Assembly: GCA_021794095.1 (NCBI GenBank)
Contig: JAJYRN010000002.1
Coordinates: 1 to 64,000, forward strand
Reading direction: 5' to 3'
Source: Acidobacteriota bacterium
Lineage (GTDB): Bacteria > Acidobacteriota > Holophagae > Holophagales > Holophagaceae
DNA: 64,000 bases
Shown here: positions 1 through 64,000 of the stretch, piece by piece
How positions within the stretch are numbered: position 1 is the first letter of the stretch
Layout: the number at the start of each line of letters is the position of its first letter
Position numbers and translations under genes: made by a program
Notes under the pieces: model-generated
Database searches by the model: none
What the model saw: the letters and a program-made list of their open reading frames with translations, nothing else
What the model was told of the DNA's origin: nothing

Positions 1-78
1 CCCGAACACGGCCGTTAAGACCCGGAGGGCCGATGATACTGCTCCCCACAGGAGTGGAAAAGTAGGTCGCTGCGACGT
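1..78 (+). rRNA. rrf: 5S ribosomal RNA, 3' part
   Basis: The window opens inside a 5S rRNA. The run CCCGAACACGGCCGTTAAG and the end AGTAGGTCGCTGCGACG are the conserved 3' half of bacterial 5S (loop B/C region and closing helix). The 5' part lies outside the window, so the rest of the rRNA operon should lie to the left. The exact 3' end near position 78 is inferred from the usual 5S ending, and a strong hairpin follows at once. Confidence 0.93.
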
Positions 79-89
79 TAATCTCTACC

Positions 90-124
90 CTTGGGCCATC
101 CGATATGGATGGCCCAAGTCCGTT
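90..124 (+). terminator. rRNA operon terminator hairpin
   Basis: A perfect 12-bp inverted repeat (CTTGGGCCATCC at 90-101 and its complement at 107-118) with a 5-nt GATAT loop lies 12 nt after the 5S end and is followed by a short TCCGTTT tract. It is best read as the intrinsic terminator of the rRNA operon. Confidence 0.85.
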
Positions 125-207
125 TAAAGGCACTGGCCCCGCGCCTTTCAGGGGGATTTTCGTGCGCTCATCCGATACACTGAGTGGATTCCGCATGGAG
201 GCTGACG

Positions 208-2919
<2,712 letters not shown>

Positions 2920-2942
2920 CCCCATCTGGGGTATCCTGGAAA

Positions 2943-2966
2943 GGCCGCGCCCCGCGCGGCCTTTTT
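2943..2966 (+). terminator. intrinsic terminator of ppdK
   Basis: A 7-bp GC stem (GGCCGCG / CGCGGCC, 5-nt loop) is followed directly by TTTTT at 2962-2966. It lies 23 nt after the ppdK stop and ends just before the ettA start, which argues for ATG 2980 rather than the in-frame GTG at 2965 as the ettA start. Confidence 0.85.
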
Positions 2967-2979
2967 GTCGGATCCCGCC

Positions 2980-4665
2980 ATGGCCAAGACCGCGACCGAG
3001 CAGCCCGAGATCATCTACTCGATGATGCGGGTCAGCAAGATCTACAACAACAAGCCCGTCATCAAGGACATCTCCCTCAGCTACTTCTACGGCGCGAAGA
3101 TCGGTGTGCTGGGCCTCAACGGCTCCGGCAAGAGCACGGTGCTGCGGATCATGGCCGGCGTGGACCAGGACTTCAACGGCGAGGCCGTGCTGAGCAAGGG
3201 CTACACCACCGGCATCCTCGACCAGGAGCCGAAGCTGGACGAAGGCAAGACCGTCCGAGAGGTCGTGGAGGAGGGCGCCGCCGAGAAGGTGGCGTGGTTG
3301 AAGGAATACAACGCGATCGCGGAGCAGTTCGCCGATCCTGACGCCGATCTGGACGCCCTGCTGGCGCGGCAGGGCGAGCTCCAGGAGAAGATTGATGCCC
3401 ACGACTGCTGGGATCTGGATACGCAGCTGGACCAGGCCATGGACGCCCTGCGCTGCCCCGATCCCGAGACGAAGATCGGCGTTCTCTCTGGTGGCGAGCG
3501 GCGCCGGGTGGCTCTGTGCCGGCTGCTGCTCCAGAAGCCGGACATCCTGCTGCTGGACGAGCCCACCAACCACCTGGACGCCGAGACCGTGGCCTGGCTG
3601 GAGAAGCACCTCCAGGACTACGCGGGCACGGTCATTGCTGTCACCCACGACCGCTACTTTCTGGACCATGTGGCGGAGTGGATCCTGGAACTGGACCGTG
3701 GTGAGGGCATCCCCTGGAAGGGCAACTACTCGAGCTGGCTGGAGCAGAAGCAGGGCCGGCTGGCCAAGGAGGAGAAGTCCGACCAGAAGCGCCAGAAGAC
3801 GCTGGAGCGCGAGCTGGAGTGGATCCGCATGTCGCCCAAGGGGCAGCACACCAAGAGCAAGGCCCGCATCGCCAACTACGAGCGGCTGGCGGGCGAGGAG
3901 GGTCGCCAGAAGGAACAGGAGCTGGAGATCTACATCCCCAGCGGCCCGCGCCTCGGCGACCTCGTGGCCGAGTTGACGGGCGTGACGAAGGCCTACGGCG
4001 ACCGGGTACTCTTCGAAAACCTGACCTTCGCCATCCCCCGCGGCGGCATCCTGGGCGTCATCGGCCCCAATGGCGCCGGCAAGTCCACCCTGCTGCGCCT
4101 GCTCACGGGCCAGGAGGCACCCGAGGCTGGCACGATCCGCCTGGGCGACACCGTGAAGATGGCCTACGTGGACCAGCTTCGCGCGAAGCTGGATCCCGAG
4201 AAGAGCGTCTTCGAGGCCGTCTCGGGCGGCTACGAGCAGATCGAGCTGGGCGGCAAGCTCATCAACGCCCGCGCCTGGCTCAGCCGCTTCGGCTTTTCCG
4301 GCGACGCCCAGCAGAAGAAGGTGCGTGAGCTGAGCGGCGGCCAGCAGAACCGCCTGAACCTGGCGCTCACGCTGAAGAGCGAGGCCAACCTGCTGTTTTT
4401 CGATGAACCCACCAACGACCTCGACGTGAACACCATGCGGGCCCTGGAAGAAGCCATCGAGTCCTTCGCCGGCAGCGCCGTGCTGGTGAGCCACGACCGC
4501 TGGTTCCTGGACCGCCTGGCCACCCACATCCTGGCCTTCGAGGGGGATTCGAAGGTGGCATTCTTCGACGGCAACTACACCGAGTACGAGCAGTACCGGA
4601 AGGATGTCCTGGGCCTCAAGCCCTTCGATCCCCACCGCATCAAATACCGCAAGCTGACCCGATGA
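2980..4665 (+). CDS. ettA: ABC-F translation factor EttA
   Basis: A 561-aa soluble protein with two ABC ATPase domains and no membrane segments. Domain 1 has Walker A GLNGSGKST near residue 45, signature LSGGERRRVALC and Walker B LLLDEPTNHLD. Domain 2 has GPNGAGKST, LSGGQQNRLNLA and LLFFDEPTNDLD. Between them is the charged linker, and the C-terminus RIKYRKL is typical of EttA. EttA binds the ribosomal E site and gates the first elongation steps according to the ATP/ADP ratio. Length matches E. coli EttA (555 aa). The stop overlaps the next start by 4 nt, so co-transcription with 4662-5282 is likely. Confidence 0.93.
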   Translation: MAKTATEQPEIIYSMMRVSKIYNNKPVIKDISLSYFYGAKIGVLGLNGSGKSTVLRIMAGVDQDFNGEAVLSKGYTTGILDQEPKLDEGKTVREVVEEGAAEKVAWLKEYNAIAEQFADPDADLDALLARQGELQEKIDAHDCWDLDTQLDQAMDALRCPDPETKIGVLSGGERRRVALCRLLLQKPDILLLDEPTNHLDAETVAWLEKHLQDYAGTVIAVTHDRYFLDHVAEWILELDRGEGIPWKGNYSSWLEQKQGRLAKEEKSDQKRQKTLERELEWIRMSPKGQHTKSKARIANYERLAGEEGRQKEQELEIYIPSGPRLGDLVAELTGVTKAYGDRVLFENLTFAIPRGGILGVIGPNGAGKSTLLRLLTGQEAPEAGTIRLGDTVKMAYVDQLRAKLDPEKSVFEAVSGGYEQIELGGKLINARAWLSRFGFSGDAQQKKVRELSGGQQNRLNLALTLKSEANLLFFDEPTNDLDVNTMRALEEAIESFAGSAVLVSHDRWFLDRLATHILAFEGDSKVAFFDGNYTEYEQYRKDVLGLKPFDPHRIKYRKLTR

Positions 4666-5282
4666 CCGACGTTCCGCCCCTCGCCTCCAGGCTGGTCCTG
4701 CTCACGGCGGGCGCCGCCTTCGCCCTGGGCGGCGCGGTGGTCGGCCTCGGGATCGCCAACCAGGTGCCTCTGGCCTGGGGTTTCGGCCTCGCCTGCCTCC
4801 TCCAGGTGGCGCCGTCCCTGGCCCTGGGGCATCGGCTCCGGGAAGGGCTGGGCAACCGGGGGCTGGACGGCGAGCGACGCACCCTCCGGATCACCAGCCA
4901 TCTCCTGCGCTTCCTGGCCCTGGGCCTGGCCATCGCCTGTGCCTTGGCCTGGACCGCGGGCGACACGCCGAAGGCCACATCCCTGGACCTCGTACTCGCC
5001 GGAACCGCCCTGCTGGCCTGGCTCGGCCTCTGGCTCGCCAAGCGGCGCCTTGGGGAACTGCATGCCTCGCTGGCCCTCGATGCGGCGCGCAGCCGCACTC
5101 TGGCGGCTTTCGCGGGGCTCTGCCTGGCGGGCGGCCTGCTGGGGCTGGTCTTCCCCTGGGCCGGTCCGGCGGCCGGGCTGCTCCTGGCCGGCTGGCAGTT
5201 CCACGAGGGGCGGATGATGGCCAAGGCCACGACCGTGTCCCTGGTGGGCTGTGGCGGGTGCGGGAGCTGCGGCTGCGGATGA
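4662..5282 (+). CDS. small CDF-like membrane protein with Cys-rich tail
   Basis: A 206-aa hydrophobic protein of unknown function with about five or six predicted membrane spans. The last two spans, around ALDAARSR...FPWAGPAAG...WQFHEGRMM, resemble the TM5-TM6 region of cation diffusion facilitators, but the usual HD-HD metal-site residues are not evident and there is no cytosolic CDF domain. It ends in GCGGCGSCGCG, four cysteines in eleven residues, a plausible metal-binding tail. It overlaps ettA by 4 nt and the methyltransferase by 4 nt (ATGA), so the three genes probably form one operon. The coding call is firm; the CDF relationship is tentative. Confidence 0.75.
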   Translation: MTDVPPLASRLVLLTAGAAFALGGAVVGLGIANQVPLAWGFGLACLLQVAPSLALGHRLREGLGNRGLDGERRTLRITSHLLRFLALGLAIACALAWTAGDTPKATSLDLVLAGTALLAWLGLWLAKRRLGELHASLALDAARSRTLAAFAGLCLAGGLLGLVFPWAGPAAGLLLAGWQFHEGRMMAKATTVSLVGCGGCGSCGCG

Positions 5283-6145
5283 TGCGGGCCCTGGAGCTGT
5301 TCTCGGGCCTCGGCGGGTGGCGCCTGGCCCTGGGGGGCCGGGGCGAGGTGGCGGCGGCCTACGACGTGAACGAGGCGGCCAACGCCACCTACACCCTCAA
5401 CCACGGCGCGTCACCGAAAGCGAGTGAGCTGGCCACGATTCCGGCCTCGGAGCTGGCCTCGCACCGGGCGGACACCTGGCTGCTGAGTCCGCCCTGCCAG
5501 CCCTTCTGCCGCATGGGGAACCACCAGGGCCTCGATGACCGGCGCAGCCGCGCCTTCCACCGCCTCATGGACCTCTTTCCGGAGCTGCCGCCGGAGGGCC
5601 TGGTGCTGGAGAACGTCAGCGGCTTCCTGGGCTCGGACGCCCACGCACTGCTGGTGGAGCGGCTGCGGGCCCACGGCCTGCACCGCCTCGACCTGGTGGC
5701 TTGCCCCAGTCGCTTCGGCCTGCCCAACCAGCGCCCCCGGGTGTTCGTGGTGGCCTCGCGGCGGCCGCTGGAGGCGCGGCCCCTGCCGGACCTTCCGTTA
5801 CGCCGGATCGCCGAGTTCCTGGACGATGTGGAAGACGAGAGCCTCTACCTGTCGGAACCGATCCTGGCCCGGCACCGGCCCGGCCTGGACCTGGTGACGG
5901 CGGAGGATCGCCGCAGCACCTGCTTCATCGGCGGCTACGGCCAGCGCTACGTCGCCAGCGGCTCCTTCCTGCGCACCACCCGGGGCGTCCGCCGCTTCTC
6001 GACCGCCGAAGTGGCGCGCCTCCTGGGCCTGCCGGCAGGGTTTCGGTTCCCGGCGCATGTGCCACTGGAGGCCCGCTACAAGCTGCTGGGCAATGGCCTC
6101 TCCATCCCCGTGGCGGCCTGGGCGCTCTCCCACCTCGACGGCTAG
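5279..6145 (+). CDS. Dnmt2-type cytosine-C5 methyltransferase (probable tRNA MTase)
   Basis: A 288-aa SAM-dependent cytosine-C5 methyltransferase. Motif I ALELFSGLGG, motif IV SPPCQPFCRMG with catalytic Cys73, motif VI LENVSGF, motif VIII FGLPNQRPRVF, and C-terminal LLGLPAGFRFP and YKLLGNGLS are all present. Two features point to Dnmt2/TRDMT1 rather than a restriction methylase: PPCQPF followed by R-M-G, and CFIGGYGQRYVASGS (from residue 215), matching the Dnmt2 CFTKGYGSYIEGTGS block. The protein is compact and has little room for a target-recognition domain. Dnmt2 methylates C38 of tRNA-Asp in eukaryotes; the Geobacter homologue has been reported to act on tRNA-Glu. No restriction endonuclease is adjacent. 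ATG 5279 gives the ATGA overlap with the upstream gene. Confidence 0.88.
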   Translation: MMRALELFSGLGGWRLALGGRGEVAAAYDVNEAANATYTLNHGASPKASELATIPASELASHRADTWLLSPPCQPFCRMGNHQGLDDRRSRAFHRLMDLFPELPPEGLVLENVSGFLGSDAHALLVERLRAHGLHRLDLVACPSRFGLPNQRPRVFVVASRRPLEARPLPDLPLRRIAEFLDDVEDESLYLSEPILARHRPGLDLVTAEDRRSTCFIGGYGQRYVASGSFLRTTRGVRRFSTAEVARLLGLPAGFRFPAHVPLEARYKLLGNGLSIPVAAWALSHLDG

Positions 6146-6168
6146 GCGCCACCGCGGGACCATGGCGC

Positions 6169-6750
6169 ATGGACCTCCTCCTGGCCGCCTTCCCGCCGGA
6201 ACTCGGATCGCTGCGCGACGCGCCGCCACGGGGGTGGGCGACTGCCTGCACGGGCGTGGGGGCGCTCACGGCCGCGGCCACGGCAGCCCGGCTGATCGTG
6301 GAGCGGCGGCCGGAGCGGGTGGTGTTCCTGGGCACCTGCGGGCGCTACGACGACCGCCTGGACCTGTTCGACTGCCTCTGGGCCACCGAGGCCATCGCGA
6401 CCTCCCTGGAGGAGGTGCGGGGCGAGGCCTACCGGCCGGAGATCGAGCGCACCCGCTGGGCAGCTTCCCTGGCGGGCCCGCTGCCGGGCCGGACCGTGGC
6501 CGTGCCCCCCGCCATCACCCGCACCCTGGAGGGGGCGCGGGCCCTGGCTGCCGTCGCGCCGGTGGAGCATCTGGAATTGACGGGCGTCTACGCCGCCTGC
6601 GAAGCCGCCGGTGTGACCTTCGGTGGGGCGCTGGTAGTGGTAAACGATGTGGGCCCTGACGCCCAGGCCCAGTGGAAGGCGAACCACGGTGAAGGCAGCG
6701 CGCGGCTGATCAAGGCGTTGCAGGCGTCCAGCTTCTTCGCAGGGGCGTGA
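6169..6750 (+). CDS. nucleoside phosphorylase / MTAN-superfamily protein
   Basis: A 193-aa protein with the fold signature of the purine nucleoside phosphorylase / MTA-SAH nucleosidase family: an early TGVGALTAA glycine loop, a VVFLGTCG strand, and a late HLELTGVYAACEAAG helix followed by VVVNDVGP, as in the purine-binding region. It is shorter than typical MTAN (about 230 aa). Candidate activities are futalosine/aminofutalosine hydrolysis in menaquinone synthesis or SAH/MTA hydrolysis; the latter would suit the methyltransferase 23 nt upstream. Neither can be decided from sequence. Its last 41 nt overlap the convergent comEC gene. Confidence 0.7.
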   Translation: MDLLLAAFPPELGSLRDAPPRGWATACTGVGALTAAATAARLIVERRPERVVFLGTCGRYDDRLDLFDCLWATEAIATSLEEVRGEAYRPEIERTRWAASLAGPLPGRTVAVPPAITRTLEGARALAAVAPVEHLELTGVYAACEAAGVTFGGALVVVNDVGPDAQAQWKANHGEGSARLIKALQASSFFAGA

Positions 6751-9046
6751 ACGCCTGACGGCCGTCGCCGGTGGTGATCCGCCAGCCGCCGGGCGCGGCG
6801 GCCACGCGGACGCCCGCGCAGGGCCCCGCCACCCAGGGAGAGAGGCCGCGGGTCGAAAGAAGGGCGAGGGTCTCGGGATGGGGGTGGCCCAGGCTGTTCC
6901 GGAGGCCGGCGGTCAGCAGCACCACCTCTGGATCCAGGGCCGAGACCCAGGCGGGATCGGAGGCGTTGCGGCTGCCGTGGTGCCCGGCCTTCAGGAGCCG
7001 GTGACGGCCCGGGCCCGGGTCCCCCAGCGCGAGGAGGTCGCGCTCCTGGATGGCCAGGGCATCGCCCATGAGCCACAGCTCCCGGTCCTGCCACCGCACC
7101 CGCAGTACCACGGACACCATGTTGGGATCGGCGAGGGCGAAGGGCTTCGGCGGCCAGCGGACGCTGACTTCGGCCGCCCCGCGGCGCCACCCATCGCCCC
7201 GCAGGAGGCCTTCGGTGTCCCGGCGGGAGGGGGCGTACGGAGCCCAGATATCCTCGTCCCAGGCGGTGGCGGGTAGGCTCGTGGAGGCCAGGGGCCAGAG
7301 GCGCGCCAGGGTGGCCCACCCACCGGCGTGGTCGCTGTGCGGGTGGGTCAGCACCAGGTGGACCGGTTCCCGCACCCCTCGACGGCTGAGGACGCGTACG
7401 ATCCGGCGCGCTCCCCAAGGCGTAGGGCCGGTGTCCACCACCGTGGCATCGCCGCCGGGCACCCGGAGCAGGAGGGCGTCGCCCTGGCCCACATCCACGG
7501 CCTCGAGGCTGAGGGTCGAAGGCCTGCGCCCTGTGCCGTGCGTGGCCACCAGAATCAGAGTCCCGCCCGCCAGGGCCACCGTCAGGGCGCGGGTCCGCTT
7601 CGCAAGGGCCTGGCGGTGGGCCAGGACCAGCCAGCCGAGGAGGAGGAGCAGCCAGGGCCAGAGAATCCCTGTGGCCAGCGGTGTAATGCCCGCAAGCGCC
7701 GGCACCAGGCGATCGCCCATCCATCCCAGGACCGCCGCCGCGGCCGGCGTGAGGCCGGGCAGAGGCAGAAGGATCAGCAGCAGGCAGAGGGGCGTGAGGA
7801 AGGCCACCAGGGGCAGCACGAGCAAGTTGGCGACGATGCCCCAGCGCGGGGCGCCGCCGTGCAGCAGGGCCAGCAGGGGCAGGGTGGAGAACCAGGGCGC
7901 GGCGATCCGCGCGAAGGGCAGAGCCAGGCGGCCCAGCAGGGGAGATAGCAGCCCCGCCAGGGGCTCCGCGCCCCAGAGCAGGCCCAGCAGCGCCCACCAG
8001 GCCAGGAGGAAGCCCGGCTCGACGCCCGCCGCGGGATGGCCCAGCAGCCAGGCCAACAGGGCCAGGTGCAGCCCGGCCACCGGCGGCAGCTTCCAGCCGC
8101 TGGCGCGTCCCAGGGCCCAGGCCACGCCCATGAAGAGGCCCCGCCAGACCGGCGCAGAAAAGCCCACCAGGCCGCAGTAGAGCAGACCTGCGGCGATGGC
8201 GCCCGCCGAGGCGCCCCGCAGCCGTAGGCGGCGCAGCAGGGCCTCGATGGCCACCATGACGAGCGTCACCTGGAGGCCGGAGACCACGAGGATGTGGATG
8301 GTGCCGCTTTCGGCGAAGACGCTGAAGTGGGCCTCGTTCGCGGGCGGAATGCCCAGGGCCAGGGCACCCCAGAGATCCTTCGCCGTGGGATCCAGGGGCA
8401 GGGCCTCGAAGCGGCGACGGACGAAAACCTGGAGGCGCAGCAGCCAGGAGGGAGCGGGTGGACCGAGCGGTTCCATCAGTTGGGTCGTAGCGAGGTGGAT
8501 GCGCCTGGGTGCCTCGTCGCTTCGGGCGCGCCAGAGGGGCCGTTCCGCCAGGAACACCGGGGCCGCTGGAACCGGCCGCAACTCCGCGCGAAAGCGGACG
8601 GCTGTGCCGGGCGCTGGAGGTGGCTCGGCGCCATCGGCCGGGACGGTCAAGGGCAGGGAAAGGCCCCGGAGGCTGGCCGGTCCGGTTACGGCCAGCTGCG
8701 TGCGCAGGCGCTGGTTCTGAAGGGTCCAGGGCGCGGCGATCCGGCCCTCCACGGACTGGAAGCCGGTGGGCAGGGCTGTTTCCCACTGGGCCCGCTGGCG
8801 GAGACCCAGGAACGTGATCCCCATCAGGATGGCTGTCAGGGGTACCACCGCCCATCGGCGGCTTCGCACCATCCCCAGAGAAGCGGCCAGTGCCAGTCCG
8901 CCGAGGATGAGCCAGCGCGCGGGCGTCTGGCCATTCCAGCGTTCCGGCAGCAACCACGGGAGCGCACAGGCTGCGCCCATGGCCCAGGCAAGGGGCCAGA
9001 GGGGCGCTCCGGAAAGGCGCTGCCACAGACTGGAACGGGAAAGCAT
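6710..9046 (-). CDS. comEC: ComEC/Rec2 DNA-uptake channel
   Basis: A 778-aa polytopic inner-membrane protein carrying single-stranded DNA into the cytoplasm during natural transformation. The N-terminal third has membrane spans and an OB-like soluble segment. The central Competence domain contains ESGTIHILVVSGLQ. A second set of spans leads into a C-terminal metallo-beta-lactamase domain with VDVGQGDALLL, VDTGPT and the metal motif THPHSDHAGG, plus GHHGSRNAS. All parts of a full-length ComEC are present. It is monocistronic here and its 3' end overlaps the convergent nucleosidase-like gene. Confidence 0.93.
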   Translation of the reverse strand: MLSRSSLWQRLSGAPLWPLAWAMGAACALPWLLPERWNGQTPARWLILGGLALAASLGMVRSRRWAVVPLTAILMGITFLGLRQRAQWETALPTGFQSVEGRIAAPWTLQNQRLRTQLAVTGPASLRGLSLPLTVPADGAEPPPAPGTAVRFRAELRPVPAAPVFLAERPLWRARSDEAPRRIHLATTQLMEPLGPPAPSWLLRLQVFVRRRFEALPLDPTAKDLWGALALGIPPANEAHFSVFAESGTIHILVVSGLQVTLVMVAIEALLRRLRLRGASAGAIAAGLLYCGLVGFSAPVWRGLFMGVAWALGRASGWKLPPVAGLHLALLAWLLGHPAAGVEPGFLLAWWALLGLLWGAEPLAGLLSPLLGRLALPFARIAAPWFSTLPLLALLHGGAPRWGIVANLLVLPLVAFLTPLCLLLILLPLPGLTPAAAAVLGWMGDRLVPALAGITPLATGILWPWLLLLLGWLVLAHRQALAKRTRALTVALAGGTLILVATHGTGRRPSTLSLEAVDVGQGDALLLRVPGGDATVVDTGPTPWGARRIVRVLSRRGVREPVHLVLTHPHSDHAGGWATLARLWPLASTSLPATAWDEDIWAPYAPSRRDTEGLLRGDGWRRGAAEVSVRWPPKPFALADPNMVSVVLRVRWQDRELWLMGDALAIQERDLLALGDPGPGRHRLLKAGHHGSRNASDPAWVSALDPEVVLLTAGLRNSLGHPHPETLALLSTRGLSPWVAGPCAGVRVAAAPGGWRITTGDGRQAFTPLRRSWTPATP

Positions 9047-9075
9047 CCAGGGAGTCTAGCCGGACTGTCCAAACC

Positions 9076-9104
9076 TTGACAGGGGGGGCTGGACCGGGGA
9101 CAGT
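9076..9104 (+). promoter_or_regulatory. possible sigma-70-type promoter for the sigma-54 activator gene
   Basis: A consensus TTGACA at 9076-9081 and a weak GACAGT at 9099-9104 are separated by 17 nt. The start codon is at 9111, so a transcript begun here would be almost leaderless. The -10 matches only half the consensus. Confidence 0.3.
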
Positions 9105-9110
9105 GGGGGC

Positions 9111-10538
9111 ATGAACCCTGCGCGGGCGCTCCTGGTGGATGACGATCCCACCATTCTGGACGTAGTGGGGACGCTGCTGTCCCGGCACGGGCATGAGGTT
9201 GTGGGCACGGGGTCAGGCCTGCGGGGGGCCCAGTTCCTCCGCAGCGAACATTTCGACCTGGCTGTGGTGGATCTCATGCTGCCGGACCTGAGCGGCCTCG
9301 AGTTGGCGCGCCAGGCGGTCGGGAAGCCGGACACGGTGGTGGTGGTGCTCTCGGGCTCCACTTCGGTGGAGACGGCCCTCCAGGCCATGAAGATGGGCAT
9401 CTACGACTACGTGCCCAAGCCCTTCCGGGCGGAGGAACTGGAACACACCCTGCTCCGCGCGATCGAGAAGTCCCGCCTGAACCAGGAGAACAAGCGGTTG
9501 CGGGAACAGATCCAGGGGCAGGCGCCGGGGCCGCAGATGGTCGGCCGGTCCGCGGCCTGGCAGAACCTCCAGGCCCTGCTGCGGCGGGTGGCACCCTCCC
9601 CTTCGACGGTGCTCATCACCGGGCCCTCGGGCACGGGCAAAGAACTCGCCGCCAAGGCCATCCACCAGTGGAGCCCCCGGGCCCAGGGCCCCTTCGTGCC
9701 CATCCATTGCGGCGCCATCCCCGAGACCTTGCTGGAGGACGAGCTCTTCGGCCACGTACGCGGCGCCTACACGGATGCCCGCACGGACCGGCCCGGGCGC
9801 TTCCAGCAGGCGGAGGGCGGCACCCTGTTTCTGGATGAGATCGGCACCATGCCCCTCAGCCTCCAGGTGAAGCTGCTCCGGGTCATCCAGGAGCGGGAAT
9901 TCACGCCGCTCGGATCCGCGCGCACGGTCAAGGCCGATTTCCGGCTGGTGGCGGCCGCGAACGAGGATCTCGGCCGACTGGTGGCCCAGAAGCGGTTCCG
10001 CGAGGATCTCTACTACCGGCTGAACGTGATTCCCATCCAGCTGCATCCGCTCAAGGAACATCCGGATGACATCCCGGTGCTGGTGGCCCATTTCCTCCGG
10101 AAGTTCGCACGGGAGCTGGCGCTCCCGCTGAAGCAGGTGGAACCTGCTGCCCTCCAGGCCATGGAGACCTATGGCTGGCCGGGCAACGTGCGCGAGCTGG
10201 AGAATGCGGTCGAGCGGGCCATGGCCCTGGGCTCCGATCCCGAGCGCCTGTTGCTCCAGGATCTGCCCGCCCCCGTGGCCGGTGTGGTCCCGTCGGTGGC
10301 CTTTCCGAGCCTCCCCCAGCACCGGGATCTCGTGCGGTTCCTCACGGATCTCGAGCGCCACCTGATCCTGGAAGCGCTCCAGGCCACGGGTTGGAACAAG
10401 AGCGAAACCGCGCGCCGCCTGGGCCTGCGCCGGACGACCCTGCTCCACCGGCTGCACGCCCTGGCCATTCCGCTCGATCCCCTCGACGAAACCGGCCGTC
10501 CCCATGCCTCCGCCCTTCTCGCCGGGGAGACTCCATGA
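9111..10538 (+). CDS. NtrC-family sigma-54-dependent response regulator
   Basis: A 475-aa three-domain regulator. The receiver (about 1-120) has LVDDDP and phospho-acceptor Asp54 in VVDLMLPD. The AAA+ domain has Walker A GPSGTGKE near 171, the sigma-54 loop as GAYTDA at 218-223, Walker [11 protein letters not shown] and the arginine-finger region. The C-terminal Fis-type helix-turn-helix contains [18 protein letters not shown]. It should drive sigma-54 promoters when phosphorylated. No partner histidine kinase is adjacent, so the input is unknown. The stop overlaps the next gene by 4 nt. Confidence 0.93.
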
Positions 10539-11194
10539 AGCGCCTGCTCGCGGGCCTGCTCGCGGCCTGCCTCCCGCTGGGGGCCTGGTCGCCCCACATG
10601 CATGAAGTCCAGACAGCCAAGGCGCTGCGCCTCATCCCCTGGCGCATGGCGGCCTTCCTCCGGGCCCACCCCGCGGCGCTAATGGAAGGGGCCCGGGGGG
10701 TGGCCAACGACGAGCCGCCCACGCCCGACCAGGTGGAGGCGGAGTACCGGACCGTCCTGCGCATGAGCGGGGAGCGGGCGCGTCCCGAGGAGATCGCCCG
10801 GGAGCTGGGCGTACTGGCCCATCAGGTGCAATTGCTTCTGGACCCCTCTGCCGTCCAGGGCCTGAGCCCGCTCCGGGAGGATTTCGAAGCCTACGCCGAC
10901 CAGTGGATCCCGCACCTGGTGGTGACCCAGGAACCCTTCTGGGCGGCCGAGGGGCGCCCGGACCTCGATCTGGCCCTCCGGCGCTTCCAGGCCGTGAAAC
11001 TGGCCCGCCATCAAGGGCTCCTGGACCATTTCGATCCGGCCACGGGCCGGCGCCTCGGTTCCTGGGACGACCGCTCCGTGCCCTTCGCCCAGCTCCAGCT
11101 TTCCTTCTCCAACGCCGTCTATGCCACCGCCAACCTTTGGATCCTCGCCTGGAGGCAGGCAGGGAACCAGTGGGAGCTTCCCCATGCACCCTGA
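10535..11194 (+). CDS. secreted zinc-dependent phospholipase C / S1-P1 nuclease-like protein
   Basis: A 219-aa protein with a signal peptide ([17 protein letters not shown]) after which the mature chain would begin W-S-P-H. A mature N-terminal Trp plus nearby His is typical of the zinc phospholipase C / S1-P1 nuclease fold, where the N-terminal Trp is a zinc ligand. Other candidate ligands are His in ELGVLAHQ and ARHQGLLDHFD. The C-terminal NAVYATANLWILAWRQAG resembles the closing helix of that family and the end of the broken gene at 21064-21566. Substrate unknown. It overlaps the upstream sigma-54 activator by ATGA, so it is probably co-transcribed with it. Confidence 0.6.
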   Translation: MKRLLAGLLAACLPLGAWSPHMHEVQTAKALRLIPWRMAAFLRAHPAALMEGARGVANDEPPTPDQVEAEYRTVLRMSGERARPEEIARELGVLAHQVQLLLDPSAVQGLSPLREDFEAYADQWIPHLVVTQEPFWAAEGRPDLDLALRRFQAVKLARHQGLLDHFDPATGRRLGSWDDRSVPFAQLQLSFSNAVYATANLWILAWRQAGNQWELPHAP

Positions 11195-11284
11195 GTCATG
11201 CTGGATCCTGAATAGGCCGATAGGCTAGGCGAATCTCGGCTTTCCCGCTATCTTGCCAAGCAACCCCTCCTTTGGAGTTCGGAC

Positions 11285-13093
11285 ATGGGCACCTACACTC
11301 GCCTCGGGTCGTACCTGCTGGCCTCGGAGCTCGCCGGAGATCCCCTGGGCGCCATTCATCGGGCCGTGGTGACCGCTGGCAACGGCTTCGACCGCCATGT
11401 GCTGGTGCGGGCCTTCAGCGAGGAACTGTTCCAGGCCGGCATCGGCACCCGGATCGCCGATGCCTCGCGGGTGGTCCCGCTGCTGGGGGGCGCGCGGCTC
11501 TTCGGCCAGGGCTACCGCGTGGAAGGCGGGAAGACACCGCATGTGGCCTGGGATTACGTCCCCGGGCGGAGCCTCGCCCAGCTCATCGAAAAGGCCCGCC
11601 ATGAGCAGATTCCCTTCGGCGTGGATCATGCCCTGACCGTGATCCAGGGCGTGGCCCAGGGTGTGGTCCAGATGCATGCCAAAGGCGTGAACCATGGCCT
11701 CCTCAGCCCCCACAGTGTGTGGGTGAGCTTCGAAGGGGCCACTCAGATCGTGGACGCTCCTTTTTCCGCGCTGGTCAAGGGCGTGCTGTCGAAGGCTCCG
11801 GGCGCCCGGCAGAAACTGGCCCCCTACCTTCAGGGCCCTGAGACCAATGCCGTGCAGCAGGATCTCTTTGCGCTGGGGGCCGTCCTCTACGAATTGCTGA
11901 CCTTCGAGCAGGTGCCGGTGGGGGGCGATCTCCAGGGTGCCCTGGACCGGGCCACGCTGAAGGCGGCGCAGGAGGAGGCTCCCCTGCCGGCGGAAATCCG
12001 GGCCTTCCTTGGCCGATTGATGCTGGGGCGCCAGCCTTTCACCACCATGGATGCATTCAATGCAGAACTCGAGCGGGTTCTCTACGACGGCGAGTACAGC
12101 CCCACGACGTTCAACATGGCGTTCTTTATGCACACCCTCTTCCGGGAAGAGAACGACCGCGATACCACGGCCATGAAGGCCGAGCAGGGCGACAACTACC
12201 TCGCCTACACGCCAGCGGGAGAAACCCTCCGGAGCGGCGCGACCCGGGTTCAGCACATTGATGGCCACGCCGAGGAACAGGCCAGCCAGAAGAACAAGAC
12301 CCTGCTCATCGCAGGCGGGGTGGCCGCCGTCGTGATCCTGGGGCTGGGTTACCTCTTCATGAACCGGCAGAAAGGGGTCCAGAAACAACTGGCGGATCTG
12401 CAGCTTCTCCAGGTCCAGATCCAGCAGCAGCAGGCCGACCTGAACGCCAAGGCCCAGGCGGAAGCCCAGAAGGCCACCGACATCCAGAAACAGCTTTCGG
12501 AAACCAAGTCCGCCGACGAGAAGGCCAAATTACAGAAGCAGCTGGCGGAAGCCCAACAGCGGAAGGCTGATATCGAGCAGCAGCAGGAAGCCGCCAAGCA
12601 GCACCAGCAGCAGCTGGCCGAGCAGCAGAAGGCGGCCGAGGCTCGTGCGGCGGCCGTGCCCCAGGTTGCTCCACCCCCGCCGCCTGCGCCCAAACCCGAA
12701 GCGCCCAAACCGGCCCCCATGCAGCCCGCGGCCAGCCCTGTGCCCGAGGCCGTGCCTGCCCCCCAGCCCGTTGCTCCCCAGCCCATCGCCCAAGCCCAGG
12801 TGGTGGAGACGCCGCCCCAGGTGGTGCGCCAGGTGGCACCGATCTTCCCCATCAGGGCCATGCAGATGCGCTGGGAACTCAACCAGGATCACAATGTCTT
12901 CCTGCGGGTCTACGTGGGCGAGCAGGGCCAGCCTCTGAAAGTCATGGTGAAGCAGGGCATCTCGGGCCCCTACGGGTTCGATGAAGCCGCCATTGACGCG
13001 GCCAACAAATCCACTTTCGCGCCCGCCACCCGCGACGGGAAGCCCATCCGCGCCTGGATTGAGATCCACTACCGCTTCCAGCGACAGCGGTAG
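11285..13093 (+). CDS. pseudokinase-TonB C-terminal domain fusion, single-pass membrane protein
   Basis: A 602-aa protein. Residues about 1-265 have the Ser/Thr protein kinase fold (LGSYLLASEL start, DLFALGAVLYELLT helix F) but the catalytic residues are gone: HRDLKPxN reads HGLLSPHSV, DFG reads DAP, and no VAIK-type lysine is evident. One membrane span lies at about 340-360, followed by a Gln/Ala/Lys-rich coiled coil to about 455, a Pro/Ala-rich stretch, and a TonB C-terminal domain from about 518 (FPIRAMQMRWEL to the end). The kinase-like part should be cytoplasmic and the TonB domain periplasmic, as in PASTA-kinase topology. It may sense or scaffold rather than phosphorylate. It stands alone, with no ExbBD nearby. 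Confidence 0.85.
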   Translation: MGTYTRLGSYLLASELAGDPLGAIHRAVVTAGNGFDRHVLVRAFSEELFQAGIGTRIADASRVVPLLGGARLFGQGYRVEGGKTPHVAWDYVPGRSLAQLIEKARHEQIPFGVDHALTVIQGVAQGVVQMHAKGVNHGLLSPHSVWVSFEGATQIVDAPFSALVKGVLSKAPGARQKLAPYLQGPETNAVQQDLFALGAVLYELLTFEQVPVGGDLQGALDRATLKAAQEEAPLPAEIRAFLGRLMLGRQPFTTMDAFNAELERVLYDGEYSPTTFNMAFFMHTLFREENDRDTTAMKAEQGDNYLAYTPAGETLRSGATRVQHIDGHAEEQASQKNKTLLIAGGVAAVVILGLGYLFMNRQKGVQKQLADLQLLQVQIQQQQADLNAKAQAEAQKATDIQKQLSETKSADEKAKLQKQLAEAQQRKADIEQQQEAAKQHQQQLAEQQKAAEARAAAVPQVAPPPPPAPKPEAPKPAPMQPAASPVPEAVPAPQPVAPQPIAQAQVVETPPQVVRQVAPIFPIRAMQMRWELNQDHNVFLRVYVGEQGQPLKVMVKQGISGPYGFDEAAIDAANKSTFAPATRDGKPIRAWIEIHYRFQRQR

Positions 13094-13102
13094 CTGAAAT
13101 CC

Positions 13103-13555
13103 TCAGATCGAGTGGGCCGCTTCGTTCGCGAGGCGGTCCACTCGCTCGTTCTCGGTGTGGCCGGCGTGGCCCCGCACCCAGCGGGCTTCCACCTGGTGGC
13201 GCGCCAACTGGGCATCCAGCGCCTGCCACAGGTCTGCATTGAGCACGGGCTTGCCGTCAGCCTTCTTCCAGCCGCGTCGCTTCCAGTCCTTCAGCCAGGC
13301 CTGGATCCCCTTCACGACGTACTGACTGTCGCTGCGAAGGTCCACCAGACAGGACTGGGTGAGGGCCTCCAGTCCACGGATCGCTGCCAGCAATTCCATG
13401 CGGTTGTTGGTGGTCTCCGGCTCGGCGCCGGAGGCTTCCTTTTCCTTCACGCCGGTGGCCGTGCGCACGCGCAGGAGGTACCCCCAGCCGCCCGGGCCTG
13501 GATTCCCGAGGCAGGCGCCGTCGCAGTAGAGCTCGACCTTCGGCCGGAGGCTCAT
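13103..13555 (-). CDS. rnhA: ribonuclease HI
   Basis: A 150-aa RNase HI cleaving RNA in RNA:DNA hybrids. The active-site residues are visible: Asp in [14 protein letters not shown], Glu in [10 protein letters not shown], Asp in [13 protein letters not shown], and the final Asp in [13 protein letters not shown]. The basic handle [15 protein letters not shown] is present. Length is normal. It follows the lysine aminotransferase on the same strand with an ATGA overlap, which suggests translational coupling. Confidence 0.95.
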
Positions 13556-14904
13556 CCCACCGTCGCGGGCGCCGTGCGGGCGACTTCGGCCACAGAGGCC
13601 CGCAGCAGTTCCACACCCAGGTCCAGATCCTCCGTGGCAAGGTTCAGGGCCGGGCGGAAGCGCAGGCCCTTCCTGCCGGTGGAAAGGATCATCATGCCCA
13701 GGTCGTGGCCCTTGGCCACCACGGCGTTGCGAAGCTCGGGCGTGGCGAGGTCCAAGGCGCAGAAGAGGCCGAGGCCGCGGGGATTCGAGGTGATCTCGGG
13801 GAAGTCCCGGTGGATCTCCTGGAGCCCTTTGAGGAGGCGGTCACCCTGCTTCACGCTGTAGTCCAGGAGGTTTTCCTCCTGGATGACTTCGATGATGCGG
13901 GTGCCGCGCACCATGTCCACCAGATTGCCGCCCCAGGTGCTGTTGATGCGGCTGGGCACCTTGAAGACGCTGTCCACTTCGTCAAGCCGGCGGCCGGCGG
14001 CGATACCGCAGGCCTGGGTCTTCTTGCCGAAACTGATGATGTCGGGCTGGACGTCGAACCACTGGTGGGCCCACCACTTGCCGGTAGCGCCGAAGCCCGT
14101 CTGCACCTCGTCGAAGATGAGCAGGAACTCATGGCGATCGGCCAGCTCGCGGAGCTTCCGCAGGAACTCACCGCGGAAATGGTTGTCGCCACCTTCGCCC
14201 TGGATGGGCTCGATGATGAGGCAGGCGATGTCATCGGGATTCTGGGCGACGGCGGCCTCAATGGCGGCGACGGCTTCCGCTTCGGCGGCCTCAGCCTTCG
14301 CGATGTTGGCCGCGTCCTGGGGGAACGCGATCTTGGGATTGGGCATGCGCGGCCAATCGAACATGGGGAAGTACTGGTACTTCCGGGGATCGGCCGTGTT
14401 GGTGAGGCTCAGGGTATAGCCGCTGCGGCCGTGGAAAGCCTCGCGGAAATGGATGACTTTCGAACCCTTCTCCCCCTTGCCGGCCGCCAGGTTCTTGCGG
14501 ACCTTCCAATCGAACGCGGCCTTGAGGGCGTTCTCCACGGCGAGCGAACCGCCGTCAATCCAGAACAGATGCGGAAGGTAGTCGGGGGCGGCCTGGGAAC
14601 CGAAGGCTTCGACCCATTCCGCATAGGCGGTGGTGTAGATATCGGAATTCGCGGGCTTGTGGACCGCGATGGCGCCGAGGCGGGCCTGGAAGGCCGGTTC
14701 GGTCAGCCGGGGATGGTTGTGTCCCAGGGGCGCCGTGGCGAAAAAGGTGTAGAAATCGAGGTATTTTCGGCCATCCCGGGCATCCACGATCCAGGAACCG
14801 TGGGATTTCTCCAGATCCATGACCAGATGGAACCCATCCACCAGGATGTGGCGGCCCAGGGTGTCGAAGACGTTCTCGGGAGTGACCGGGATGGGGTGGG
14901 ACAT
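13552..14904 (-). CDS. lat: L-lysine 6-transaminase (class III aminotransferase)
   Basis: A 450-aa PLP enzyme of the class III fold. The block [17 protein letters not shown], the [15 protein letters not shown] region, [15 protein letters not shown] and the PLP-lysine region [10 protein letters not shown] match the L-lysine epsilon-aminotransferase (LAT) branch rather than ornithine or acetylornithine enzymes. LAT moves the epsilon-amino group of lysine to 2-oxoglutarate, giving a semialdehyde that cyclises to piperideine-6-carboxylate. ATG 14904 is chosen because an AGGTG lies 4 nt upstream and the chain begins MSHPIPV; an earlier in-frame ATG at 14958 lacks such a site. No lysine catabolic partner genes are visible. 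Confidence 0.85.
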
Positions 14905-14956
14905 GGTGCACCTCGTAGCCTGGCCAGTGTACGGTTCAGGAAGGATGGAGGCGGTC

Positions 14957-15391
14957 ATGATCCCCTGGGTGCTGGTTCAAGACGGGCCCCTGGACCCAAT
15001 GGCTTTACGAAGTGTCATGGAGGATCCCCATGCGGGTGCCCTGGTGCTCTTCGAGGGGCGTGCCCGGGACCACCATGAGGGTCGGCCGGTACTGGAGCTG
15101 GCCTATGAAGCGTACGTGCCCATGGCGGAGAAAGAATTGGGCCTGTTGCGGGAGCGGGCCATCGAGCGCTACGGCCTGACGCGCTGCGCCATCCACCACC
15201 GCATCGGTGTCGTGCCGCTCACGGAGGCCGCCGTCCTCGTGGCCACCAGCAGCGCCCACCGGGCCGAGAGCTTCCAGGCCGCGGCCTGGATCATGGACGA
15301 GATCAAACAGCGCGTGCCCATCTGGAAGCGCGAAAAGTACCGCGATGGGGGCGAGAGCTGGGTGGAATGCACGCACCGGTTCCAGATGTAG
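14957..15391 (+). CDS. moaE: molybdopterin synthase catalytic subunit MoaE
   Basis: A 144-aa large subunit of molybdopterin synthase, which adds sulfur from MoaD thiocarboxylate to cyclic pyranopterin monophosphate. GALVLFEGRARDHHEG, LAYEAYVPMAEKEL, HRIGVVPL and the catalytic lysine region KQRVPIWKREKYRDG are present. ATG 14957 has GGAGG 5 nt upstream and is preferred over ATG 14945. No other moa gene lies nearby, so the pathway is dispersed. It is divergent from lat and convergent with murG. Confidence 0.93.
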   Translation: MIPWVLVQDGPLDPMALRSVMEDPHAGALVLFEGRARDHHEGRPVLELAYEAYVPMAEKELGLLRERAIERYGLTRCAIHHRIGVVPLTEAAVLVATSSAHRAESFQAAAWIMDEIKQRVPIWKREKYRDGGESWVECTHRFQM

Positions 15392-15400
15392 GTCTGCCGT

Positions 15401-16480
15401 TCAGGCTCGTTGGGCCAGGTCATCCAGGCAGGCCTCGACGGCGCGGTTGGGTGCGGGGGCGCCCGCCAGGTGGAGGCGGGCTTCGGGATCGGCCATGAGG
15501 TCCCGGCACCGGGCCAGGAGGCGCGCCGGGAAGTCCGGGCCCTGGCCTTCGATCACGGCGCGGCCAGCCTCAGCCAGGGCGCGGGCATTCATGAGCTGAT
15601 GCCCATGGGCGGCGGTGGGCAGGGGGACGAGAATGGCCCCCCGCCCGGCAGCCATCAGTTCGGCGCAGGTGCTGGCGCCGGAGCGGCTGAGGAGGAGGCA
15701 GGCCTCCTCCATGGCCTCGTCCATGCGCTCGAGAAAAGGGACGAGGTGGTGATGGGGGTGGCGGGGGCGCGCCTCCAGGCGCGTGAACTCAGTGGAACCC
15801 GTCTGTTGGAGGATCTCCCAGTCGGGGAAGGCCTCGAGGAGCGCGGTACCGATCTCCAGCACCGCCTCATTGATGGCCCGGGCGCCGCCGCTGCCCCCGA
15901 GGACCAGGAGGCGGAAGGGGGGGTGCAACTCCCCGGCAGGCCGGAACGTGCGGAGGAAGGCACCCCGTACGGGCGTGCCTACGGTGAGGCAATCCGCACC
16001 GGGGAGCAGGTCGCGCGCGGCCTCCAGGCCGCACCAGACCCGGCGTGCCTTCGGCGCCACCAGGCGGATCAGGGCCCCGGGCGCGGCGTTGCTTTCGTGG
16101 AGAAAATACGGGATGCCCAGGCTCCGGGCGGCCAGCAGGGCCGGGGCGGCGCCGTACCCGCCCGTTCCGATCACCGCCCAGGGCCGCTGCTGCCGCCAGA
16201 GTCCTTTGAGGTAGGAGGTGGCCCGCCAGAGTTTCCAGGCGGAACGGGCCGCGCGAAGGGGGGAGCGACCCAGGAAGCCCTCCACATCCAGCAACAGGTG
16301 GGGCCAGGGGCTTTCCGGCAGACGGCGGGCCTCGATGCCGCGCTGGGCGCCCACGAAGGTGACCGGCCGCTCCGGCCAGCGGGCCCGGGCGCCCTCCGCC
16401 AGGGCCACGGCCGGGAAGAAGTGCCCGCCGGTGCCGCCGCCGGTAAAGACCAGGGCCTGGGTGAAGTCGGGTGGAAGCAT
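15401..16480 (-). CDS. murG: UDP-GlcNAc:undecaprenyl-PP-MurNAc-pentapeptide GlcNAc transferase MurG
   Basis: A 359-aa GT28 glycosyltransferase converting lipid I to lipid II at the inner face of the cytoplasmic membrane. The glycine loop FTGGGTGGHFFPA, the GTGGYGAAPALLAA loop, HESNAAPG and the donor-site region LVLGGSGGARAINE...SRSGASTCAELMAAGR are all seen. Length is standard. Here murG stands alone between moaE and etfB, while murC is 18 kb away, so the usual dcw cluster is split. Confidence 0.95.
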   Translation of the reverse strand: MLPPDFTQALVFTGGGTGGHFFPAVALAEGARARWPERPVTFVGAQRGIEARRLPESPWPHLLLDVEGFLGRSPLRAARSAWKLWRATSYLKGLWRQQRPWAVIGTGGYGAAPALLAARSLGIPYFLHESNAAPGALIRLVAPKARRVWCGLEAARDLLPGADCLTVGTPVRGAFLRTFRPAGELHPPFRLLVLGGSGGARAINEAVLEIGTALLEAFPDWEILQQTGSTEFTRLEARPRHPHHHLVPFLERMDEAMEEACLLLSRSGASTCAELMAAGRGAILVPLPTAAHGHQLMNARALAEAGRAVIEGQGPDFPARLLARCRDLMADPEARLHLAGAPAPNRAVEACLDDLAQRA

Positions 16481-16541
16481 GGAATCAGGCTACCCGGAGT
16501 CGGTGAACGCAGGAATGGCGCAGCTGTGCATAATGAATCCA

Positions 16542-16584
16542 GAGGTCGTCAGACCTCCGCCACATTCGACTGAACGGTTCAGTC
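16542..16584 (+). promoter_or_regulatory. double inverted repeat, probable operator upstream of etfBA
   Basis: Two inverted repeats lie between murG and etfB. The first is a 6-bp pair (GAGGTC 16542-16547, GACCTC 16552-16557). The second is a perfect 8-bp pair around one base, GACTGAAC G GTTCAGTC (16568-16584), 36 nt before the etfB ATG. A CATAAT at 16529-16534 could be a -10, placing both repeats just downstream of the transcription start. The size and symmetry fit a TetR-type repressor site. No T-tract follows, so termination is unlikely. Confidence 0.6.
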
Positions 16585-16620
16585 CGGGCCTCCGAAAGGG
16601 GGCGTGTCCCAGGAGCATCC

Positions 16621-17370
16621 ATGAAGATCCTCGTCGCCCTCAAACAGGTCCCCGACACGGAGACCAAGATCAAGGTTGCCGCCGATGGCCGGTCCCTGGA
16701 CCCGGCGGATGTCAAATGGATCACCGGGCCCTACGACGAGTACGCCCTGGAGGAGGCTATCCGCATCAAGGAAGCCAAGGGCGCGGACGTGGTGGCCCTT
16801 TCCGTGGGCGGTGACAGCGCCAAGGAAGTGCTGCGCAACGCGCTGGCCCTGGGGGCCGACAGCGCCGTGCTGCTGAAGGGCGATGGGCAGGGCGATGCGT
16901 TCGCCGTGGCCCAGATGATTGCCGCTTTCGCCCAGGGCAAGGGCTTCGACCTCATCTTCTGCGGCAATAAGGGCATCGGGGGCGACAACGCCGCCATGGG
17001 CCCCATGCTGGCCGAACTCATGGGCATCGCCCAGGCCAACGTCATCGTGAAGCTCGAACTGGGCCAGGGCACCTTCCGGGCCGAGCGCGAGATTGAGGGT
17101 GGCAGCGAAGTGGTGGAAGGCGCCCTGCCGGCCGTCATCACCGCCCAGAAGGGCCTGAACGAGCCCCGCTACGCCAGCCTCAAGGGCATCATGGCGGCCA
17201 AGAAGAAGACCATCGAGGAACTGGACGCCACCTCCGCTCCGGCAGTGGCCGTGGTGAGCAGCCTGGCCCTGCCGCCGGAGCGGCCTGCGGGCCGTCTGCT
17301 GGCGGGTGAGCCCGCGGCCCAGGCTCAGGCCCTGCTCCAGGCGCTCAAGGACGAAGCCAAGGTCTTCTAG
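16621..17370 (+). CDS. etfB: electron transfer flavoprotein beta subunit
   Basis: A 249-aa ETF beta subunit (FixA family). MKILVALKQVPDTETKIKV, the NPYDEYALEEA-like ITGPYDEYALEEAIRIKE block, and GNKGIGGDNAAMGPMLAELMG are characteristic. With EtfA it carries electrons from acyl-CoA dehydrogenases, such as the one at 58576, to the quinone pool or other acceptors. It lies 40 nt upstream of etfA on the same strand and downstream of a palindromic operator-like site. Confidence 0.96.
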   Translation: MKILVALKQVPDTETKIKVAADGRSLDPADVKWITGPYDEYALEEAIRIKEAKGADVVALSVGGDSAKEVLRNALALGADSAVLLKGDGQGDAFAVAQMIAAFAQGKGFDLIFCGNKGIGGDNAAMGPMLAELMGIAQANVIVKLELGQGTFRAEREIEGGSEVVEGALPAVITAQKGLNEPRYASLKGIMAAKKKTIEELDATSAPAVAVVSSLALPPERPAGRLLAGEPAAQAQALLQALKDEAKVF

Positions 17371-17410
17371 GCGAACCCCTCCGACCGAACCCCATTCGAA
17401 AGGACCACCC

Positions 17411-18382
17411 ATGATTCTCGTGTTCTGTGAACTGAAGGACGGCAAGATCCGCAAGCCCAGCACCGAGGCCCTGAGCGCAGGCCGCCGCCTCGCGGACGCC
17501 TCGGGCCAGCCCCTTGGCGCCCTGTTCGCGGGCGCCTCCTGCGCCGGTGCCGCGGAGGCCGCCAAGTACGGCGCGGATGTGATCCTCACCGCTGAAGGCG
17601 CCACCCTCGGTTCCTATTCCAGCGATGCCTACGCGCAGCTGGTGGCCGACGCCGTGAAGGCAAAGGGTGCCACCGTGCTGCTGGCGGGCGCCACTGCCAT
17701 GGGCAAGGATGTGGCTCCCCGCGCCGCCGCGCGCATGGGCGCGGGCTATGCCTCCGATGTGACGGGCCTCTCCATGGTGGAGGGCAAGCTCCAGGCCGTG
17801 CGCCCGGTCTATGCCGGCAAAGCCTTCGCCACCATCACCTTCACCAGTGCGGTGCAGGTGGCCAGCACCCGGCCGAATGTCTTCCCCGTGGTCGAGAAGG
17901 CGGGCCCCGGCGCCGTGGAATCGGTCCCCGCCCCCGCCGGGGATTTCAAGTCCGTGGTGAAGGAGATCCTGGCCAAGGCCGGCGGCAAGGTGGACCTCAC
18001 CGAGGCCAACGTCATCATCTCCGGCGGCCGTGGCATGAAGAACGGCGACAACTTCAAGATTCTGGAAGAGCTGGCGGATGCCCTGGGTGGCGTCGTCGGC
18101 GCCTCCCGGGCGGCGGTGGATGCGGACTGGGGCCTGCCTCACAGCATGCAGGTGGGCCAGACGGGCAAGGTCGTGAGCCCCACCCTCTACATCGCCTGCG
18201 GCATCAGCGGCGCCATCCAGCACCTTGCCGGCATGAGCGGTTCGAAATTCATCGTGGCCATCAACAAGGATCCGGAGGCTCCCATCTTCAAGGTGGCCAG
18301 CTACGGGATCGTGGGCGATCTCTTCGATGTCGTTCCCGAACTCACCAAGGCCGCCAAGGCCATGGGTGTTGGCAAGGGGTGA
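17411..18382 (+). CDS. etfA: electron transfer flavoprotein alpha subunit
   Basis: A 323-aa ETF alpha subunit (FixB family). The C-terminal FAD-binding domain shows [45 protein letters not shown]-type sequence (from 18095), [12 protein letters not shown] and [18 protein letters not shown] 17411 follows an AAAGGA about 8 nt upstream. It forms an operon with etfB, and a GAAA-capped hairpin lies 24 nt after the stop. Confidence 0.96.
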
Positions 18383-18405
18383 TTCCCCGATCCCTCGCCC
18401 CGTCT

Positions 18406-18427
18406 GCGCCCGGCGAAAGCCGGGCGC
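18406..18427 (+). terminator. hairpin with GAAA tetraloop between etfA and a convergent gene
   Basis: A perfect 9-bp stem (GCGCCCGGC / GCCGGGCGC) closed by a GAAA tetraloop lies between the convergent ends of etfA and the 75-aa gene. There is no T-tract on either strand, so it may act as a bidirectional terminator or 3'-end stabiliser. Confidence 0.6.
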
Positions 18428-18433
18428 GCGCGT

Positions 18434-18661
18434 TCAGGCGGGATCAAAGCCTTCGTCCAGCAGGAAGTCGCGGGCGTCTTCGGGGTCGCCGAAGCGGGCA
18501 ATGATGGCGTCGCCTTCCCGCGCATCGCCATCCAACTCGTCCAGGCGGTTGCGTTCCCGGATGATGCAGGCGCCGCCGATCTCATCCAGCCCGTACTGGA
18601 CCAGTTCCCAGACGGTGCCGTGTTCGTCCTGCCAGAGTTCCACGTGCAGATCGGTGGTCAT
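18434..18661 (-). CDS. small acidic protein of unknown function
   Basis: A 75-aa acidic protein (many Asp/Glu, no signal or membrane segment) that I do not recognise. The ATG is preceded by GGAGGCGGAG, a strong ribosome site, and codon use matches neighbouring genes. It lies 36 nt downstream of the cNMP-FHA gene on the same strand and may be co-transcribed with it. The C-terminal ARFGDPEDARDFLLDEGFD looks helical. Confidence 0.65.
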   Translation of the reverse strand: MTTDLHVELWQDEHGTVWELVQYGLDEIGGACIIRERNRLDELDGDAREGDAIIARFGDPEDARDFLLDEGFDPA

Positions 18662-18697
18662 CTCCGCCTCCCTGGGCTCGACTGCGCCGCGGGAAGG

Positions 18698-19429
18698 TTA
18701 CGTCCGTTCAAAGAACAGCACCACCATGCCGAAGCCGACACGGTCGCCGTGCTTCAACTCCCGGGGTTCCCCGGGCTGGATGCGTTCGCCGCGGATGAAG
18801 GTGCCGTTGGCCACGCCGTGCTCTTCGAGCAGGAAATAGCGTTCGTGCTCGCACAGGATCCGCGCGTGGCGGCGGGAGACGCTCAGGTTGTGATCCTCTT
18901 CGGTGAGATCAATGTCCGGATGCACGCCCGTGCTCGGATCGTACCGGCCGATGAGGGAGCCATGGGACAGGATGGGGTAGGGCCGGCCGCTCAGCACGGA
19001 CACCAGGTTGGCCACGGGGCCCTGGGTCGCCGGATGGGCTGCCTTGCTGGTTTCCAGGGTTTCCACCCGTTCGCCCAGCTCGCGGTGGCGCTGGGCCAGC
19101 CGCTGCATCATCTTCACGGACACTTCCGGATTCTGGCGGATCATGCGCAGAAAGGTGCCCCGGTTGATGGCGATGAGATCCGAGTCCTCCAGGGCCAGGG
19201 CCGTGTGCTGGCGGGGCAGGGCTTCCAGCAGGCTGCCTTCGCCGAAGAAGTCGCCCTTGCCGAGTTCCTCGACCCAATCGCCTTTGGGCTCCTCTGAGAC
19301 GTACAGGCGCACCTTGCCCCCGAGGATGATGTACATCTGCTGGGCCATCTCACCTTTGCGGAAGATGACCTCCCCCTCGCGGAAGCGCAGCTTGCTCTGA
19401 TCAATGAAGCTCGGTTCGGCCATGGGCAT
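18698..19429 (-). CDS. cyclic-nucleotide-binding domain plus FHA domain protein
   Basis: A 243-aa cytosolic signalling adaptor. Residues about 10-125 are a CRP-type cNMP domain (FREGEVIFRKGEMAQQMYII, GDFFGEGSLLE), without a DNA-binding domain. Residues about 150-240 are a forkhead-associated domain (LIGRYDPSTGV, SVSRRHARI, NGTFIRG) that binds phosphothreonine peptides. This pairing could join small-molecule sensing to Ser/Thr phosphorylation. The start may be ATG 19429 or ATG 19423; neither has a clear ribosome site. Confidence 0.85.
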   Translation of the reverse strand: MPMAEPSFIDQSKLRFREGEVIFRKGEMAQQMYIILGGKVRLYVSEEPKGDWVEELGKGDFFGEGSLLEALPRQHTALALEDSDLIAINRGTFLRMIRQNPEVSVKMMQRLAQRHRELGERVETLETSKAAHPATQGPVANLVSVLSGRPYPILSHGSLIGRYDPSTGVHPDIDLTEEDHNLSVSRRHARILCEHERYFLLEEHGVANGTFIRGERIQPGEPRELKHGDRVGFGMVVLFFERT

Positions 19430-19476
19430 CCCAAGGTGTGCCTAACTCTACCCCAGCGACTGTCCGGGATGGAATG

Positions 19477-19995
19477 TCACCTCACACCGGGGCCGAACAC
19501 CCGGGCGACCAGCCCCTCCAGGAGCCGGGCCTCGGCGGCGCTGAAGCCCGCCGGATGGGTGGAATCGAGATCCAGCACCGCCTCCAGCCGGCCCTGGATC
19601 CGGACCGGAATCACCAGTTCGCTGCGGGTGGTCCCATCGCAGGCGATGTGGCCGGGAAAGGCGTGGACATCCGGCACCAGCTGGGTGGTTTCCGTGCGGG
19701 CGCAGGCCCCGCAGACGCCGCGGCTGAAGGGAATGCGCAGGCAGCCCATGCCGCCCTGGTAGGGGCCCACGGCGAGCAGGTCCTCGCCGATGCGGCGGTA
19801 GAAGCCACACCAGTTGCTCTGGACGAGGGTGTCCCACAGGAGGCAAGCGAGGGTGGCCTGCGCGGCCACGGCGTCCGTTTCGCCCGCCAAGGCTGCTTCG
19901 ATCTGGGGGAGGGCGGCCTCAAGCCGCGCCAACCGTTCCGCTTCCGGGAGCAGGGTGCCCCGCGCCACCTTCGCCAGCAGGATGCCCTCGCTCAT
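19477..19995 (-). CDS. msrC: free methionine-R-sulfoxide reductase (GAF type)
   Basis: A 172-aa GAF-domain enzyme reducing free methionine-(R)-sulfoxide. The three redox cysteines of the fRMsr family are in place: Cys85 (GGMGCLRIP), Cys95 (RGVCGACA) and Cys119 (GHIACD), with the diagnostic DVHAFPGHIACD block and SELVIPV. Length is normal. It is divergent from lpxK, with only 25 nt between start codons. Confidence 0.93.
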   Translation of the reverse strand: MSEGILLAKVARGTLLPEAERLARLEAALPQIEAALAGETDAVAAQATLACLLWDTLVQSNWCGFYRRIGEDLLAVGPYQGGMGCLRIPFSRGVCGACARTETTQLVPDVHAFPGHIACDGTTRSELVIPVRIQGRLEAVLDLDSTHPAGFSAAEARLLEGLVARVFGPGVR

Positions 19996-20020
19996 GCTCC
20001 CCCTCCGCTATGCTCATGCC

Positions 20021-21067
20021 ATGTCCATTCTGCGCCATCTCGCGGCTCCGCTGGCTCCGCTCTACGGGCTGGTGGTGCGGGCGCGGAACCGCTCCTTCGA
20101 TCTCCACCCCGATCGTGCGGCGCGGGTGTCCGTGCCGGTGATTTCCGTAGGGAACCTGAGCACCGGCGGGACCGGGAAGACCCCACTTTCCCTGTTCCTG
20201 GCGGAAGCCCTCGCTTCGGCAGGCTGGCCGAACGCCGTGGTGTCACGGGGCTATGGCGGCCGCCGGGAGGTGGATCCCATGAGCGTCGAGCCCGACTCGG
20301 ATCCCCGGCAGGTCGGGGACGAGCCCCTGCTCATGGCCCGGCGCCTGGGGCCGGAGCGGGTGGTGGTGGGGCGCCGGCGGCATGCGGCAGCCCTCCGGGC
20401 CCTGGCTCAGCGGCCGGAGGTGCGGTGCCTGCTCCTGGATGACGGGTTCCAGCACCGGGCGCTCCACCGGGATCTGGATCTCCTCCTGCTGGATGGGGTC
20501 CGCCTGTGGGGGAATGGGCGCCTGTTGCCCCGGGGTGACCTGCGCGAGCCGGTGGAGAGCCTCCGGCGCGCCCATGCCCTCGTCGTCACGCGGGCGGCGC
20601 GTGTCCAGGATCGTGGGGCCGTGGAAGCCTGGTGGGTGCGGCACGGCTCCGGTGGGCCCATCTTCTGGGTGGATTTCGCCCTCGGGGCACTCCGCCGTTG
20701 GGGCACGGAGGAGCGGATCGGCCTGCCCTGGGCGGGCCAGGGGCCGGCGTTCGCCTGGTGCGGACTGGGGCATCCCGAAGCCTTCTATGCGGATCTACTG
20801 GTCGCAGGCCAGGGCTGGACCGGCACGCATTCTTTTGCCGACCACCGCGGGCCCGGCCCCGGGGATCTGCAGGCCCTCCAGGCCCAGGCCCGGGACGATG
20901 GCGCCACCTGGCTGGTCTGCACCGAGAAGGACGCGGTCAAACTCGGCCCGGCCCATGCCGCCGTCCTGGATCTGCCGCTCCTAGTGGCTGAGCAGCGCTG
21001 TCTGGGGGGTGAGCCCCTCCTCCATTGGCTCCTCGACCGCTTGCAGGATCTTCGGCCGAACGTCTAG
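20021..21067 (+). CDS. lpxK: tetraacyldisaccharide 4'-kinase LpxK
   Basis: A 348-aa kinase that phosphorylates the 4' position of lipid A disaccharide at the inner membrane. An N-terminal hydrophobic helix precedes the P-loop GNLSTGGTGKTP; VSRGYGG, LLLDDGFQHRALHRDLD and a late CTEKDAVKL are LpxK hallmarks. It shows the organism makes lipid A. waaA lies 5.6 kb downstream. Its stop codon shares bases with the stop of the broken gene on the opposite strand. Confidence 0.94.
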   Translation: MSILRHLAAPLAPLYGLVVRARNRSFDLHPDRAARVSVPVISVGNLSTGGTGKTPLSLFLAEALASAGWPNAVVSRGYGGRREVDPMSVEPDSDPRQVGDEPLLMARRLGPERVVVGRRRHAAALRALAQRPEVRCLLLDDGFQHRALHRDLDLLLLDGVRLWGNGRLLPRGDLREPVESLRRAHALVVTRAARVQDRGAVEAWWVRHGSGGPIFWVDFALGALRRWGTEERIGLPWAGQGPAFAWCGLGHPEAFYADLLVAGQGWTGTHSFADHRGPGPGDLQALQAQARDDGATWLVCTEKDAVKLGPAHAAVLDLPLLVAEQRCLGGEPLLHWLLDRLQDLRPNV

Positions 21068-21566
21068 ACCGGCGGCGGCGCGGGCCGTCCCGCAGCAACC
21101 CAGGCCGTGAGCAGCGCATCGCCGAGGTGCTGGGCGGCACCCTCCAGTTGGCGGGTGAGCACGGGGCCCTGGTCCTGCCAGAAGATTATCCAGTAGGCCG
21201 GTCGCCTTCCTTGAAGGTCGCGACCAGATCCCGCCATCGGTCCTGGATCACCCAGGGGACCACACCATTGCGATAGAACCTGCCGCCAAGCATGGCCTGG
21301 GCCTGGGCCACGTCCTGTGGAACGTGACCGGGGCCACCATAGGGCTCGGCATCCAGGTAGTGGCGGGGTGGCTCCTTCCGGTCGTTCCGCCAGTGATCCG
21401 GATCGGAGGCGTGGTCCCGCAGGAAACCCTCTTCCCCCCGGTACCAGGCACGCACCTCCGGCGGCAGCGTGGTCAAGGAGAGGGTGACGATCGCGCGGTG
21501 GCCTTTGTCGCCCCAGGCGAGCAGAGGCAGGGCCGCCAGCGCGAACAGGCAGGCGCGGAGGTTCAT
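21064..21566 (-). pseudogene. frameshifted, shortened S1/P1-nuclease/zinc-phospholipase-C-like gene
   Basis: The first frame (21566 to a TAA at 21186) codes a signal peptide then WGDKGHRAIVTLSL, HASDPDHW and HYLDAEPYGG, as in S1/P1-nuclease and zinc-phospholipase-C-like exoproteins. It ends after 126 aa. A different frame continues from about 21200 to a TAG at 21064 and reads FWQDQGPVLTRQLEGAAQ then HLGDALLTAWVAAGRP, a typical C-terminal helix of the same family. The usual central block with further His/Asp ligands is not seen in any frame between them. This looks like a deletion plus frameshift. It lies 7 nt after lepB on the same strand. Confidence 0.6.
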
Positions 21567-21573
21567 CAGGCTC

Positions 21574-22446
21574 CTACCGGGGGATGGTTCCGGTGCGCTC
21601 CCAGCGGGTGCGCGTGAAGAAGTGACGGGCGGCATCCACGAAATCGGACAGTACATCCATGGGCCCGTTGGGGATGCGCGCGTTGTCATCGTCCGAGTCG
21701 CCCTCCCGGAAGCTCCACCAGATGATGAAGGGCTGGCCGCGGAGGTGGTCCATCGGCAGGAAACCCCAGTAGCGGCTGTCCAGGCTGTTGTCCCGGTTGT
21801 CGCCCATGGCGAACAACTCTCCCGGGGGCACCGTGACGGGGCCCAGGTTGTCCTTGAATCCGTTCTGGATGAGGCTGTCAATACCCTGCCGGTCCATGGT
21901 GAGTTCGTCGGGATCCGTATGGCGCCAGGTCACCCCAGCCGGGGGCTGCTCGGCCTCGCCGGCATAGCGGCTGAGGGGCCAGGGGCCCGGAGTGGGGCCT
22001 TGGGGACTGCGGCCGAACTGGTATTCCCAGGGGCCGGTGATGAGCTTGCCGTTCACGTAGAGCCGCTTGTTGCGCATCTCCACCGTGTCGCCGGGCAGGG
22101 CCACGCAGCGCTTCACGTAGTCCTCGTCACGGTCGAGGGGATAGCGGAAGACGATGATATCGCCCCGCTTCACGCCCACCTCGCCGGGCTTGGCGTCGCG
22201 CATGGGGAAGAGCTTCGACTCCCAGGTCCACTGGGGGCTTGCGAAGATGAACTTGTTGGCCAGCAGGTGGTCCCCGATCATCAGCGTATTTCGCATGGAT
22301 GCCGACGGGATCTTGAACTGCTGGGCGACGAAGGTCTTGAAGAAGAGGATCAGGACCATCGCGAAGCAGACCACCTCCAGGTTGTCCCGGAGGGCGCCCT
22401 TGGCAGCGCCCGGTGGCAAGGTGGCTTCGGTCGTCTCGTCAGCCAT
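21574..22446 (-). CDS. lepB: signal peptidase I
   Basis: A 290-aa type I signal peptidase anchored by one N-terminal span (VVCFAMVLILFFKTFVAQQF). Catalytic Ser50 is in IPSASM, and the general base Lys112 is in YVKRCVALPGD; FAMGDNRDNSLDSRYWG closes the active site. It cleaves Sec and Tat signal peptides at the outer face of the inner membrane. It is followed on the same strand by the broken exoprotein gene and preceded by the 22468-23076 lipoprotein gene. Confidence 0.95.
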   Translation of the reverse strand: MADETTEATLPPGAAKGALRDNLEVVCFAMVLILFFKTFVAQQFKIPSASMRNTLMIGDHLLANKFIFASPQWTWESKLFPMRDAKPGEVGVKRGDIIVFRYPLDRDEDYVKRCVALPGDTVEMRNKRLYVNGKLITGPWEYQFGRSPQGPTPGPWPLSRYAGEAEQPPAGVTWRHTDPDELTMDRQGIDSLIQNGFKDNLGPVTVPPGELFAMGDNRDNSLDSRYWGFLPMDHLRGQPFIIWWSFREGDSDDDNARIPNGPMDVLSDFVDAARHFFTRTRWERTGTIPR

Positions 22447-22467
22447 GGAGGCTCCCGGTGAGGCCCC

Positions 22468-23076
22468 TCAGGGGCGGGATGTGGAGGTGGGCAGGTCGGT
22501 GAATCCGAGGGAGACCAGGCGGTTCACCGTGACCCAGGTCTGGCCACGCAATTCCTGGGATTCCACTTCGCCGAGGCCGTGCAGGTAGAGGGTCCGGCGC
22601 GGGGTGCCGCCCTTCGGGCGCATCTCGACCCAGATGCCGATCGGCGAGCGGGTTTCGGGCAGAAGGGCGGCGCCATCCCAGGTTCCGCGTCCCAGTACCT
22701 GGAACGTGGCGCTCCGGTTCCGCCAGGTCGTGGTGCGTGGGAAACCCTCCGGAAGGAGTTGAGCCAAGGTTGCACCATTGGACCCGACGAGGGTGATGCC
22801 GCCCGCGTGATGGCGGAGGAACAAGGTCAAGGTTCCCTGGAGGCTGGCGTAGTCCTCCTGGACCAGGCCCGTGGTGCCATCCGCGTCGAACTTGGCGCGC
22901 GCCACGCGGACCTGCAGCCGCTGTTGGGAGCGCTGGGGCTGGGGCAGGGACGGATCCTCGTAGGCGAGGGTCAGGCCCTCTTCCACGGGGCCGTAGGGAA
23001 GCTGGGGCTGCGCGGGCCGCTGGCATGCGGCCAGGCACACCAGAGCCGTTACGGGCAGAATCTGGCGCACGTTCAT
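22468..23076 (-). CDS. predicted lipoprotein, unknown function
   Basis: A 202-aa protein with a lipoprotein signal (VTALVCLAAC, lipobox LAAC, Cys18). The mature part is rich in beta-strand-like sequence (TGLVQEDYASLQGTLTLFL, GIWVEMRPKGG) and has no recognised domain. Its start overlaps the tex stop by ATGA, so it is probably translated from the tex transcript and followed by lepB 21 nt on. Confidence 0.75.
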   Translation of the reverse strand: MNVRQILPVTALVCLAACQRPAQPQLPYGPVEEGLTLAYEDPSLPQPQRSQQRLQVRVARAKFDADGTTGLVQEDYASLQGTLTLFLRHHAGGITLVGSNGATLAQLLPEGFPRTTTWRNRSATFQVLGRGTWDGAALLPETRSPIGIWVEMRPKGGTPRRTLYLHGLGEVESQELRGQTWVTVNRLVSLGFTDLPTSTSRP

Positions 23077-25571
23077 CGGGGCCCCCGGTTGAACTTGGCC
23101 ATCAGATCCGCGAGGCTGGCGCTGCTCGCAGCGGGGGTGGCGGCCAGTTCCCGCTTCGGCTGGGGCGGGCGAGCCTCGCGCTCGGGACGCGGGGGGCGCT
23201 CGGCCTGGGGCCGCGGGGGGCGTGGCCCTTCCGGACGGGGCGGGCGGGAGCCCTCAGGACGAGGCGGGCGAGGGCCCTCGGGACGGGGAGGCCGCAGGCC
23301 CTCTGGCCGTGGGGGGCGAGGGCCCGCAGGACGGGGCGGACGCGCGCCTTCGGGCCTAGGTTGGGGGGGCCGGTGGGGACGCGGTCCCTGGGGCCTGCCC
23401 GCGGCGCCTTCGGGTGCGGGCAGCAGCGCCTTGATGGACAGCGCGATGCGCTTGGCCGCCAGGTCCACCCCCAGCACCTTCACGTTCACCGCCTGGCCCA
23501 CGCTGAGGGCATCGGCGGGGTTCTTCACGTAGCGATGGGCGATCTCGGAGAGGTGCACCAGGCCATCCTGGTGGACGCCCACATCCACGAAGGCCCCGAA
23601 ATCGGTGACGTTCGTGACGAGACCCTGGAGTTCCATGCCGATTTCCAGATCCTCGGGCTTGTGGACGCCTTCGCGGAACTGGACCACCTCGAAGCGCTGG
23701 CGCGGATCGCGACCCGGCTTCTTCAGTTCCGCCAGGATGTCCTTCACCGTCTCTACGCCAAACTGCTCGTCGGTGAAGAGCTTGGGATCGAGGGCGTCCA
23801 GCACGGCATCGTTGCCGATGAGCTCGGGCACCGTCTTCCCGGCGAGCTGGCAGATGCGCTGCACCACCGGGTAGCTCTCGGGATGCACCGCAGAGGCATC
23901 CAGCGGATCGTCGCCGCCGTGAATGCGCAGGAACCCGGCGGCCTGCTCGAAGGCCTTGGCCCCGAAGCGGCTCACCTCCAGCAACTGCTCCCGGCGGCGG
24001 AAGGCGCCGTGCTCAAAGCGGTGGGAGACGATGCTCTTGGCCAGCCCTTCGCCGATGCCCGCCACGTAGGCCAGCAGCTTGTAGGAGGCGCTGTTCAGGT
24101 CCACGCCCACGCGGTTCACGCAGCTCTCCACCACAACGTCCAGGCCCTTCTTCAAGGCGGTCTGGTTCACATCGTGCTGGTACTGGCCCACGCCGATGCT
24201 CTTCGGATCCACCTTCACCAGTTCCGCCAGGGGATCCTGGAAGCGCCGGGCGATGCTCACGGCGCCGCGCACGGTGACGTCGTGTTCGGGGAACTCCTCG
24301 CGGGCGATGTCGCTGGCGGAGTAGACCGAAGCCCCGGCCTCGCTCACGCTCACGCAGACGATGGCGGAGCGGCCCGTGTCCCGCAGCCACGCGCGGATGA
24401 AGGCCTCCACTTCGCGGCCGCCGGTGCCGTTGCCGATGGCGATGGCCTCGACGGGGTTCTCCGTGCAGAGCTTTTCCAGCAGGGCGCGGCTGCCGTCAAG
24501 ATCCCGCTTGGGCTCCAGGGGGTAGATGACGTCGTTCTGGATGAGCTGGCCCAGGCGGTTGATGACCACCAGCTTGCAGCCGGTGCGGATGCCGGGATCC
24601 ACGCCCAGGGTGCAGCGCTGACCGGCGGGGGGCGCCAGCAGCAGGTGGTCCAGGTTGGTCTGGAAGACCTTGATGGCCTCCCCATCGGCCTTCTTCTTGG
24701 CCTCGTAGCGCACCTCGGATTCGATGGTGGGCGCCAGCAGACGGTCGAAGGCGTCCCCGGCGGCCTCGTGCAGGAAACGCCGGTAGCCGCTCTGGGAGTG
24801 GATGGCGATGCGGGCCACCAGATGGGTCACGAACGTTTCCCGGTCCACCACCAGCTTGACGGTGAGGACATCCTCCTTCTCGCCGCGGCGCAGAGCCAGC
24901 AGACGATGACTGGGGATCTTCTTGATGGACTCGGAGAAGTCGAAGTAGGGCTTGAACCGCAGGGCGGCCTGGTCGGCCTTGCGCTCCTCGCGGATCGCGG
25001 ACTGGAGTACGCCCTGTTCGTGGAACTCGTGGCGCAGCCAGGCGCGGATCTCGGCATCCTCCGCAAGCCGTTCGGCGAGGATATGCCCGGCCCCCTCCAC
25101 GCATTCTGAAGGCACGCGCAGGCCGTCCTCGTCCTTGAGGAAGGGCTCGGCCAACAGCAGCGGATCGGCGCCGCTTTCGTCCGAGAGGAGGGCCTCCAAC
25201 AACGGCTCCAGGCCGCGTTCCCGGGCCGCGGTGGCCTTGGTGCGCTTCTTGGGTTTGAAGGGCAGGTAGAGATCTTCCAGTTCGGCCTTCACCCAGGTGG
25301 CCTCGATCTTGGCCTGCAACTCCGGGGTGAGCTTGCCCTGCTCCTGGATGGACTTCAGCACCGTCTTCCGGCGGTCCAGCAGATCCTTGTAGTAGGCATG
25401 CCGGTCCTCGACCGCGCGGATGGCGACTTCATCGAGAGAACCCGTCCGCTCCTTCCGGTAGCGGGCGATGAAGGGCACCGTGTTGCCCTCCTCCAGAAGG
25501 GCCACGATGGCGGCGACGCCGGCGCGGGGGAGCTTGAGCTCCTTGGCCATGAGGTCCAGCACGTGATCCAC
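23073..25571 (-). CDS. tex: Tex family RNA-binding transcription accessory protein
   Basis: An 832-aa Tex/YhgF homologue, a nucleic-acid-binding factor affecting transcription and RNA metabolism. The N-terminal HTH-like part (LPRAGVAAIVALLEEG, FIARYRKERTGSLDEV), the YqgF-like nuclease fold (LGVDPGIRTGCK), helix-hairpin-helix repeats and an S1 domain (GLVTNVTDFGAFVDVGVHQD) are in the usual order. GTG 25571 is chosen because AAGGAG lies 5 nt upstream; the frame stays open far upstream without support. It is longer than E. coli YhgF owing to an Arg/Pro-rich tail made of RPPRPEGP-like repeats. Confidence 0.93.
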   Translation of the reverse strand: MDHVLDLMAKELKLPRAGVAAIVALLEEGNTVPFIARYRKERTGSLDEVAIRAVEDRHAYYKDLLDRRKTVLKSIQEQGKLTPELQAKIEATWVKAELEDLYLPFKPKKRTKATAARERGLEPLLEALLSDESGADPLLLAEPFLKDEDGLRVPSECVEGAGHILAERLAEDAEIRAWLRHEFHEQGVLQSAIREERKADQAALRFKPYFDFSESIKKIPSHRLLALRRGEKEDVLTVKLVVDRETFVTHLVARIAIHSQSGYRRFLHEAAGDAFDRLLAPTIESEVRYEAKKKADGEAIKVFQTNLDHLLLAPPAGQRCTLGVDPGIRTGCKLVVINRLGQLIQNDVIYPLEPKRDLDGSRALLEKLCTENPVEAIAIGNGTGGREVEAFIRAWLRDTGRSAIVCVSVSEAGASVYSASDIAREEFPEHDVTVRGAVSIARRFQDPLAELVKVDPKSIGVGQYQHDVNQTALKKGLDVVVESCVNRVGVDLNSASYKLLAYVAGIGEGLAKSIVSHRFEHGAFRRREQLLEVSRFGAKAFEQAAGFLRIHGGDDPLDASAVHPESYPVVQRICQLAGKTVPELIGNDAVLDALDPKLFTDEQFGVETVKDILAELKKPGRDPRQRFEVVQFREGVHKPEDLEIGMELQGLVTNVTDFGAFVDVGVHQDGLVHLSEIAHRYVKNPADALSVGQAVNVKVLGVDLAAKRIALSIKALLPAPEGAAGRPQGPRPHRPPQPRPEGARPPRPAGPRPPRPEGLRPPRPEGPRPPRPEGSRPPRPEGPRPPRPQAERPPRPEREARPPQPKRELAATPAASSASLADLMAKFNRGPR
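23195..23365 (-). repeat. 24-bp coding tandem repeat in the tex tail
   Basis: The 3' part of tex contains about seven imperfect copies of a 24-bp unit coding for an eight-residue RPPRPEGP-type motif. This gives a strongly basic, disordered tail after the S1 domain. Boundaries are approximate because the outer copies decay. Confidence 0.8.
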
Positions 25572-25626
25572 ACTTGCTCCTTGCGATCCCCGGGAGGAGG
25601 AACTGCGATGATACCAAGGGCCGCCG

Positions 25627-26655
25627 TCAGCGGCCGAGCACTCGCTTCCGGCGTGCGCCTTCCGGTGGCTGTTCGAGTTCCCGCAACGCTTTCTTCCAGA
25701 AGCCTCCGTCAAGCCCCGTGCCGATGACGACCCCCATACAGGGCGGGGCGGCCGTTCCCGCCGAAAGGGGCAGGGGTGCCACCTCCAGGCGTCCATCCGC
25801 AAGCTGGAAGGCCCAACGGTCGCTGCCATCGTTCCGGCGCGGCCAGCCTGTGAAGGCGCAGACCCCCTTGGCACGCAGCAGTTCCCCCTGTGCCGGAGGG
25901 GCGAGGAAGAGGGCTTCCAGGGCGGCGGGGTCCAGGGGATGATCCCAGAGGACGCTGAGGGAGCGGGCCTCCGCGAAGCTGGGGCCTTCGCAGGGGGCCC
26001 ACCCTTCCGGCGCGGGCCGCAGGTCGCCCCGCCAAGGATCAGGAGCGCCCGCCGCGGGGACACCTTGGCGGCTGTGGACCAGTGGGATGTCCTTGAAGGC
26101 GGCGCGCAGCTCGCTTTCCCAGGCCACGGCGGCGGCGGGATCGAGGTCGGCCTTGCTGAGGTAGATGAGGCTGGCCAAGGCGGCCTGGTGGTGGAGCAAG
26201 GGCCGCGTCCGCAGGTGATCCACCAGGCCCAGGCAGGAAACCACCGTGAGGAGGCCCGCGATGCGCAGGCGGCCCGCCAGGGGCGGTTCCTGCTCCAGGT
26301 CCACCAGATCCGTCGGATCCGCCAGACCCGTGGTCTCCAGCACCACGCGGCTGGGGCGGACCTCGGCGGGCTGGTCGCACCAGGCCTGGAGCGTCGCCAC
26401 CACGTCGTCGCGCAGGCTGCAGCACACGCAGCCGTTCACCAGGTTGGCCACGCCCGCGAGTTCGGGCCGCTCGGCGTTCACCAGGCTGCCATCCACGCTG
26501 ACGGCGCCGAACTCATTGATCAGCACCGCCACCCGGTGTCCCGCCGCCACCTCGCCCTTCAGCAGGTGGTTCACGGCCGTGGTCTTTCCGGCGCCCAGGG
26601 GCCCAGTGACCAGGAGCACTTCGATGGGAGGCGGGAGGGGCGCAGTCGGCGTCAT
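25627..26655 (-). CDS. G3E-family GTPase (CobW/COG0523 metallochaperone-like)
   Basis: A 342-aa P-loop GTPase of the CobW/YjiA/ZNG1 group. Walker A is TGPLGAGKTT, switch I GAVSVDGSLV, and the metal-binding CxCC motif lies in NGCVCCSLRDD. The guanine-specificity motif NKxD reads SKAD in LIYLSKADLD. Members insert or deliver metals, often zinc or cobalt. No metalloenzyme or Zur-type site is adjacent, so the client is unknown. ATG 26655 begins a sensible MTPTAPLPPPIEVLLVTGP; the frame is open for another kilobase upstream, but that overlaps waaA. Confidence 0.85.
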   Translation of the reverse strand: MTPTAPLPPPIEVLLVTGPLGAGKTTAVNHLLKGEVAAGHRVAVLINEFGAVSVDGSLVNAERPELAGVANLVNGCVCCSLRDDVVATLQAWCDQPAEVRPSRVVLETTGLADPTDLVDLEQEPPLAGRLRIAGLLTVVSCLGLVDHLRTRPLLHHQAALASLIYLSKADLDPAAAVAWESELRAAFKDIPLVHSRQGVPAAGAPDPWRGDLRPAPEGWAPCEGPSFAEARSLSVLWDHPLDPAALEALFLAPPAQGELLRAKGVCAFTGWPRRNDGSDRWAFQLADGRLEVAPLPLSAGTAAPPCMGVVIGTGLDGGFWKKALRELEQPPEGARRKRVLGR

Positions 26656-26700
26656 GCCTCCATGATGCCGCCCCGGGGTGAAGTATGAGAGCGTGGAGGC

Positions 26701-27957
26701 GTGGATACCCTGGATCTCAGCTACCTGGCGGCGGTCTCTCTGGCCGGAGCGGGTGCCCGCGCCTGTGTCCGCGGGGTGGCTGAGGGCTGGCGTGTGCGGC
26801 TCGAGGCCACGGTGCCGGATCTTCCAGCGGGCGGCTGGATCTGGCTCCACGCCGTGAGCGTGGGCGAGCTGCTGCTGGGCGATGGCCTGCTGGGCCGTCT
26901 GCGGGATCTGGGGCACCGGATCCATGTCACCACGGGCACGCCCGCTGGACTGGCGCTGCTCGCGAAGCGCCTGCCCGCCTGGGATGCGGGCACCGGCCGT
27001 GTCTCCGGCGGTGCCTTCCCCCTGGATGATCCAGCGGGCCTGGCGCCGTTCCTGGCGCATCCGCCGGCCGCCTTCGTGGCCCTGGAGACGGAACTCTGGC
27101 CCAACCTCCTGCGCGTACTGGAAGCCCGGGGCGTTCCGCGCTGCATCGTGAATGGCCGCCTCACGGAGCGCTCCCTGGCCCGGGGTGGCCCCTGGCTGCG
27201 GCGCGCCGCCTCCCGGCTGACCCTCGTGGCGGCGCGGGATCCGGAAAGCGTGGAAGCCTTCTGCCGCCTGGGTGCGCCGATGGTGGCGCTGGGGGGCAAC
27301 CTCAAGGCCGATCTGCCGCCCCCACCCCCGCTGCACGCGGGCTGGACGTCCCTCCGCACCGCCTGGGCCCGATTTCCGGTTCTCGTGGCCGGCAACACCC
27401 TGGAAGGGGAGGAAGATCTGGTGCTGTCTGTTTGGGAGGCTGTCCGCGCAGACGTCCCCGAGCTCCGGCTGATCCTGGCGCCGCGGCAGCCACGCCGATT
27501 CCAGGCCGTGGCCACCGCGCTCCTGGCCCGGGGGGTGCGTCTCCGGCGGGCATCTGATGGGTGGCCTGACCCTCCGGCGCGATGGGAAGCGGTGGATGTC
27601 CTGCTGCTGGACACCCTCGGGGAACTCTCCGCGGCCTACGGGGAAGGCACCCTGGCCCTGGTGGGGGGCGGCTGGCGGGGGCAGGGCGGGCATAATCCGC
27701 TGGAGCCGGTCCGTGCGGGGGTGCCAACTCTACTTGGGCCTGGCTTCGACAATTTCATAGATCTGGTGCCGCCTCTGGTCACGGCCGGACGGGTCCAAGT
27801 GGTCGGCGAGGCGGGACTCGCGGACGCGATCCGGACCGTCCTGCGCAAGGCCGCTCTGCGCCCGAGCCCCGGCGCCGGTCGGCTTCCGGAAGCCCTCATC
27901 GGCGCCCTGGGCCGCACCCTGACCCTTCTGGAGGCGCATATTCCCACACCCCGCTAG
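26701..27957 (+). CDS. waaA: 3-deoxy-D-manno-octulosonic acid (Kdo) transferase
   Basis: A 418-aa GT30 glycosyltransferase that adds Kdo to lipid IVA. WIWLHAVSVGELLLG, HVTTGTPAG, FVALETELWPNLLR, CIVNGRLTERS and the donor-site VGGGWRGQGGHNPLEPVRAGVP are typical. The start is GTG 26701; the gene is divergent from the G3E GTPase. With lpxK it confirms Kdo-lipid A synthesis. The N-terminal membrane anchor is weak compared with E. coli WaaA. Confidence 0.93.
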   Translation: MDTLDLSYLAAVSLAGAGARACVRGVAEGWRVRLEATVPDLPAGGWIWLHAVSVGELLLGDGLLGRLRDLGHRIHVTTGTPAGLALLAKRLPAWDAGTGRVSGGAFPLDDPAGLAPFLAHPPAAFVALETELWPNLLRVLEARGVPRCIVNGRLTERSLARGGPWLRRAASRLTLVAARDPESVEAFCRLGAPMVALGGNLKADLPPPPPLHAGWTSLRTAWARFPVLVAGNTLEGEEDLVLSVWEAVRADVPELRLILAPRQPRRFQAVATALLARGVRLRRASDGWPDPPARWEAVDVLLLDTLGELSAAYGEGTLALVGGGWRGQGGHNPLEPVRAGVPTLLGPGFDNFIDLVPPLVTAGRVQVVGEAGLADAIRTVLRKAALRPSPGAGRLPEALIGALGRTLTLLEAHIPTPR

Positions 27958-27985
27958 AATGCGGGCACACCCCCGCGAGATCGCC

Positions 27986-28897
27986 ATGCCGCTTCAAGGC
28001 ACCCACATTCTCCTGATTGATGATGACCATGCGGTGCTGGAACTCGTCGAGTCAGCCCTCGGCCATTTCGGCATGACCGTGCATGCCTGTTCCGATGGCG
28101 CGCAGGCGCTCGCGCGGCTCGGCGCCCCCGGGGCCCCTCCCTTCGATCTGGTCATCTCGGACATCAACATGGATGGGATGGATGGGTTCGAGGTGATCCA
28201 GCGGGTCAAGGCGGTCGCCCCGCGTCTGCCCGTGGTCCTCATGACCGGCCAGGCGTCCGTGGAATACGCCATCCAGGCGCTGCGACTCGGCGCCGCCAAC
28301 CTCTTCGTGAAGCCCCTGTCCCTGCGGGATTTGGTCCAGAGCGTTTTCCACCTGGTGGATCTCCACCGTGATCTCCGGCTGGGGGAGGACGGCCTGCGGG
28401 GACTGGTGAATGAGCGCCGACACTTCCTCTTCCGGTCGGATGAATTGGATATTCCAAGCCTGCTCAGGCACTTGACGGACCGCCTGGTGCCCATGGGCTT
28501 CGCCTCTCCCGCGAACCTCGATGTCATCGCCATGGCCATTCACGAGGCACTCGTCAACGCGCTGGAGCATGGCAACCTCGAACTGGACTCCAGCCTGAAG
28601 GGGGATCTGTTCGTGGCGAAGGATCCCTACACCGCGCTCCGTGCCGCACGGCTGGCGGACGAGCGGTATGCTTCCCGGCTCATCGAGGTGAAGCTCGCGT
28701 TGGATACCGAGCGCTATCAACTCGAGATCTCCGACGAGGGACCGGGTTTTGAGACCAGTCACCTCGCCACGCCCCCGGCCGATTCGGACTTGGGCGCCCG
28801 TTTCGGCCGGGGGCTTCCCCTGATCCACCTGATCATGGACGAGGTGCATTTCAACGAACGCGGCAATCAGGTTCGCCTGGTGCTCCGGCAGAAATAA
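27986..28897 (+). CDS. response regulator fused to RsbW-type HATPase domain
   Basis: A 303-aa protein. The receiver (about 5-125) has LIDDDH, phospho-acceptor Asp59 in VISDINMDG, and a late Lys in FVKPLS. The second half is a HATPase_c domain of the anti-sigma-factor/RsbW type: NLDVIAMAIHEALVNALEHGN (N box), ISDEGPGF (G1) and GRGLPLIHLIMDEV (G2). No H-box is seen. It probably switches a partner through a phosphorylation-controlled serine kinase or sequestration step. ATG 27986 is chosen over ATG 27959, which has no ribosome site. Confidence 0.85.
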   Translation: MPLQGTHILLIDDDHAVLELVESALGHFGMTVHACSDGAQALARLGAPGAPPFDLVISDINMDGMDGFEVIQRVKAVAPRLPVVLMTGQASVEYAIQALRLGAANLFVKPLSLRDLVQSVFHLVDLHRDLRLGEDGLRGLVNERRHFLFRSDELDIPSLLRHLTDRLVPMGFASPANLDVIAMAIHEALVNALEHGNLELDSSLKGDLFVAKDPYTALRAARLADERYASRLIEVKLALDTERYQLEISDEGPGFETSHLATPPADSDLGARFGRGLPLIHLIMDEVHFNERGNQVRLVLRQK

Positions 28898-28914
28898 TGC
28901 CGCAAGAAATGGCG

Positions 28915-28938
28915 AGGCGCCGGGGTGCCCCGGCGCCT
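28915..28938 (+). terminator. convergent-gene hairpin
   Basis: A perfect 10-bp stem (AGGCGCCGGG / CCCGGCGCCT) with a 4-nt loop lies between the convergent ends of the receiver-HATPase gene and trxA. There is no T-tract. It is probably a bidirectional terminator. Confidence 0.6.
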
Positions 28939-28961
28939 ACACCGATTGTGTCGCGGCGAGC

Positions 28962-29282
28962 CTACAGGGCGCTCTCGATGAAAGCCTTGAGCTGAGGCTT
29001 GGGCTGGCCGCCGATCATCTTGTTCACGGGCTTGCCGTCCTTGAAGACGATCAGGGTGGGGATGCTCATGATGCCGAACTGGCCTGCCACCTGAGGGTTC
29101 TCGTCCACATTGATCTTCACGATTTTGGCCTTGCCCTGGAGCTCGCCCGCCAGTTCGTCAAGCACGGGCGCGATCGAGCGGCAGGGGCCGCACCAGGGGG
29201 CCCAGAAATCCACGAGGGTGACGCCCTCGGAGACGGTCTTGGGGAAGTCGGCGTCAGTGATATGGGCGACGAGATCAGACAT
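28962..29282 (-). CDS. trxA: thioredoxin
   Basis: A 106-aa thioredoxin with the active site WCGPC (Cys31, Cys34) in DFWAPWCGPC and the cis-Pro loop IMSIPTLIVFKDG. It reduces protein disulfides in the cytosol. ATG 29282 is preceded by AAGGAG at normal spacing. It lies 23 nt downstream of the cNMP-binding gene on the same strand. Confidence 0.96.
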   Translation of the reverse strand: MSDLVAHITDADFPKTVSEGVTLVDFWAPWCGPCRSIAPVLDELAGELQGKAKIVKINVDENPQVAGQFGIMSIPTLIVFKDGKPVNKMIGGQPKPQLKAFIESAL

Positions 29283-29305
29283 GGGAACTCCTTTCAAGTT
29301 CAGGT

Positions 29306-29800
29306 TCAGGGAACGGGGATGGGGCCCTCGGGCTGGGCCCCGCCCCACTGGGCGATGGTGAAGATGCTCATGTAGCGCTCATTGGTTTCCCGGAGGCGCT
29401 GGGCGAGCACTTCGCAGAGGGAATAGAGGATCTTGAGGGCCATCGGGTGGTGGACCTCGATGAGGGAGCGCAGATCCTTCATGGGAATGAAGAAGAGTTC
29501 CGACATCTCGTTGGCGATGGCGTCTGCGGCCCGGGGGGACAGGTCTATGAGGGCCATCTCCCCGAAGTAGGCGGGGGATTCCAGGACAGCCAGGGCCTCC
29601 TCGCCGGTGACGCTCCGCTTGGAGATCCGGACGGCCCCTTTCATGACGATGAACAGCCCATCCCCGGCATCCCCCTCCCGGAAGATGACTTCGTCCCCCC
29701 GGTAGGTCCGCACCTGCCCGATGATCAGGATCTGCGCACGCTCCGCCTCGTCCAGGTTCCTGAACAGAGGGGACTGGGTCAGAAACGTCGTATCAATCAA
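29306..29800 (-). CDS. cyclic-nucleotide-binding domain protein
   Basis: A protein of about 164 aa made almost wholly of one cNMP-binding domain (FREGDAGDGLFIVMKGAVRI, YFGEMALIDLSPRAADAIA), with a C-terminal helix and no DNA-binding domain. The phosphate-binding cassette reads FGEMALIDLSPRAADA, with Arg where CRP has Arg82. No ATG is available. TTG 29800 is suggested because it overlaps the ribBA stop as TTGA; a longer TTG start at 29848 is possible. It is probably co-transcribed with ribBA and trxA. Confidence 0.75.
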   Translation of the reverse strand: MIDTTFLTQSPLFRNLDEAERAQILIIGQVRTYRGDEVIFREGDAGDGLFIVMKGAVRISKRSVTGEEALAVLESPAYFGEMALIDLSPRAADAIANEMSELFFIPMKDLRSLIEVHHPMALKILYSLCEVLAQRLRETNERYMSIFTIAQWGGAQPEGPIPVP

Positions 29801-30909
29801 TGGGGGTCCATGGGAGGAGGTGGCGGTGCCAGGGGCACATGGGCGCAAATGTCGAGTCCAAAGCCCCGGAGGCCAATGTACTTGGTTTCATGCCGGCTGA
29901 GCAGGCGCATTTTTCCAATCCCGAGTTGCCGGAGAATTTGGGCGCCCACGCCGAAATCCCGGTCACTCATGGCCGTCTGATGGGGATCGGTTTCGTCCAG
30001 GATCCCTTGGGTATGGCCGTAGCGGCGGAGGTAGACGAGGGCGCCCCGACCTTCCTGGGCGATGGCTTCCATGGCCATCTGGAACGGGCCGGCGCCGAAG
30101 CCGTGCAGATCGTCCGGCAGGGTTTCGAGGTGCACGCGGACCAGGGGCGGCTCGCCCGTCGCGAGATCGCCCAGCACGAAGGCAAGATGGGTGCCCCCGT
30201 CCAGGAGGCTCTGAAAGCGATGAAGGCGGACCACCCCCCAGCCGGTAGCAAGCTCGCGGACATCCCGTTCAGCCACCAGAGGTTCGCGCCGCATCCGGTA
30301 GGCCACCAAGTCCGCCACGGTGACCATGAGGAGGCCATGCCGCCGGCAGAAGGGCACCAGATCCGGCACCCGGGCCATGGTGCCGTCATCCTTCATGATT
30401 TCGCAGATGACGCCGCTGGGATGGAGGCCCGCGAGGCGGGCCAGGTCCACGCTGGCTTCGGTCTGGCCCGTGCGGGCCAGCACACCGCCGGGCCGGGCCC
30501 GGAGGGGGAAGACATGGCCGGGCTTTACGAAGTGCTGGGGCTTGGCGTCGGGGGTAATGAGGGCCTGGATGGTGCGGGCACGGTCCTGGGCGCTGATGCC
30601 GGTAGTTGTGCCTTCCCGGGCCTCCACGCTCACACAGAAGGCCGTCTCGAAGGGGCTGGTGTTCTCCCGCACCATGAGTGGGATCTGGAGCCGGTCCAGC
30701 AGGGGCCCCTCGAGGGTCGCGCAGATGAGACCGCGACCATGGGTGGCCATGAAGGCGATGGCCTCGGGGCTGACGTGCTCGGCGGCCAGGGTGAGATCAC
30801 CCTCGTTCTCCCGGTCCTCGTCATCCACCACGACGACCATCCGGCCCTGCTGGATGGCTTCGATGGCGTCCTCGATGGGAGCGAAGGGAGAATCGGGTCG
30901 GCGGTCCAT
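29797..30909 (-). CDS. ribB: 3,4-dihydroxy-2-butanone-4-phosphate synthase with degenerate RibA domain (RibBX-like)
   Basis: A 370-aa protein. The N-terminal DHBP synthase domain is intact: VDDEDRENEGDL, THGRGLICA, TTTGISAQDRA, PGHVFPLRA and GVICEIMKDDGTMAR. It turns ribulose-5-phosphate into the four-carbon riboflavin precursor. The C-terminal half follows the GTP cyclohydrolase II fold (HLAFVLGDLATGEPPLVRVH, GRGALVYLRRYGH, LGIGKMRLLS), but the three zinc cysteines (normally C-x10-C-x-C) are absent: LRCDCG is replaced by HGFGAGP. GCHII activity is therefore unlikely. Similar RibB-with-dead-RibA hybrids are known. ATG 30909 is chosen as the start of the DHBP domain. Confidence 0.85.
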   Translation of the reverse strand: MDRRPDSPFAPIEDAIEAIQQGRMVVVVDDEDRENEGDLTLAAEHVSPEAIAFMATHGRGLICATLEGPLLDRLQIPLMVRENTSPFETAFCVSVEAREGTTTGISAQDRARTIQALITPDAKPQHFVKPGHVFPLRARPGGVLARTGQTEASVDLARLAGLHPSGVICEIMKDDGTMARVPDLVPFCRRHGLLMVTVADLVAYRMRREPLVAERDVRELATGWGVVRLHRFQSLLDGGTHLAFVLGDLATGEPPLVRVHLETLPDDLHGFGAGPFQMAMEAIAQEGRGALVYLRRYGHTQGILDETDPHQTAMSDRDFGVGAQILRQLGIGKMRLLSRHETKYIGLRGFGLDICAHVPLAPPPPPMDPH

Positions 30910-31012
30910 AGGCCCACCAGCATGGCTGATGCGGTGCTGCGGGGGAAGGGCCCACTCCGTGGTAGGATACGCAAATCCACGAAGGCCGCCCAATTTTGGA
31001 GAGGAACTGCCC

Positions 31013-32089
31013 ATGTCTCAGGGTGTCATCCAGGGATCCATGCGCGAGGCCCCGTTGCCGGACATCATCCAGCTGGTCAGCCAGGGTGGGAAATCAGGTT
31101 GTTTCCATGTCCAGCAGGATGCTGTCAAGGCTCGCATCTATCTGAAGGATGGCCGGATCATCCATGCCGTGACCAACCACGGCGAGGGCTTCGAGGCGCT
31201 CATGGAAGTGGCCCTCTGGCTGGAGGGCAGTTACCGCTTTGAAGAGGGTGGGCAGGACATTCCTGCCACCATCACCAAACCCAACGCCTCCCTGCTGATG
31301 GAACTGGGGCGCCGCATGGACGAGTGGCGGGTCATCAGCCAGAAAGTGCCCTCGGTGGACCTCTATCCTCAGTCCACGCTCCTGCCGGGTGAGGAACCCC
31401 ACGGCGTGAATCCCCGGGAAGCGCGGCTCCTCGGGCTCGCGACGGGCTATTACAGCGTGGCGGAACTGGCCGAGGCCACCCAGAAACCGGTGCTCACGGT
31501 GGCCAAGGATCTCTACGGCCTGGTGATGGCGGGGCATGTGGTGCTGAAGGGCATCCGGTCAGGCCGGCCTCCCAAGCTCGCGGCCCCCGAGGCCGCCGCG
31601 GAACCGGCCCTGGTTCCCGTGGCCGAACGCCTCGGCTTCGCGCCGCTTCCCAGTCCGGAGCCGCGGGAAGAGGAAACCGCCATCGTCCGCCTCCAGCCGC
31701 CGCCCCCCCGTCCCGTGGCGGGTTTCCAGGGGTTCCCCCAGGCAGACGAACCCATCCCCGAGACGGTCGGCGGGGGTGTGGCCACGGATGCCCCGCTGGT
31801 GGCGCCCTCCAAACCCGCAGCCGCGCCTGACGATCCGGTGCGGATGGCCAAGCTCACGGCGTTCACGCAGCGCATTGCCCAGGCAGCCAAGCTGGTGCTG
31901 CCGGATGCCCATCACGAAATGGTGAACCGGCTCCAGGCCAAGTCCACCCAGCAGATCATCGCCGGGGAAGGTCCGGAAGCCGTGAAGGGACTGGCCCTGG
32001 CCATTTCCCGCGGGGCGGTGGATGCGGGATGCGATGCGGATCTGGTCCGGCTCCTGAATGCCCAGCTCAAGGCTCTGTTCTCTAAATAG
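31013..32089 (+). CDS. DUF4388 (PATAN-like) domain protein
   Basis: A 358-aa cytosolic protein. The first 110 residues are a DUF4388/PATAN domain (MREAPLPDIIQLVSQGGKSG, HVQQDAVKARIYLKDGRIIHA, GFEALMEVALWLEGSYRFE), common in response regulators of myxobacteria, Geobacter and Acidobacteria. A short winged-helix-like stretch follows (GLATGYYSVAELAEATQKPV), then a Pro/Ala-rich linker and a C-terminal helical segment. No receiver is present. GAGAGG lies upstream of ATG 31013. It is divergent from ribBA. Function unknown, probably signalling. Confidence 0.75.
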   Translation: MSQGVIQGSMREAPLPDIIQLVSQGGKSGCFHVQQDAVKARIYLKDGRIIHAVTNHGEGFEALMEVALWLEGSYRFEEGGQDIPATITKPNASLLMELGRRMDEWRVISQKVPSVDLYPQSTLLPGEEPHGVNPREARLLGLATGYYSVAELAEATQKPVLTVAKDLYGLVMAGHVVLKGIRSGRPPKLAAPEAAAEPALVPVAERLGFAPLPSPEPREEETAIVRLQPPPPRPVAGFQGFPQADEPIPETVGGGVATDAPLVAPSKPAAAPDDPVRMAKLTAFTQRIAQAAKLVLPDAHHEMVNRLQAKSTQQIIAGEGPEAVKGLALAISRGAVDAGCDADLVRLLNAQLKALFSK

Positions 32090-32097
32090 GCTGCGCC

Positions 32098-33177
32098 ATG
32101 ACCCTATCCCGCGTCTTTCGTGGCCTTGCCGCCTGCCTGTTGCTGGCGTTCTCCTTCAGTTGCGTGGATGCGCTGACCACGGGCAGCACGGCGGGCGTGG
32201 GTCTCTATGCCTTCGATGCCTCGACCAGCACGGTGATGGTCTGGAACGATCTGGAGACCCTCTACGATGCGGCCTCCACGCCAGCGCCGGATCGCACCCT
32301 GTCCTCGAACCTGCTCACCAAGGTGACCAACCTGGCCTGGGGCGGGATGTGCATGGACAGCAGCCGGGGCCTGCTCTATCTGGTGTCGGATTCGGGCTCC
32401 ATCGTGCGCATCGCCCAGGTGCGGACCCAGACCGGCGCCATTCCAAGCACGGACATCACCTCCTTCTCCCTGGCCAGCACGGGACGGCTCACCAACAGTA
32501 CTTTCGGGCAGGTGGCGGTGGACAGCCAGACCGACACGCTCTACATCACTGAGAACGGAGACAGTGGCACCCAGATCTGGGTGGTGCCGGGGGCCAGTGT
32601 CCAGTACCAGGACGCCAGCATTAGCCTCCAGGCCCTCCAGACATCCGGGGACACCGGTGGGACTGGGGTAGCGGCAGGCCAAGGCTCGGTCTATGGCTAC
32701 GTCCAGGATGGCAACCCTGTCGGTCCTGATTCCCTTACCGGCCCTCGCCTGCGCAAGGGTACTGCAAGCGCCTTCATGGCCTCTTCGGTGATCCTGGGCA
32801 GCACCACGGGCCTCGGGGAATACGGCAGCCTGGCGCTGGACACCGCCAACGGCAACCTCTATGTGGCCCGTCACAACACGGATTCCGCCGGAACCGGGGC
32901 ACCGGTAGAGGTCTTCCAGACAGGCCAGTTCGGTCTGACCTACAACCAGGCGCCCTCCCAGACGCTGGGGAGCGCCGCAGATCAGCCGGATCTCAGGGTC
33001 ATCGCCCATCCTGGCACCAAGGATTGGCTGGTGGGGCTGCGGGGCGAAGGCGCCACGGGCTACCCGACCCTGATCCTCTGGAAATCGCCCCTGGGCGGTA
33101 CCGCCGCCAAAGTGCTGACAGTGAGCCCCTCCAGCACGGTGTTCCTCGGGGTGGCGCTGGATGGGAACGCCGCGTGA
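32098..33177 (+). CDS. predicted lipoprotein with propeller-like repeats
   Basis: A 359-aa exported protein with a lipoprotein signal ending FSFSC (Cys21). The mature part has repeated strand patterns (GMCMDSSRGLLYLVSDSGSIVRIA, then VAVDSQTDTLYITENGD, then LALDTANGNLYVARHNTD) about 90-100 residues apart, as in NHL/SMP-30-type beta-propellers. Low Lys and high Ser/Thr/Gly fit an extracytoplasmic protein. It begins 8 nt after the DUF4388 gene and overlaps ftsX by GTGA, so the three form a tight operon. Function unknown. Confidence 0.7.
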   Translation: MTLSRVFRGLAACLLLAFSFSCVDALTTGSTAGVGLYAFDASTSTVMVWNDLETLYDAASTPAPDRTLSSNLLTKVTNLAWGGMCMDSSRGLLYLVSDSGSIVRIAQVRTQTGAIPSTDITSFSLASTGRLTNSTFGQVAVDSQTDTLYITENGDSGTQIWVVPGASVQYQDASISLQALQTSGDTGGTGVAAGQGSVYGYVQDGNPVGPDSLTGPRLRKGTASAFMASSVILGSTTGLGEYGSLALDTANGNLYVARHNTDSAGTGAPVEVFQTGQFGLTYNQAPSQTLGSAADQPDLRVIAHPGTKDWLVGLRGEGATGYPTLILWKSPLGGTAAKVLTVSPSSTVFLGVALDGNAA

Positions 33178-34103
33178 CCCAGCTCCGCCTGTTCGGCCTG
33201 TTGATCCAGGATGTCTGGCGGGATTTGTTCCGCCATCGCGGCCAGTACCTCTTGGCGGTCCTCACCCTCGCTTCTGGGCTGCTGTTGGCCGGGGGCGGCC
33301 TGCTGCTGGTGGAAAGCCTCGACCGGTTCGTGCAGCAGGTGGAGGACCAGGCTCGCATCGTGGTCTATGCGGCCGAGGGACAAACCCTCGACCAGGCCGT
33401 GGCACAGCTCAAGGGGGATCCGCGGTTCACCCAGGTCCGGCGCGTGAGTGCCGAGGAGAACCGGAAGACCTTCCTGGCGGCCACCCGTGAAGCGGGTGTC
33501 CTGCTGGAGGGGGCCGGACCCGATGCGCTGCCTGAGAGCCTGGAATTGAACCTCCGTCCCGACCTGGCGGCGGGCCGGAAGGCCGCCGAGGTGGGCGCGA
33601 GCCTCCATAGCCTGCCGGGTGTCGGCGATGTGCTGGTGGACCAGGAGCGTCTCGAAAACCTCCAGCGCATGGCCCGCATGGCCCGTTCCGCCCTGGCATC
33701 CCTGGGACTGGTCCTGCTCATCGCCGCCGGCTTCGCCACGGGGAACGTCATTCGCATGAGCATCCTCGCCCGGGAGGAGGAAGTGGCCATCATGCGGCTC
33801 GTGGGCGCCTCCGAGGGCTTCATCCGTACGCCCCTGGTGCTGGAAGGCGCCGCCCTCGGCCTGGGGGGGAGCCTGCTGGCGCTGGGGGGGCTCTTCGGGC
33901 TCTGGTGGCCTCTGGCGCGGGGCGTGGGCGGCCTGTCCCCCCTCCTGGTGGATCTCGCCCGCCTGGGCTTCTTCTCGTGGCGCAGCATGGCGCTGCTGGC
34001 GGCCGTGGGCGCGGCTACGGGCGCCCTCGGTGCGCTATGGGCCTTCCTCTCCACCCGCCGCGCCCAGCGGGAGGCCGCAGCAGAACTGGAAGGCGCTGGC
34101 TAA
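33174..34103 (+). CDS. ftsX: FtsX-like permease
   Basis: A 309-aa FtsX family membrane protein. One N-terminal span (LLAVLTLASGLLLAGGGLLL), a periplasmic loop of about 120 residues (VVYAAEGQTLDQAVAQLKGD...LPGVGDVLVD), then three C-terminal spans with GNVIRMSILAREEEVAIMRLVGA match the FtsX layout. FtsX pairs with the ATPase FtsE to control peptidoglycan hydrolases at division. No ftsE is adjacent here; the upstream partner is a lipoprotein. The start is GTG 33174 in a GTGA overlap. It is convergent with ubiX, overlapping by 4 nt. Confidence 0.85.
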   Translation: MTQLRLFGLLIQDVWRDLFRHRGQYLLAVLTLASGLLLAGGGLLLVESLDRFVQQVEDQARIVVYAAEGQTLDQAVAQLKGDPRFTQVRRVSAEENRKTFLAATREAGVLLEGAGPDALPESLELNLRPDLAAGRKAAEVGASLHSLPGVGDVLVDQERLENLQRMARMARSALASLGLVLLIAAGFATGNVIRMSILAREEEVAIMRLVGASEGFIRTPLVLEGAALGLGGSLLALGGLFGLWWPLARGVGGLSPLLVDLARLGFFSWRSMALLAAVGAATGALGALWAFLSTRRAQREAAAELEGAG

Positions 34104-34669
34104 CCCTTCCACCGCCGCGAGTCCGATTCCCGCAGTCCCAACTGGTCAAGCACGCGGGTCGCGAAGGTGTCGAAAAGGTCGTCGAGGGATTTCGGACCGC
34201 TGTAGAAGCCTGGCATGATCGGCATGATCACCCCGCCGGCATCGTGGACCCGCAGCATGTTCTCCAGGTGGATGCGGTTCAGGGGGGTCTCGCGCAGGCA
34301 CAGTACCAGCGGGCGCCGCTCCTTGAGGCAGACATCCGCCGCGCGGCTGACCAGCGATTCGCTCACGCCCGCGGCGATGCGCCCCAGGGCGCCCGCGCTG
34401 CACGGCACCAGGGCCATGCCATCCTGGCGGAAGGAGCCGGAGGAGATGTCGGCGCCGAGATCCCGCTCGTCCCGCAGTCCCACCTTGGGCAGGGCCGCCA
34501 GATCCTTGGGGGCCAGACCCACCTCATCCAGCAGGCAGCGCTTCCCGGTCGGGGAGAGCAGCAGCGCGATCTGCTCCACCTCCGGGTTCGCGGCCAGCCG
34601 CCGCAGCACGGCCACGCCGAACGCCGAGCCACTGGCGCCGGTGAGGGCGAGGGTAAACCGGAGGCCCAT
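34100..34669 (-). CDS. ubiX: flavin prenyltransferase UbiX
   Basis: A 189-aa UbiX/Pad1-type enzyme making prenylated FMN, the cofactor of UbiD decarboxylases. The N-terminal LALTGASGSAFGVAVLR flavin loop, PCSAGALGRIAAGVSESLVSRAADV and the catalytic region RRPLVLCLRETPLNRIHLENM, plus IMPIMPGFY, are all present. It lies 2 nt downstream of murC. No ubiD is visible in the window. Confidence 0.95.
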   Translation of the reverse strand: MGLRFTLALTGASGSAFGVAVLRRLAANPEVEQIALLLSPTGKRCLLDEVGLAPKDLAALPKVGLRDERDLGADISSGSFRQDGMALVPCSAGALGRIAAGVSESLVSRAADVCLKERRPLVLCLRETPLNRIHLENMLRVHDAGGVIMPIMPGFYSGPKSLDDLFDTFATRVLDQLGLRESDSRRWKG

Positions 34670-34671
34670 GG

Positions 34672-36048
34672 CTAGTCTCCCCGGTCCAGGTCGAGGAACC
34701 GGGAACCCACCTGGGTGATGGACCCCGCGCCGAAGGTGATCAGCAGATCGCCGGGCTGGGTCAGACTCAGCAGGCGCTCGGGCAGATCCTCCACCCGCCC
34801 CGCGAAGTGCACATCCTTCTGGCCGTGGGTGCGCAGCGCTTCGACCACCGCCGGGCCATCCACGCCCTGGATGGGGGGCTCTCCGGCGGGATAGATGTCC
34901 GTGACCACCACGCGATCGGCCTCGAAGAAGGCGGTGCCGAACTCCTCCAGGAGCGCCCGCGTGCGGCTGTACCGGTGGGGCTGGAAGGCCGCCACGATGC
35001 GGCGATCCGGGAATCCGGCCCGGGCGGCGGCCAGGGTGGCGGCGATCTCGGTGGGGTGATGGCCGTAGTCGTCCACCACCAGGACGCCGCCCTTCTCTCC
35101 TTTGCGCTGGAAGCGCCGGTCGGCCCCGGTGAAGCTGGCCAGGCTGGCACGGACCACTTCCCGCTCCACGCCCAGTTCCAGGGCAACGCCGAGGGCCGCC
35201 AGAGCGTTCAGCACCATGTGGTGGCCGGGCACGCCCAGGCTGAAGGCACCCAAATCCTCACCATCCGCGGTCACCTTGAAGTGGGTGCGGAAGCCCTCCT
35301 GGCGGATCTCCCGGGCGCGGAGGTCCACCTGGGGATGGGTGCCGTAGGTGCGCACCTGGCGCTTGAGGCGGGGCCGCACGGCCGCGGCATGGGGATCGTC
35401 CAGGCACAGGAACACCGAACCATAGAAGGGCACCTTGTTGGCGAAGGCCACAAAGGCCTCCTGGATCTCCTCCAGGTCGCGGTAGTGATCCAGATGCTCG
35501 CGATCAATGTTGGTGATCACGGCGAGGGTGGGGTTCAGCAGCAGGAAGCTGCCATCGCTCTCGTCCGCCTCGGCCACCAGGAAGGGCCCCTTGCCCAGCT
35601 TGGCGTTGCTGCCGATGGTGCCGAGCTTGCCGCCGATGACAATGGTGGGATCAATCCCGCCCTGGCTGAGTACCTGGGCGATCATGCTGGTGGTGGTGGT
35701 CTTGCCGTGGGAACCGGCCACGGCGATGCCGTACTTCATGCGCATCAGTTCCGCCAGCATCTCGCCCCGGGGGATCACGGGAATCTTCGCCGCGTGGGCC
35801 GCCACCACTTCGGGGTTGTCCCCCCGCACGGCGCTGGAGATGACCACCACCTGGGCGCCTTCGATGCAGGCTGCCGCATGGCCGATGCGGATCGCCACGC
35901 CCAGGGCTTCCAGATGCGCAGTGGTGGGGCTGGCCTTGAGGTCCGAGCCGGATACCTGGTAGCCCAGATTGACCAGCACTTCCGCGATGCCGGACATGCC
36001 GATGCCGCCGATGCCGACGAAATGGATGTGCTGGATCTTGCCGAACAC
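34672..36048 (-). CDS. murC: UDP-N-acetylmuramate-L-alanine ligase
   Basis: A 458-aa Mur ligase adding L-Ala to UDP-MurNAc. The N-terminal [18 protein letters not shown] Rossmann motif, ATP loop [29 protein letters not shown], the [10 protein letters not shown] region and the C-terminal [14 protein letters not shown] are canonical. GTG 36048 gives [10 protein letters not shown], the start seen in close relatives, and has a purine-rich GGGGGGCG upstream. An ATG at 36117 would add an unsupported 23 residues. Its neighbour is ubiX rather than murB or ddl. Confidence 0.94.
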
Positions 36049-36164
36049 CTTGCGCCCCCCGATGCTGGTTGAAGCCAGAATAGCGTCCCGCCGCAACCTT
36101 CGGCACGCATCTGGCATCCAATGATGTGACGTCCCCGACGCCCATAAAAATAGGGAGGCATGAT

Positions 36165-37025
36165 ATGACGCTCATCCGCACGCCCTTCAAGGTGATTCCG
36201 ATGCTGGCATTGGGTGTCAGCCTCTGCGGGGCGCCGCCTCAGGAGGTCGTGCCTCGCCCCAGGCCCCGGCCCATGCAGCCCATGCAGCCCATGGATATGG
36301 GCAGGGCGGAAGAAGGGGTTCGCCGCTTCACCCCCATGCCCATGGGGCCCGCCGGGAACCGCTTTGCCGGTCGGGGCCGCGTGGGTCATTCGGAACGAAC
36401 CCCCACCCCCCTGCCTGTAGGGAGGCGCGCGGTCCGCTTCTACCCGGGCACCCGGACGGTGGTGCCTCCCCCGCTCTGGAGGCGTTGCACGGTGTTCCCC
36501 GATGCCCAGTACTGGCAACACCGGGACATCATGGCCGAAATCCAGGCGATGGCCCGCAGCGGCTTCATCCCCGTCACCCCCATCGGCGCGGGCGTCTCCC
36601 AGCTGTCCGACTACGCCCAGGTCCCCGCGGGCTGGCGGGCCTACGGCATTGCCGTGCCCCCGGGGGGCCGGATCCAGGTATCCCTCAACCACCCCAACCT
36701 GGGCTGGTTCCGGCTGATGGCGGTCAACAAGTGGGGGCAGCCGGGGCTCGGCATGCTCCACGCCGCAGTGGCCTATCGGCCCGTGGCGATGACGCTGTCC
36801 AATCCAGAAAAACAGGCCGAAGCGATCTACGTCATCGTGGACGACCCGGGCTGGATGTCCAGCCAGAACGACCCCTACACCCTCACCATTCGCCGGGACT
36901 GGGATCCTCGCAACGTGGACCTGGCGCAGGTGAAGGTGGTGGCGGGTCTGTGGGGCGCCCAGCCCAGCGTCAGCGCCGAATTCTCAGGGCCAAGCCTGAC
37001 CGGACCTGCGGTGTATCCGTATTGA
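36165..37025 (+). CDS. secreted protein of unknown function
   Basis: A 286-aa protein with a signal peptide ([16 protein letters not shown]). A Pro/Arg/Met-rich low-complexity segment follows ([17 protein letters not shown]), then a C-terminal part from about residue 105 with beta-rich sequence ([45 protein letters not shown]). The last part resembles the PPC (bacterial pre-peptidase C-terminal) type of beta-sandwich, but only loosely. ATG 36165 has AGGGAGG 6 nt upstream. It is isolated between murC (divergent) and a convergent hairpin. Confidence 0.7.
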
Positions 37026-37045
37026 ACCGTTTTCACCTCGACGCA

Positions 37046-37070
37046 GGAACGGCCCCACTGGGGCTGTTCC
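37046..37070 (+). terminator. bidirectional terminator hairpin
   Basis: An 11-bp stem with one G.T pair (GGAACGGCCCC / GGGGCTGTTCC) and a 3-nt loop sits between convergent genes, 20 nt after the stop of the secreted protein and 15 nt from the end of the lipid-kinase-like gene. Confidence 0.7.
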
Positions 37071-37085
37071 CGCGTTAGGACAAGC

Positions 37086-38033
37086 CTATGTCCAGGGGCA
37101 CGCGTCCGTCACCTGCATACGGAAGGCGCGGGGCACCAAGGTGAGTTCGGCGCGATCCCGCTCAGGGGCGGGTTCGCCATCCAGATGCCAGGGCAGGGGG
37201 CGCTCCAGATAGAGGGTGGCACGCTGCAGGCGCCCCTCCTGGCGCAAGGGCGTGTGGCCTCCTTCCCGGAACAGCACCGGAGCTTCCGCCAGCAGATCAA
37301 ACCAGGACGGGCGGCTGAGACGGGCCCATTGGAGGGCGCCGTCGGTGGGATCCGCGTGGGGCGCGATCCAGAGGCCTGAGCCGTACTGGGGCAGGTTGGC
37401 GAAACACAGGCTCCAGGCCCGTTCCGGCAGCTCCGGATCGCGGCCTTGCCAGGCCTCCCGGAGACGCTGGAGACCCGTCACCGATGCAGAATCCTCATGG
37501 CCCTGGGCATCCCAGCGGAGGCCGGTCTCCCGCCAGCTGCGCCAGAGATCCCAGGTGGCCCTGGCATAGGCCTTGAATCCGCGGACCGGCAGCGCCGCGA
37601 AACGGTGGGCCACCGCGGCCTCGAAGCCGGTGCCACAGAGGTTGAAGAACGGGGTGCCATCCAGGCGGGGCACGTCCATGCACAGCTCCCGGCCTTCCAG
37701 CAGCCGTTGCAGGGCCCCGGCCGGTTCCAAGGGGGTGCGCAGTCCACGCACCAGTCCGTTGCCGCTGCCGCCGGGGATCACCCCCAGGGCCACCGGGCAG
37801 CCCGCCGCCAGCAGCGCCCGGGCCGCGTGATGGGCCGTGCCATCCCCGCCCCAGACCAGAAGGGGGCCTTCGGCCCGGGTCGCCCGGGCGATGGCCTCGG
37901 ACCATTCCCAGGGTGGACCAAGGGGTGTCGGCTCGATGCGGGTCCGGACATCCGGAGGGAGCAGCCGGAGCAGAGCGTCGGGATCCTTGGGCGAAGCACC
38001 CGAGGCTGGATTGAATAGAAGGGGGAGCATCAT
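37086..38033 (-). CDS. diacylglycerol/sphingosine-kinase-like lipid kinase
   Basis: A 315-aa protein of the DAGK catalytic (YegS/DgkB) family. NPASG near the N-terminus, the nucleotide loop VWGGDGTAHHAARAL, VIPGGSGNGLVRGL and a late HLDGEPAP turn are diagnostic. Members phosphorylate diacylglycerol or related lipids at the membrane face; the exact substrate is unknown. It overlaps the upstream pseudouridine synthase gene by ATGA. Confidence 0.85.
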   Translation of the reverse strand: MMLPLLFNPASGASPKDPDALLRLLPPDVRTRIEPTPLGPPWEWSEAIARATRAEGPLLVWGGDGTAHHAARALLAAGCPVALGVIPGGSGNGLVRGLRTPLEPAGALQRLLEGRELCMDVPRLDGTPFFNLCGTGFEAAVAHRFAALPVRGFKAYARATWDLWRSWRETGLRWDAQGHEDSASVTGLQRLREAWQGRDPELPERAWSLCFANLPQYGSGLWIAPHADPTDGALQWARLSRPSWFDLLAEAPVLFREGGHTPLRQEGRLQRATLYLERPLPWHLDGEPAPERDRAELTLVPRAFRMQVTDACPWT

Positions 38034-38899
38034 GGCTGGAACCTCGTCGGCGGGGCCTCCAGGCGCAGCTCGTCGCCGGTGACGGGGTGCTTCAGTCCCA
38101 GGCGCCAGGCGTGGAGCCAGAGCCGGTCGGAGGGGGCGCCGCCGTAGAGGGTGTCGCCCAGGATGGGGTGGCCAAGATGGGCCAAGTGGACGCGGATCTG
38201 GTGGGTGCGGCCCGTGTGGAGCCTCGCCACGACGTAATGGCCGGGTGCGAGGCCGGCGGTTTCCTCGGAGGTGGCCGGACGGAAGTCCGTGCGGGCGGAT
38301 TTCGGATCCATCAGGTCGCCCCTACACCCGAAACGGCCCGGATCGGCCCCGCGCAGGCGGCCGATGGGCGCTTCCACCGTGCAGGCCTCCAGGGGCTCCG
38401 ACAGCCGCGCCAGATAGCGCTTCTCGATGTCCCGCCCCGCGAAGGCATCCGCCAGGCCTTTGTTGGCGGCGGGATCCTTGGCGAAGAGCAGCAGCCCCGA
38501 GGTGCCCTGGTCCAGCCGGTGGTGAAGAAAGAGGGCCAGGTCCGGCCGCTGGGTCTTCAGGAGCGCCAGCAGGTCATGGCGATCCGAAGCCCAGGTGCCC
38601 TGGGTGGCCAGACCCGCGGGCTTGTCCACGGCCAGCAGCCAGGCATCCTCGAACACGATGGGGATGGTCAAGGCGGGCACCGGCGGCAGGTCCGGATCGA
38701 ACGCCACCCGCACCTCCGTGCCGGGCTTCAGCAGTCGGCCGGCCACCCGCACCCGCTTGCGGTCCACCTGCACCCCGCCCAGCTTCAGCGCCTCCCGGGC
38801 CGCCCGGCGGCTCAGGCCCGTCCGCTGCGCCACCAGCTGATCCAGGCGAAGGCCCGCATCAGCGGGCTCCACGGTGAAGGTCCATTTCTGCAGCGCCAT
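38030..38899 (-). CDS. RluA-family pseudouridine synthase
   Basis: A 289-aa pseudouridine synthase. An S4 RNA-binding domain at the N-terminus (RLDQLVAQRTGLSRRAAREAL) precedes the catalytic domain with HHRLDQGTSGLLLFAKD (catalytic Asp in HRLD) and LHTGRTHQIRVHLAHLGHPILGD. The architecture is that of RluD/RluC, which modify 23S rRNA; the target cannot be assigned here. It is upstream of, and coupled to, the lipid-kinase-like gene. Confidence 0.92.
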   Translation of the reverse strand: MALQKWTFTVEPADAGLRLDQLVAQRTGLSRRAAREALKLGGVQVDRKRVRVAGRLLKPGTEVRVAFDPDLPPVPALTIPIVFEDAWLLAVDKPAGLATQGTWASDRHDLLALLKTQRPDLALFLHHRLDQGTSGLLLFAKDPAANKGLADAFAGRDIEKRYLARLSEPLEACTVEAPIGRLRGADPGRFGCRGDLMDPKSARTDFRPATSEETAGLAPGHYVVARLHTGRTHQIRVHLAHLGHPILGDTLYGGAPSDRLWLHAWRLGLKHPVTGDELRLEAPPTRFQP

Positions 38900-39031
38900 G
38901 CTTCAGCCTACCCGTACCCTGGGGCTTGGCTGGGCCTGGGCCCAGTTTGGAGCCACCGATGGAGCCAGAGGCACACCGATGGAACGCGCATCGGGGATTT
39001 GGCCGCCGCCCGTGTGAGGGTCATTCCTCCT

Positions 39032-39103
39032 ATCACCGTTCATCACCGTCCATCACCGGTTCCAAAGCTTTTCCGCCGGTGATCCACGGTGGTGAACGGT
39101 GAT
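39032..39103. repeat. intergenic hairpin with tandem-repeat arms
   Basis: The 285-bp spacer between the pseudouridine synthase and Rrf2 genes holds no gene. It contains 28-nt arms (39032-39059 and 39076-39103) that pair with only three mismatches around a 16-nt loop containing AAGCTT. The left arm is three near copies of a 10-bp unit (ATCACCGTTC, ATCACCGTCC, ATCACCGGTT). Nearby are two CACCGATGGA direct repeats (38954 and 38974) and a weaker CACGGATG / CATCTGTG hairpin (39144-39171). No T-tract follows. This looks like a dispersed intergenic repeat rather than a simple terminator. Confidence 0.8.
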
Positions 39104-39184
39104 GTGAAAAGGTGTCGCAGGCTGGTGTCACCCCGCCGGCTTTCACGGATGCCTATCTGGGTTCATCTGTGGTTGCCCCCTGCT

Positions 39185-39613
39185 TCAGATGGCGTATCCG
39201 TGGCTGCCGGCTTCCAGGGCCTGCTGGCGGGCGGCGAGATCGGCCAGGGTGGTGGCCTTCAGAACGGCCCGGGCCGCCTCGGCGGCCTGGAGCCAAGTCT
39301 CCCGCACCGTGCACGCGCTCACGGAGGCCCCGGGCTCGCTGGGGCCGGTGCCCAGGCGGCCCTCCAGGGCTTCCAGCACCTCCAGGGCAGTGATGCGGGT
39401 CGGATGCCGGGCCAACTCGCAGCCGCCGCCGGCACCCCGCTGCGCCTTCACCAGCCCGGCGGTTTTGAGGGGGCCCAGCAGCACGCGGATGAACTTGGGC
39501 GGCAGGGATTGGCTCCGGGCCAGATCCTCCACCAGCACGGGGCCGCGCCCCGCCTGGAGGGCCAGTCCCACCATGAATTGCAAACCGTAGCGCCCTTTCG
39601 CGGTGCCTTTCAC
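39185..39613 (-). CDS. Rrf2-family transcriptional regulator
   Basis: A 142-aa winged-helix regulator of the Rrf2 family (AKGRYGLQFMVGLALQ, LPPKFIRVLLGPLKTAGLVKAQRGAGGG-type recognition helix and wing). Only one cysteine (SACTVRETW) lies in the region where IscR/NsrR carry three FeS ligands, so an FeS cluster is unlikely. It resembles CymR-like cysteine regulators. It is divergent from cysK, 122 nt apart across an AT-rich promoter region, which supports a role in cysteine synthesis control. Confidence 0.88.
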   Translation of the reverse strand: MKGTAKGRYGLQFMVGLALQAGRGPVLVEDLARSQSLPPKFIRVLLGPLKTAGLVKAQRGAGGGCELARHPTRITALEVLEALEGRLGTGPSEPGASVSACTVRETWLQAAEAARAVLKATTLADLAARQQALEAGSHGYAI

Positions 39614-39631
39614 GAGATGCCTCCCAGAGGA

Positions 39632-39674
39632 AGAATACTCTTATTCATAATAAAAACAATTAACAAACTTGACA
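39632..39674. promoter_or_regulatory. AT-rich divergent promoter region with operator-like repeat (rrf2/cysK)
   Basis: The stretch is very AT-rich against the high-GC background. On the minus strand TTGTTT (39659-39654) and TATTCT (39637-39632) with a 16-nt spacer form a good promoter for the Rrf2 gene. The inverted repeat GAATA-CTCT-TATTC (39633-39646) overlaps that -10 and could be the regulator's own operator. On the plus strand a perfect TTGACA at 39669-39674 may be the cysK -35, though its -10 is poor. Confidence 0.5.
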
Positions 39675-39735
39675 ATAAATTCGGTCCGCCCCATGCTTCC
39701 ACATCCGGGCCGTGCCCGCCCCTTCTGGAGCCCCC

Positions 39736-40677
39736 ATGTCTGTTGTCAGTCCGCGTCCCGACCGCGTGGATCACGCCTACCAGCTCATCGGCCGCACGCC
39801 CGTGGTGCGCCTCAACCGCGTGGTGCCCGAGGGGGCCGCTACGGTCTACCTGAAGCTCGAAAGTGCCAATCCCGGTGGTTCTGTGAAGGATCGCATCGCC
39901 CTGGCCATGATCGAGGATGCGGAGGCCCAGGGGCGTCTGAAGCCCGGCATGCGCATTCTGGAGGCGACCAGCGGCAACACGGGCGTGGGCCTGGCCTTCG
40001 TGGCCACGGCCAAGGGCTACCCCGCCACCCTGGTGATGCCCGACACCATGACCCAGGAACGCCGCTCGCTGCTGAAGGCCTATGGTGCCGAACTGGTGCT
40101 CACGCCCGGGAGCCTGGGCATGAAGGGGGCCGTGGAGAAGGCCGAGGAGCTGGCGGCTGCCGACCCGTCCTACTTCCTGGTGCGCCAGTTCGACAATCCC
40201 GCCAATCCTGAGGTCCACCGGCGCACAACCGCGCTGGAGGTGCTGGCCCAGGTGCCGGAGCTGGATGCCTTCGTGGCGGGCATCGGCACGGGCGGAACCA
40301 TCACGGGTGTGGGCGAAGTGCTCGCCCAGAAGAAGCCGGGCACCCTGGTGGTGGCCGTGGAGCCCCTGGATTCGCCCCTGCTCACCAAGGGCACGGCGGG
40401 CCCCCACAAGCTCCAGGGCCTGGGCGCCAACTTTGTGCCCTCCATCCTCAACCGGGCGGCCTTCCAGCGCATCGCGGACGTGGCCTATGACGACGCCCTG
40501 GCCATGGCCCGGCGCCTGGCTCGGGAAGAAGCGCTGCTCTCGGGCCTCAGCACCGGCGCCATCGTCCATGCCGCCGTGCAGCTCGCGCGGGAACTGGGGG
40601 CCGGGAAGACCGTGGTGGCCGTGCTCTGCGACACCGGGGAGCGCTACCTGAGCCATCCTCTCTACGCCGAAGGCTGA
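39736..40677 (+). CDS. cysK: cysteine synthase A
   Basis: A 313-aa PLP enzyme making cysteine from O-acetylserine and sulfide. The PLP lysine is in [17 protein letters not shown], the substrate loop [13 protein letters not shown], the phosphate-binding [13 protein letters not shown] and the C-terminal [13 protein letters not shown] are canonical. ATG 39736 has GGAG 5 nt upstream. Divergence from the Rrf2 regulator suggests control by cysteine or sulfur status. No cysE is nearby. Confidence 0.95.
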
Positions 40678-40692
40678 GGTAACCTGGGGGGC

Positions 40693-41478
40693 ATGGGACG
40701 AGGCTTTGGGCAGGCGAGACGCGTGGTACTGGCCGCGCTGCTGACAGGCTCCCTGCGGGCTGGCCCCCCCTTCCTCACGGATGATCCCGAGCCCGTGGAA
40801 CTGCACCACATGGAGCTGTACGGCAGCTGGATGGGCAGCCGTACGCCGGATGGCGCCTCGGGGAGCCTGCCGCTGGTGGAGTTCAACCTGGGCATCCTGC
40901 CGGAGGTCCAGTTCCACATCGTTGCGCCCCTGGCCTATGCCCAGCCCGCGGGCCAGCCCGCCACCCGGGGCTACGGGGACACGGAACTGGGCCTCAAGGT
41001 GCGCCTCCTGAGGGAGACGGCCTGGCTGCCCCAGATCGGAATCTTTCCCCTGGTGGAGATCCCGACGGGTTCGGCGCCCCGCGGACTGGGCGCCGGCCAC
41101 ACCCAGGTGTACCTGCCGGTCTGGATCCAGAAGAGCTGGGGCCCCTGGACCACCTACGGCGGCAACGGCTGGTGGCGCAATCCCGGAACCGGTCAGCGGA
41201 ACTGGCGCTACCTGGGTTGGCTCCTCCAGCGGGATCTCTCGGCGCAGCTCACCCTGGGCGCCGAGCTGTACCGCCAGACCGCCAGCACCGCGGGCGGACG
41301 CGCCAGCGACGGCTACACCCTGGGTGCCATCGTGAACCTTTCGGACCGCGACCACCTCCTGGTGAGCGCGGGGCGAAACCTTTCCGGGGACCGGGAGACC
41401 CACTTCTACCTGGGCTACCAGATGACGCTGGACCTGGAGCCGGGCGCGATCGCCGGCGGTGGTCCGCTCGGACCCTGA
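40693..41478 (+). CDS. predicted outer-membrane beta-barrel protein
   Basis: A 261-aa exported protein with an N-terminal signal (VVLAALLTGSLRAG). The mature part begins GPPFLTDDPEPVELHHMELY, a start shared by a family of putative outer-membrane transporters related to the phenol-degradation MetA group. Alternating strands with aromatic girdles (GDTELGLKVRLLRE, THFYLGYQMTLDL) fit a barrel. It lies 15 nt after cysK and upstream of the mlaEFD-like genes. Function unknown. Confidence 0.7.
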   Translation: MGRGFGQARRVVLAALLTGSLRAGPPFLTDDPEPVELHHMELYGSWMGSRTPDGASGSLPLVEFNLGILPEVQFHIVAPLAYAQPAGQPATRGYGDTELGLKVRLLRETAWLPQIGIFPLVEIPTGSAPRGLGAGHTQVYLPVWIQKSWGPWTTYGGNGWWRNPGTGQRNWRYLGWLLQRDLSAQLTLGAELYRQTASTAGGRASDGYTLGAIVNLSDRDHLLVSAGRNLSGDRETHFYLGYQMTLDLEPGAIAGGGPLGP

Positions 41479-41521
41479 CACCCTTTCCTGCTAGCCTGGG
41501 CCATCCCTTCGTGGAGTGGAC

Positions 41522-42307
41522 ATGCGCTTCCTGGCCCGGCTGGGCGCTCCGGTGCGCGAATTCCTGGTGTTCCTGGGCGACCAGGCGCATCTGGTGGCGC
41601 AGACGGTCCGCTTTGGCCTGAAGCTGCGCCTGGATCAGCTCGGCACGGTGGCCGGGCAGATCCGCCTCCAGATCCGCTTCACGGGCCTCCAGGCCTTCCT
41701 GCTGGTCTGTGGCACCGCGTTGCTGCTGGGGGCCGTGACGCTCATCCAGGCCTTCACCCAGCTTTCGGGTCTGGGGGCCAAGTCCTACATCGGCCTGCTC
41801 ATGGTGCTCATTATTCTGCGGGAGCTGGGGCCGCTGCTCACGGCCGTGCTGGTCATCGGCCGCAGCGCCACAGCCATCGCCGCGGAACTGGGCACCATGC
41901 AGCTCAACGGCGAGGTGGACGCCCTGGCTGCCCACGGCGTGAACCCCTACCAGTACCTGCTGCTGCCGCGCTGGATCGGGGTGCTGGTGGCCGTCTTCGC
42001 CCTGGTGGTGTTCTTCGACACCTCCGCCCTGGCCGGAGGCTTCCTGGTGGCCCATTTCAAGGAGGGCGTCACCCTGGGCGTCTACATGGATTCCGTGCGC
42101 GATGCCCTCGTGAACCGCGATCTGCTGGCCACCCTCCTCAAGGTCTTCCTCTTCAGCAGCGCCATCACCTTCCACGCCTGCCGCCACGGCCTCGCCATCC
42201 GCCGCAGCCAGACCGAAGTGCCCCAGGCGGTCACCCGCACCGTGGTTTCGGCGCTGGTGGCGGTGTTCCTCGTGGATGGCCTCGTGGCCGCCTTCCTCTA
42301 CGCCTGA
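41522..42307 (+). CDS. mlaE: MlaE-type ABC lipid transport permease
   Basis: A 261-aa integral membrane permease of the MlaE/TrgB family, with LGAKSYIGLLMVLIILRELGPLLTAVLV-type sequence (41778 on), the GRSATAIAAELGTMQLNGEVDAL motif region and five or so spans. It works with MlaF-like ATPase and MlaD-like MCE protein to move phospholipids between inner and outer membranes. ATG 41522 has GGAG 5 nt upstream. It starts the mlaEFD-like operon, with 2 nt to the next gene. Confidence 0.92.
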   Translation: MRFLARLGAPVREFLVFLGDQAHLVAQTVRFGLKLRLDQLGTVAGQIRLQIRFTGLQAFLLVCGTALLLGAVTLIQAFTQLSGLGAKSYIGLLMVLIILRELGPLLTAVLVIGRSATAIAAELGTMQLNGEVDALAAHGVNPYQYLLLPRWIGVLVAVFALVVFFDTSALAGGFLVAHFKEGVTLGVYMDSVRDALVNRDLLATLLKVFLFSSAITFHACRHGLAIRRSQTEVPQAVTRTVVSALVAVFLVDGLVAAFLYA

Positions 42308-42309
42308 CC

Positions 42310-42975
42310 ATGATCCAGGTGGACGACCTCTCCCTTGACGCACCCGATGGGCGCCCGCTTCAGCAGGGGCTCCACCTCCACCTGGAACCGGGTGGGAGTC
42401 TCCTGCTGCTGGGCTCGGGCGGCTGCGGCAAGAGCCAGTTCCTGCGGGTGCTGGCGGGCACGGTGCCCCCGCGCACAGGGCGGGTCCGGATCGCCGGGGT
42501 GCAGACCTGGCCCGGGGAAGGCGCGCTGGCCCTGGCGGGCCGGGTTCGGACGGGTTTTGTCTTCGCCCAGGGCGGGCTGCTTTCCAACCAGACCCTGCGA
42601 GACAACGTGGCGCTACCCCTGCGCTTCGCGGGGACGTCGCCAGGCGAAACCCGGGCCCGCGCCGAGGCGGCCCTGGAGCGGTTCGGCCTCCTGTCCGTCG
42701 CAGACCTCCGCCCCCATGCCGTCAGCGCAAGCCAGCGCAAGCTGGCGAATGTGGCCCGGGTGGAAGCCCTCCAGCCGGAGGTGCTCCTGGTGGACGACCC
42801 CCTGGAAGGCGTGGAAGCAGGGGACCACGCGCGCGTCATCGGCTGGCTCCGGGACTGGATCCAGGACGCCGCCCGCACCCTGGTGGTGGGACTGGAGGAA
42901 CCCGGGGACTTCGGGGATCTCCCTGTGCGCCGCCTGCACCTCTCGCCGATAGCCCCCGCCGAGGAGCCGCGATGA
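42310..42975 (+). CDS. mlaF: MlaF-type ABC ATPase with degenerate signature
   Basis: A 221-aa ABC ATPase located between the MlaE and MlaD genes. Walker A is intact (GSGGCGKS, residues 35-42), and a Q-loop-like FAQGGLLSNQTLRDN follows. The ABC signature LSGGQ reads VSASQ, and after Walker B (EVLLVDDP) the catalytic Glu is Asp. It is short for MlaF (about 270 aa). It may be a slow ATPase or a regulatory subunit; the context nonetheless assigns it to the lipid transport complex. It overlaps the next gene by ATGA. Confidence 0.85.
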   Translation: MIQVDDLSLDAPDGRPLQQGLHLHLEPGGSLLLLGSGGCGKSQFLRVLAGTVPPRTGRVRIAGVQTWPGEGALALAGRVRTGFVFAQGGLLSNQTLRDNVALPLRFAGTSPGETRARAEAALERFGLLSVADLRPHAVSASQRKLANVARVEALQPEVLLVDDPLEGVEAGDHARVIGWLRDWIQDAARTLVVGLEEPGDFGDLPVRRLHLSPIAPAEEPR

Positions 42976-43937
42976 ACTTCGAAAAGCAGGATGTCCGTCT
43001 CGGGATCTTCGTCGTCGCCGCCCTGGCGCTGTTCCTGGGTCTGCTGGTCTTCAAGAACGCCCGCGCCGTGGTGCAGGATACCTATCCCGTGGTGGTTCGT
43101 CTGGACAACATGGAGGGCTTGGCGCCCGGGACGGAGGTGGATCTGAAGGGCTATCCGGTAGGGACTGTGGACCAGATCCAGATGCGCCTGATCGGCGTGG
43201 ACTACCAGTTCCTGGCCACCCTCTCCATCCGCGCCGACATCAAGCTGTGGCGCGGCACCCGCGCCCAGGTGGCCACCCGCGGCCTGGGCAGCAGCTACCT
43301 GGATTTGCTGCTGCCGCCCGCGGCGGACCGCCAGGTACTCCTGGCCGCTGGGGACCAGATCCCCGGCGATCAGGGCGTGTCCATTGGCAGCGTCCTGGAC
43401 AAGGCGAGCCGCCTGCTGGACACCCTGAATGGCAGCGTGGAGGCCCTGCGGGACCGTCTGCGCACCCACGGCCTGGAGGATGTCTTCGGGCAGCCCGCCG
43501 TCCGGCAGGCCCTCCTGAACCTGAACGCGACGCTCCGGGAGTTTCAGGCCCTGGCGCAGGAGAGCCGCGGCCTCGTGGGCCACGCCGATCGCAGCATGGG
43601 CGAAGCGGACAAGGCTCTGGCCGACCTCGATGCCAGCCTGGCTGTCACCCGGAGCCTGTTGGAGGCGCGCAAGCCGGACCTGGACCGCATTGTGACGAGC
43701 CTGGCCAGTACGCTCCGGCAGACGGATGCCCTGCTATCCCGCTTCCAGGCCGAGGACCAGCCCGAGCTGGAGACCAGCCTCAAGACCCTGCGCCGCTCCC
43801 TGGATTCCGTGGAGGAGCTGCTCCAGATCCTCAAGCAGAAGCCCAGCCGCGCGGTCTGGGGCACGCCCAGTGCGGCCGAGCGGGAGCGGGCCCGGAAGGC
43901 CGTCGAGGCCGCCAAGCAGGCCCAGGTCGGGAAGTAG
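42972..43937 (+). CDS. mlaD: MCE-domain lipid-binding protein (MlaD type)
   Basis: A 321-aa protein anchored by one N-terminal span (LGIFVVAALALFLGLLVF) with a periplasmic MCE domain (VVRLDNMEGLAPGTEVDLKG, VGTVDQIQM, QVATRGLGSSYLDLLLP). A long helical C-terminal region with coiled-coil character follows (LDASLAVTRSLLEARKPDL, LKTLRRSLDSVEELLQILKQ), as in MCE proteins that bridge the periplasm. It is the membrane-side lipid carrier of the Mla-like complex and the last gene of the operon. Confidence 0.92.
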   Translation: MNFEKQDVRLGIFVVAALALFLGLLVFKNARAVVQDTYPVVVRLDNMEGLAPGTEVDLKGYPVGTVDQIQMRLIGVDYQFLATLSIRADIKLWRGTRAQVATRGLGSSYLDLLLPPAADRQVLLAAGDQIPGDQGVSIGSVLDKASRLLDTLNGSVEALRDRLRTHGLEDVFGQPAVRQALLNLNATLREFQALAQESRGLVGHADRSMGEADKALADLDASLAVTRSLLEARKPDLDRIVTSLASTLRQTDALLSRFQAEDQPELETSLKTLRRSLDSVEELLQILKQKPSRAVWGTPSAAERERARKAVEAAKQAQVGK

Positions 43938-43940
43938 GCC

Positions 43941-44234
43941 CTACAGCCGGTCCAGGTCGTCCTTGCCGATGTTCACCTTCCACACCAGGGGCTCGTAGGT
44001 GGCCAGCCCCTGCCGGAAGAAGGGATCGCCATCGCGGATGGCATCCAGATCCGCCAGCGGGTTCGCGTCCTGCACGCGGAAGAGGACGACGCCGCCGCTG
44101 CGGGGATCCATGGGCCCGGAGGCCAGCAGGATGCCCTGGGCCTGAAGCGTGCGCAGGTAGGCCCGATGGGCCTCCGTCACGGCCTCGATCTCCTCGATGG
44201 GACGGCGGTAGCGGACGATCATCAGGGCGTACAT
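43941..44234 (-). CDS. YciI-like protein
   Basis: A 97-aa protein of the YCII/dimeric alpha-beta barrel family (MYALMIVRYRRPIEEIEAVTEAHRAYL, then GILLASGPMDPRSGGVVLFR and DPFFRQGLATYEPLVWKV). The His/Asp pair typical of the family pocket is visible (AHRAYL, GPMDP). Biochemical role unknown. ATG 44234 has GGAGG 6 nt upstream. It lies 16 nt after arcC on the same strand, convergent with mlaD. Confidence 0.88.
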   Translation of the reverse strand: MYALMIVRYRRPIEEIEAVTEAHRAYLRTLQAQGILLASGPMDPRSGGVVLFRVQDANPLADLDAIRDGDPFFRQGLATYEPLVWKVNIGKDDLDRL

Positions 44235-44250
44235 GGCGGCCTCCTCGGCT

Positions 44251-45198
44251 TCAGTCGTGCACGATGCGGGTGCCCACGGTGGCGGGATCCTCGGTGGCCA
44301 GGGCCTCGGCGGTGGTGATGAGCACCTCGTGGCCGCCGGCATCCAGGAAGCCCAGGGCGCTCTCGATCTTCGGGCCCATGCTGCCGGCGGGGAACTGGCC
44401 CTCAGCCAGGTGCTGCCGTGCCTCGCGGGCCGTGAGGCGGTCCACCCAGCGCTGGGTGGGCTTGCCGAAGTCCAGGGCCACCTTGGCCACGCCGGTGAGG
44501 ATGATGAAGAGGTCTGCCTGGAGCTGGGCCGCCAGTAGGGCGCTCAGCCGGTCCTTGTCAATGACGGCCTCCACGCCCACCAGGAAGCCGCTGGCGTCGC
44601 GGATCACGGGGATGCCGCCGCCGCCGCCGGCGATGACGCTGTGGCCCTTCTCGAGCAGCGTCTTGATGGCGTCCAGCTGGACGATTTCCAGGGGGCGGGG
44701 CGAGGGCACCACCTTGCGCCAGCCGCGGCCCGAGTCCTCCTTCATCTTCCAGCGCTTCGAGCGCATCAGCTCCAGGGCGCGGAACTCGGGGTAGAAGGGG
44801 CCCACGGGTTTTGTCGGATCCTGGAAGCCCTTGTCCTCCTTGTCCACCACCACTTCCGTGAGCACGGAGGTGACGGGCGCCTCGATCTTCATGAAGCGAA
44901 GGCGATTGATGAGCATGCGCTCCAGCATGTAGCCCATGGAGCCCTGGGTCATGGCGCCGCAGATGTCCAGGCTGTAGCCGGGGATCTGGCCCGAGCCCGC
45001 CTCCTGCTGGATGAGCAGGTTGCCCACCTGGGGCCCGTTGCCGTGGACCACGCAGAGGGCGTAGCCCTCCGCCACCACCCGCGCCAGCATCTCCGCCGTC
45101 TCCCGGGCGTTCTCCAGCTGCTCCTCCTGGAGCCCGCGCTCCTTCTCTTTCAGTAGCGCGTTGCCGCCGATGGCGAGGAGTGCGATTTTTCGGGCCAT
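44251..45198 (-). CDS. arcC: carbamate kinase
   Basis: A 315-aa amino-acid-kinase-fold enzyme converting carbamoyl phosphate + ADP to carbamate + ATP. LLAIGGNALLK, VVHGNGPQVGNLLIQQE, VIAGGGGGIPVI, AVIDKDRLSALLAAQL, ILTGVAKVAL and PAGSMGPKIESAL are characteristic. No arginine deiminase or ornithine transcarbamylase is adjacent, so the source of carbamoyl phosphate (arginine, agmatine or purine breakdown) is unclear. It is divergent from glyQ. Confidence 0.94.
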   Translation of the reverse strand: MARKIALLAIGGNALLKEKERGLQEEQLENARETAEMLARVVAEGYALCVVHGNGPQVGNLLIQQEAGSGQIPGYSLDICGAMTQGSMGYMLERMLINRLRFMKIEAPVTSVLTEVVVDKEDKGFQDPTKPVGPFYPEFRALELMRSKRWKMKEDSGRGWRKVVPSPRPLEIVQLDAIKTLLEKGHSVIAGGGGGIPVIRDASGFLVGVEAVIDKDRLSALLAAQLQADLFIILTGVAKVALDFGKPTQRWVDRLTAREARQHLAEGQFPAGSMGPKIESALGFLDAGGHEVLITTAEALATEDPATVGTRIVHD

Positions 45199-45321
45199 GC
45201 GGGCACCTGGAAAAACGAGAAGTCTACCCGAAGGACCGGGGAATGCCAGTGATCGCGGGCAAAGGTCTCGGTTCTGGGGAGGACTTGAAGCGGCTAGAAT
45301 TGAAGGTTTACGGACGTCCCC

Positions 45322-46236
45322 ATGCACATCCAGGAACTGATTCTCCGCCTGCAGCGGTTCTGGGCCGACCGAGGCTGTCTGATCGGCCAGCCTTACGATC
45401 TGGAAAAGGGCGCGGGCACCATGAATCCGCTCACCTTCTTCGGCGCCCTTGGCAGCAAGCCCTGGAACGTGGCCTACGTGGAGCCTTCGCGCCGTCCGGC
45501 CGACGGCCGCTACGGCGAGAACCCCTTCCGTGTATACAAGCACCTCCAGTTCCAGGTGATCCTCAAGCCCTCGCCCGCCAAGGTGCAGGATCTCTACATC
45601 GAGAGCCTGGAGGCACTGGGTATTGACCTCTCCAAGCACGACCTCCGCTTCGAAGAGGACAACTGGGAATCGCCCTCCCTGGGCGCCTGGGGCGTGGGCT
45701 GGCAGGTGGTGCTGGACGGCATGGAGATCAGCCAGTTCACCTACTTCCAGCAGGTGGGCGGCCTGGACTGCCGCCCCGTGAGCGCCGAGCTGACCTACGG
45801 CATCGAGCGCATCTGCATGTTCCTGGGCGGCTACGACAACATCTTCGACCTCATCCACGGGAACGTGACCACGGACGATGGGGTGTTTCCCGTGACCTAC
45901 GGCCAGATGCGCCAGCGCGAGGAATTCGAGCTCTCCGCCTACAGCTTCGAGCACGCCAACCTCGACCTGCACCGCCAGCTCTTCGACGCCTACGAGGCCG
46001 AGGGCTGGCACCTGGTGAAGGATCTCGGCCACTTCCTCAGCGCCTACGAGCAGGCCCTCAAGATGAGCCACACCTTCAACGTGCTGGACGCCCGCGGCGC
46101 CGTGAGCACCACCGAGCGCCCCGGCATCATCAAGCGCGTCCGCGATCTGGCCTGCGCCTGCGCTCGGGCCTACCTGGCGCATGCGGAGGGCGCCTCCGTG
46201 CCTGCCGACGCCGCCGGGAAGGGAGGTGCGAAGTGA
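45322..46236 (+). CDS. glyQ: glycyl-tRNA synthetase alpha subunit
   Basis: A 304-aa class II catalytic subunit of the bacterial alpha2-beta2 Gly[72 protein letters not shown] and [11 protein letters not shown] are nearly invariant in GlyQ. It overlaps glyS by 4 nt (GTGA), so the two subunits are translationally coupled. Confidence 0.98.
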
Positions 46237-48296
46237 GCGCCACGAAGACCTTCCTGCTGGAACTGCACTGCGAGGAGATCCCGGCGCGGTTCCTTGGCCC
46301 ACTTCACATCAGCTTTGCTGGTCTCTTCAGTTTGAAGTTTGGGGTCACTAAGTTCGAAGGGCTTTATTACTCGCCGCGCAAGTTGGCTTGGGTCTTCCCC
46401 AACCTTCCTGTGCTACAGCCTGACCAGACCGAAACCCAGGTGGGCCCGCCCCAACGGATGTGTGTGGACGCGGATGGCAAGCCCACCCTCCAGGGGCTGA
46501 AGTTCGCGGAGAAGTGGGGCGTGGACTTCTCGGCCGTCCGCTTCGAGCAGCCGGCGGGGAAGAAGGAACCCTGCGCGGTGGTGACGCTCACGAAGCCGGG
46601 CCGGCCCACGGTGGAGCTGCTGGCGGAGGCCCTGCCGGGGCTCATCGCGGGGCTGCACGTGCCCAAGGCCATGCGCTGGGGCTCGTCGGAATTCGAGTTT
46701 GTCCGCCCCATCCGCAACCTCCTCTGCCTCTTCGGGGAGCAGGTGGTGCCCCTCACGGTGGATGGTGTCACGGCGACCAATACCACCTGGGGCCACCGGC
46801 TGTTCCATCGCCAGCACCCCGACCCGGTCCAGATCGCCTCGCCCGAGGCTTACGAAGGCGCCCTGGAAGCTGCCGGTGTCGTGGTGAGTGTGGAGGCCCG
46901 CCGGAAGCGCATCGCCGAGCAACTGGAATCCCTGGCCGCCGAGGCGGGGGGCCGCGTGGTGGCCGACGCGGAGCTGCTGGACACCCTGGCGGAGATCGTC
47001 GAGTTCCCGAAGGTGGTGCGGGGCGACTTCCCGGCGGATTTCCTGCGGCTGCCCAAGGAGGTGCTGGTCACCAGCCTCCGTGAGCACCAGAAGAGTTTCT
47101 GCATCGAGAAGCCCGATGGCACGGATCTGCTGCCCTGCTTCCTCACCGCCGCCAACCGTGAGGATGATCCCGAAGGCTTCGTGAAGGCTGGCAACGAGTG
47201 GGTGCTGAAGGCCCGGCTCTACGACGCCCGCTTCTTCTTCGCCGAGGACCGCAAGCACCCGCTCTCCGACCGCCTGGAGAAGCTGAAGGCGCTCACCTTC
47301 CAGCGGGAGCTGGGCAGCTACCACGAGAAGACCGGCCGCGTCGTGGCCCTCACGAAGATGCTAGCCACGCGGCTGTCCAAGGACGATGCGCACATCGAAC
47401 GCGCGCTGGAAGCCGCCCGCATGGCCAAGTGCGACCTGCGGACCCTCATGGTCGGCGAGTTCCCGGAGCTGCAGGGCGTCATGGGCGGCGAATACCTCCG
47501 CCACGAGCGTGCCCACGAAGAGGTTTGGAAGGCCGTCAAGGAGCACTACCGGCCTGCCGGCGCCGACGATGCCATCCCCTCCACGCCCATGGGCTGCCTG
47601 CTGTCCCTCTGCGACAAGCTCGACACCGTGGTGGGCTGCTTCGCCGTGGGCCTCATCCCCAGCGGCTCCAAGGATCCCCTCGCCCTCCGCCGCGCCGGCC
47701 AGGGCATCGTGCGGATCCTGTGGGAGCAGGCCTGGCCCATGACCTTGGCGGACCTGGTCGAGACGGCCCTCAAGGTGGTGGCGCCGAAAGCCACGAAACC
47801 CGAAGCCGAGACCCGGGAGGCCCTGCTGGCCTTTTTCAAGGACCGTGTGGCCTACCAGCTGGAACTGGCGAAGTACGCCGGTTCCGTCCGTCGGTCCACG
47901 ATGGCGGTTGGATGGCTGGATCTGCTTGACCTGAAGGTGCGCTGCGAGAACCTGTCCCTTTTCAGCGAGGATCCCCGCTTTGCCAGCCTTGGGCAGAGTG
48001 CCAAACGGATCGGCAACATCCTGAAGGACGAGACTCCGGTGAATGACTTCAAGGCCGACCTCCTTGTGGAGCCTGCGGAGATCAATCTGGTCAAACACCT
48101 TGGTCGTGTCGAATCCCAGCACGACCTGATCGTCACGCTGAACCATCTCGCTGAACTGGCCGATCCCCTCGAAGCCTTCTTCTCCGCCGTCATGGTGAAG
48201 TGCGACGATCCCGCCCTCCGCGCCACCCGGCTCAGCCTGCTCCACCGCCTCCGCCAAGCCTTCCTGCGCGTGGCGGATTTCAGTCTTTGGCAGTAG
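46233..48296 (+). CDS. glyS: glycyl-tRNA synthetase beta subunit
   Basis: A 687-aa beta subunit, with [14 protein letters not shown] at the N-terminus, [58 protein letters not shown], the HD-type region [40 protein letters not shown] and the C-terminal anticodon-binding part. The start is GTG 46233. Codons 20-70 (about 46293-46440) and, less clearly, 47875-48170 are richer in A/T at third positions than the rest of the gene and its neighbours, which suggests allelic replacement or relaxed selection. Confidence 0.97.
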
Positions 48297-48304
48297 TTCG
48301 TCTC

Positions 48305-48373
48305 ACCACGCAGACCACGAAGACCACGAAACCAGCTCCCTTCTGCCCTTCGTGGTCTTCCCGTCTTCGTGGT
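48305..48373. repeat. intergenic hairpin with CACGAAGAC-type repeat arms
   Basis: Between glyS and guaA the DNA folds into a long hairpin. The inner stem is a perfect 12 bp (GAAGACCACGAA at 48319-48330 with its complement at 48349-48360) around an 18-nt loop. The outer stem pairs 48305-48315 with 48363-48373 with one mismatch. The left arm is built from repeats of ACCACGAAG/ACCACGCAG. The design (arms of short tandem units, loop of 16-18 nt) matches the hairpin at 39032. It may be a dispersed repeat, a glyS terminator, or both. Confidence 0.8.
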
Positions 48374-48393
48374 TCAGTCCTTTAGAGGCCCCC

Positions 48394-49923
48394 ATGCACC
48401 ACGAACGCATCGCGATCATTGACTACGGCAGCCAGTACACACGGCTCATCACGCGGCGGCTGCGGGAGTTGGGGGCGTTCGGCCTGGTGTACAACAGCGG
48501 CGCCACGGCCAAGGAGATCGCCGGGGCGGATCTGAAGGGCGTGATCCTCTCGGGCGGGCCGAACTCGGTGCTGGAGCCGGGGGCGCCCGAGCTGGACATG
48601 GCGATTCTCGGCCTGGGTGTGCCGGTGCTGGGCATCTGCTACGGCCAGCAGATCCTCGCCCGCAACCTGGGTGGCCAGCTGCACCGCGCCACCAGCCGCG
48701 AGTACGGCAAGGCGGAGATCGAGGCGATGCCGGAGGGCTCGCTACTCTTCGAGGGGCTTCCACACCAGCAGCAGGTGTGGATGAGCCACGGGGACCATGT
48801 CGAGGTGGCGCCGCAGGGCTTCCGGGTGACGGCGAAGACGCCCGGCGTGCCTGTGGCGGCCATGGAGGATCCGGCCCGCCGCCTCTACGGCATCCAGTTC
48901 CACCCCGAGGTCACCCACAGCACCCAGGGCACGCCCCTGCTGCTGAACTTCCTCACGTCCTGCGGCCTGGCCCTGGACTGGAACACGGGCAACTTCATCG
49001 AGGAGAAGGTGCAGGTCATCCGCGAACAGGTGGGGCAGGGCACCGTGGTGCTGGGCCTCAGTGGGGGCGTGGATTCCAGCGTGGCCGCCCTGCTGCTGCA
49101 CAAGGCCATCGGCGACCAGCTCACCTGCGTGTTCGTGGACCACGGCCTCCTGCGCAAGGACGAGATGAAGCAGGTGCAAGCCTATTTCGCCCCCTTCGAG
49201 CTGAAGGTGAACTGGGTGGACGCCTCCGACGAGTTCCTGGGGGCCCTGGCTGGTGTCACCGATCCCGAGCAGAAGCGCAAGATCATCGGCGGCAAGTTCA
49301 TTGATGTGTTCGAGCGCGAGGCAAAGAAGGTCCAGGCCGACTTCCTGGGCCAGGGCACCACGTATCCGGATGTGATCGAAAGCAGCGGCATTGGCGGCGC
49401 CATCCTGGTGAAGTCCCACCACAATGTGGGCGGCCTGCCGGAGCGCATGAAGCTGAAGCTGGTGGAGCCCCTGCGCGAGTTGTTCAAGGACGAGGTGCGG
49501 GCCACGGGCCTCGCGCTCGGCCTGCCCGAGGAGATGAACCAGCGCCATCCCTTCCCCGGACCGGGCCTGGCCGTGCGCCTGCCCGGCGCCATCACCCGGG
49601 AGCGGGTGACGATCCTGCAGAACGCGGATGCCATCTTCATGCAGGAGTTGCGCGAAAGCGGCTGGTACCGCAAGACCAGCCAGGCCTTCGCCGTGCTGCT
49701 GCCCGTGCAGACCGTGGGCATCATGGGCGATGAGCGCACCTTCGAGTGGATGTGCGCCCTGCGGGCCGTGACCTCGGAGGACTTCATGACCGCCGACTGG
49801 GCCCGTCTGCCCCATGAATTGCTGGAGAAGATCGCCCAGCGCATCGTGAACGAGGTGAAGGGCATCAACCGCGTGGTCTACGACATCACCTCGAAGCCGC
49901 CGGCGACGATCGAGTACGAATAG
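48394..49923 (+). CDS. guaA: GMP synthase (glutamine-hydrolysing)
   Basis: A 509-aa enzyme making GMP from XMP, glutamine and ATP. The N-terminal glutaminase has IIDYGSQYTRLI, the nucleophile Cys in GICYGQQ, and GIQFHPEVTHS. The ATP pyrophosphatase domain has VLGLSGGVDSSVAALLLHKA, and the C-terminal dimerisation domain has RHPFPGPGLAVR and KPPATIEYE at the end. ATG 48394 is the normal start; the frame is open 42 nt further without support. Confidence 0.98.
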   Translation: MHHERIAIIDYGSQYTRLITRRLRELGAFGLVYNSGATAKEIAGADLKGVILSGGPNSVLEPGAPELDMAILGLGVPVLGICYGQQILARNLGGQLHRATSREYGKAEIEAMPEGSLLFEGLPHQQQVWMSHGDHVEVAPQGFRVTAKTPGVPVAAMEDPARRLYGIQFHPEVTHSTQGTPLLLNFLTSCGLALDWNTGNFIEEKVQVIREQVGQGTVVLGLSGGVDSSVAALLLHKAIGDQLTCVFVDHGLLRKDEMKQVQAYFAPFELKVNWVDASDEFLGALAGVTDPEQKRKIIGGKFIDVFEREAKKVQADFLGQGTTYPDVIESSGIGGAILVKSHHNVGGLPERMKLKLVEPLRELFKDEVRATGLALGLPEEMNQRHPFPGPGLAVRLPGAITRERVTILQNADAIFMQELRESGWYRKTSQAFAVLLPVQTVGIMGDERTFEWMCALRAVTSEDFMTADWARLPHELLEKIAQRIVNEVKGINRVVYDITSKPPATIEYE

Positions 49924-50369
49924 TGGCCAAGCGACAGGAACCCGTCCGCAAATCGGTGAAGGACACCCTGGAGGATCTGCTCGCGGGGCACCGCGAGGCG
50001 GCCTTCAGCGGGCCGGAATCGGCCCTGAAATACCTCCGCCGCACCTTCGAGGCCCAGGCCAGCCTACCCAATGCGGTGAAGGCCGTGGCCTACGACCGGA
50101 TGGCGGAAGCCCTCGCGCAGACGGGCGGCTGGGAGGCCTGCGCGGCCTCCGTGGGCCAGGCCCTCGGCTACCTGCCGGATCTGGAGGCGGCCTTTCCGCA
50201 TGAGTACCGGCGGTTGCTGGAAGGCATGACCTGCTTCGAGCGGGGCATCCAGGCCCACAGCGAACTGGGGGACTTCCACGCGGCGCTGGAATTGTGCGAG
50301 CGGGCCGTGATCCTAGGCCTGGGTGCGCACTATGCCGCCAAGCGGGATTCCCTGGACTGGGCCCGCTGA
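49923..50369 (+). CDS. TPR-like protein of unknown function
   Basis: A 148-aa soluble helical protein starting with GTG 49923, whose G is the last base of the guaA stop. Helix-turn-helix pairs with alanine/leucine spacing (AVAYDRMAEALAQTGGWEACAAS, FHAALELCERAVILGLGAHYA) look like tetratricopeptide repeats, but no canonical TPR signature is complete. Coupling to guaA suggests co-expression. I do not recognise the family. Confidence 0.65.
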   Translation: MAKRQEPVRKSVKDTLEDLLAGHREAAFSGPESALKYLRRTFEAQASLPNAVKAVAYDRMAEALAQTGGWEACAASVGQALGYLPDLEAAFPHEYRRLLEGMTCFERGIQAHSELGDFHAALELCERAVILGLGAHYAAKRDSLDWAR

Positions 50370-50442
50370 AGGTTGCAGAGCCCTGGCGCACGATTTGAGA
50401 ATCCGGGGCGACCGGCCGAAGAGGGGTCCGAGGGCGAATCCG

Positions 50443-51525
50443 ATGGGGGATGGAATCCAGGTGGTGCCGGAGCAGACCGGCCTCCTGATTGTGGACGACC
50501 TGCCGATCATCCGGCTGGCCCTTCAGCGCATTCTCAGCAAGGCGGGCTACCGCTGCCGGGAGGCGGAGGACGTGCCCCAGGCGCTGGCGGCCCTCGAGGA
50601 GGAACCGGCCGACCTGGTCTTGAGCGATGTCCAGATGCCCGGGGCCTCGGGCCTCGATCTGGTCAAGATCCTCCGGCCGCGCATCCCCGACATCTCGGTG
50701 CTGATGGTGAGTTCCTCGGAGGATACGGAAACCGCCATCGAGTGCCTCCAGCAGGGGGCCTTTGGCTACATCCTCAAACCCTTCCAGCCCCGGGAGATCC
50801 TGGTGCAGGTCAATGGCGCCCTGCGCCGGCGCCTGCTGGAGATCGCCTTCCGGGACCGCGAAGCGCAACTGGCCCAGAAGGTGCGAGAGCAGACCGAGGA
50901 AATCCGCAACTCCCGAGAGGAGATCGCCTTCCGGCTCATCGCCGCCAGCGAGCACCGGGATCATGAGACCGGCATGCATGTGCGGCGGATCGGCCTCTTT
51001 GCCGCAGAATTGGCCCGCTTGATGGGTTGGGATGAGGGCAGTGTCGAGGCCATCCAGGCCGCGGCTCCCATGCACGACATCGGGAAGATCGGCGTGCCGG
51101 ACGCCATCCTCCAGAAGCCAGGTGCGCTGACGGAGGCCGAGTGGGTGGACATGAAACGGCATGCCACCATGGGCGCCGCCATTCTGAAGGGATCCACCGT
51201 CCCCTTCATCCAGATGGGCGCCCGCATCGCCATCGGGCACCACGAACGCTGGGACGGGAAGGGCTACCCCCGCGGTCTGGCAGGGCATCAGATTCCCATC
51301 GAAGCCCGCATCACCGCCCTTGTGGATGTCTACGATGCCCTCAGCAACCGGAGGCACTACAAGGCGCCCTGGCCGGAGGGACAGGTGGTGGATTTCATCC
51401 GGAAGGAACGGGGTACGCAGTTTGATCCCGATCTGGTGGATCTGTTCATGGGCCATCTGGACCGCTTCCGCGCCATCCTTGAGGCCCATCCCGATGAGCC
51501 GCAGGAGTTGGAACCGATGGGTTGA
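50443..51525 (+). CDS. HD-GYP response regulator (probable c-di-GMP phosphodiesterase)
   Basis: A 360-aa protein. The receiver has LLIVDDLP and phospho-acceptor Asp62 in VLSDVQMPG, with Lys in YILKPFQ. A linker coiled coil precedes an HD-GYP domain: HRDHETGMHVRRIG, HD at 211-212 in HDIGKIGVPD, GHHERWDGKGYPRGL and DVYDALSNRRHYK. The GYP reads G-Y-P within DGKGYP. It should hydrolyse c-di-GMP under phosphorylation control. ATG 50443 is chosen for domain fit; a longer frame from 50323 is possible. A 15-bp hairpin follows the stop. Confidence 0.92.
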   Translation: MGDGIQVVPEQTGLLIVDDLPIIRLALQRILSKAGYRCREAEDVPQALAALEEEPADLVLSDVQMPGASGLDLVKILRPRIPDISVLMVSSSEDTETAIECLQQGAFGYILKPFQPREILVQVNGALRRRLLEIAFRDREAQLAQKVREQTEEIRNSREEIAFRLIAASEHRDHETGMHVRRIGLFAAELARLMGWDEGSVEAIQAAAPMHDIGKIGVPDAILQKPGALTEAEWVDMKRHATMGAAILKGSTVPFIQMGARIAIGHHERWDGKGYPRGLAGHQIPIEARITALVDVYDALSNRRHYKAPWPEGQVVDFIRKERGTQFDPDLVDLFMGHLDRFRAILEAHPDEPQELEPMG

Positions 51526-51530
51526 TCGGG

Positions 51531-51565
51531 GCACGGCGATCAGGCCAGGAGCCTGATCGCCGTGC
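51531..51565 (+). terminator. 15-bp perfect hairpin after the HD-GYP gene
   Basis: GCACGGCGATCAGGC (51531-51545) pairs perfectly with 51551-51565 around a CAGGA loop, 5 nt after the stop codon. There is no T-tract. It is probably the transcript end or a 3' stabiliser of the guaA-region genes, and it directly precedes the larger folded element at 51574. Confidence 0.65.
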
Positions 51566-51573
51566 GGGAAACG

Positions 51574-51929
51574 GTTAGGAGCTGGAACGGAATAATCGTT
51601 GCCATCGTTGACGCCCAGCCGCGATGCATCCGCAGATATCCGTTCGTCTCGCGTATCGCCGTAGGCGATACCGAGAAGGAAGGGCCCGCAGGGCCATGTG
51701 GTTCATGGTTCAAGGGCCCTGACGCCGCGGGGCGCGCGGATGGGCGTCCCCGCCCACGCAGGCGTGGGCGGGGATCTAAGGTCAACCCTCCGGGCGCGGG
51801 GTGGCGGGCTGCGCGATCCCGCGTCGGCTTCGGTTCACGGAGTCCCGCTCCGCTGGAACCTCAGCCTCCTTGACTCGCTTGCCCGGCACCCCGCGCGATG
51901 GCATTGCTTATTTCGTTCCAGCTCCTGAC
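51574..51929. repeat. 356-bp element with 34-nt complementary ends and internal hairpins; candidate structured RNA or MITE-like repeat
   Basis: No convincing gene lies between the HD-GYP and nrfD genes. The ends 51574-51607 and 51896-51929 match as inverted repeats at 29 of 34 positions. On a plus-strand transcript three of the five differences would be G.U pairs. Inside are a perfect 8-bp hairpin (51653-51660/51664-51671), a 7-bp stem (51681-51687/51714-51720) enclosing CCATG/CATGG (51694-51708), a perfect 13-bp hairpin (51747-51759/51762-51774), and a 16-nt foldback with one mismatch (51794-51809/51881-51896). No transposase or T-tract is present, and no 5S/tRNA/tmRNA/RNase P signature was recognised. 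The right arm encodes the last NrfD codons. Confidence 0.7.
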
Positions 51930-53167
51930 TTCGTGGGCGTGTTGTTCCTGCCCTTGGTGATGGTGAATTCCCCGAGCATCATCGGCACGGCGGCCTTCAG
52001 CAGAATCGTGAACACCAGGAAGCCGATGGCGAAGATCCCGCCGGCGACCATGACTTCCGTGAGGGAGGGTCGGTAGACATAGATCTCGCCCAGCGTATCA
52101 GGGGTGAAGCCCGGGATGATCAGGCCCATGCCCTTCTCGATGTACACGCTGCTGTAGATCAGCACACACCCGATGTTGAGGGTGATCCAGTTCCGTCGCG
52201 TTTTCGGCACCAGGAAGAGGATGAACGCCGCCAAGCCGCAGGCCACGGAGGTCCAGGCGAACGGCACCAGGGTGTGATGGCCCTTCAGTCCGAAGTAGAG
52301 ATACTGCATGTACACCACGTGCTGGGTGCTGGAGTAGAACTCCTTGAATGCTTCCGCAGCGGTGAGGAAGAGGTTGAAGCCCATGGTGTAGGCCATCAGC
52401 TCGGCCACCTTGAAGATCGCCTCATCCTGGATGCGCAGCTTGGTGGTCTTGCGGAGGATCTGGAGCAGGATGAGCAGGATGGCGGGCCCAGAGCAGAACG
52501 CGGAGGCCAGGAACTTGGGGGCCAGGATGGCGGAGTTCCAGAAGGGCCGGGCGGCGAGACCGTTGTAGAGGTAGGCGGTCACGGTGTGGATGCTGACGGC
52601 CAGGGGAATGGAGAAGAGCACGAGCGGCAGCACCAGCTTCTTGACGTAGTGCTTCTCGGTGTAGGCGCAGTAGAGCAGGTAGGTCACCACGAAGGCGTTG
52701 AGCAGGAGGTAGCTGTTGAGAACCAGCACATCCCACGCCAGGAGCGAACTGGGCCAGTTCAGGTGGCCGACGAAGGGCATGATGTGCCAGAAACGGTCCG
52801 GGCGTCCGATGTCCACCAGGACGAAGCCCAGGCACATCACCAGGGCGCTGATGGCCAGCATCTCGCCCAGGATGGTGATTTCCTTGATGGGTTCCCAGTC
52901 GTACACATAGGCCGGAATGACCAGCATGATGGAGGCCGCGGCGATGCCCACCAGGAAGGTGAAGTTGCCGATGTAGAAGCCCCAGGACACCTGATCGCGC
53001 ATGTGGGTGGCGATGAGGCCCGTGTGGAGCTGGCCGGTGTACGCCCAGGCTCCAAGGAGGATCAGCACCAGCAGGAAGGCGACCCAGGCGTAGTACAGGC
53101 GGCCACCCTTGAGCACCAGGCGGCCGGAATCCGCGATGAAGGATCCGAAGGTTCGCAGGATGTTCAT
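51908..53167 (-). CDS. NrfD/PsrC-type quinone-interacting membrane subunit
   Basis: A 419-aa membrane protein with about ten spans, of the NrfD/PsrC/DsrP family that exchanges electrons between menaquinol and an FeS partner. SWGFYIGNFTFLVGIAAASIML, LGFVLVDIGRPDRFWHI and PSSLLAWDVLVLNSYLLLN are family blocks. It ends with the operon's FeS gene 3 nt upstream. The last seven codons and the TAA stop lie within the right arm of the folded element at 51574-51929, so that element may have been inserted at the gene end. Confidence 0.92.
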   Translation of the reverse strand: MNILRTFGSFIADSGRLVLKGGRLYYAWVAFLLVLILLGAWAYTGQLHTGLIATHMRDQVSWGFYIGNFTFLVGIAAASIMLVIPAYVYDWEPIKEITILGEMLAISALVMCLGFVLVDIGRPDRFWHIMPFVGHLNWPSSLLAWDVLVLNSYLLLNAFVVTYLLYCAYTEKHYVKKLVLPLVLFSIPLAVSIHTVTAYLYNGLAARPFWNSAILAPKFLASAFCSGPAILLILLQILRKTTKLRIQDEAIFKVAELMAYTMGFNLFLTAAEAFKEFYSSTQHVVYMQYLYFGLKGHHTLVPFAWTSVACGLAAFILFLVPKTRRNWITLNIGCVLIYSSVYIEKGMGLIIPGFTPDTLGEIYVYRPSLTEVMVAGGIFAIGFLVFTILLKAAVPMMLGEFTITKGRNNTPTKSGAGTK

Positions 53168-53170
53168 GGC

Positions 53171-54100
53171 TCAGACCCCGTAGAAGTAGAAGAAGTTGGG
53201 CTGGGTGTCGAGGTCCTCCTTGAACTTGAAGACCCGCTTGTGCTCCAGCACCATCCGGATCTCGCTCGTGGGATCCAGGATGTTGCCGAACTTCCGGCTG
53301 CCCGTCGGACAGATCTCCACACAGGCCGGGTACCGGCCGTTCCGGGTGCGCTGGATGCAGAAGGTGCACTTCTCCACCACCCCCTTGTACCGAGGGCGGT
53401 TGCCCAGGTAGTGGGTGTGGGGGTTCAGTTCGTCCGCCGGGAGGTGGGGCTCGCCCCAGTTGAAGTGGCGGGCGCCGTAGGGGCAGGCGGCCATGCAGTA
53501 GCGGCAGCCGATGCACCAGTTGTAGTCCACCACCACGATGCCGTCCTTCTCGCGCCAGGTCGCGCCCACGGGGCACACCTTCACGCAGGGCGGCTTCTTG
53601 CACTGCTGGCAGGCGGTCGGCATGTAGAAGTGGCCTTCGGCGGGGACCTCCGGCGGATCGTAGTAGGCCGTGTCGTGCTCGAGGTTGACGCCCTCCTCCT
53701 TGTCCATCTGGAGGACGCGGATCCACTGGATCTGGGGATCACGGGACTGGTTGTTCTCTTTCACGCAGGCGTAGACGCAGCGCCGGCAGCCGACGCACCG
53801 GCTGAGGTCCAGGGCATAGGCGAAGATCACCCCCGGAATGGGCGGTTCGTTGCCGACGTAGACATCGCGGCCGAACTTCTCCTTGTACTCCTGCTCGAGC
53901 CGGGCGATGACGTCCTTGACCTCCTGCTTGGAGAGTTCCCGGAAATTGCGCTGGAGGAACTCGGCCTCGCTGATGTGGTCGCAGCCCGTCAAGGCGCCGG
54001 CCACCGTGGCCACCGCCGCGCCCAGGAAGACCCGGCGGGAGACGTCGCAACCTCCCTCGCAGGAGGATGGCTGCGGCTGGGGATCCTGTTCAGTGCTCAT
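53171..54100 (-). CDS. Tat-exported ferredoxin-type FeS subunit (DsrO/NrfC-like)
   Basis: A 309-aa electron-transfer protein. SRRVFLGAAVATVAGALTGC is a twin-arginine signal that also carries a lipobox-like TGC. Four [4Fe-4S] cysteine groups follow: CVGCRRCVYAC, CQQCKKPPCVKVCP, CIGCRYCMAACP and CTFC with CVEICP. It should sit on the periplasmic face between NrfD and the cytochrome. ATG 54100 overlaps the cytochrome stop by ATGA; a longer frame to 54292 lies within that gene and is rejected. Confidence 0.93.
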   Translation of the reverse strand: MSTEQDPQPQPSSCEGGCDVSRRVFLGAAVATVAGALTGCDHISEAEFLQRNFRELSKQEVKDVIARLEQEYKEKFGRDVYVGNEPPIPGVIFAYALDLSRCVGCRRCVYACVKENNQSRDPQIQWIRVLQMDKEEGVNLEHDTAYYDPPEVPAEGHFYMPTACQQCKKPPCVKVCPVGATWREKDGIVVVDYNWCIGCRYCMAACPYGARHFNWGEPHLPADELNPHTHYLGNRPRYKGVVEKCTFCIQRTRNGRYPACVEICPTGSRKFGNILDPTSEIRMVLEHKRVFKFKEDLDTQPNFFYFYGV

Positions 54101-54666
54101 CGGGCGCCTCCCTTCCAGGCCTGGATATCCTGCGGATGCATGGGCGGCGGCAGGGGTTTGATCGGCTTGAAATGCGGAGAATGGGGGTTGTGGCAGTTCA
54201 CGCAAAGGAAATATTCCTTCTGCCCATTCCAGTAGCCGATGCGCTTCCCATGCACGCCCTCGCGCCAGTCCCGGTACTTGGCGCCGTGGCATTGCCCGCA
54301 GAGCCGGTAGGACACGGTGAAATCAATCTTCTCCCCGCTCACCAGGTGCAGCTTGTCGCGGTCGTTCAGGTCATGGCAATCCAGGCACCAGCGGGTCTTC
54401 GGACCGTGGTTGAGGACGATGTCCGTGTGCATGGCGGTCAGCACCCTGCGCTTCGGGTTCGGCTTCAGCGTCTTGTTGTCATGGCAGTTCGTGCAGGGGA
54501 AGATGCCATCGCTGAAGGGCGGTTTGGCGACCTGGATGCCCTCGGGCACATCGCCCGCCTCGGAGGGCGGTGGAGGCGCCTGGGCGAGGAGCGCTACCGA
54601 GCCCAGGCCCAGGCAAAGCCCCAGGCCTAGGGCCAGGCGGCGGGATCGGGTGGGAAGGAACAGCAC
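54097..54666 (-). CDS. tetrahaem c-type cytochrome
   Basis: A 189-aa exported protein with a signal peptide (LALGLGLCLGLGSVALLAQA) and four CxxCH haem sites: CTNCH (Cys58), CLDCH, CGQCH and CVNCH. Additional His residues (AMHTDIVLNHG, GVHGK, NPHSPHFK) could be distal ligands. It would pass electrons from the FeS/NrfD module to periplasmic acceptors, or the reverse. The start is GTG 54666 with GGAGG 5 nt upstream. Confidence 0.92.
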   Translation of the reverse strand: MLFLPTRSRRLALGLGLCLGLGSVALLAQAPPPPSEAGDVPEGIQVAKPPFSDGIFPCTNCHDNKTLKPNPKRRVLTAMHTDIVLNHGPKTRWCLDCHDLNDRDKLHLVSGEKIDFTVSYRLCGQCHGAKYRDWREGVHGKRIGYWNGQKEYFLCVNCHNPHSPHFKPIKPLPPPMHPQDIQAWKGGAR

Positions 54667-54676
54667 GGGACCTCCT

Positions 54677-56455
54677 TCAGGAATGCGGCCGGACGGGGTC
54701 CGGCGGGAGGGAAGGGCGCTTGGCCTTCAGGAGCCGGGGCGCCAGGATGAGGGCGGTTCCGAACACCATGAAGGCAGGGAAGAGGGTCAAGGGGCGGCCT
54801 ACAGACAGGTCTTCGGCAAGGAACTTCACGACGGAAAGCCCCAGCAGCGGAAAAACAAGCCAGGTCAGTTCACTGGTGGGCCAGGGGCGGGCCAGGGCCG
54901 CGAGGGCGATGGCCGCGGCGGAAAGCACGCCCGTCCGGAAGGCCGCCAGTTGCCCTGGATCCACCCCACGGGCGCCGACGATGCGGAGACCGGCCCAGAT
55001 GCAGCCCGCGCCGACCCCGAGGACACTCAGGGCGCCCATGAGGAGCGAGGGCAGGCGGAGGCGCCAGCCCAGAGGTTCCGCGGGCCGTCGCGTCACCAGG
55101 AGGATGTGGGCTGCCGTCACGCAACCGAGCGCGGCGAGACCGATGGCCGAGGGGGCTTTGATCACCCGTGCCGAGGTGGCCAGGAAGGCCGTCGCCGCCC
55201 AGGACAGAAGGCCCGAGGCCAGGACCGTGGCCAGCAGGAACACCGCGCTCTGGAGCAGCAGCAGGGTCCGGCGCAGGCGCAGGCCCAGCAACAGGGAGGC
55301 CAGCCCAACGGCTCCGGCCGCAAGCGTGAATGCAGGCAGGGGGAGGACGATGGGGCCGCCCAGCAGCAGGAAAACCACCGCCAGGGAAGTGAAGAAGCTG
55401 AAATTGGCGCGGAGATCCTCCCGGTCCGCGGCGAAGGGGAAAGCGGTGGCATAGCAGCCGAGTCCGGCGATCAGCACGCCTGTTCCCAGAAGACCGGCTC
55501 CCGTGCCCGACACCAAGGCCACCCGGAGGGATCCGCCGAAACCGATCAACAGGACCAGCGCGCTCTGGATCACCTCAAAGGCATTGAGGGTCCGCCGCTG
55601 CTGAAGCATCCGGGCCGCGAAACTGCCCAGGTAGATCACCACCAGCCCCAGTGCCAGCCCCACGCCCAGGCGCGGGGTGATGGCCTGGTAGCCCGGCGGC
55701 GGTCCGCCCGGCCAGGCCGCGATCACGGCCAGCACCAGCACAGCCAGATCGGCCGCCAGAGCCGCGGGCCAGCGGAGCGCGTGCCAGCGGCGGCCGTAGG
55801 TGAGCCACAGGGTGCCCGCTCCGAAGGCGAGGAAGAGGGCTGTGAACCAGGCGAGGGCCTGGGTGGCCGCCATGAGGCCGAAGGCCGTGCCCAGCGCTGC
55901 GAGGGCGGCGATCCAGGCCACCGCCTTGAGGGAGCGGGCCCAGGCCACGTCCACATGCAGGATGCCCGCGATCAGCAGGCTGCCGGCGGCCATGGGTGGG
56001 GAGAGAATCCCGAAGGCGGTGGTGGATTCCCAGATCAGCGGGTAGGTGATGAGCACGGAGGCCAGGGCATAGAAGGTCGCCGGCAGGCTCGCACGGGTCC
56101 GCCAGGCCACCAGACTCCAGAGGAAAGCGTAGGCGAGACCCAGGGCCACTCCCGCGTTGCGGGGGAGGTCTCCCGCATCCGTCAGGCTGCGAAGGAAGAA
56201 GGCGCCGCCCAGGATGAGGCACACCTGTCCGGTCAGCGCGAGGAGGGATGCGAAGCCTTGCGAACCGGCCGACTCCGCCTCGGGCTCGGGCAGGGGTTGC
56301 ATCCGGGGCGGCGCTCCGCAGACAAGCTCGGCGGGCTCCGCGCCTTCCAGCCGGGTGGTGCGTGCCTCCAGGCGGGTCACCGCGGCCGTCAAGTCCTCGA
56401 CGCGAGACGTCAAGTCCGTGATCTGGGAGGCAAGCTCGGAAAGGGATGAAACCAC
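54677..56455 (-). CDS. polytopic DUF2339-like membrane protein
   Basis: A 592-aa protein with a short N-terminal coiled coil (SELASQITDLTSRVEDLTAA), a Pro/Glu linker and some sixteen or more hydrophobic spans. The layout resembles DUF2339 membrane proteins of unknown function. GTG 56455 is the start. It lies 10 nt upstream of the cytochrome gene on the same strand, so it heads the likely cytochrome/FeS/NrfD operon, although a functional link is only inferred. Confidence 0.75.
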   Translation of the reverse strand: MVSSLSELASQITDLTSRVEDLTAAVTRLEARTTRLEGAEPAELVCGAPPRMQPLPEPEAESAGSQGFASLLALTGQVCLILGGAFFLRSLTDAGDLPRNAGVALGLAYAFLWSLVAWRTRASLPATFYALASVLITYPLIWESTTAFGILSPPMAAGSLLIAGILHVDVAWARSLKAVAWIAALAALGTAFGLMAATQALAWFTALFLAFGAGTLWLTYGRRWHALRWPAALAADLAVLVLAVIAAWPGGPPPGYQAITPRLGVGLALGLVVIYLGSFAARMLQQRRTLNAFEVIQSALVLLIGFGGSLRVALVSGTGAGLLGTGVLIAGLGCYATAFPFAADREDLRANFSFFTSLAVVFLLLGGPIVLPLPAFTLAAGAVGLASLLLGLRLRRTLLLLQSAVFLLATVLASGLLSWAATAFLATSARVIKAPSAIGLAALGCVTAAHILLVTRRPAEPLGWRLRLPSLLMGALSVLGVGAGCIWAGLRIVGARGVDPGQLAAFRTGVLSAAAIALAALARPWPTSELTWLVFPLLGLSVVKFLAEDLSVGRPLTLFPAFMVFGTALILAPRLLKAKRPSLPPDPVRPHS

Positions 56456-56518
56456 AGGGGGCGCTCCCGGAAGGTGAGCAATCTGGACATCTGGGTGGGA
56501 TGGTCCCCTATGGCATGC

Positions 56519-56600
56519 CTGTTAGGACAATTCGTCAATATTTTTTAATTATTCCAAGTGATTCATGTTTAATTTTATTGTAGTTGTTTGAACAAATGAA
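56519..56600 (-). promoter_or_regulatory. AT-rich island upstream of the DUF2339-cytochrome-NrfD operon
   Basis: About 80 bp of strongly AT-rich DNA (including TATTTTTTAATTATT) lie in the 199-bp spacer between the aminotransferase 3' end and the operon start. It includes TTGTT-TG-AACAA (56584-56595), an inverted repeat that might bind a regulator, and a minus-strand TTGACG that could be a -35. No gene was found in it. It most probably holds the operon promoter. Confidence 0.45.
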
Positions 56601-56654
56601 AGAAGTTGGCCGGACCCGCGCAAAGAGGGCCCGAAAACCGCACAGTGCCGATGG

Positions 56655-57812
56655 TCACAACCTGGGCAGCGCCCTTGCGAGTCCTTCCCTGAACACGGTT
56701 TCCGGCGTCAGCAGGCTCAGGACCAGATGTCCGTCTGCGGGCAGGTCGAAGAATGAACCGGGATGGGCCAGCACGCCGGTTTCGCGCAGCAGGCGGCAGG
56801 CGCAGGCTTCATCGCCCTCCAGGGCGGGGCGGCGGAGCAGCACCGACCAGCCGCCCTCCACGGGCAGGCGGGACAGCTGGGGATGGGCCGCCAGGGAGGC
56901 ATCGAGGGCGCGCAGATTCGCCCGCAGGCGCCGCCGCACCTGCGCTTGGAGGCTGGGCGCCAGGGCGAGCAGGGCCGGCGCGGCGGCCTGGGCCGAGGCC
57001 GAGACCGAGAGGTACTGGTCCGCCAGGAACGCCAGGGCCTCCAGGTGGTCCGCGGCTCCAGGGCCGCGAACGGCGATCCAGCCCAGCTTCACCTGGGGCA
57101 GGGCGGCGATCTTGCTCAGGCCCGAGAGCAGGAACAGGGGGCAGGGCGGATCGCGCTCCTCCAGCGTCGTGCTCAAGGCATCGCCCGCTGCCTCCAGCGC
57201 GTAGTCAGAGAACACCTCGTCCACCAGGAGGGCCAGGTTGCGCCGGGCGCAGAGGTCCGTGAGGGCTTTCCACTCGGTTTTTGACAGGAACTGTCCGGTG
57301 GGATTGTTGGGGTTTACCACCACCACGGCACAGGTCCGCTCCGAAACAGCGGCCTCCAGGGCCCCCAGGTCCAGGTGCCACCGCTCATGGAAGTAGGAGG
57401 ACACGGGCCTGGCCACCATGCCCTCCAGTCGCGCGAGCCAGTCGAACAGAGGGTAGCTGGGGCTTGGCACCAGCACCTCATCACTCGGGTTCCCCAGCAG
57501 CTTGAAGAGCAGGGCATAGCCTTCGCTGGTGGAGGCGGTCAGGAGAAGATCTTCGGCGCGGAGGCCGTGGCCATGGTAGGAGGCGATGGCCTGGCGGGCG
57601 GTGGGGGCTCCCTGGGGGTCGGCCGCGTACCTGAGGACGGAGGGCGCCGACAGCGCTGACCGGATCTCCGCTTCCGGGTAATCGAAGCCGCAGGCGGTGG
57701 GGTTGGAGGCCGTCAAATCCAGCACCTCCAGGCCGGCGGCCCGCCGTTCCGCCAGCAGCTGGGACAAAGGATTGGGTTCGAAATGGTCTGGCAGGCGTGA
57801 GGAGCGGCGCAT
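56655..57812 (-). CDS. fold-type I aminotransferase
   Basis: A 385-aa class I/II PLP aminotransferase. LDLTASNPTACGFDYP, TASTSEGYALLFKLLGNPSDEVLVPSP-type sequence (57490-57540), VVVVNPNNPTGQFLS, LLVDEVFSDYAL and the PLP-lysine motif LSGLSKIAALPQVKLGW are seen. A late Arg in the small domain would bind the substrate carboxylate. Substrate is unknown (aspartate, alanine or aromatic). ATG 57812 starts MRRSSRLPDHFEPN; upstream extension overlaps the divergent elbB region. Confidence 0.88.
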   Translation of the reverse strand: MRRSSRLPDHFEPNPLSQLLAERRAAGLEVLDLTASNPTACGFDYPEAEIRSALSAPSVLRYAADPQGAPTARQAIASYHGHGLRAEDLLLTASTSEGYALLFKLLGNPSDEVLVPSPSYPLFDWLARLEGMVARPVSSYFHERWHLDLGALEAAVSERTCAVVVVNPNNPTGQFLSKTEWKALTDLCARRNLALLVDEVFSDYALEAAGDALSTTLEERDPPCPLFLLSGLSKIAALPQVKLGWIAVRGPGAADHLEALAFLADQYLSVSASAQAAAPALLALAPSLQAQVRRRLRANLRALDASLAAHPQLSRLPVEGGWSVLLRRPALEGDEACACRLLRETGVLAHPGSFFDLPADGHLVLSLLTPETVFREGLARALPRL

Positions 57813-57882
57813 GAATTCAGGGTAAGGGAAGGTCGGGGCTGGTTCCGGGTGGATAATCGGCCCAGATCTTCCGGAGGCTCCC

Positions 57883-58560
57883 ATGGCGAAGACACCCAAG
57901 GTGGCGGTGCTGCTGGCCGGCTGCGGCCATCTCGATGGCGCAGAGGTGCGCGAGGCCGTCCTCACCCTGCTGGCCCTGGATCAGCATGGCGCCTCCTTCC
58001 AGTGCATCGCGCCCAACGCCGACCAGCACCATGTCGTCAACCACGCCACCGGTGAGCCCGTGCCCGGGGCCCGGCGCAACATTCTGGAAGAATCCAGCCG
58101 CATCGCCCGCGTGGGGCAGTGCCTCGACCTGGCCAGCGCTAAGGCTGGCGAGTACGACGCGCTCCTGATGCCTGGAGGCTATGGCGTGGCCAAGAACCAC
58201 TGCAGTTTCGCTTTCAAGGGCGCGGAAGCCGAGGTGCGGCCCGACGTGGCGGCCTTCGTCCGGGCCTTCTTCGAGGCGAAGAAGCCCGTGGGCGCCATCT
58301 GCATCGCCCCGGCCCTGGTGGCCCTGGCCCTTTCCGGCCGAGAATGCACGGAACTGACCCTCGGCAACGACGCGGGCTGCACGACCGCCCTTGCGAAGCT
58401 GGGCCAGCACCCGAGGGATACGGCCAGCGCCCGGGAGATTGTCGTGGATGAGGCCCACAAGCTCGTCACCACCCCCGCCTACATGTTCGACGATGCCCGC
58501 CTGAGCGATGTCTGGACCGGCATCGAACGCTGCGTGGCAGAAGTGCTGCGGCGCTGCTGA
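57883..58560 (+). CDS. elbB: ElbB-like glyoxalase (DJ-1/PfpI superfamily)
   Basis: A 225-aa protein matching ElbB (isoprenoid biosynthesis protein with amidotransferase-like domain): VAVLLAGCGHLDGAEVREAV, QHHVVNHATGEP, NILEESSRIARG-like, DALLMPGGYGVAKN, the nucleophile Cys in AICIAPALV, and TPAYMFDDARLSDVWTGIERCV at the end. ElbB has glyoxalase activity; its link to isoprenoid synthesis is indirect. It lies 15 nt upstream of the acyl-CoA dehydrogenase gene. Confidence 0.93.
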   Translation: MAKTPKVAVLLAGCGHLDGAEVREAVLTLLALDQHGASFQCIAPNADQHHVVNHATGEPVPGARRNILEESSRIARVGQCLDLASAKAGEYDALLMPGGYGVAKNHCSFAFKGAEAEVRPDVAAFVRAFFEAKKPVGAICIAPALVALALSGRECTELTLGNDAGCTTALAKLGQHPRDTASAREIVVDEAHKLVTTPAYMFDDARLSDVWTGIERCVAEVLRRC

Positions 58561-58575
58561 GACCCCGGAGGCCCC

Positions 58576-59832
58576 ATGCCCATCTTCCCCGCGGAACTGC
58601 TGGAGCCGGACGCCCGCGCGGTGCGCGATGAGGCCCGGGCCTTCGCCTCGTCCATTCCCCGCCAGCTCCTGCTGGACATGGATGCGGAGCGGGTGCGCTA
58701 TCCGAAGGATTTCCTGGTGGAGGCGGGACGCCGGAACCTGCTGGGCCTGCGCTTTCCAGAGGCCTATGGGGGCCGGGGGCTCCCCTGGACCGCGGAACTG
58801 GCGGCCCTGGAGGAGGTGGGGGTACTCGGGACCGCCCTGGGCTGCCTCTACTCCCTGGTGTCCATCGTGGGCGAGGCGCTGGTGCAGTTCGGCACGGAGG
58901 AACAGAAGCGCCGGTATCTGGCCCCCATGATCGCCGGCACCCTGACGGCGGCCGAGGCCCTGACGGAGCCCCGGGGCGGATCGGATTTCTTCGGGGCGGC
59001 CACCCGGGCCATCCGCGACGGGGATGCCTTCGTGCTCGATGGCCAGAAGCGGTTCGTGGTGGGCGCGGAGGGGGCCGATCTCTTCCTGGTGTATGCCCGC
59101 ACCGCCGAGGATGGCGACCCCCGGAAGGCCATCACCGCCTTCCTGGTGGAGCGGGGCGATGGCGTGACCGTCGAGCATGTCTATGGCCTGATGGGCACCC
59201 GGGGCGGCGGCACGGGGCGGCTGCGGTTCCGGGGCTGCCGGGTGCCTGTGGGCCGGGTGCTCGGCGGCGAGACGGGCATCGGCCAGGGTGCTGCTGTCTT
59301 CGACCAGATGATGATTCCCGAGCGCATGACCAGCGCCGGAGGCGCCCTGGGCATGGCCCGCGCGGGCCTGGAGATCGCCGCGCGGTACGCCGCCAAGCGC
59401 AAGGCCTTCGGCCAGGAGATCCGCCGCTTCGAGGGCGTCTCGTTCAAGCTCGCCGAATCCCTCACGCAGCTGGAGGCCGCCCGGGCCCTGTGCCGCGAGA
59501 CGGGCCGGGCCATCGGTCACGGCGGCATCCCGGCGGGCCGCGTCCGCCGCATGGTGTCGGAATCCAAGAAGTTCGCCACGGAGACGGCCTGGAGCGTTGT
59601 GAACCACGCCATGCAGGTGATGGGCGGCATCGGCTACACGAACGTCTATCCCATCGAACGTCTGCTCCGCGACATCCGGCTCATCACCATCTGGACCGGC
59701 ACCAACGAGATCATGGATCTCGTCATCCAGCACGAGTTCTACCGGGAGTTCCTGAAGGCCCCGGCCCTGGGGCGCGATCTGGAGGCCGACGCCGAGAACG
59801 CCGAGGCGCCAGAGGAGAAGATCTACGAGTGA
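58576..59832 (+). CDS. acyl-CoA dehydrogenase
   Basis: A 418-aa flavoprotein of the ACAD family. [15 protein letters not shown], the FAD/substrate block [61 protein letters not shown] and IWTGTNEIM are typical. It oxidises an acyl-CoA and passes electrons to ETF (etfBA at 16621). Substrate chain length cannot be set from sequence. It has an elongated Glu-rich C-terminus ([15 protein letters not shown]). Confidence 0.93.
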
Positions 59833-59833
59833 G

Positions 59834-59871
59834 GGCTCATCCCTCGCCGTCGCGGCGGGGGTGGATGAGCC
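59834..59871. terminator. convergent-gene hairpin
   Basis: GGCTCATCC (59834-59842) pairs perfectly with 59863-59871, and an inner GC-rich stem can extend it. It lies where the acyl-CoA dehydrogenase and the convergent 246-aa gene end, and includes the latter's stop codon. It is a probable bidirectional terminator. Confidence 0.6.
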
Positions 59872-60577
59872 GGCGGAGGGCCGGGGTGATGGTCCGGCTG
59901 GCGGCGAGGATGCGGGTCTCGTCGTCCAGCGCGCGGATCCAGGGCACCGCATGGCCCAGGGCCAGACCGGAATCGGGCCGGGTGAGGCTGCGGTCCAGGG
60001 CCTGGAGCACTGCCTCGGCCACGGGGCCGGTCTCCCGCCAGCGGGAGGCGGCCAGGGCCTCGGCCTGGACCGGCCTGAGGGGGGGCTGGATGAGCGCCAC
60101 CAGCGGATCGAGGCCCAGTTTCGGATGCTGGAGGAAGGCCGCCAGAACCCCCTCGACGGGGGCCTGCCAGACCAGTCCCCAGAGCGGGCGCGGGGCGTGG
60201 AGGGCCAGGCTCCGCCGTTCGCCCAGGGTCATGCCCGTCCAGAGCTGCCGGAGTTTCTCCGTGGCCTGTTGCCGGGCCTGGGGATGGGCGGCGGCGTCCT
60301 CCGCCACGGCGGCCAGGGCCCGCCAGGGGAGCCGCCCCAGGAGTGTGGTGCGCAGGTGGGCTGGCGCCTGGGGGTGCTGGGCGATCCAGCGCAGCAGCAG
60401 GGGGCGCTTCCGGAGTTCCGGCAGGGCGGCGGCCGCTTCCAGCCATCCCGGGGGCGGCTCCGGGTGGCGCAGCAGACGCAGGAACCGGGGCCAGGGCAGC
60501 TCGGGCGGCAAGGACCAGTGGGTGGACGGGGAAGGCGGCACCCGGCAAGTGTAGACGCGCCTCTTGCCCGAAATCAT
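59837..60577 (-). CDS. helical protein of unknown function
   Basis: A 246-aa soluble protein with high Leu, Pro, Arg and Trp. Repeated helical units (LPELRKRPLLLRWIAQHPQAP, LPWRALAAVAEDAAAHPQAR, HAPRPLWGLVWQAPVEGVLAAF) suggest a HEAT- or ARM-like solenoid. No known motif was recognised. The ATG at 60577 has no clear ribosome site, so the start could lie slightly downstream. It is divergent from the sensor kinase by 30 nt. Confidence 0.6.
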   Translation of the reverse strand: MISGKRRVYTCRVPPSPSTHWSLPPELPWPRFLRLLRHPEPPPGWLEAAAALPELRKRPLLLRWIAQHPQAPAHLRTTLLGRLPWRALAAVAEDAAAHPQARQQATEKLRQLWTGMTLGERRSLALHAPRPLWGLVWQAPVEGVLAAFLQHPKLGLDPLVALIQPPLRPVQAEALAASRWRETGPVAEAVLQALDRSLTRPDSGLALGHAVPWIRALDDETRILAASRTITPALRRLIHPRRDGEG

Positions 60578-60607
60578 CCCGCCGGGAGGGATGCCCGAAA
60601 GGGGGGT

Positions 60608-63600
60608 ATGCGTCCCAGTTGGTTCGGCACCCTGTGCCTCGCGATGGTGCTGACGGCCGCTTCAGCGGCTGAGGCTGCCCCGGAATGGCTTGGCCGCGGG
60701 GCGCTGGCGGTGCAGCGCTACGGAGAACGCGAGGGCCTGCCCAACCAGACGGTCTATGCGATCGCCCAGGGGCCCGATGGCCGCCTGTGGGTGGGGACCG
60801 TGGATGGGGCTGCTTCGTTCGATGGGCGCACCTGGCGCCCCATGGCCCTTCCCCCCGGAAGCGGGTCCGATTGGGTGCGGGCGGTCCTCCCGGCCCGGGA
60901 CGGATCCGTCTGGTTCGGAACTCAGGATGCGGGCCTGTGGCAATGGCGGGCCGGATCCTGGATCCACCACGATGCCCGGGAGGGCCTGCCCTTCACGCGC
61001 ATCAACACGCTGTTGGAGACCCGGAGCGCATCGGGGGTTTCGACCATCTGGGCCGGAAGCGGGGGCCAGGGACTGGGGCAGTGGGATGGGCACCACTGGC
61101 GGATCCTGGATCACCGTGAGGGTCTTCCGGGCGATGCCATCTGGCAGCTTCGCGAACTGCCCGATCCCGAAGGCGGGCGCTCCGTCTGGGTCTGCACCCA
61201 GACGGGCCTGGTCCGCATCAAGCATGGCCAGATCCTGAAGACGCCGGAGCTGGACGGCTTCAAGGGCTGGGATACCGGCGACATCCTCACCGAGAACGGG
61301 CCCGGGGGATTCCATGCCTGGGTGGCCAGCTGGGATCACGGCCTCGTGGCCTGGGACGGCCGCCGCTGGCGTCTGGAAGGGCCGCGGGAGGGCTTCCCCG
61401 CCGTGCGGCCCATCTGCCTTGCCCGGACCCAGCCACCGGGCCAGGCGCCCATTCTCTGGGTGGGAACCTACAACGAAGGGCTGCTCTGGCGGCGGGGACA
61501 GGGCGCCTGGCACACCTGGCCCGCGCAGGCGGGGGGCGCGGGCAACGGCGTGTACGCCCTGCTCGGGACAGCCGGCCGTCCGGGTCTCTGGGCCGGGTTC
61601 CTGGGCAAGGGATTGGTGGCGCTGGATGCCCAGGGCTGGGGAGTGGTGCCTGAACCGCCCGGTCTCGCGGGGGCCCTGGTCTATGCGTTTGCCGAGACCC
61701 GGGATGAGGGCGGCAGCTTCTGGATGGGGACCAAGGCCGGTGTGGCGCAATGGGCCCGGGGACGGTGGCGCCTCGCCACGCACCGCCAGGGGCTGGCCGG
61801 GGACTGGGTGGAAAGCCTTTGCCCGACCGCCGCGTTCGGCGCGCCGGGCCTCCTGGCGGGCGGGGTGGGCGGCTTGTCGTTGTGGCAGAAGGGGCACTGG
61901 CGCCGCGTAGCGGTGCCTGGCTTCTCCATCGGCGAAGTCCAGACCCTCCTCGAGACCCGCCCGGGTGCTGCGGCACCCGGCCTCTGGGTCGGGACCAGCA
62001 CCCAGGGCCTCCTGGTCCGGTCCGGGGGGCGCTGGCGTCGCCTGGGGAAGGCTGAAGGGCTGCCCTCCGAGAATGTGTTCTGCCTGCACGAGACCCTGGA
62101 GCCCGGCCACAGCCTCTGGGCTGGGTTCCGGGGCGGCGGGCTCGCCCGACTGCACGGGGGACGTTGGACGACCTACGGGGTGAAGGATGGCCTGCCCGCA
62201 GCCTCGATTTACGCCCTCGAAGACACCCGCGTGCCATCCGGCGTGCGGCTCTGGGCGGCGACACCCGGCGGCGGCTTGGCGTGGCTGGATGTGGATCGCC
62301 CCGGTGCGGCCTGGCACCACCTGGACCGCCTGACCCGGCCGGCCCTGCCGGTCGAGACCCTCATGGGCCTCGCGAAGGATCCGCAGGGGCGCCTCTACCT
62401 CACCTCGACCCGGGGTGTCGTCCGGCTCACCCTCCCGCCCGGCACAGAGGATCAACCCGAGGCGTGGCGGATCGAGACGTTCACCCAGGGGGACGGGCTC
62501 CCCGCCGACAGCTGTGTTTCCGGCGCCGCCTACACCGATGTCCAGGGTCGGATCTGGGTCGGTACCGCCCGCGGTGTGGCCTTGTTCGATCCCGCGCGGG
62601 AGACGCCGCCCGCGCCCCTGCCTGCCCTCGTGCTGGAAGGGGTCTCCGTGGATGGCGCCCCGCAGGCGGCGGGCGCTCCGGTGGTCCTGGGCTACCGCCA
62701 GCACCGCCTCCGCCTCGACTTCGCCCTGCCGGTGTACCACCGGGCCGAGGATGTCCGCTATCGCACCCAGGTCCTCGGGCTCGAGGACCATCCCTCGGCG
62801 TGGACGCCCGAGAACCGGTGGGATCTCACGGCGCTGCCCAGCGGCTCCTATGAACTCTGGATCCAGGCCCGGGATGCGCATGGCCGGCTGACGGAGCCTC
62901 TCCTTCTGCGGGTTCGCGTGACGGCGCCGCCCTGGCGTCGGCCCGCGGCCTACGCAGCCTACGGGCTCGCCCTGGCCGGGCTGATCCTGCTGGTCTTCCG
63001 CCTGCGCACCCGGTGGCTGCGGGAGCAGAACCGGCAGCTGGACCAGCGGGTCCGCGAGGGTGTGGCCGAAATCGAGCGGCAGAGCTCGGTCCTGGAACGC
63101 GCCAACCAGCGGCTGCTGGATCTCAATGAAGAGAAGTCGCGCATGCTGTCCATGGTGGCCCACGATCTGAGGAACCCGCTCTCGGGCATCCAGCTGCGAG
63201 CGGAACAGCTCCTGGTCGAAGGCACCTGCGGCCAGCCGGATTGGCTTCAGGGCATCCTCCAGGCGGCGGACCAGATGGGGGCGCTCGTGGATCGCATCCT
63301 GGAGGTTGCGGCCCTGGACAGTGGGCGCGTGGGGATGGAATCGGTGCCCCTGGATGCGCAGGCCATCGCCCGCAAGACCCTGGATGAATTCCAGCCCAAG
63401 GCGGTGGCGAAGGGATTCGGCATTGCCCTCCATGTGACGAGCCCCCTGCCGCTGCTGCGGGGCGATCCGTTCTTCTTCAAGGCGGTCCTCGACAACCTGG
63501 TGTCGAACGCGGTGAAGTTCACCCCGGCCGGGGATCCCCGGCGCACGGTGCAGCTCCGCCTCGCCCCCGGCCTGATCGAGGTGGAGGATCAAGGGCCGGG

Positions 63601-63823
63601 CTTCCTGGCGGAGGATCTGCCCAAGGCGTTCGGGGCCTTCGTGCGCCTCAGCGCACGCCCGACTGGGGGCGAGCCCAGCAGCGGCCTGGGGCTCTCGCTG
63701 GTGAAAACCCTGGTCGAGCGCATGGGGGGACGCGTGGAATTGGCCAGCGCCCCGGGGCAGGGCGCCACGTTCCGCCTCCATCTGCCGTTGGATGCTTCCG
63801 GTGATGCGCCGGGAACCTCCTGA
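60608..63823 (+). CDS. two-component-regulator-propeller sensor histidine kinase
   Basis: A 1071-aa membrane kinase. A signal peptide (LCLAMVLTAASAAEA) is followed by a periplasmic beta-propeller of many Reg_prop units (GPDGRLWVGTVDGAASFDG, ARDGSVWFGTQDAGLWQW, GRIWVGTARGVALFD), a Y_Y_Y domain (LDFALPVYHRAEDVRYR...LPSGSYELWIQARDAHG), one span (AAYGLALAGLILLVFRLR), a coiled coil, HisKA with His852 in MVAHDLRNPLSGIQ, and HATPase_c (LDNLVSNAVKF, DQGPGF, SGLGLSLVKTLVERMGG). No receiver domain is fused. ATG 60608 gives the signal peptide. Similar sensors respond to oligosaccharides in Bacteroidetes; the ligand here is unknown. Confidence 0.93.
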   Translation: MRPSWFGTLCLAMVLTAASAAEAAPEWLGRGALAVQRYGEREGLPNQTVYAIAQGPDGRLWVGTVDGAASFDGRTWRPMALPPGSGSDWVRAVLPARDGSVWFGTQDAGLWQWRAGSWIHHDAREGLPFTRINTLLETRSASGVSTIWAGSGGQGLGQWDGHHWRILDHREGLPGDAIWQLRELPDPEGGRSVWVCTQTGLVRIKHGQILKTPELDGFKGWDTGDILTENGPGGFHAWVASWDHGLVAWDGRRWRLEGPREGFPAVRPICLARTQPPGQAPILWVGTYNEGLLWRRGQGAWHTWPAQAGGAGNGVYALLGTAGRPGLWAGFLGKGLVALDAQGWGVVPEPPGLAGALVYAFAETRDEGGSFWMGTKAGVAQWARGRWRLATHRQGLAGDWVESLCPTAAFGAPGLLAGGVGGLSLWQKGHWRRVAVPGFSIGEVQTLLETRPGAAAPGLWVGTSTQGLLVRSGGRWRRLGKAEGLPSENVFCLHETLEPGHSLWAGFRGGGLARLHGGRWTTYGVKDGLPAASIYALEDTRVPSGVRLWAATPGGGLAWLDVDRPGAAWHHLDRLTRPALPVETLMGLAKDPQGRLYLTSTRGVVRLTLPPGTEDQPEAWRIETFTQGDGLPADSCVSGAAYTDVQGRIWVGTARGVALFDPARETPPAPLPALVLEGVSVDGAPQAAGAPVVLGYRQHRLRLDFALPVYHRAEDVRYRTQVLGLEDHPSAWTPENRWDLTALPSGSYELWIQARDAHGRLTEPLLLRVRVTAPPWRRPAAYAAYGLALAGLILLVFRLRTRWLREQNRQLDQRVREGVAEIERQSSVLERANQRLLDLNEEKSRMLSMVAHDLRNPLSGIQLRAEQLLVEGTCGQPDWLQGILQAADQMGALVDRILEVAALDSGRVGMESVPLDAQAIARKTLDEFQPKAVAKGFGIALHVTSPLPLLRGDPFFFKAVLDNLVSNAVKFTPAGDPRRTVQLRLAPGLIEVEDQGPGFLAEDLPKAFGAFVRLSARPTGGEPSSGLGLSLVKTLVERMGGRVELASAPGQGATFRLHLPLDASGDAPGTS

Positions 63824-63851
63824 ACACCCCTCCTTCGGGCACACTGTCTCC

Positions 63852-64000
63852 ATGTCCGCCGTATTCTCCATCCTGGGCCGGGGCCGCGCTGGGCGCGCCC
63901 TGGCGGAGGCCTGGGGCGCGCGGGTGGCCCTGCTGCCCCATTCGGCGCGGCCGGAAGGCCCCGTGCTCCTGGCGGTGCCGGACCGGGCGGTGACGGAACT
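63852..64000 (+). CDS. Rossmann-fold (DUF2520-like) protein, 5' part
   Basis: An open frame running off the window end starts MSAVFSILGRGRAGRALAE, a dinucleotide-binding GxGxxG-like loop, and continues to LLAVPDRAVTE. This resembles NAD(P)-binding proteins of the DUF2520 group linked with ketopantoate-reductase-like folds. Only 49 codons are visible. It lies 28 nt after the sensor kinase. Confidence 0.6.
   Translation, partial: MSAVFSILGRGRAGRALAEAWGARVALLPHSARPEGPVLLAVPDRAVTE

Follow-up and report, generated by a model that had tools for sequence, protein, structure and literature searches.

Locus and protein architecture

The window, meaning the whole 64,000-nucleotide stretch of Acidobacteriota DNA analysed here, contains an intact open reading frame that runs from an ATG start to a stop codon and encodes a protein of 602 aa, with exactly the boundaries and frame assigned by the first-pass annotation (Table 1). 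From its N-terminus the protein consists of a kinase fold, one transmembrane (TM) helix and a coiled-coil/Pro-rich stalk that leads to a TonB C-terminal domain. A full-length model built on 39 sequences has a mean pLDDT of 81.1, with block means of 81-97 at residues 1-300 and 89-97 at residues 511-600, and low confidence in the linker (317-346) and most of the Pro-rich stretch (457-504). Within the stalk the model gives long helices and then the Pro-rich stretch, in agreement with the coiled-coil/Pro-rich stalk proposed earlier. A scan for sigma-70 promoters and terminators returns nothing above chance expectation. Among the NCBIfam models matched by the protein, only TIGR01352 (TonB family protein) passes, so annotation pipelines would probably call it a TonB protein, a name that may mislead.

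Table 1. Features of the pseudokinase-TonB gene and its upstream neighbour (positions in the window; residue numbers in brackets)
Feature	Position	Strand	Basis
Whole gene, pseudokinase-TM-stalk-TonB_C protein, 602 aa	11285..13093	+	ORF list, Pfam
Predicted protein-kinase fold whose catalytic motifs are degenerate, ending in the signature helix (5-290)	11297..12154	+	Model, VIA-align, Foldseek
Arg42 at the VAIK Lys position	11408..11410	+	Alignment counts
HGLLSPHS (137-144) at the HRDxKxxN position; catalytic Asp, Lys and Asn absent	11693..11716	+	Alignments
DAP (157-159) at the DFG position	11753..11761	+	Alignments
Family signature YDGEYSPTTFNMAFFMHTLFREEN (267-290), helix past the C-lobe	12083..12154	+	Alignment, profile
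Single predicted TM helix (about 338-359)	12296..12361	+	Hydropathy
Stalk, probably periplasmic: long helices to about 455, Pro-rich to about 510	12362..12814	+	Model secondary structure, sequence
TonB C-terminal domain (519-598)	12839..13078	+	Pfam, genome-wide match, fold
221-aa gene, conserved, product apparently secreted, no known family	10529..11194	+	Directly upstream of the pseudokinase gene

Kinase fold and loss of catalytic residues

The Pfam Pkinase model matches residues 86-209 with an E-value of 3.5e-6 but only 27 bits against a curated cut-off of 31.7, and the kinase assignment therefore rests on the fold model rather than on Pfam alone. Searched with the full model, VIA-align gives a Z-score of 22.4 over 259 residues (6-288) to MAP2K6 and of 21.1 to PknB (1mru; 22% identity), Foldseek places PknB at the top (E 4.9e-11), and both programs return kinases only among the matches listed. 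A bilobal protein-kinase fold over residues 6-288 is thus confidently predicted. Structure prediction had been proposed by the first-pass annotation as a check on both of its domains; the kinase and TonB folds are each modelled with confidence, and the YELLT helix that it took as a mark of the retained kinase fold lies at residues 202-206.

The residues of an active Hanks-type Ser/Thr kinase, namely the VAIK Lys, the HRD Asp with its Lys and Asn, and the DFG motif, are not found in the window protein. The VAIK region reads VLVR, with Arg42 in place of the Lys, which bears out the earlier remark that no VAIK lysine is evident, and the replacements of HRD by HGL and of DFG by DAP appear in the alignments just as the first reading had them. 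Two sets of homologues are used to follow these positions. The near set consists of 48 loci from a genome-wide peptide scan using Holophagaceae peptides, and the distant set consists of 40 strong matches resembling long frames, the weaker matches there including ordinary kinases. The equivalents of the catalytic Asp, Lys168 and Asn171 are gone in all 49 near sequences (the window protein and its 48 close homologues) and in all 40 distant homologues, two of which have Asn at the catalytic Asp position. The VAIK-site Lys is kept in 1/49 near and 4/40 distant sequences, and the DFG Asp in 49/49 and 6/40, respectively. Fourteen other kinases encoded in the genome serve as a control, and 12 of them carry HRDxKxxN...DFG by a strict pattern. 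Alignment counts reveal no alternative set of catalytic residues conserved across the family.

Judged by these residues, the domain is a pseudokinase that is unable to phosphorylate by the canonical mechanism, and the alignments indicate that the catalytic residues were lost by descent, family-wide and not as a one-off. In GLW pseudokinases, as a review of bacterial pseudokinases describes them, GLW replaces HRD and LLLL/W replaces the VAIK region; compared by this published motif only, the window protein has HGL and VLVR at these places.

TonB domain, membrane topology and motor

The C-terminal domain scores 44.5 bits against the Pfam TonB_C model (E 2.2e-11; cut-off 24.6). The domain is also folded alone, because Foldseek and VIA-align searches with the full model gave only kinases among the matches listed. 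In isolation it reaches a pLDDT of 94.3, and the top 12 Foldseek matches all belong to TonB C-terminal domains or to FusB, a homologue of TonB, with E-values of 0.001 or better against the TonB C-terminal domains 9dc4, 6i97, 1u07, 8rd6, 2gsk and 6fip; TolA ranks below TonB. The assignment made in the first pass is confirmed by these matches, and a domain unrelated to TonB is excluded.

By hydropathy, a TM segment follows the signature helix in 86 of 89 family sequences, and the remaining three are truncated at contig ends. From hydropathy and precedent we infer that the kinase domain is cytosolic and TonB_C periplasmic. An SxxxH motif in the TM helix is characteristic of ExbBD-driven TonB energy transducers. 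The TM helix of the family has no His in 86/86 sequences and SxxxH in 0/86, a weak test of ExbB coupling, since SxxxH is also missing from the TonB that is linked to exbB in this genome. That TonB (L004; G000:C26:85843-86073, +) lies beside exbB-exbD-exbD and its motif-free TM helix is itself a prediction, and a TolA-like protein of the genome (L006) does have SxxxH. The same genome also holds an open frame with two consecutive C-terminal TonB_C domains (L002/L003; G000:C24:321206-321721, -); this frame also encodes TM stretches and a HELAH motif like that of zinc peptidases.

A phmmer search finds no ExbB/ExbD-like ORF near the pseudokinase-TonB gene among the 4028 ORFs of 88 loci. Elsewhere the genome has four MotA/ExbB and three ExbD matches, and the exbB-exbD-exbD set adjoins its other tonB at G000:C26:85843-87812. 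The first-pass suggestion that the pseudokinase stands in the place of ExbBD is left unsupported by these results. Genetic linkage to exbB/exbD is not obligatory for ExbBD-driven TonB transducers, and a motor could act on the protein in trans. Nor does the presence of a cytosolic domain rule a motor out, because GltG of Myxococcus is described as having a cytosolic FHA domain and yet interacting with a TolQR-type motor.

Family signature, distribution and selection

Just past the C-lobe, the family carries a signature with the consensus (S/N)P(T/S)TFNLAFFMHxLFRxEIE, which is recognisable in the 40 distant proteins. Within it the run YSPTTFNMAFFMHTLFREEN, 20 consecutive residues (271-290), is unchanged in 16 diverse near rows, and it includes an invariant Thr275 adjoining Ser/Thr274. 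A profile of 42 positions (A6), derived from 33 of the 40 distant loci and five near sequences, matches 115 of 396 Acidobacteriota genomes, distributed over 61 of 210 genera and 28 families; these figures describe a distribution and are not an independent test, because the counted genome sample supplied much of the profile. Only four genomes have two copies, and the frame around the match is open for 563 aa or more in 115 of the 119 cases. The survey of the phylum suggested by the first-pass annotation thus yields a phylum-wide family. At an E-value of 1e-3, 39 of 41 sequences (the window protein and the 40 distant members) have a Pfam match to TonB_C and 36 have one to Pkinase; the presence of TonB_C is checked by Pfam in these 41 and by alignment in the near set, and the 115 genomes are counted by signature.

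Two near loci bear labels of other phyla (L048, 'Bacillota'; L050, 'Deltaproteobacteria'), and these are taken as mislabelled bins because their neighbouring genes match the Holophagaceae order. A tblastn search of plasmids with a distant member as the query gives 61 records, all of which cover less than 80% of the query; among the matches listed (15 of 61), 29-43% of the query is covered, in the kinase part. One distant locus has tandem pseudokinase-TonB genes (L133:1543-3639 and L133:3648-5603) behind an mltG gene, and the second of the pair exceeds the Pfam Pkinase cut-off.

Against three relatives, dN/dS is 0.024, 0.107 and 0.115 for the pseudokinase with its signature, and 0.140, 0.109 and 0.235 for TonB_C. 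Purifying selection together with conservation in relatives therefore excludes chance and decay. The spread over much of Acidobacteriota, usually with one gene per genome, suggests a structural or signalling role in the envelope, not kinase activity.

Gene neighbourhood

The gene order in the near set is comEC-like(-), a sigma-54 regulator, a 221-aa apparently secreted protein, the pseudokinase gene and rnhA(-), and the sigma-54 regulator is absent from several of the more distant loci of the set. At all 47 near loci whose sequence extends upstream of the pseudokinase gene, the next gene on that side is the 221-aa one. Its product has an N-terminal hydrophobic stretch and an invariant W-x-P-x-x-H-E-like start. 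The window member matches no Pfam family at an E-value of 1, and searches across the family yield, apart from a chance-like Pfam match in one of 23 members, a single PDB profile match, to a collagenase at E 0.3. A zinc phospholipase-like fold was suspected from the sequence, and nothing in the Pfam and PDB profile searches supported it. The 221-aa protein is the best candidate partner of the pseudokinase-TonB protein in this lineage.

Neighbours vary between lineages. Among the 40 distant loci, 15 have a YceG/MltG gene adjoining the pseudokinase gene; this neighbour is convergent in one of them and lies upstream in the same orientation in the other 14. RuvX is found nearby in 18 of the 40, and a Pfam scan of representatives confirms YceG in 4/4 and RuvX in 1/1. 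Neither mltG nor RuvX is near the gene at the six near loci tested. Because mltG is adjacent in fewer than half of the distant loci and in 0/6 near loci, the link may reflect shared chromosome order only.

Several further arrangements are seen in the distant set. In four loci of one family and the same class (L110, L111, L113 and L116), the gene lies, by eye, directly before apparent ATP synthase subunit genes. Another member (L141:3427-5678) has two possible partners in signalling encoded upstream, a TPR protein and an FHA-GAF-guanylate-cyclase protein, and another TonB_2/TonB_C protein is encoded upstream of a third (L132:4681-5733).

Proposed role and alternatives

Starting from the sequence, the catalytic-residue loss, the predicted folds, the conservation and the gene order, we propose with a probability of roughly 55% that this conserved single-pass inner-membrane pseudokinase of Acidobacteriota is a trans-envelope scaffold, with a cytosolic docking head and a TonB_C domain directed to an outer-membrane or peptidoglycan partner. 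The kinase fold with its appended SPTTFN helix would be the site at which a cytosolic partner or signal docks, the dead kinase probably binding its partner as EssB/YukC and MviN do. One TM helix and a stalk of about 150 residues would carry the TonB-type domain across the periplasm, where it may contact the outer membrane or peptidoglycan, as has been proposed for the TonB_C domains of GltG and GltJ; a peptidoglycan target is as open as an outer-membrane receptor. Such a protein would work like GltG (FHA-TM-stalk-TonB_C), with the pseudokinase replacing the FHA domain. The retention of the DFG Asp in every near sequence counts against the scaffold. The core of the first-pass reading, a kinase-dead domain fused across a TM helix to TonB_C on its stalk, is right, and a scaffold or signal coupler is the most likely role.

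Alternatively, the protein could be a TonB variant driven in trans by the ExbB/ExbD or TolQ/R of the genome, which energises outer-membrane receptors and uses the pseudokinase as a regulatory head. Its TonB_C fold is closer to TonB itself than to TolA, and the genome encodes both ExbB/ExbD and five matches to TonB-dependent receptor barrels. This reading is nevertheless unlikely, given that no exbB/exbD-like ORF occurs around the gene in the 88 loci and that the genome already has a tonB beside exbB-exbD-exbD, to which the His-free TM helix adds little weight. Somewhat more doubtful is a recruitment site of the MviN type, in which active kinases phosphorylate the dead kinase or its linker, an FHA protein binds and cell-wall growth is tuned. 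The genome has at least 14 other kinases, the signature offers the invariant Thr275 beside Ser/Thr274, an FHA-containing protein is encoded beside one distant member (L141), and MviN, as described, is a precedent; in the model, however, the invariant signature residues may merely cap a helix, and FHA genes, judged by eye, are not consistent neighbours.

A non-canonical enzyme on the kinase fold, for example an AMPylase, is very improbable. The DFG Asp retained throughout the near sequences and the conserved HG motif would fit such an enzyme, and SelO, according to a table in the pseudokinase review, has Hgvmntdn at the place of the HRD motif. The SelO-type Lys, Asn and DxG metal site are nevertheless not retained in the window protein, which has Arg42, Ser144 and DAP instead, and no shared active site is visible in the family because only 6 of 40 distant members keep the DFG Asp. 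That the gene is an ordinary kinase decaying without function might be thought from the absence of every canonical catalytic residue, but this explanation has next to no probability: it is ruled out by dN/dS values of 0.02-0.12 in the pseudokinase and by the conservation of the gene, with its 20 consecutive invariant residues in diverse rows and its retention in most near relatives.

A more specific form of the scaffold proposal, which we consider a long shot, is an Acidobacteriota trans-envelope counterpart of the Myxococcus focal-adhesion apparatus. In this machine the pseudokinase-TonB protein would couple a cytosolic partner to MltG-processed peptidoglycan and the outer membrane, the dead kinase serving as a cytosolic clutch in place of FHA. 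The comparison with Myxococcus makes no claim of gliding in Acidobacteriota.

Novelty and significance

Proteins that join a signalling domain, a TM helix and TonB_C are already known, as are membrane pseudokinases; their combination as a phylum-wide family appears new relative to the literature searched. Searches of open-licence papers found no published pseudokinase-TonB protein. A 2025 review of bacterial pseudokinases lists seven families, and a term search of its main text returns neither TonB nor Acidobacteria. A 2005 survey of kinase architectures, by its own account of its methods, set aside sequences lacking the catalytic Asp, so such a family would have been hidden from it. Bacterial pseudokinases are little studied, and the present family is a clear, mostly single-copy case of a dead kinase fold under strong selection and physically tied to the periplasm. 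It makes directly testable the role of a dead kinase at the membrane, and the question of whether TonB_C proteins with signalling heads occur in phyla beyond Myxococcota.

Comparison with known systems

The TonB proteins of ExbBD systems share the family and fold of the C-terminal domain and the Pro-rich stalk, and differ in that the present protein has a large N-terminal pseudokinase and its gene is not beside exbBD. EssB/YukC of type VIIb secretion, as described, resembles it in having a cytosolic pseudokinase, a TM helix, a stalk and an outer domain and in acting as a non-catalytic scaffold, but is a Firmicutes secretion component without TonB_C; the likeness drawn here is one of architecture. 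MviN (ActPs3) of Mycobacterium tuberculosis is likewise described as a membrane pseudokinase that controls the cell wall without catalysis; ActPs3 pseudokinases are marked by an activation-loop deletion and ActPs3 sequence constraints.

The remaining comparisons are with the gliding machinery of Myxococcus. AgmT, an MltG homologue, is reported to be needed to connect the gliding complexes to peptidoglycan, and the mltG link in Acidobacteriota is suggestive for this reason. No motility genes are reported near agmT, so the Myxococcus gene order does not repeat the Acidobacteriota adjacency of mltG. GltJ (AgmX) is described as modular and TolA/TonB-like, and has TonB_C motifs and one TM helix.

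GltG (PglI, MXAN_4867) of the Agl-Glt gliding machine is described as a protein of 640 aa with FHA at residues 26-90 and TonB_C at residues 570-637. It is tied to the AglRQS motor, whereas no ExbB/ExbD-like ORF lies near the pseudokinase gene, and the window protein has a kinase fold and no FHA match in Pfam. The cytosolic head of GltJ is also of another kind than the kinase fold. GltG and the pseudokinase-TonB protein are alike, as far as the published descriptions go, in their similar size, in placing a signalling domain at the N-terminus and TonB_C at the C-terminus, and in having one TM helix and a periplasmic stalk between the two, and GltG is the closest working analogue and the nearest architecture found in print.

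What the first reader, a model, noticed from the sequence alone, without database searches (positions are those of the whole stretch)
51574..51929. 356-bp intergenic element with long complementary ends and nested hairpins; possible new structured RNA or non-autonomous element
The ends (51574-51607, 51896-51929) match as inverted repeats at 29 of 34 positions. On the plus strand three of the five differences are G.U pairs, leaving only two true mismatches, which weakly favours an RNA on that strand. Inside are four more helices (8, 7+5, 13 and 16 nt arms), so nearly the whole stretch can fold. No gene, T-tract, transposase or known ncRNA signature explains it. It could be a large structured RNA, a MITE-like element, or a composite of REP-type palindromes; the 13-bp hairpin is REP-like.
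Basis: partly seen in the sequence, partly recalled or inferred. Interest (0 to 1): 0.78.

Follow-up and report, generated by a model that had tools for sequence, protein, structure and literature searches.

The report
Mobile fold-back repeat with conserved structure
The stretch is one copy of a small jumping DNA element that cannot move by itself, spread through a family of soil and sediment bacteria, and unusually it is the folded inside of the element, not its ends, that evolution has kept.

Summary
In detail: window 51574-51929 is a strongly self-complementary element. It is not unique but one copy of a miniature transposon (MITE). The own genome has about two dozen copies, 42 of 47 same-genus (Geothrix) genomes match the core sequence, and a covariance model finds the core in 9 genera of the family (Holophagaceae) but in none of 16 genomes of other families. 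True ends are 51578-51925, inside a 3-bp TNA target duplication; relatives have the empty site. Most carriers lack a matching transposase; the ends of one subtype match an IS5-family insertion sequence. Unusually, the ends differ between copies while the inside is conserved. The inside folds with heavy covariation (282 double-changed cells against 74 in shuffles), looks like an inverted dimer of a ~118-nt unit with a conserved GGA/GAC internal loop, and has a minimal form of 267-272 bp. Hairpin modules are present or absent between copies. An IS110 element uses the repeat's end as its exact target at least six times in this genome. What the fold does is unproven. New variant of a known kind.

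The parts
51578..51925 (+). the element proper (348 bp): terminal inverted repeat - unit(+) - unit(-) - terminal inverted repeat; orientation as in alignments A1-A3
   Evidence: copies with the same ends; ends defined by the TNA flanks
51575..51577 (.). left 3-bp target site (TTA)
   Evidence: TNA flank; in relatives' copies 20 of 31 TNA..TNA pairs have the same central base, 8.9 expected
51926..51928 (.). right 3-bp target site (TGA; centre differs from the left one, so this copy's duplication is decayed or imperfect)
   Evidence: sequence
51578..51600 (+). left terminal inverted repeat, type T1 GGAGCTGGAACGGAATAATCGTT
51903..51925 (-). right terminal inverted repeat; codes the C-terminus SGAGTK* of nrfD; the point corresponding to the IS110 insertion in other copies is after 51908
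51601..51794 (+). left structured unit (P2-P5), interrupted by modules A and B
   Evidence: alignment A2 and model R1; covariation
51678..51681 (+). GGAA, 5' side of the conserved GGA/GAC internal loop (tandem G.A)
   Evidence: nearly invariant columns in A1; GGA and GAC both kept in 28 of 34 units from other genera
51720..51723 (+). TGAC, 3' side of the conserved GGA/GAC internal loop
51786..51902 (-). right structured unit, apparent inverted homologue of the left unit (clear in relatives, not scored in this copy itself)
   Evidence: R1, built from left halves, hits right halves on the opposite strand in register, up to 59 bits, E 3.5e-11; GGA/GAC motif on the opposite strand
51634..51675 (+). 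optional module A (42 bp, hairpin GTATCGCC-GTA-GGCGATAC)
   Evidence: present in 8 of 22 own copies checked; present/absent at one orthologous site, L070 against L096/L120
51746..51780 (+). optional module B (35 bp, the 13-bp 'REP-like' hairpin, flanked by a GTC repeat)
   Evidence: found in 4 own copies only

Best explanation
It is a non-autonomous DNA transposon (MITE) of a Holophagaceae-wide superfamily. SHOWN: insertion into YTNAR (mostly CTNAG) with a 3-bp TNA duplication; terminal inverted repeats of several dissimilar types; an interior whose stems are kept by compensatory changes while the ends change, apparently two inverted copies of one ~118-nt unit; optional hairpin modules that come and go. 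INFERRED: a DDE transposase of the IS5 superfamily, acting in trans and now missing from most carriers, binds the paired ends and moves the element; new copies survive mostly at gene 3' ends, where the TNA target can double as a stop codon. Because the two units face opposite ways, either strand, once transcribed or single-stranded, presents one correctly folded unit. The most likely use of that fold is at the RNA level in read-through 3' UTRs (a compact structure that shields or trims neighbouring transcripts and makes insertions tolerable in either orientation). That last step is inference only; a role of the folded single strand in transposition itself is the main alternative.
For: About two dozen T1 copies in the own genome, 42/47 same-genus genomes by core pattern. 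TNA duplication: 20 of 31 identical centres, 8.9 expected, p<5e-5, none complementary; no other duplication length fits. Empty orthologous sites for this copy, with nrfD and the HD gene ending stop-to-stop at ATCTAGAT in G007 and G015. T4 ends (GGGTCTGTTTTCAAAGTGG, L289) match the ends of an IS5-family IS in G019 (GGGCCTGTTTTCAAAGTC; DUF4096 protein, E 2e-29). Covariation on 41 module-free copies: 97.8% of cells paired against 87.8% shuffled, 39 pairs with double changes against 22, score 0.290 against 0.109; slid controls at most 0.064. On 34 units from other genera: 0.709 against 0.163. Inverted units; GGA/GAC kept in 28 of 34 units, left and right. Random orientation to genes (++ 12, -- 15), excess between convergent genes (28 against 9 divergent).
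Against: No autonomous partner with T1 or T3 ends was found; PF01609 and PF13586 are absent from the own genome and most carriers, DUF4096 occurs in only 11 of 47. Covariation of the outermost stem alone is expected for any transposon with matched ends. A3 was fitted to the model, which favours its pairs. No transcript data. The inverted-unit claim is strong for T5 and other genera (41-59 bits) but for T3 (24-38 bits) overlaps the 22-31 bits that a unit's own reverse complement gives, and plain alignment of the halves is weak (59-72% identity, z 0.8-4.3).
Confidence: 0.82

Rival explanations
1. A REPIN-like single-strand system: the folded unit itself is the recognition site and a Y1/HUH (RAYT-type) enzyme moves the inverted dimer as single-stranded DNA.
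For: Inverted pair of foldable units, structure kept while sequence changes; REPINs have the same dimer logic (PMC3116915, found).
Against: 3-bp target duplications are not expected from Y1 enzymes; Y1 transposases found in only 2 of 13 carrier genomes searched; IS5-type ends in T4.
Confidence: 0.08
2. A dispersed structured non-coding RNA with its own cellular function; the transposon ends are only its vehicle and the RNA is what selection sees.
For: Interior more conserved than the ends; nearly invariant loop nucleotides (AAGGAAG, GTTCAAGGG, TGACGC); conserved GGA/GAC and tandem G.U; minimal length held at 267-272 nt over six end types; kept across 9 genera.
Against: No orientation preference, G.U no commoner than A.C, family absent from some genomes of the genus, positions not conserved, bursts of near-identical copies in single genomes.
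Confidence: 0.2
3. The arms match because DNA hairpins are corrected against themselves (template switching, mismatch repair in cruciforms), not because selection keeps a fold.
For: Arms are matched even in divergent copies; the elements form very stable hairpins on both strands.
Against: Invariant unpaired loop nucleotides and a kept GGA/GAC loop would not follow; unpaired columns are as conserved as paired ones (0.87 and 0.88).
Confidence: 0.15
4. Chance fold or a local duplication.
For: High GC makes long stems cheap.
Against: z about -10, hundreds of copies, covariation.
Confidence: 0.01

Closest known systems
BOX elements of S. pneumoniae and S. suis (PMC3049150)
   Same: Non-autonomous repeats with terminal inverted repeats and target duplications, predicted structured transcripts, modules gained and lost at one locus; in S. 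suis two different end pairs (boxA/C, boxE/F) surround the same inner modules.
   Different: Different sequence and hosts; BOX modules are tandem boxB copies, here hairpin modules sit at fixed points of an apparent inverted dimer; here strong covariation is shown across genera.
Correia/NEMIS, ERIC and other bacterial MITEs (review PMC10969869)
   Same: Fold-back MITEs near genes that can change transcripts; Correia elements also undergo inversion, as in two orthologous site pairs here.
   Different: The review describes typically AT-rich MITEs, and Correia mostly upstream of genes; here GC-rich, TNA target, favouring gene 3' ends, different ends around one conserved core.
REPINs (PMC3116915)
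   Same: Inverted pair of foldable units moving as one.
   Different: Units are ~118 nt with several helices; flanked by transposon ends with TNA duplications; no Y1 transposase in most carriers.
IS5-family insertion sequences (DUF4096/DDE_Tnp_1 type)
   Same: T4 ends match the ends of an IS5-family IS of the same genus; targets of CTAG/TNA type.
   Different: No transposase gene inside; the other end types have no known IS partner here.
IS elements that target REPs (PMC1525189) and bridge-RNA IS110 elements (PMC11208160)
   Same: An IS110-family element is inserted at one exact nucleotide of T1 ends, as some IS elements do in REPs.
   Different: The target is a MITE end, not a REP; new host group.

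Membership tests
MITE | short, no coding capacity | tested here: met
   164-429 bp complete copies; no transposase ORF inside
MITE | terminal inverted repeats | tested here: met
MITE | target site duplication of fixed length | tested here: met
   3 bp TNA, 20/31 identical centres, p<5e-5
MITE | multiple copies and empty sites | tested here: met
MITE | ends shared with an autonomous element | tested here: inconclusive
   met for T4; not found for T1, T2, T3, T5
IS5-family derivative | IS5-type transposase in carrier genomes | tested here: not met
   PF01609 in 6 of 18, PF13586 in 1 of 13, DUF4096 in 11 of 47, none in the own genome; so described as working like one, not filed as one
REPIN/RAYT | RAYT (Y1) transposase in the genome | tested here: not met
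   2 of 13 genomes, not the own
REPIN/RAYT | inverted pair of hairpin units | tested here: inconclusive
   clear for T5 and other genera, weak for T3 and T1
known Rfam RNA family | covariance-model match at gathering score | tested here: not met
functional non-coding RNA | compensatory base-pair changes | tested here: met
functional non-coding RNA | expression | not testable with these tools
   no transcript data
functional non-coding RNA | strand specificity | tested here: inconclusive
   G.U 44 against A.C 37 cells outside four wobble-consensus pairs; orientation random

The most novel reading that the evidence does not exclude
A strand-symmetric mobile RNA: a transposon whose payload is a structured RNA unit duplicated in inverted orientation, so that whichever way it lands the host transcript carries one correctly folded unit, and whose RNA function, not its ends, is what selection has conserved across a bacterial family while the ends were exchanged or re-evolved to suit different transposases.
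Probability: 0.25. Interest if true: 0.75.

Novelty: new variant of a known kind. Interest (0 to 1): 0.5.

Why it matters
MITEs are normally recognised by conserved ends around dispensable interiors. Here at least six kinds of ends surround one conserved, covarying, apparently inverted-dimer core over 9 genera, which makes it testable whether the fold of a MITE interior has a function of its own, in transcripts or in transposition. The genus has named, cultured species, and this genome shows a recent burst. The exact insertion of an IS110 into the repeat's end gives a natural target for bridge-RNA work.

Tried and rejected
Rfam family: none. Y1/RAYT mobiliser: mostly absent. Autonomous copy with T1 ends: the paired T1 ends seen in the own assembly lie within about 450 bp, except the pairs split by IS110. 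IS110 as the mobiliser: rejected, it is inserted inside the repeat's end and does not share its ends. Integron attC reading (GTTAGGC in T3 ends resembles GTTRRRY): rejected, other end types lack it and TNA duplications are present. Viral contigs: no match to the core pattern. A first count of pairs used a mistyped structure string and was discarded. Whole-genome download was not available.

Full report
WHAT IS THERE. The stretch 51574-51929 has 34-nt ends that match as inverted repeats at 85% and further inner helices; both strands fold about 10 standard deviations better than shuffles. It lies between a response-regulator/HD gene (+, ends 51525) and nrfD (-, ends 51908). No Rfam family matches.

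IT IS A REPEAT. A DNA search of the own 3.0-Mb genome gives about 20 near-complete copies and many fragments, several of them cut by contig ends; the 18-bp terminal motif occurs 49 times with at most one mismatch. Copies are closely similar (recent burst) except for whole hairpin modules: A (42 bp), B (35 bp, the 'REP-like' hairpin), C (~80 bp) and D (~60 bp) are each present in some copies and absent in others in various combinations. Eight complete own copies have the module-free 271-bp form.

IT IS MOBILE. In 52 copies from 12 same-genus genomes the base before the left end is A in 49 and the base after the right end is T in 46; TNA stands on both sides in 31, and in 20 of these the middle base is the same (8.9 expected, p<5e-5, none complementary). 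TNA is therefore a 3-bp target duplication, in the context YTNAR. The site of the window copy is present without the element in several species: the matched parts of the two genes are about 60-70 bp apart and in G007 and G015 the genes end stop-to-stop at ATCTAGAT. In the own genome the right end of the element supplies NrfD with the tail SGAGTK and a stop. Copies favour gene 3' ends (28 between convergent, 9 between divergent genes; gene strands were predicted by a simple GC3 rule) without orientation preference. Among orthologous site pairs, some copies differ by modules (L070/L120, L078/L100, L098/L119) and two are inverted in place (L077/L092, L079/L080).

ENDS VARY, INSIDE STAYS. Within one genome different copies carry different ends, while the two ends of each copy match. 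Six end types were seen: T1 GGAGCTGGAACGRAATAA (window), T2 GGAGCCTGTCCAAGTATTCG (also in the own genome, L027 and L029), T3 GAGTGCCTAACAAAACCCC and variants, T4 GGGYCTGYYTTCAAARTGG, T5 GAGTGTGTTTTAGAATTC, T6 GAGGGTGTCTGCAAATTCCC. All have a module-free form of 267-272 bp. T4 ends match those of an IS5-family IS in G019. PF01609, PF13586 and PF01797 are absent from most carriers and from the own genome; DUF4096 is in 11 of 47.

THE FOLD COVARIES. On 41 module-free copies (A1) 39 of 75 pairs have double changes; 97.8% of cells are paired (87.8% in shuffles), covariation score 0.290 against 0.109, and at most 0.064 when partners are slid. The outermost stem must match in any transposon, but inner helices also show it: GC 25/AU 15/CG 1 and UA 27/CG 13 in hairpin P4, CG 28/UA 12 in P2. 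Unpaired columns are as conserved as paired ones (0.87 and 0.88), and GGA facing GAC (a tandem G.A) is nearly invariant in A1.

DISTRIBUTION AND THE INVERTED DIMER. A covariance model of the left unit (R1, 118 positions) finds the unit in 59 of 93 genomes of the class: 41 of 47 of the genus, 18 of 30 from the rest of the family (8 further genera), and none of 16 genomes of two other families (loci). Record titles show Geothrix species and Holophagaceae MAGs. R1 also hits the right halves on the opposite strand in exact register: L288 59 bits, L326 and L338 58, L329 53, L318 52.5, L339 52. The baseline given by the reverse complement of a left unit is 22-31 bits, and T3 right halves (24-38 bits) mostly do not exceed it. 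GGA/GAC is kept in 28 of 34 distinct units, including right units read on the opposite strand. Direct alignment of halves is weak, so the inverted-dimer origin is likely, not proven, for T1 and T3. On the 34 units the covariation score is 0.709 against 0.163, on an alignment fitted to the model. Single-unit forms exist (L115 164 bp and L116 227 bp, with matching TNA duplications; L327).

IS110. In the own genome an IS110-family element (450 aa, PF01548 + PF02371) is inserted at one exact point, GCATTGCT^TATTYCG, of the right T1 end; three left and six right junctions are seen, hence at least six insertions. IS elements with REP targets are known (PMC1525189), and IS110 targets are set by bridge RNAs (PMC11208160).

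COMPARISON. BOX elements (PMC3049150) share modularity and different ends around common modules; Correia, ERIC and other MITEs share the fold-back form, transcript effects and, for Correia, inversion (PMC10969869); REPINs share the inverted unit pair (PMC3116915). To my knowledge none combines a family-wide covarying core with changing ends. A text search for MITE work in Holophaga found nothing relevant; the library does not hold most subscription papers.

LIMITS. No transcript and no transposition data; related sequences inflate shuffle statistics; draft assemblies break at these repeats, so copy numbers are minima; gene strands come from a crude rule. What the fold does is inference.

Noticed in passing
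L060 1979-3331 (own genome C16), junctions in L004, L016, L018, L061, L064, L065, L066: An IS110-family element inserted at the same nucleotide of the T1 end at least six times in this genome (GCATTGCT^TATTYCG).
   Followed up: partly
window 51531-51565: A perfect 15-bp inverted repeat with a 5-nt loop just after the HD gene's stop and just before the element, terminator-like but without a T-tract.
   Followed up: no
window 51908-51928: The element's right end supplies the last residues SGAGTK and the stop codon of NrfD; relatives end differently.
   Followed up: yes
L077 and L092; L079 and L080: Elements at orthologous sites lie in opposite orientation, so they invert in place or are replaced.
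   Followed up: partly
L070, L096, L120; L078, L100; L098, L119: Hairpin modules and long distal arms are gained or lost at orthologous insertions.
   Followed up: partly
G019, L160 1386-2253: IS5-family IS in many copies with overlapping reading frames and ends CTAGGGCCTGTTTTCAAAG, matching T4 ends of the repeat.
   Followed up: partly
L329, L331, L342, L344: In one other genus (g23) the left unit has lost the GGA/GAC loop (GCGCAAG/CTTGCAC instead), while the right unit keeps it where seen (L329, L331).
   Followed up: no
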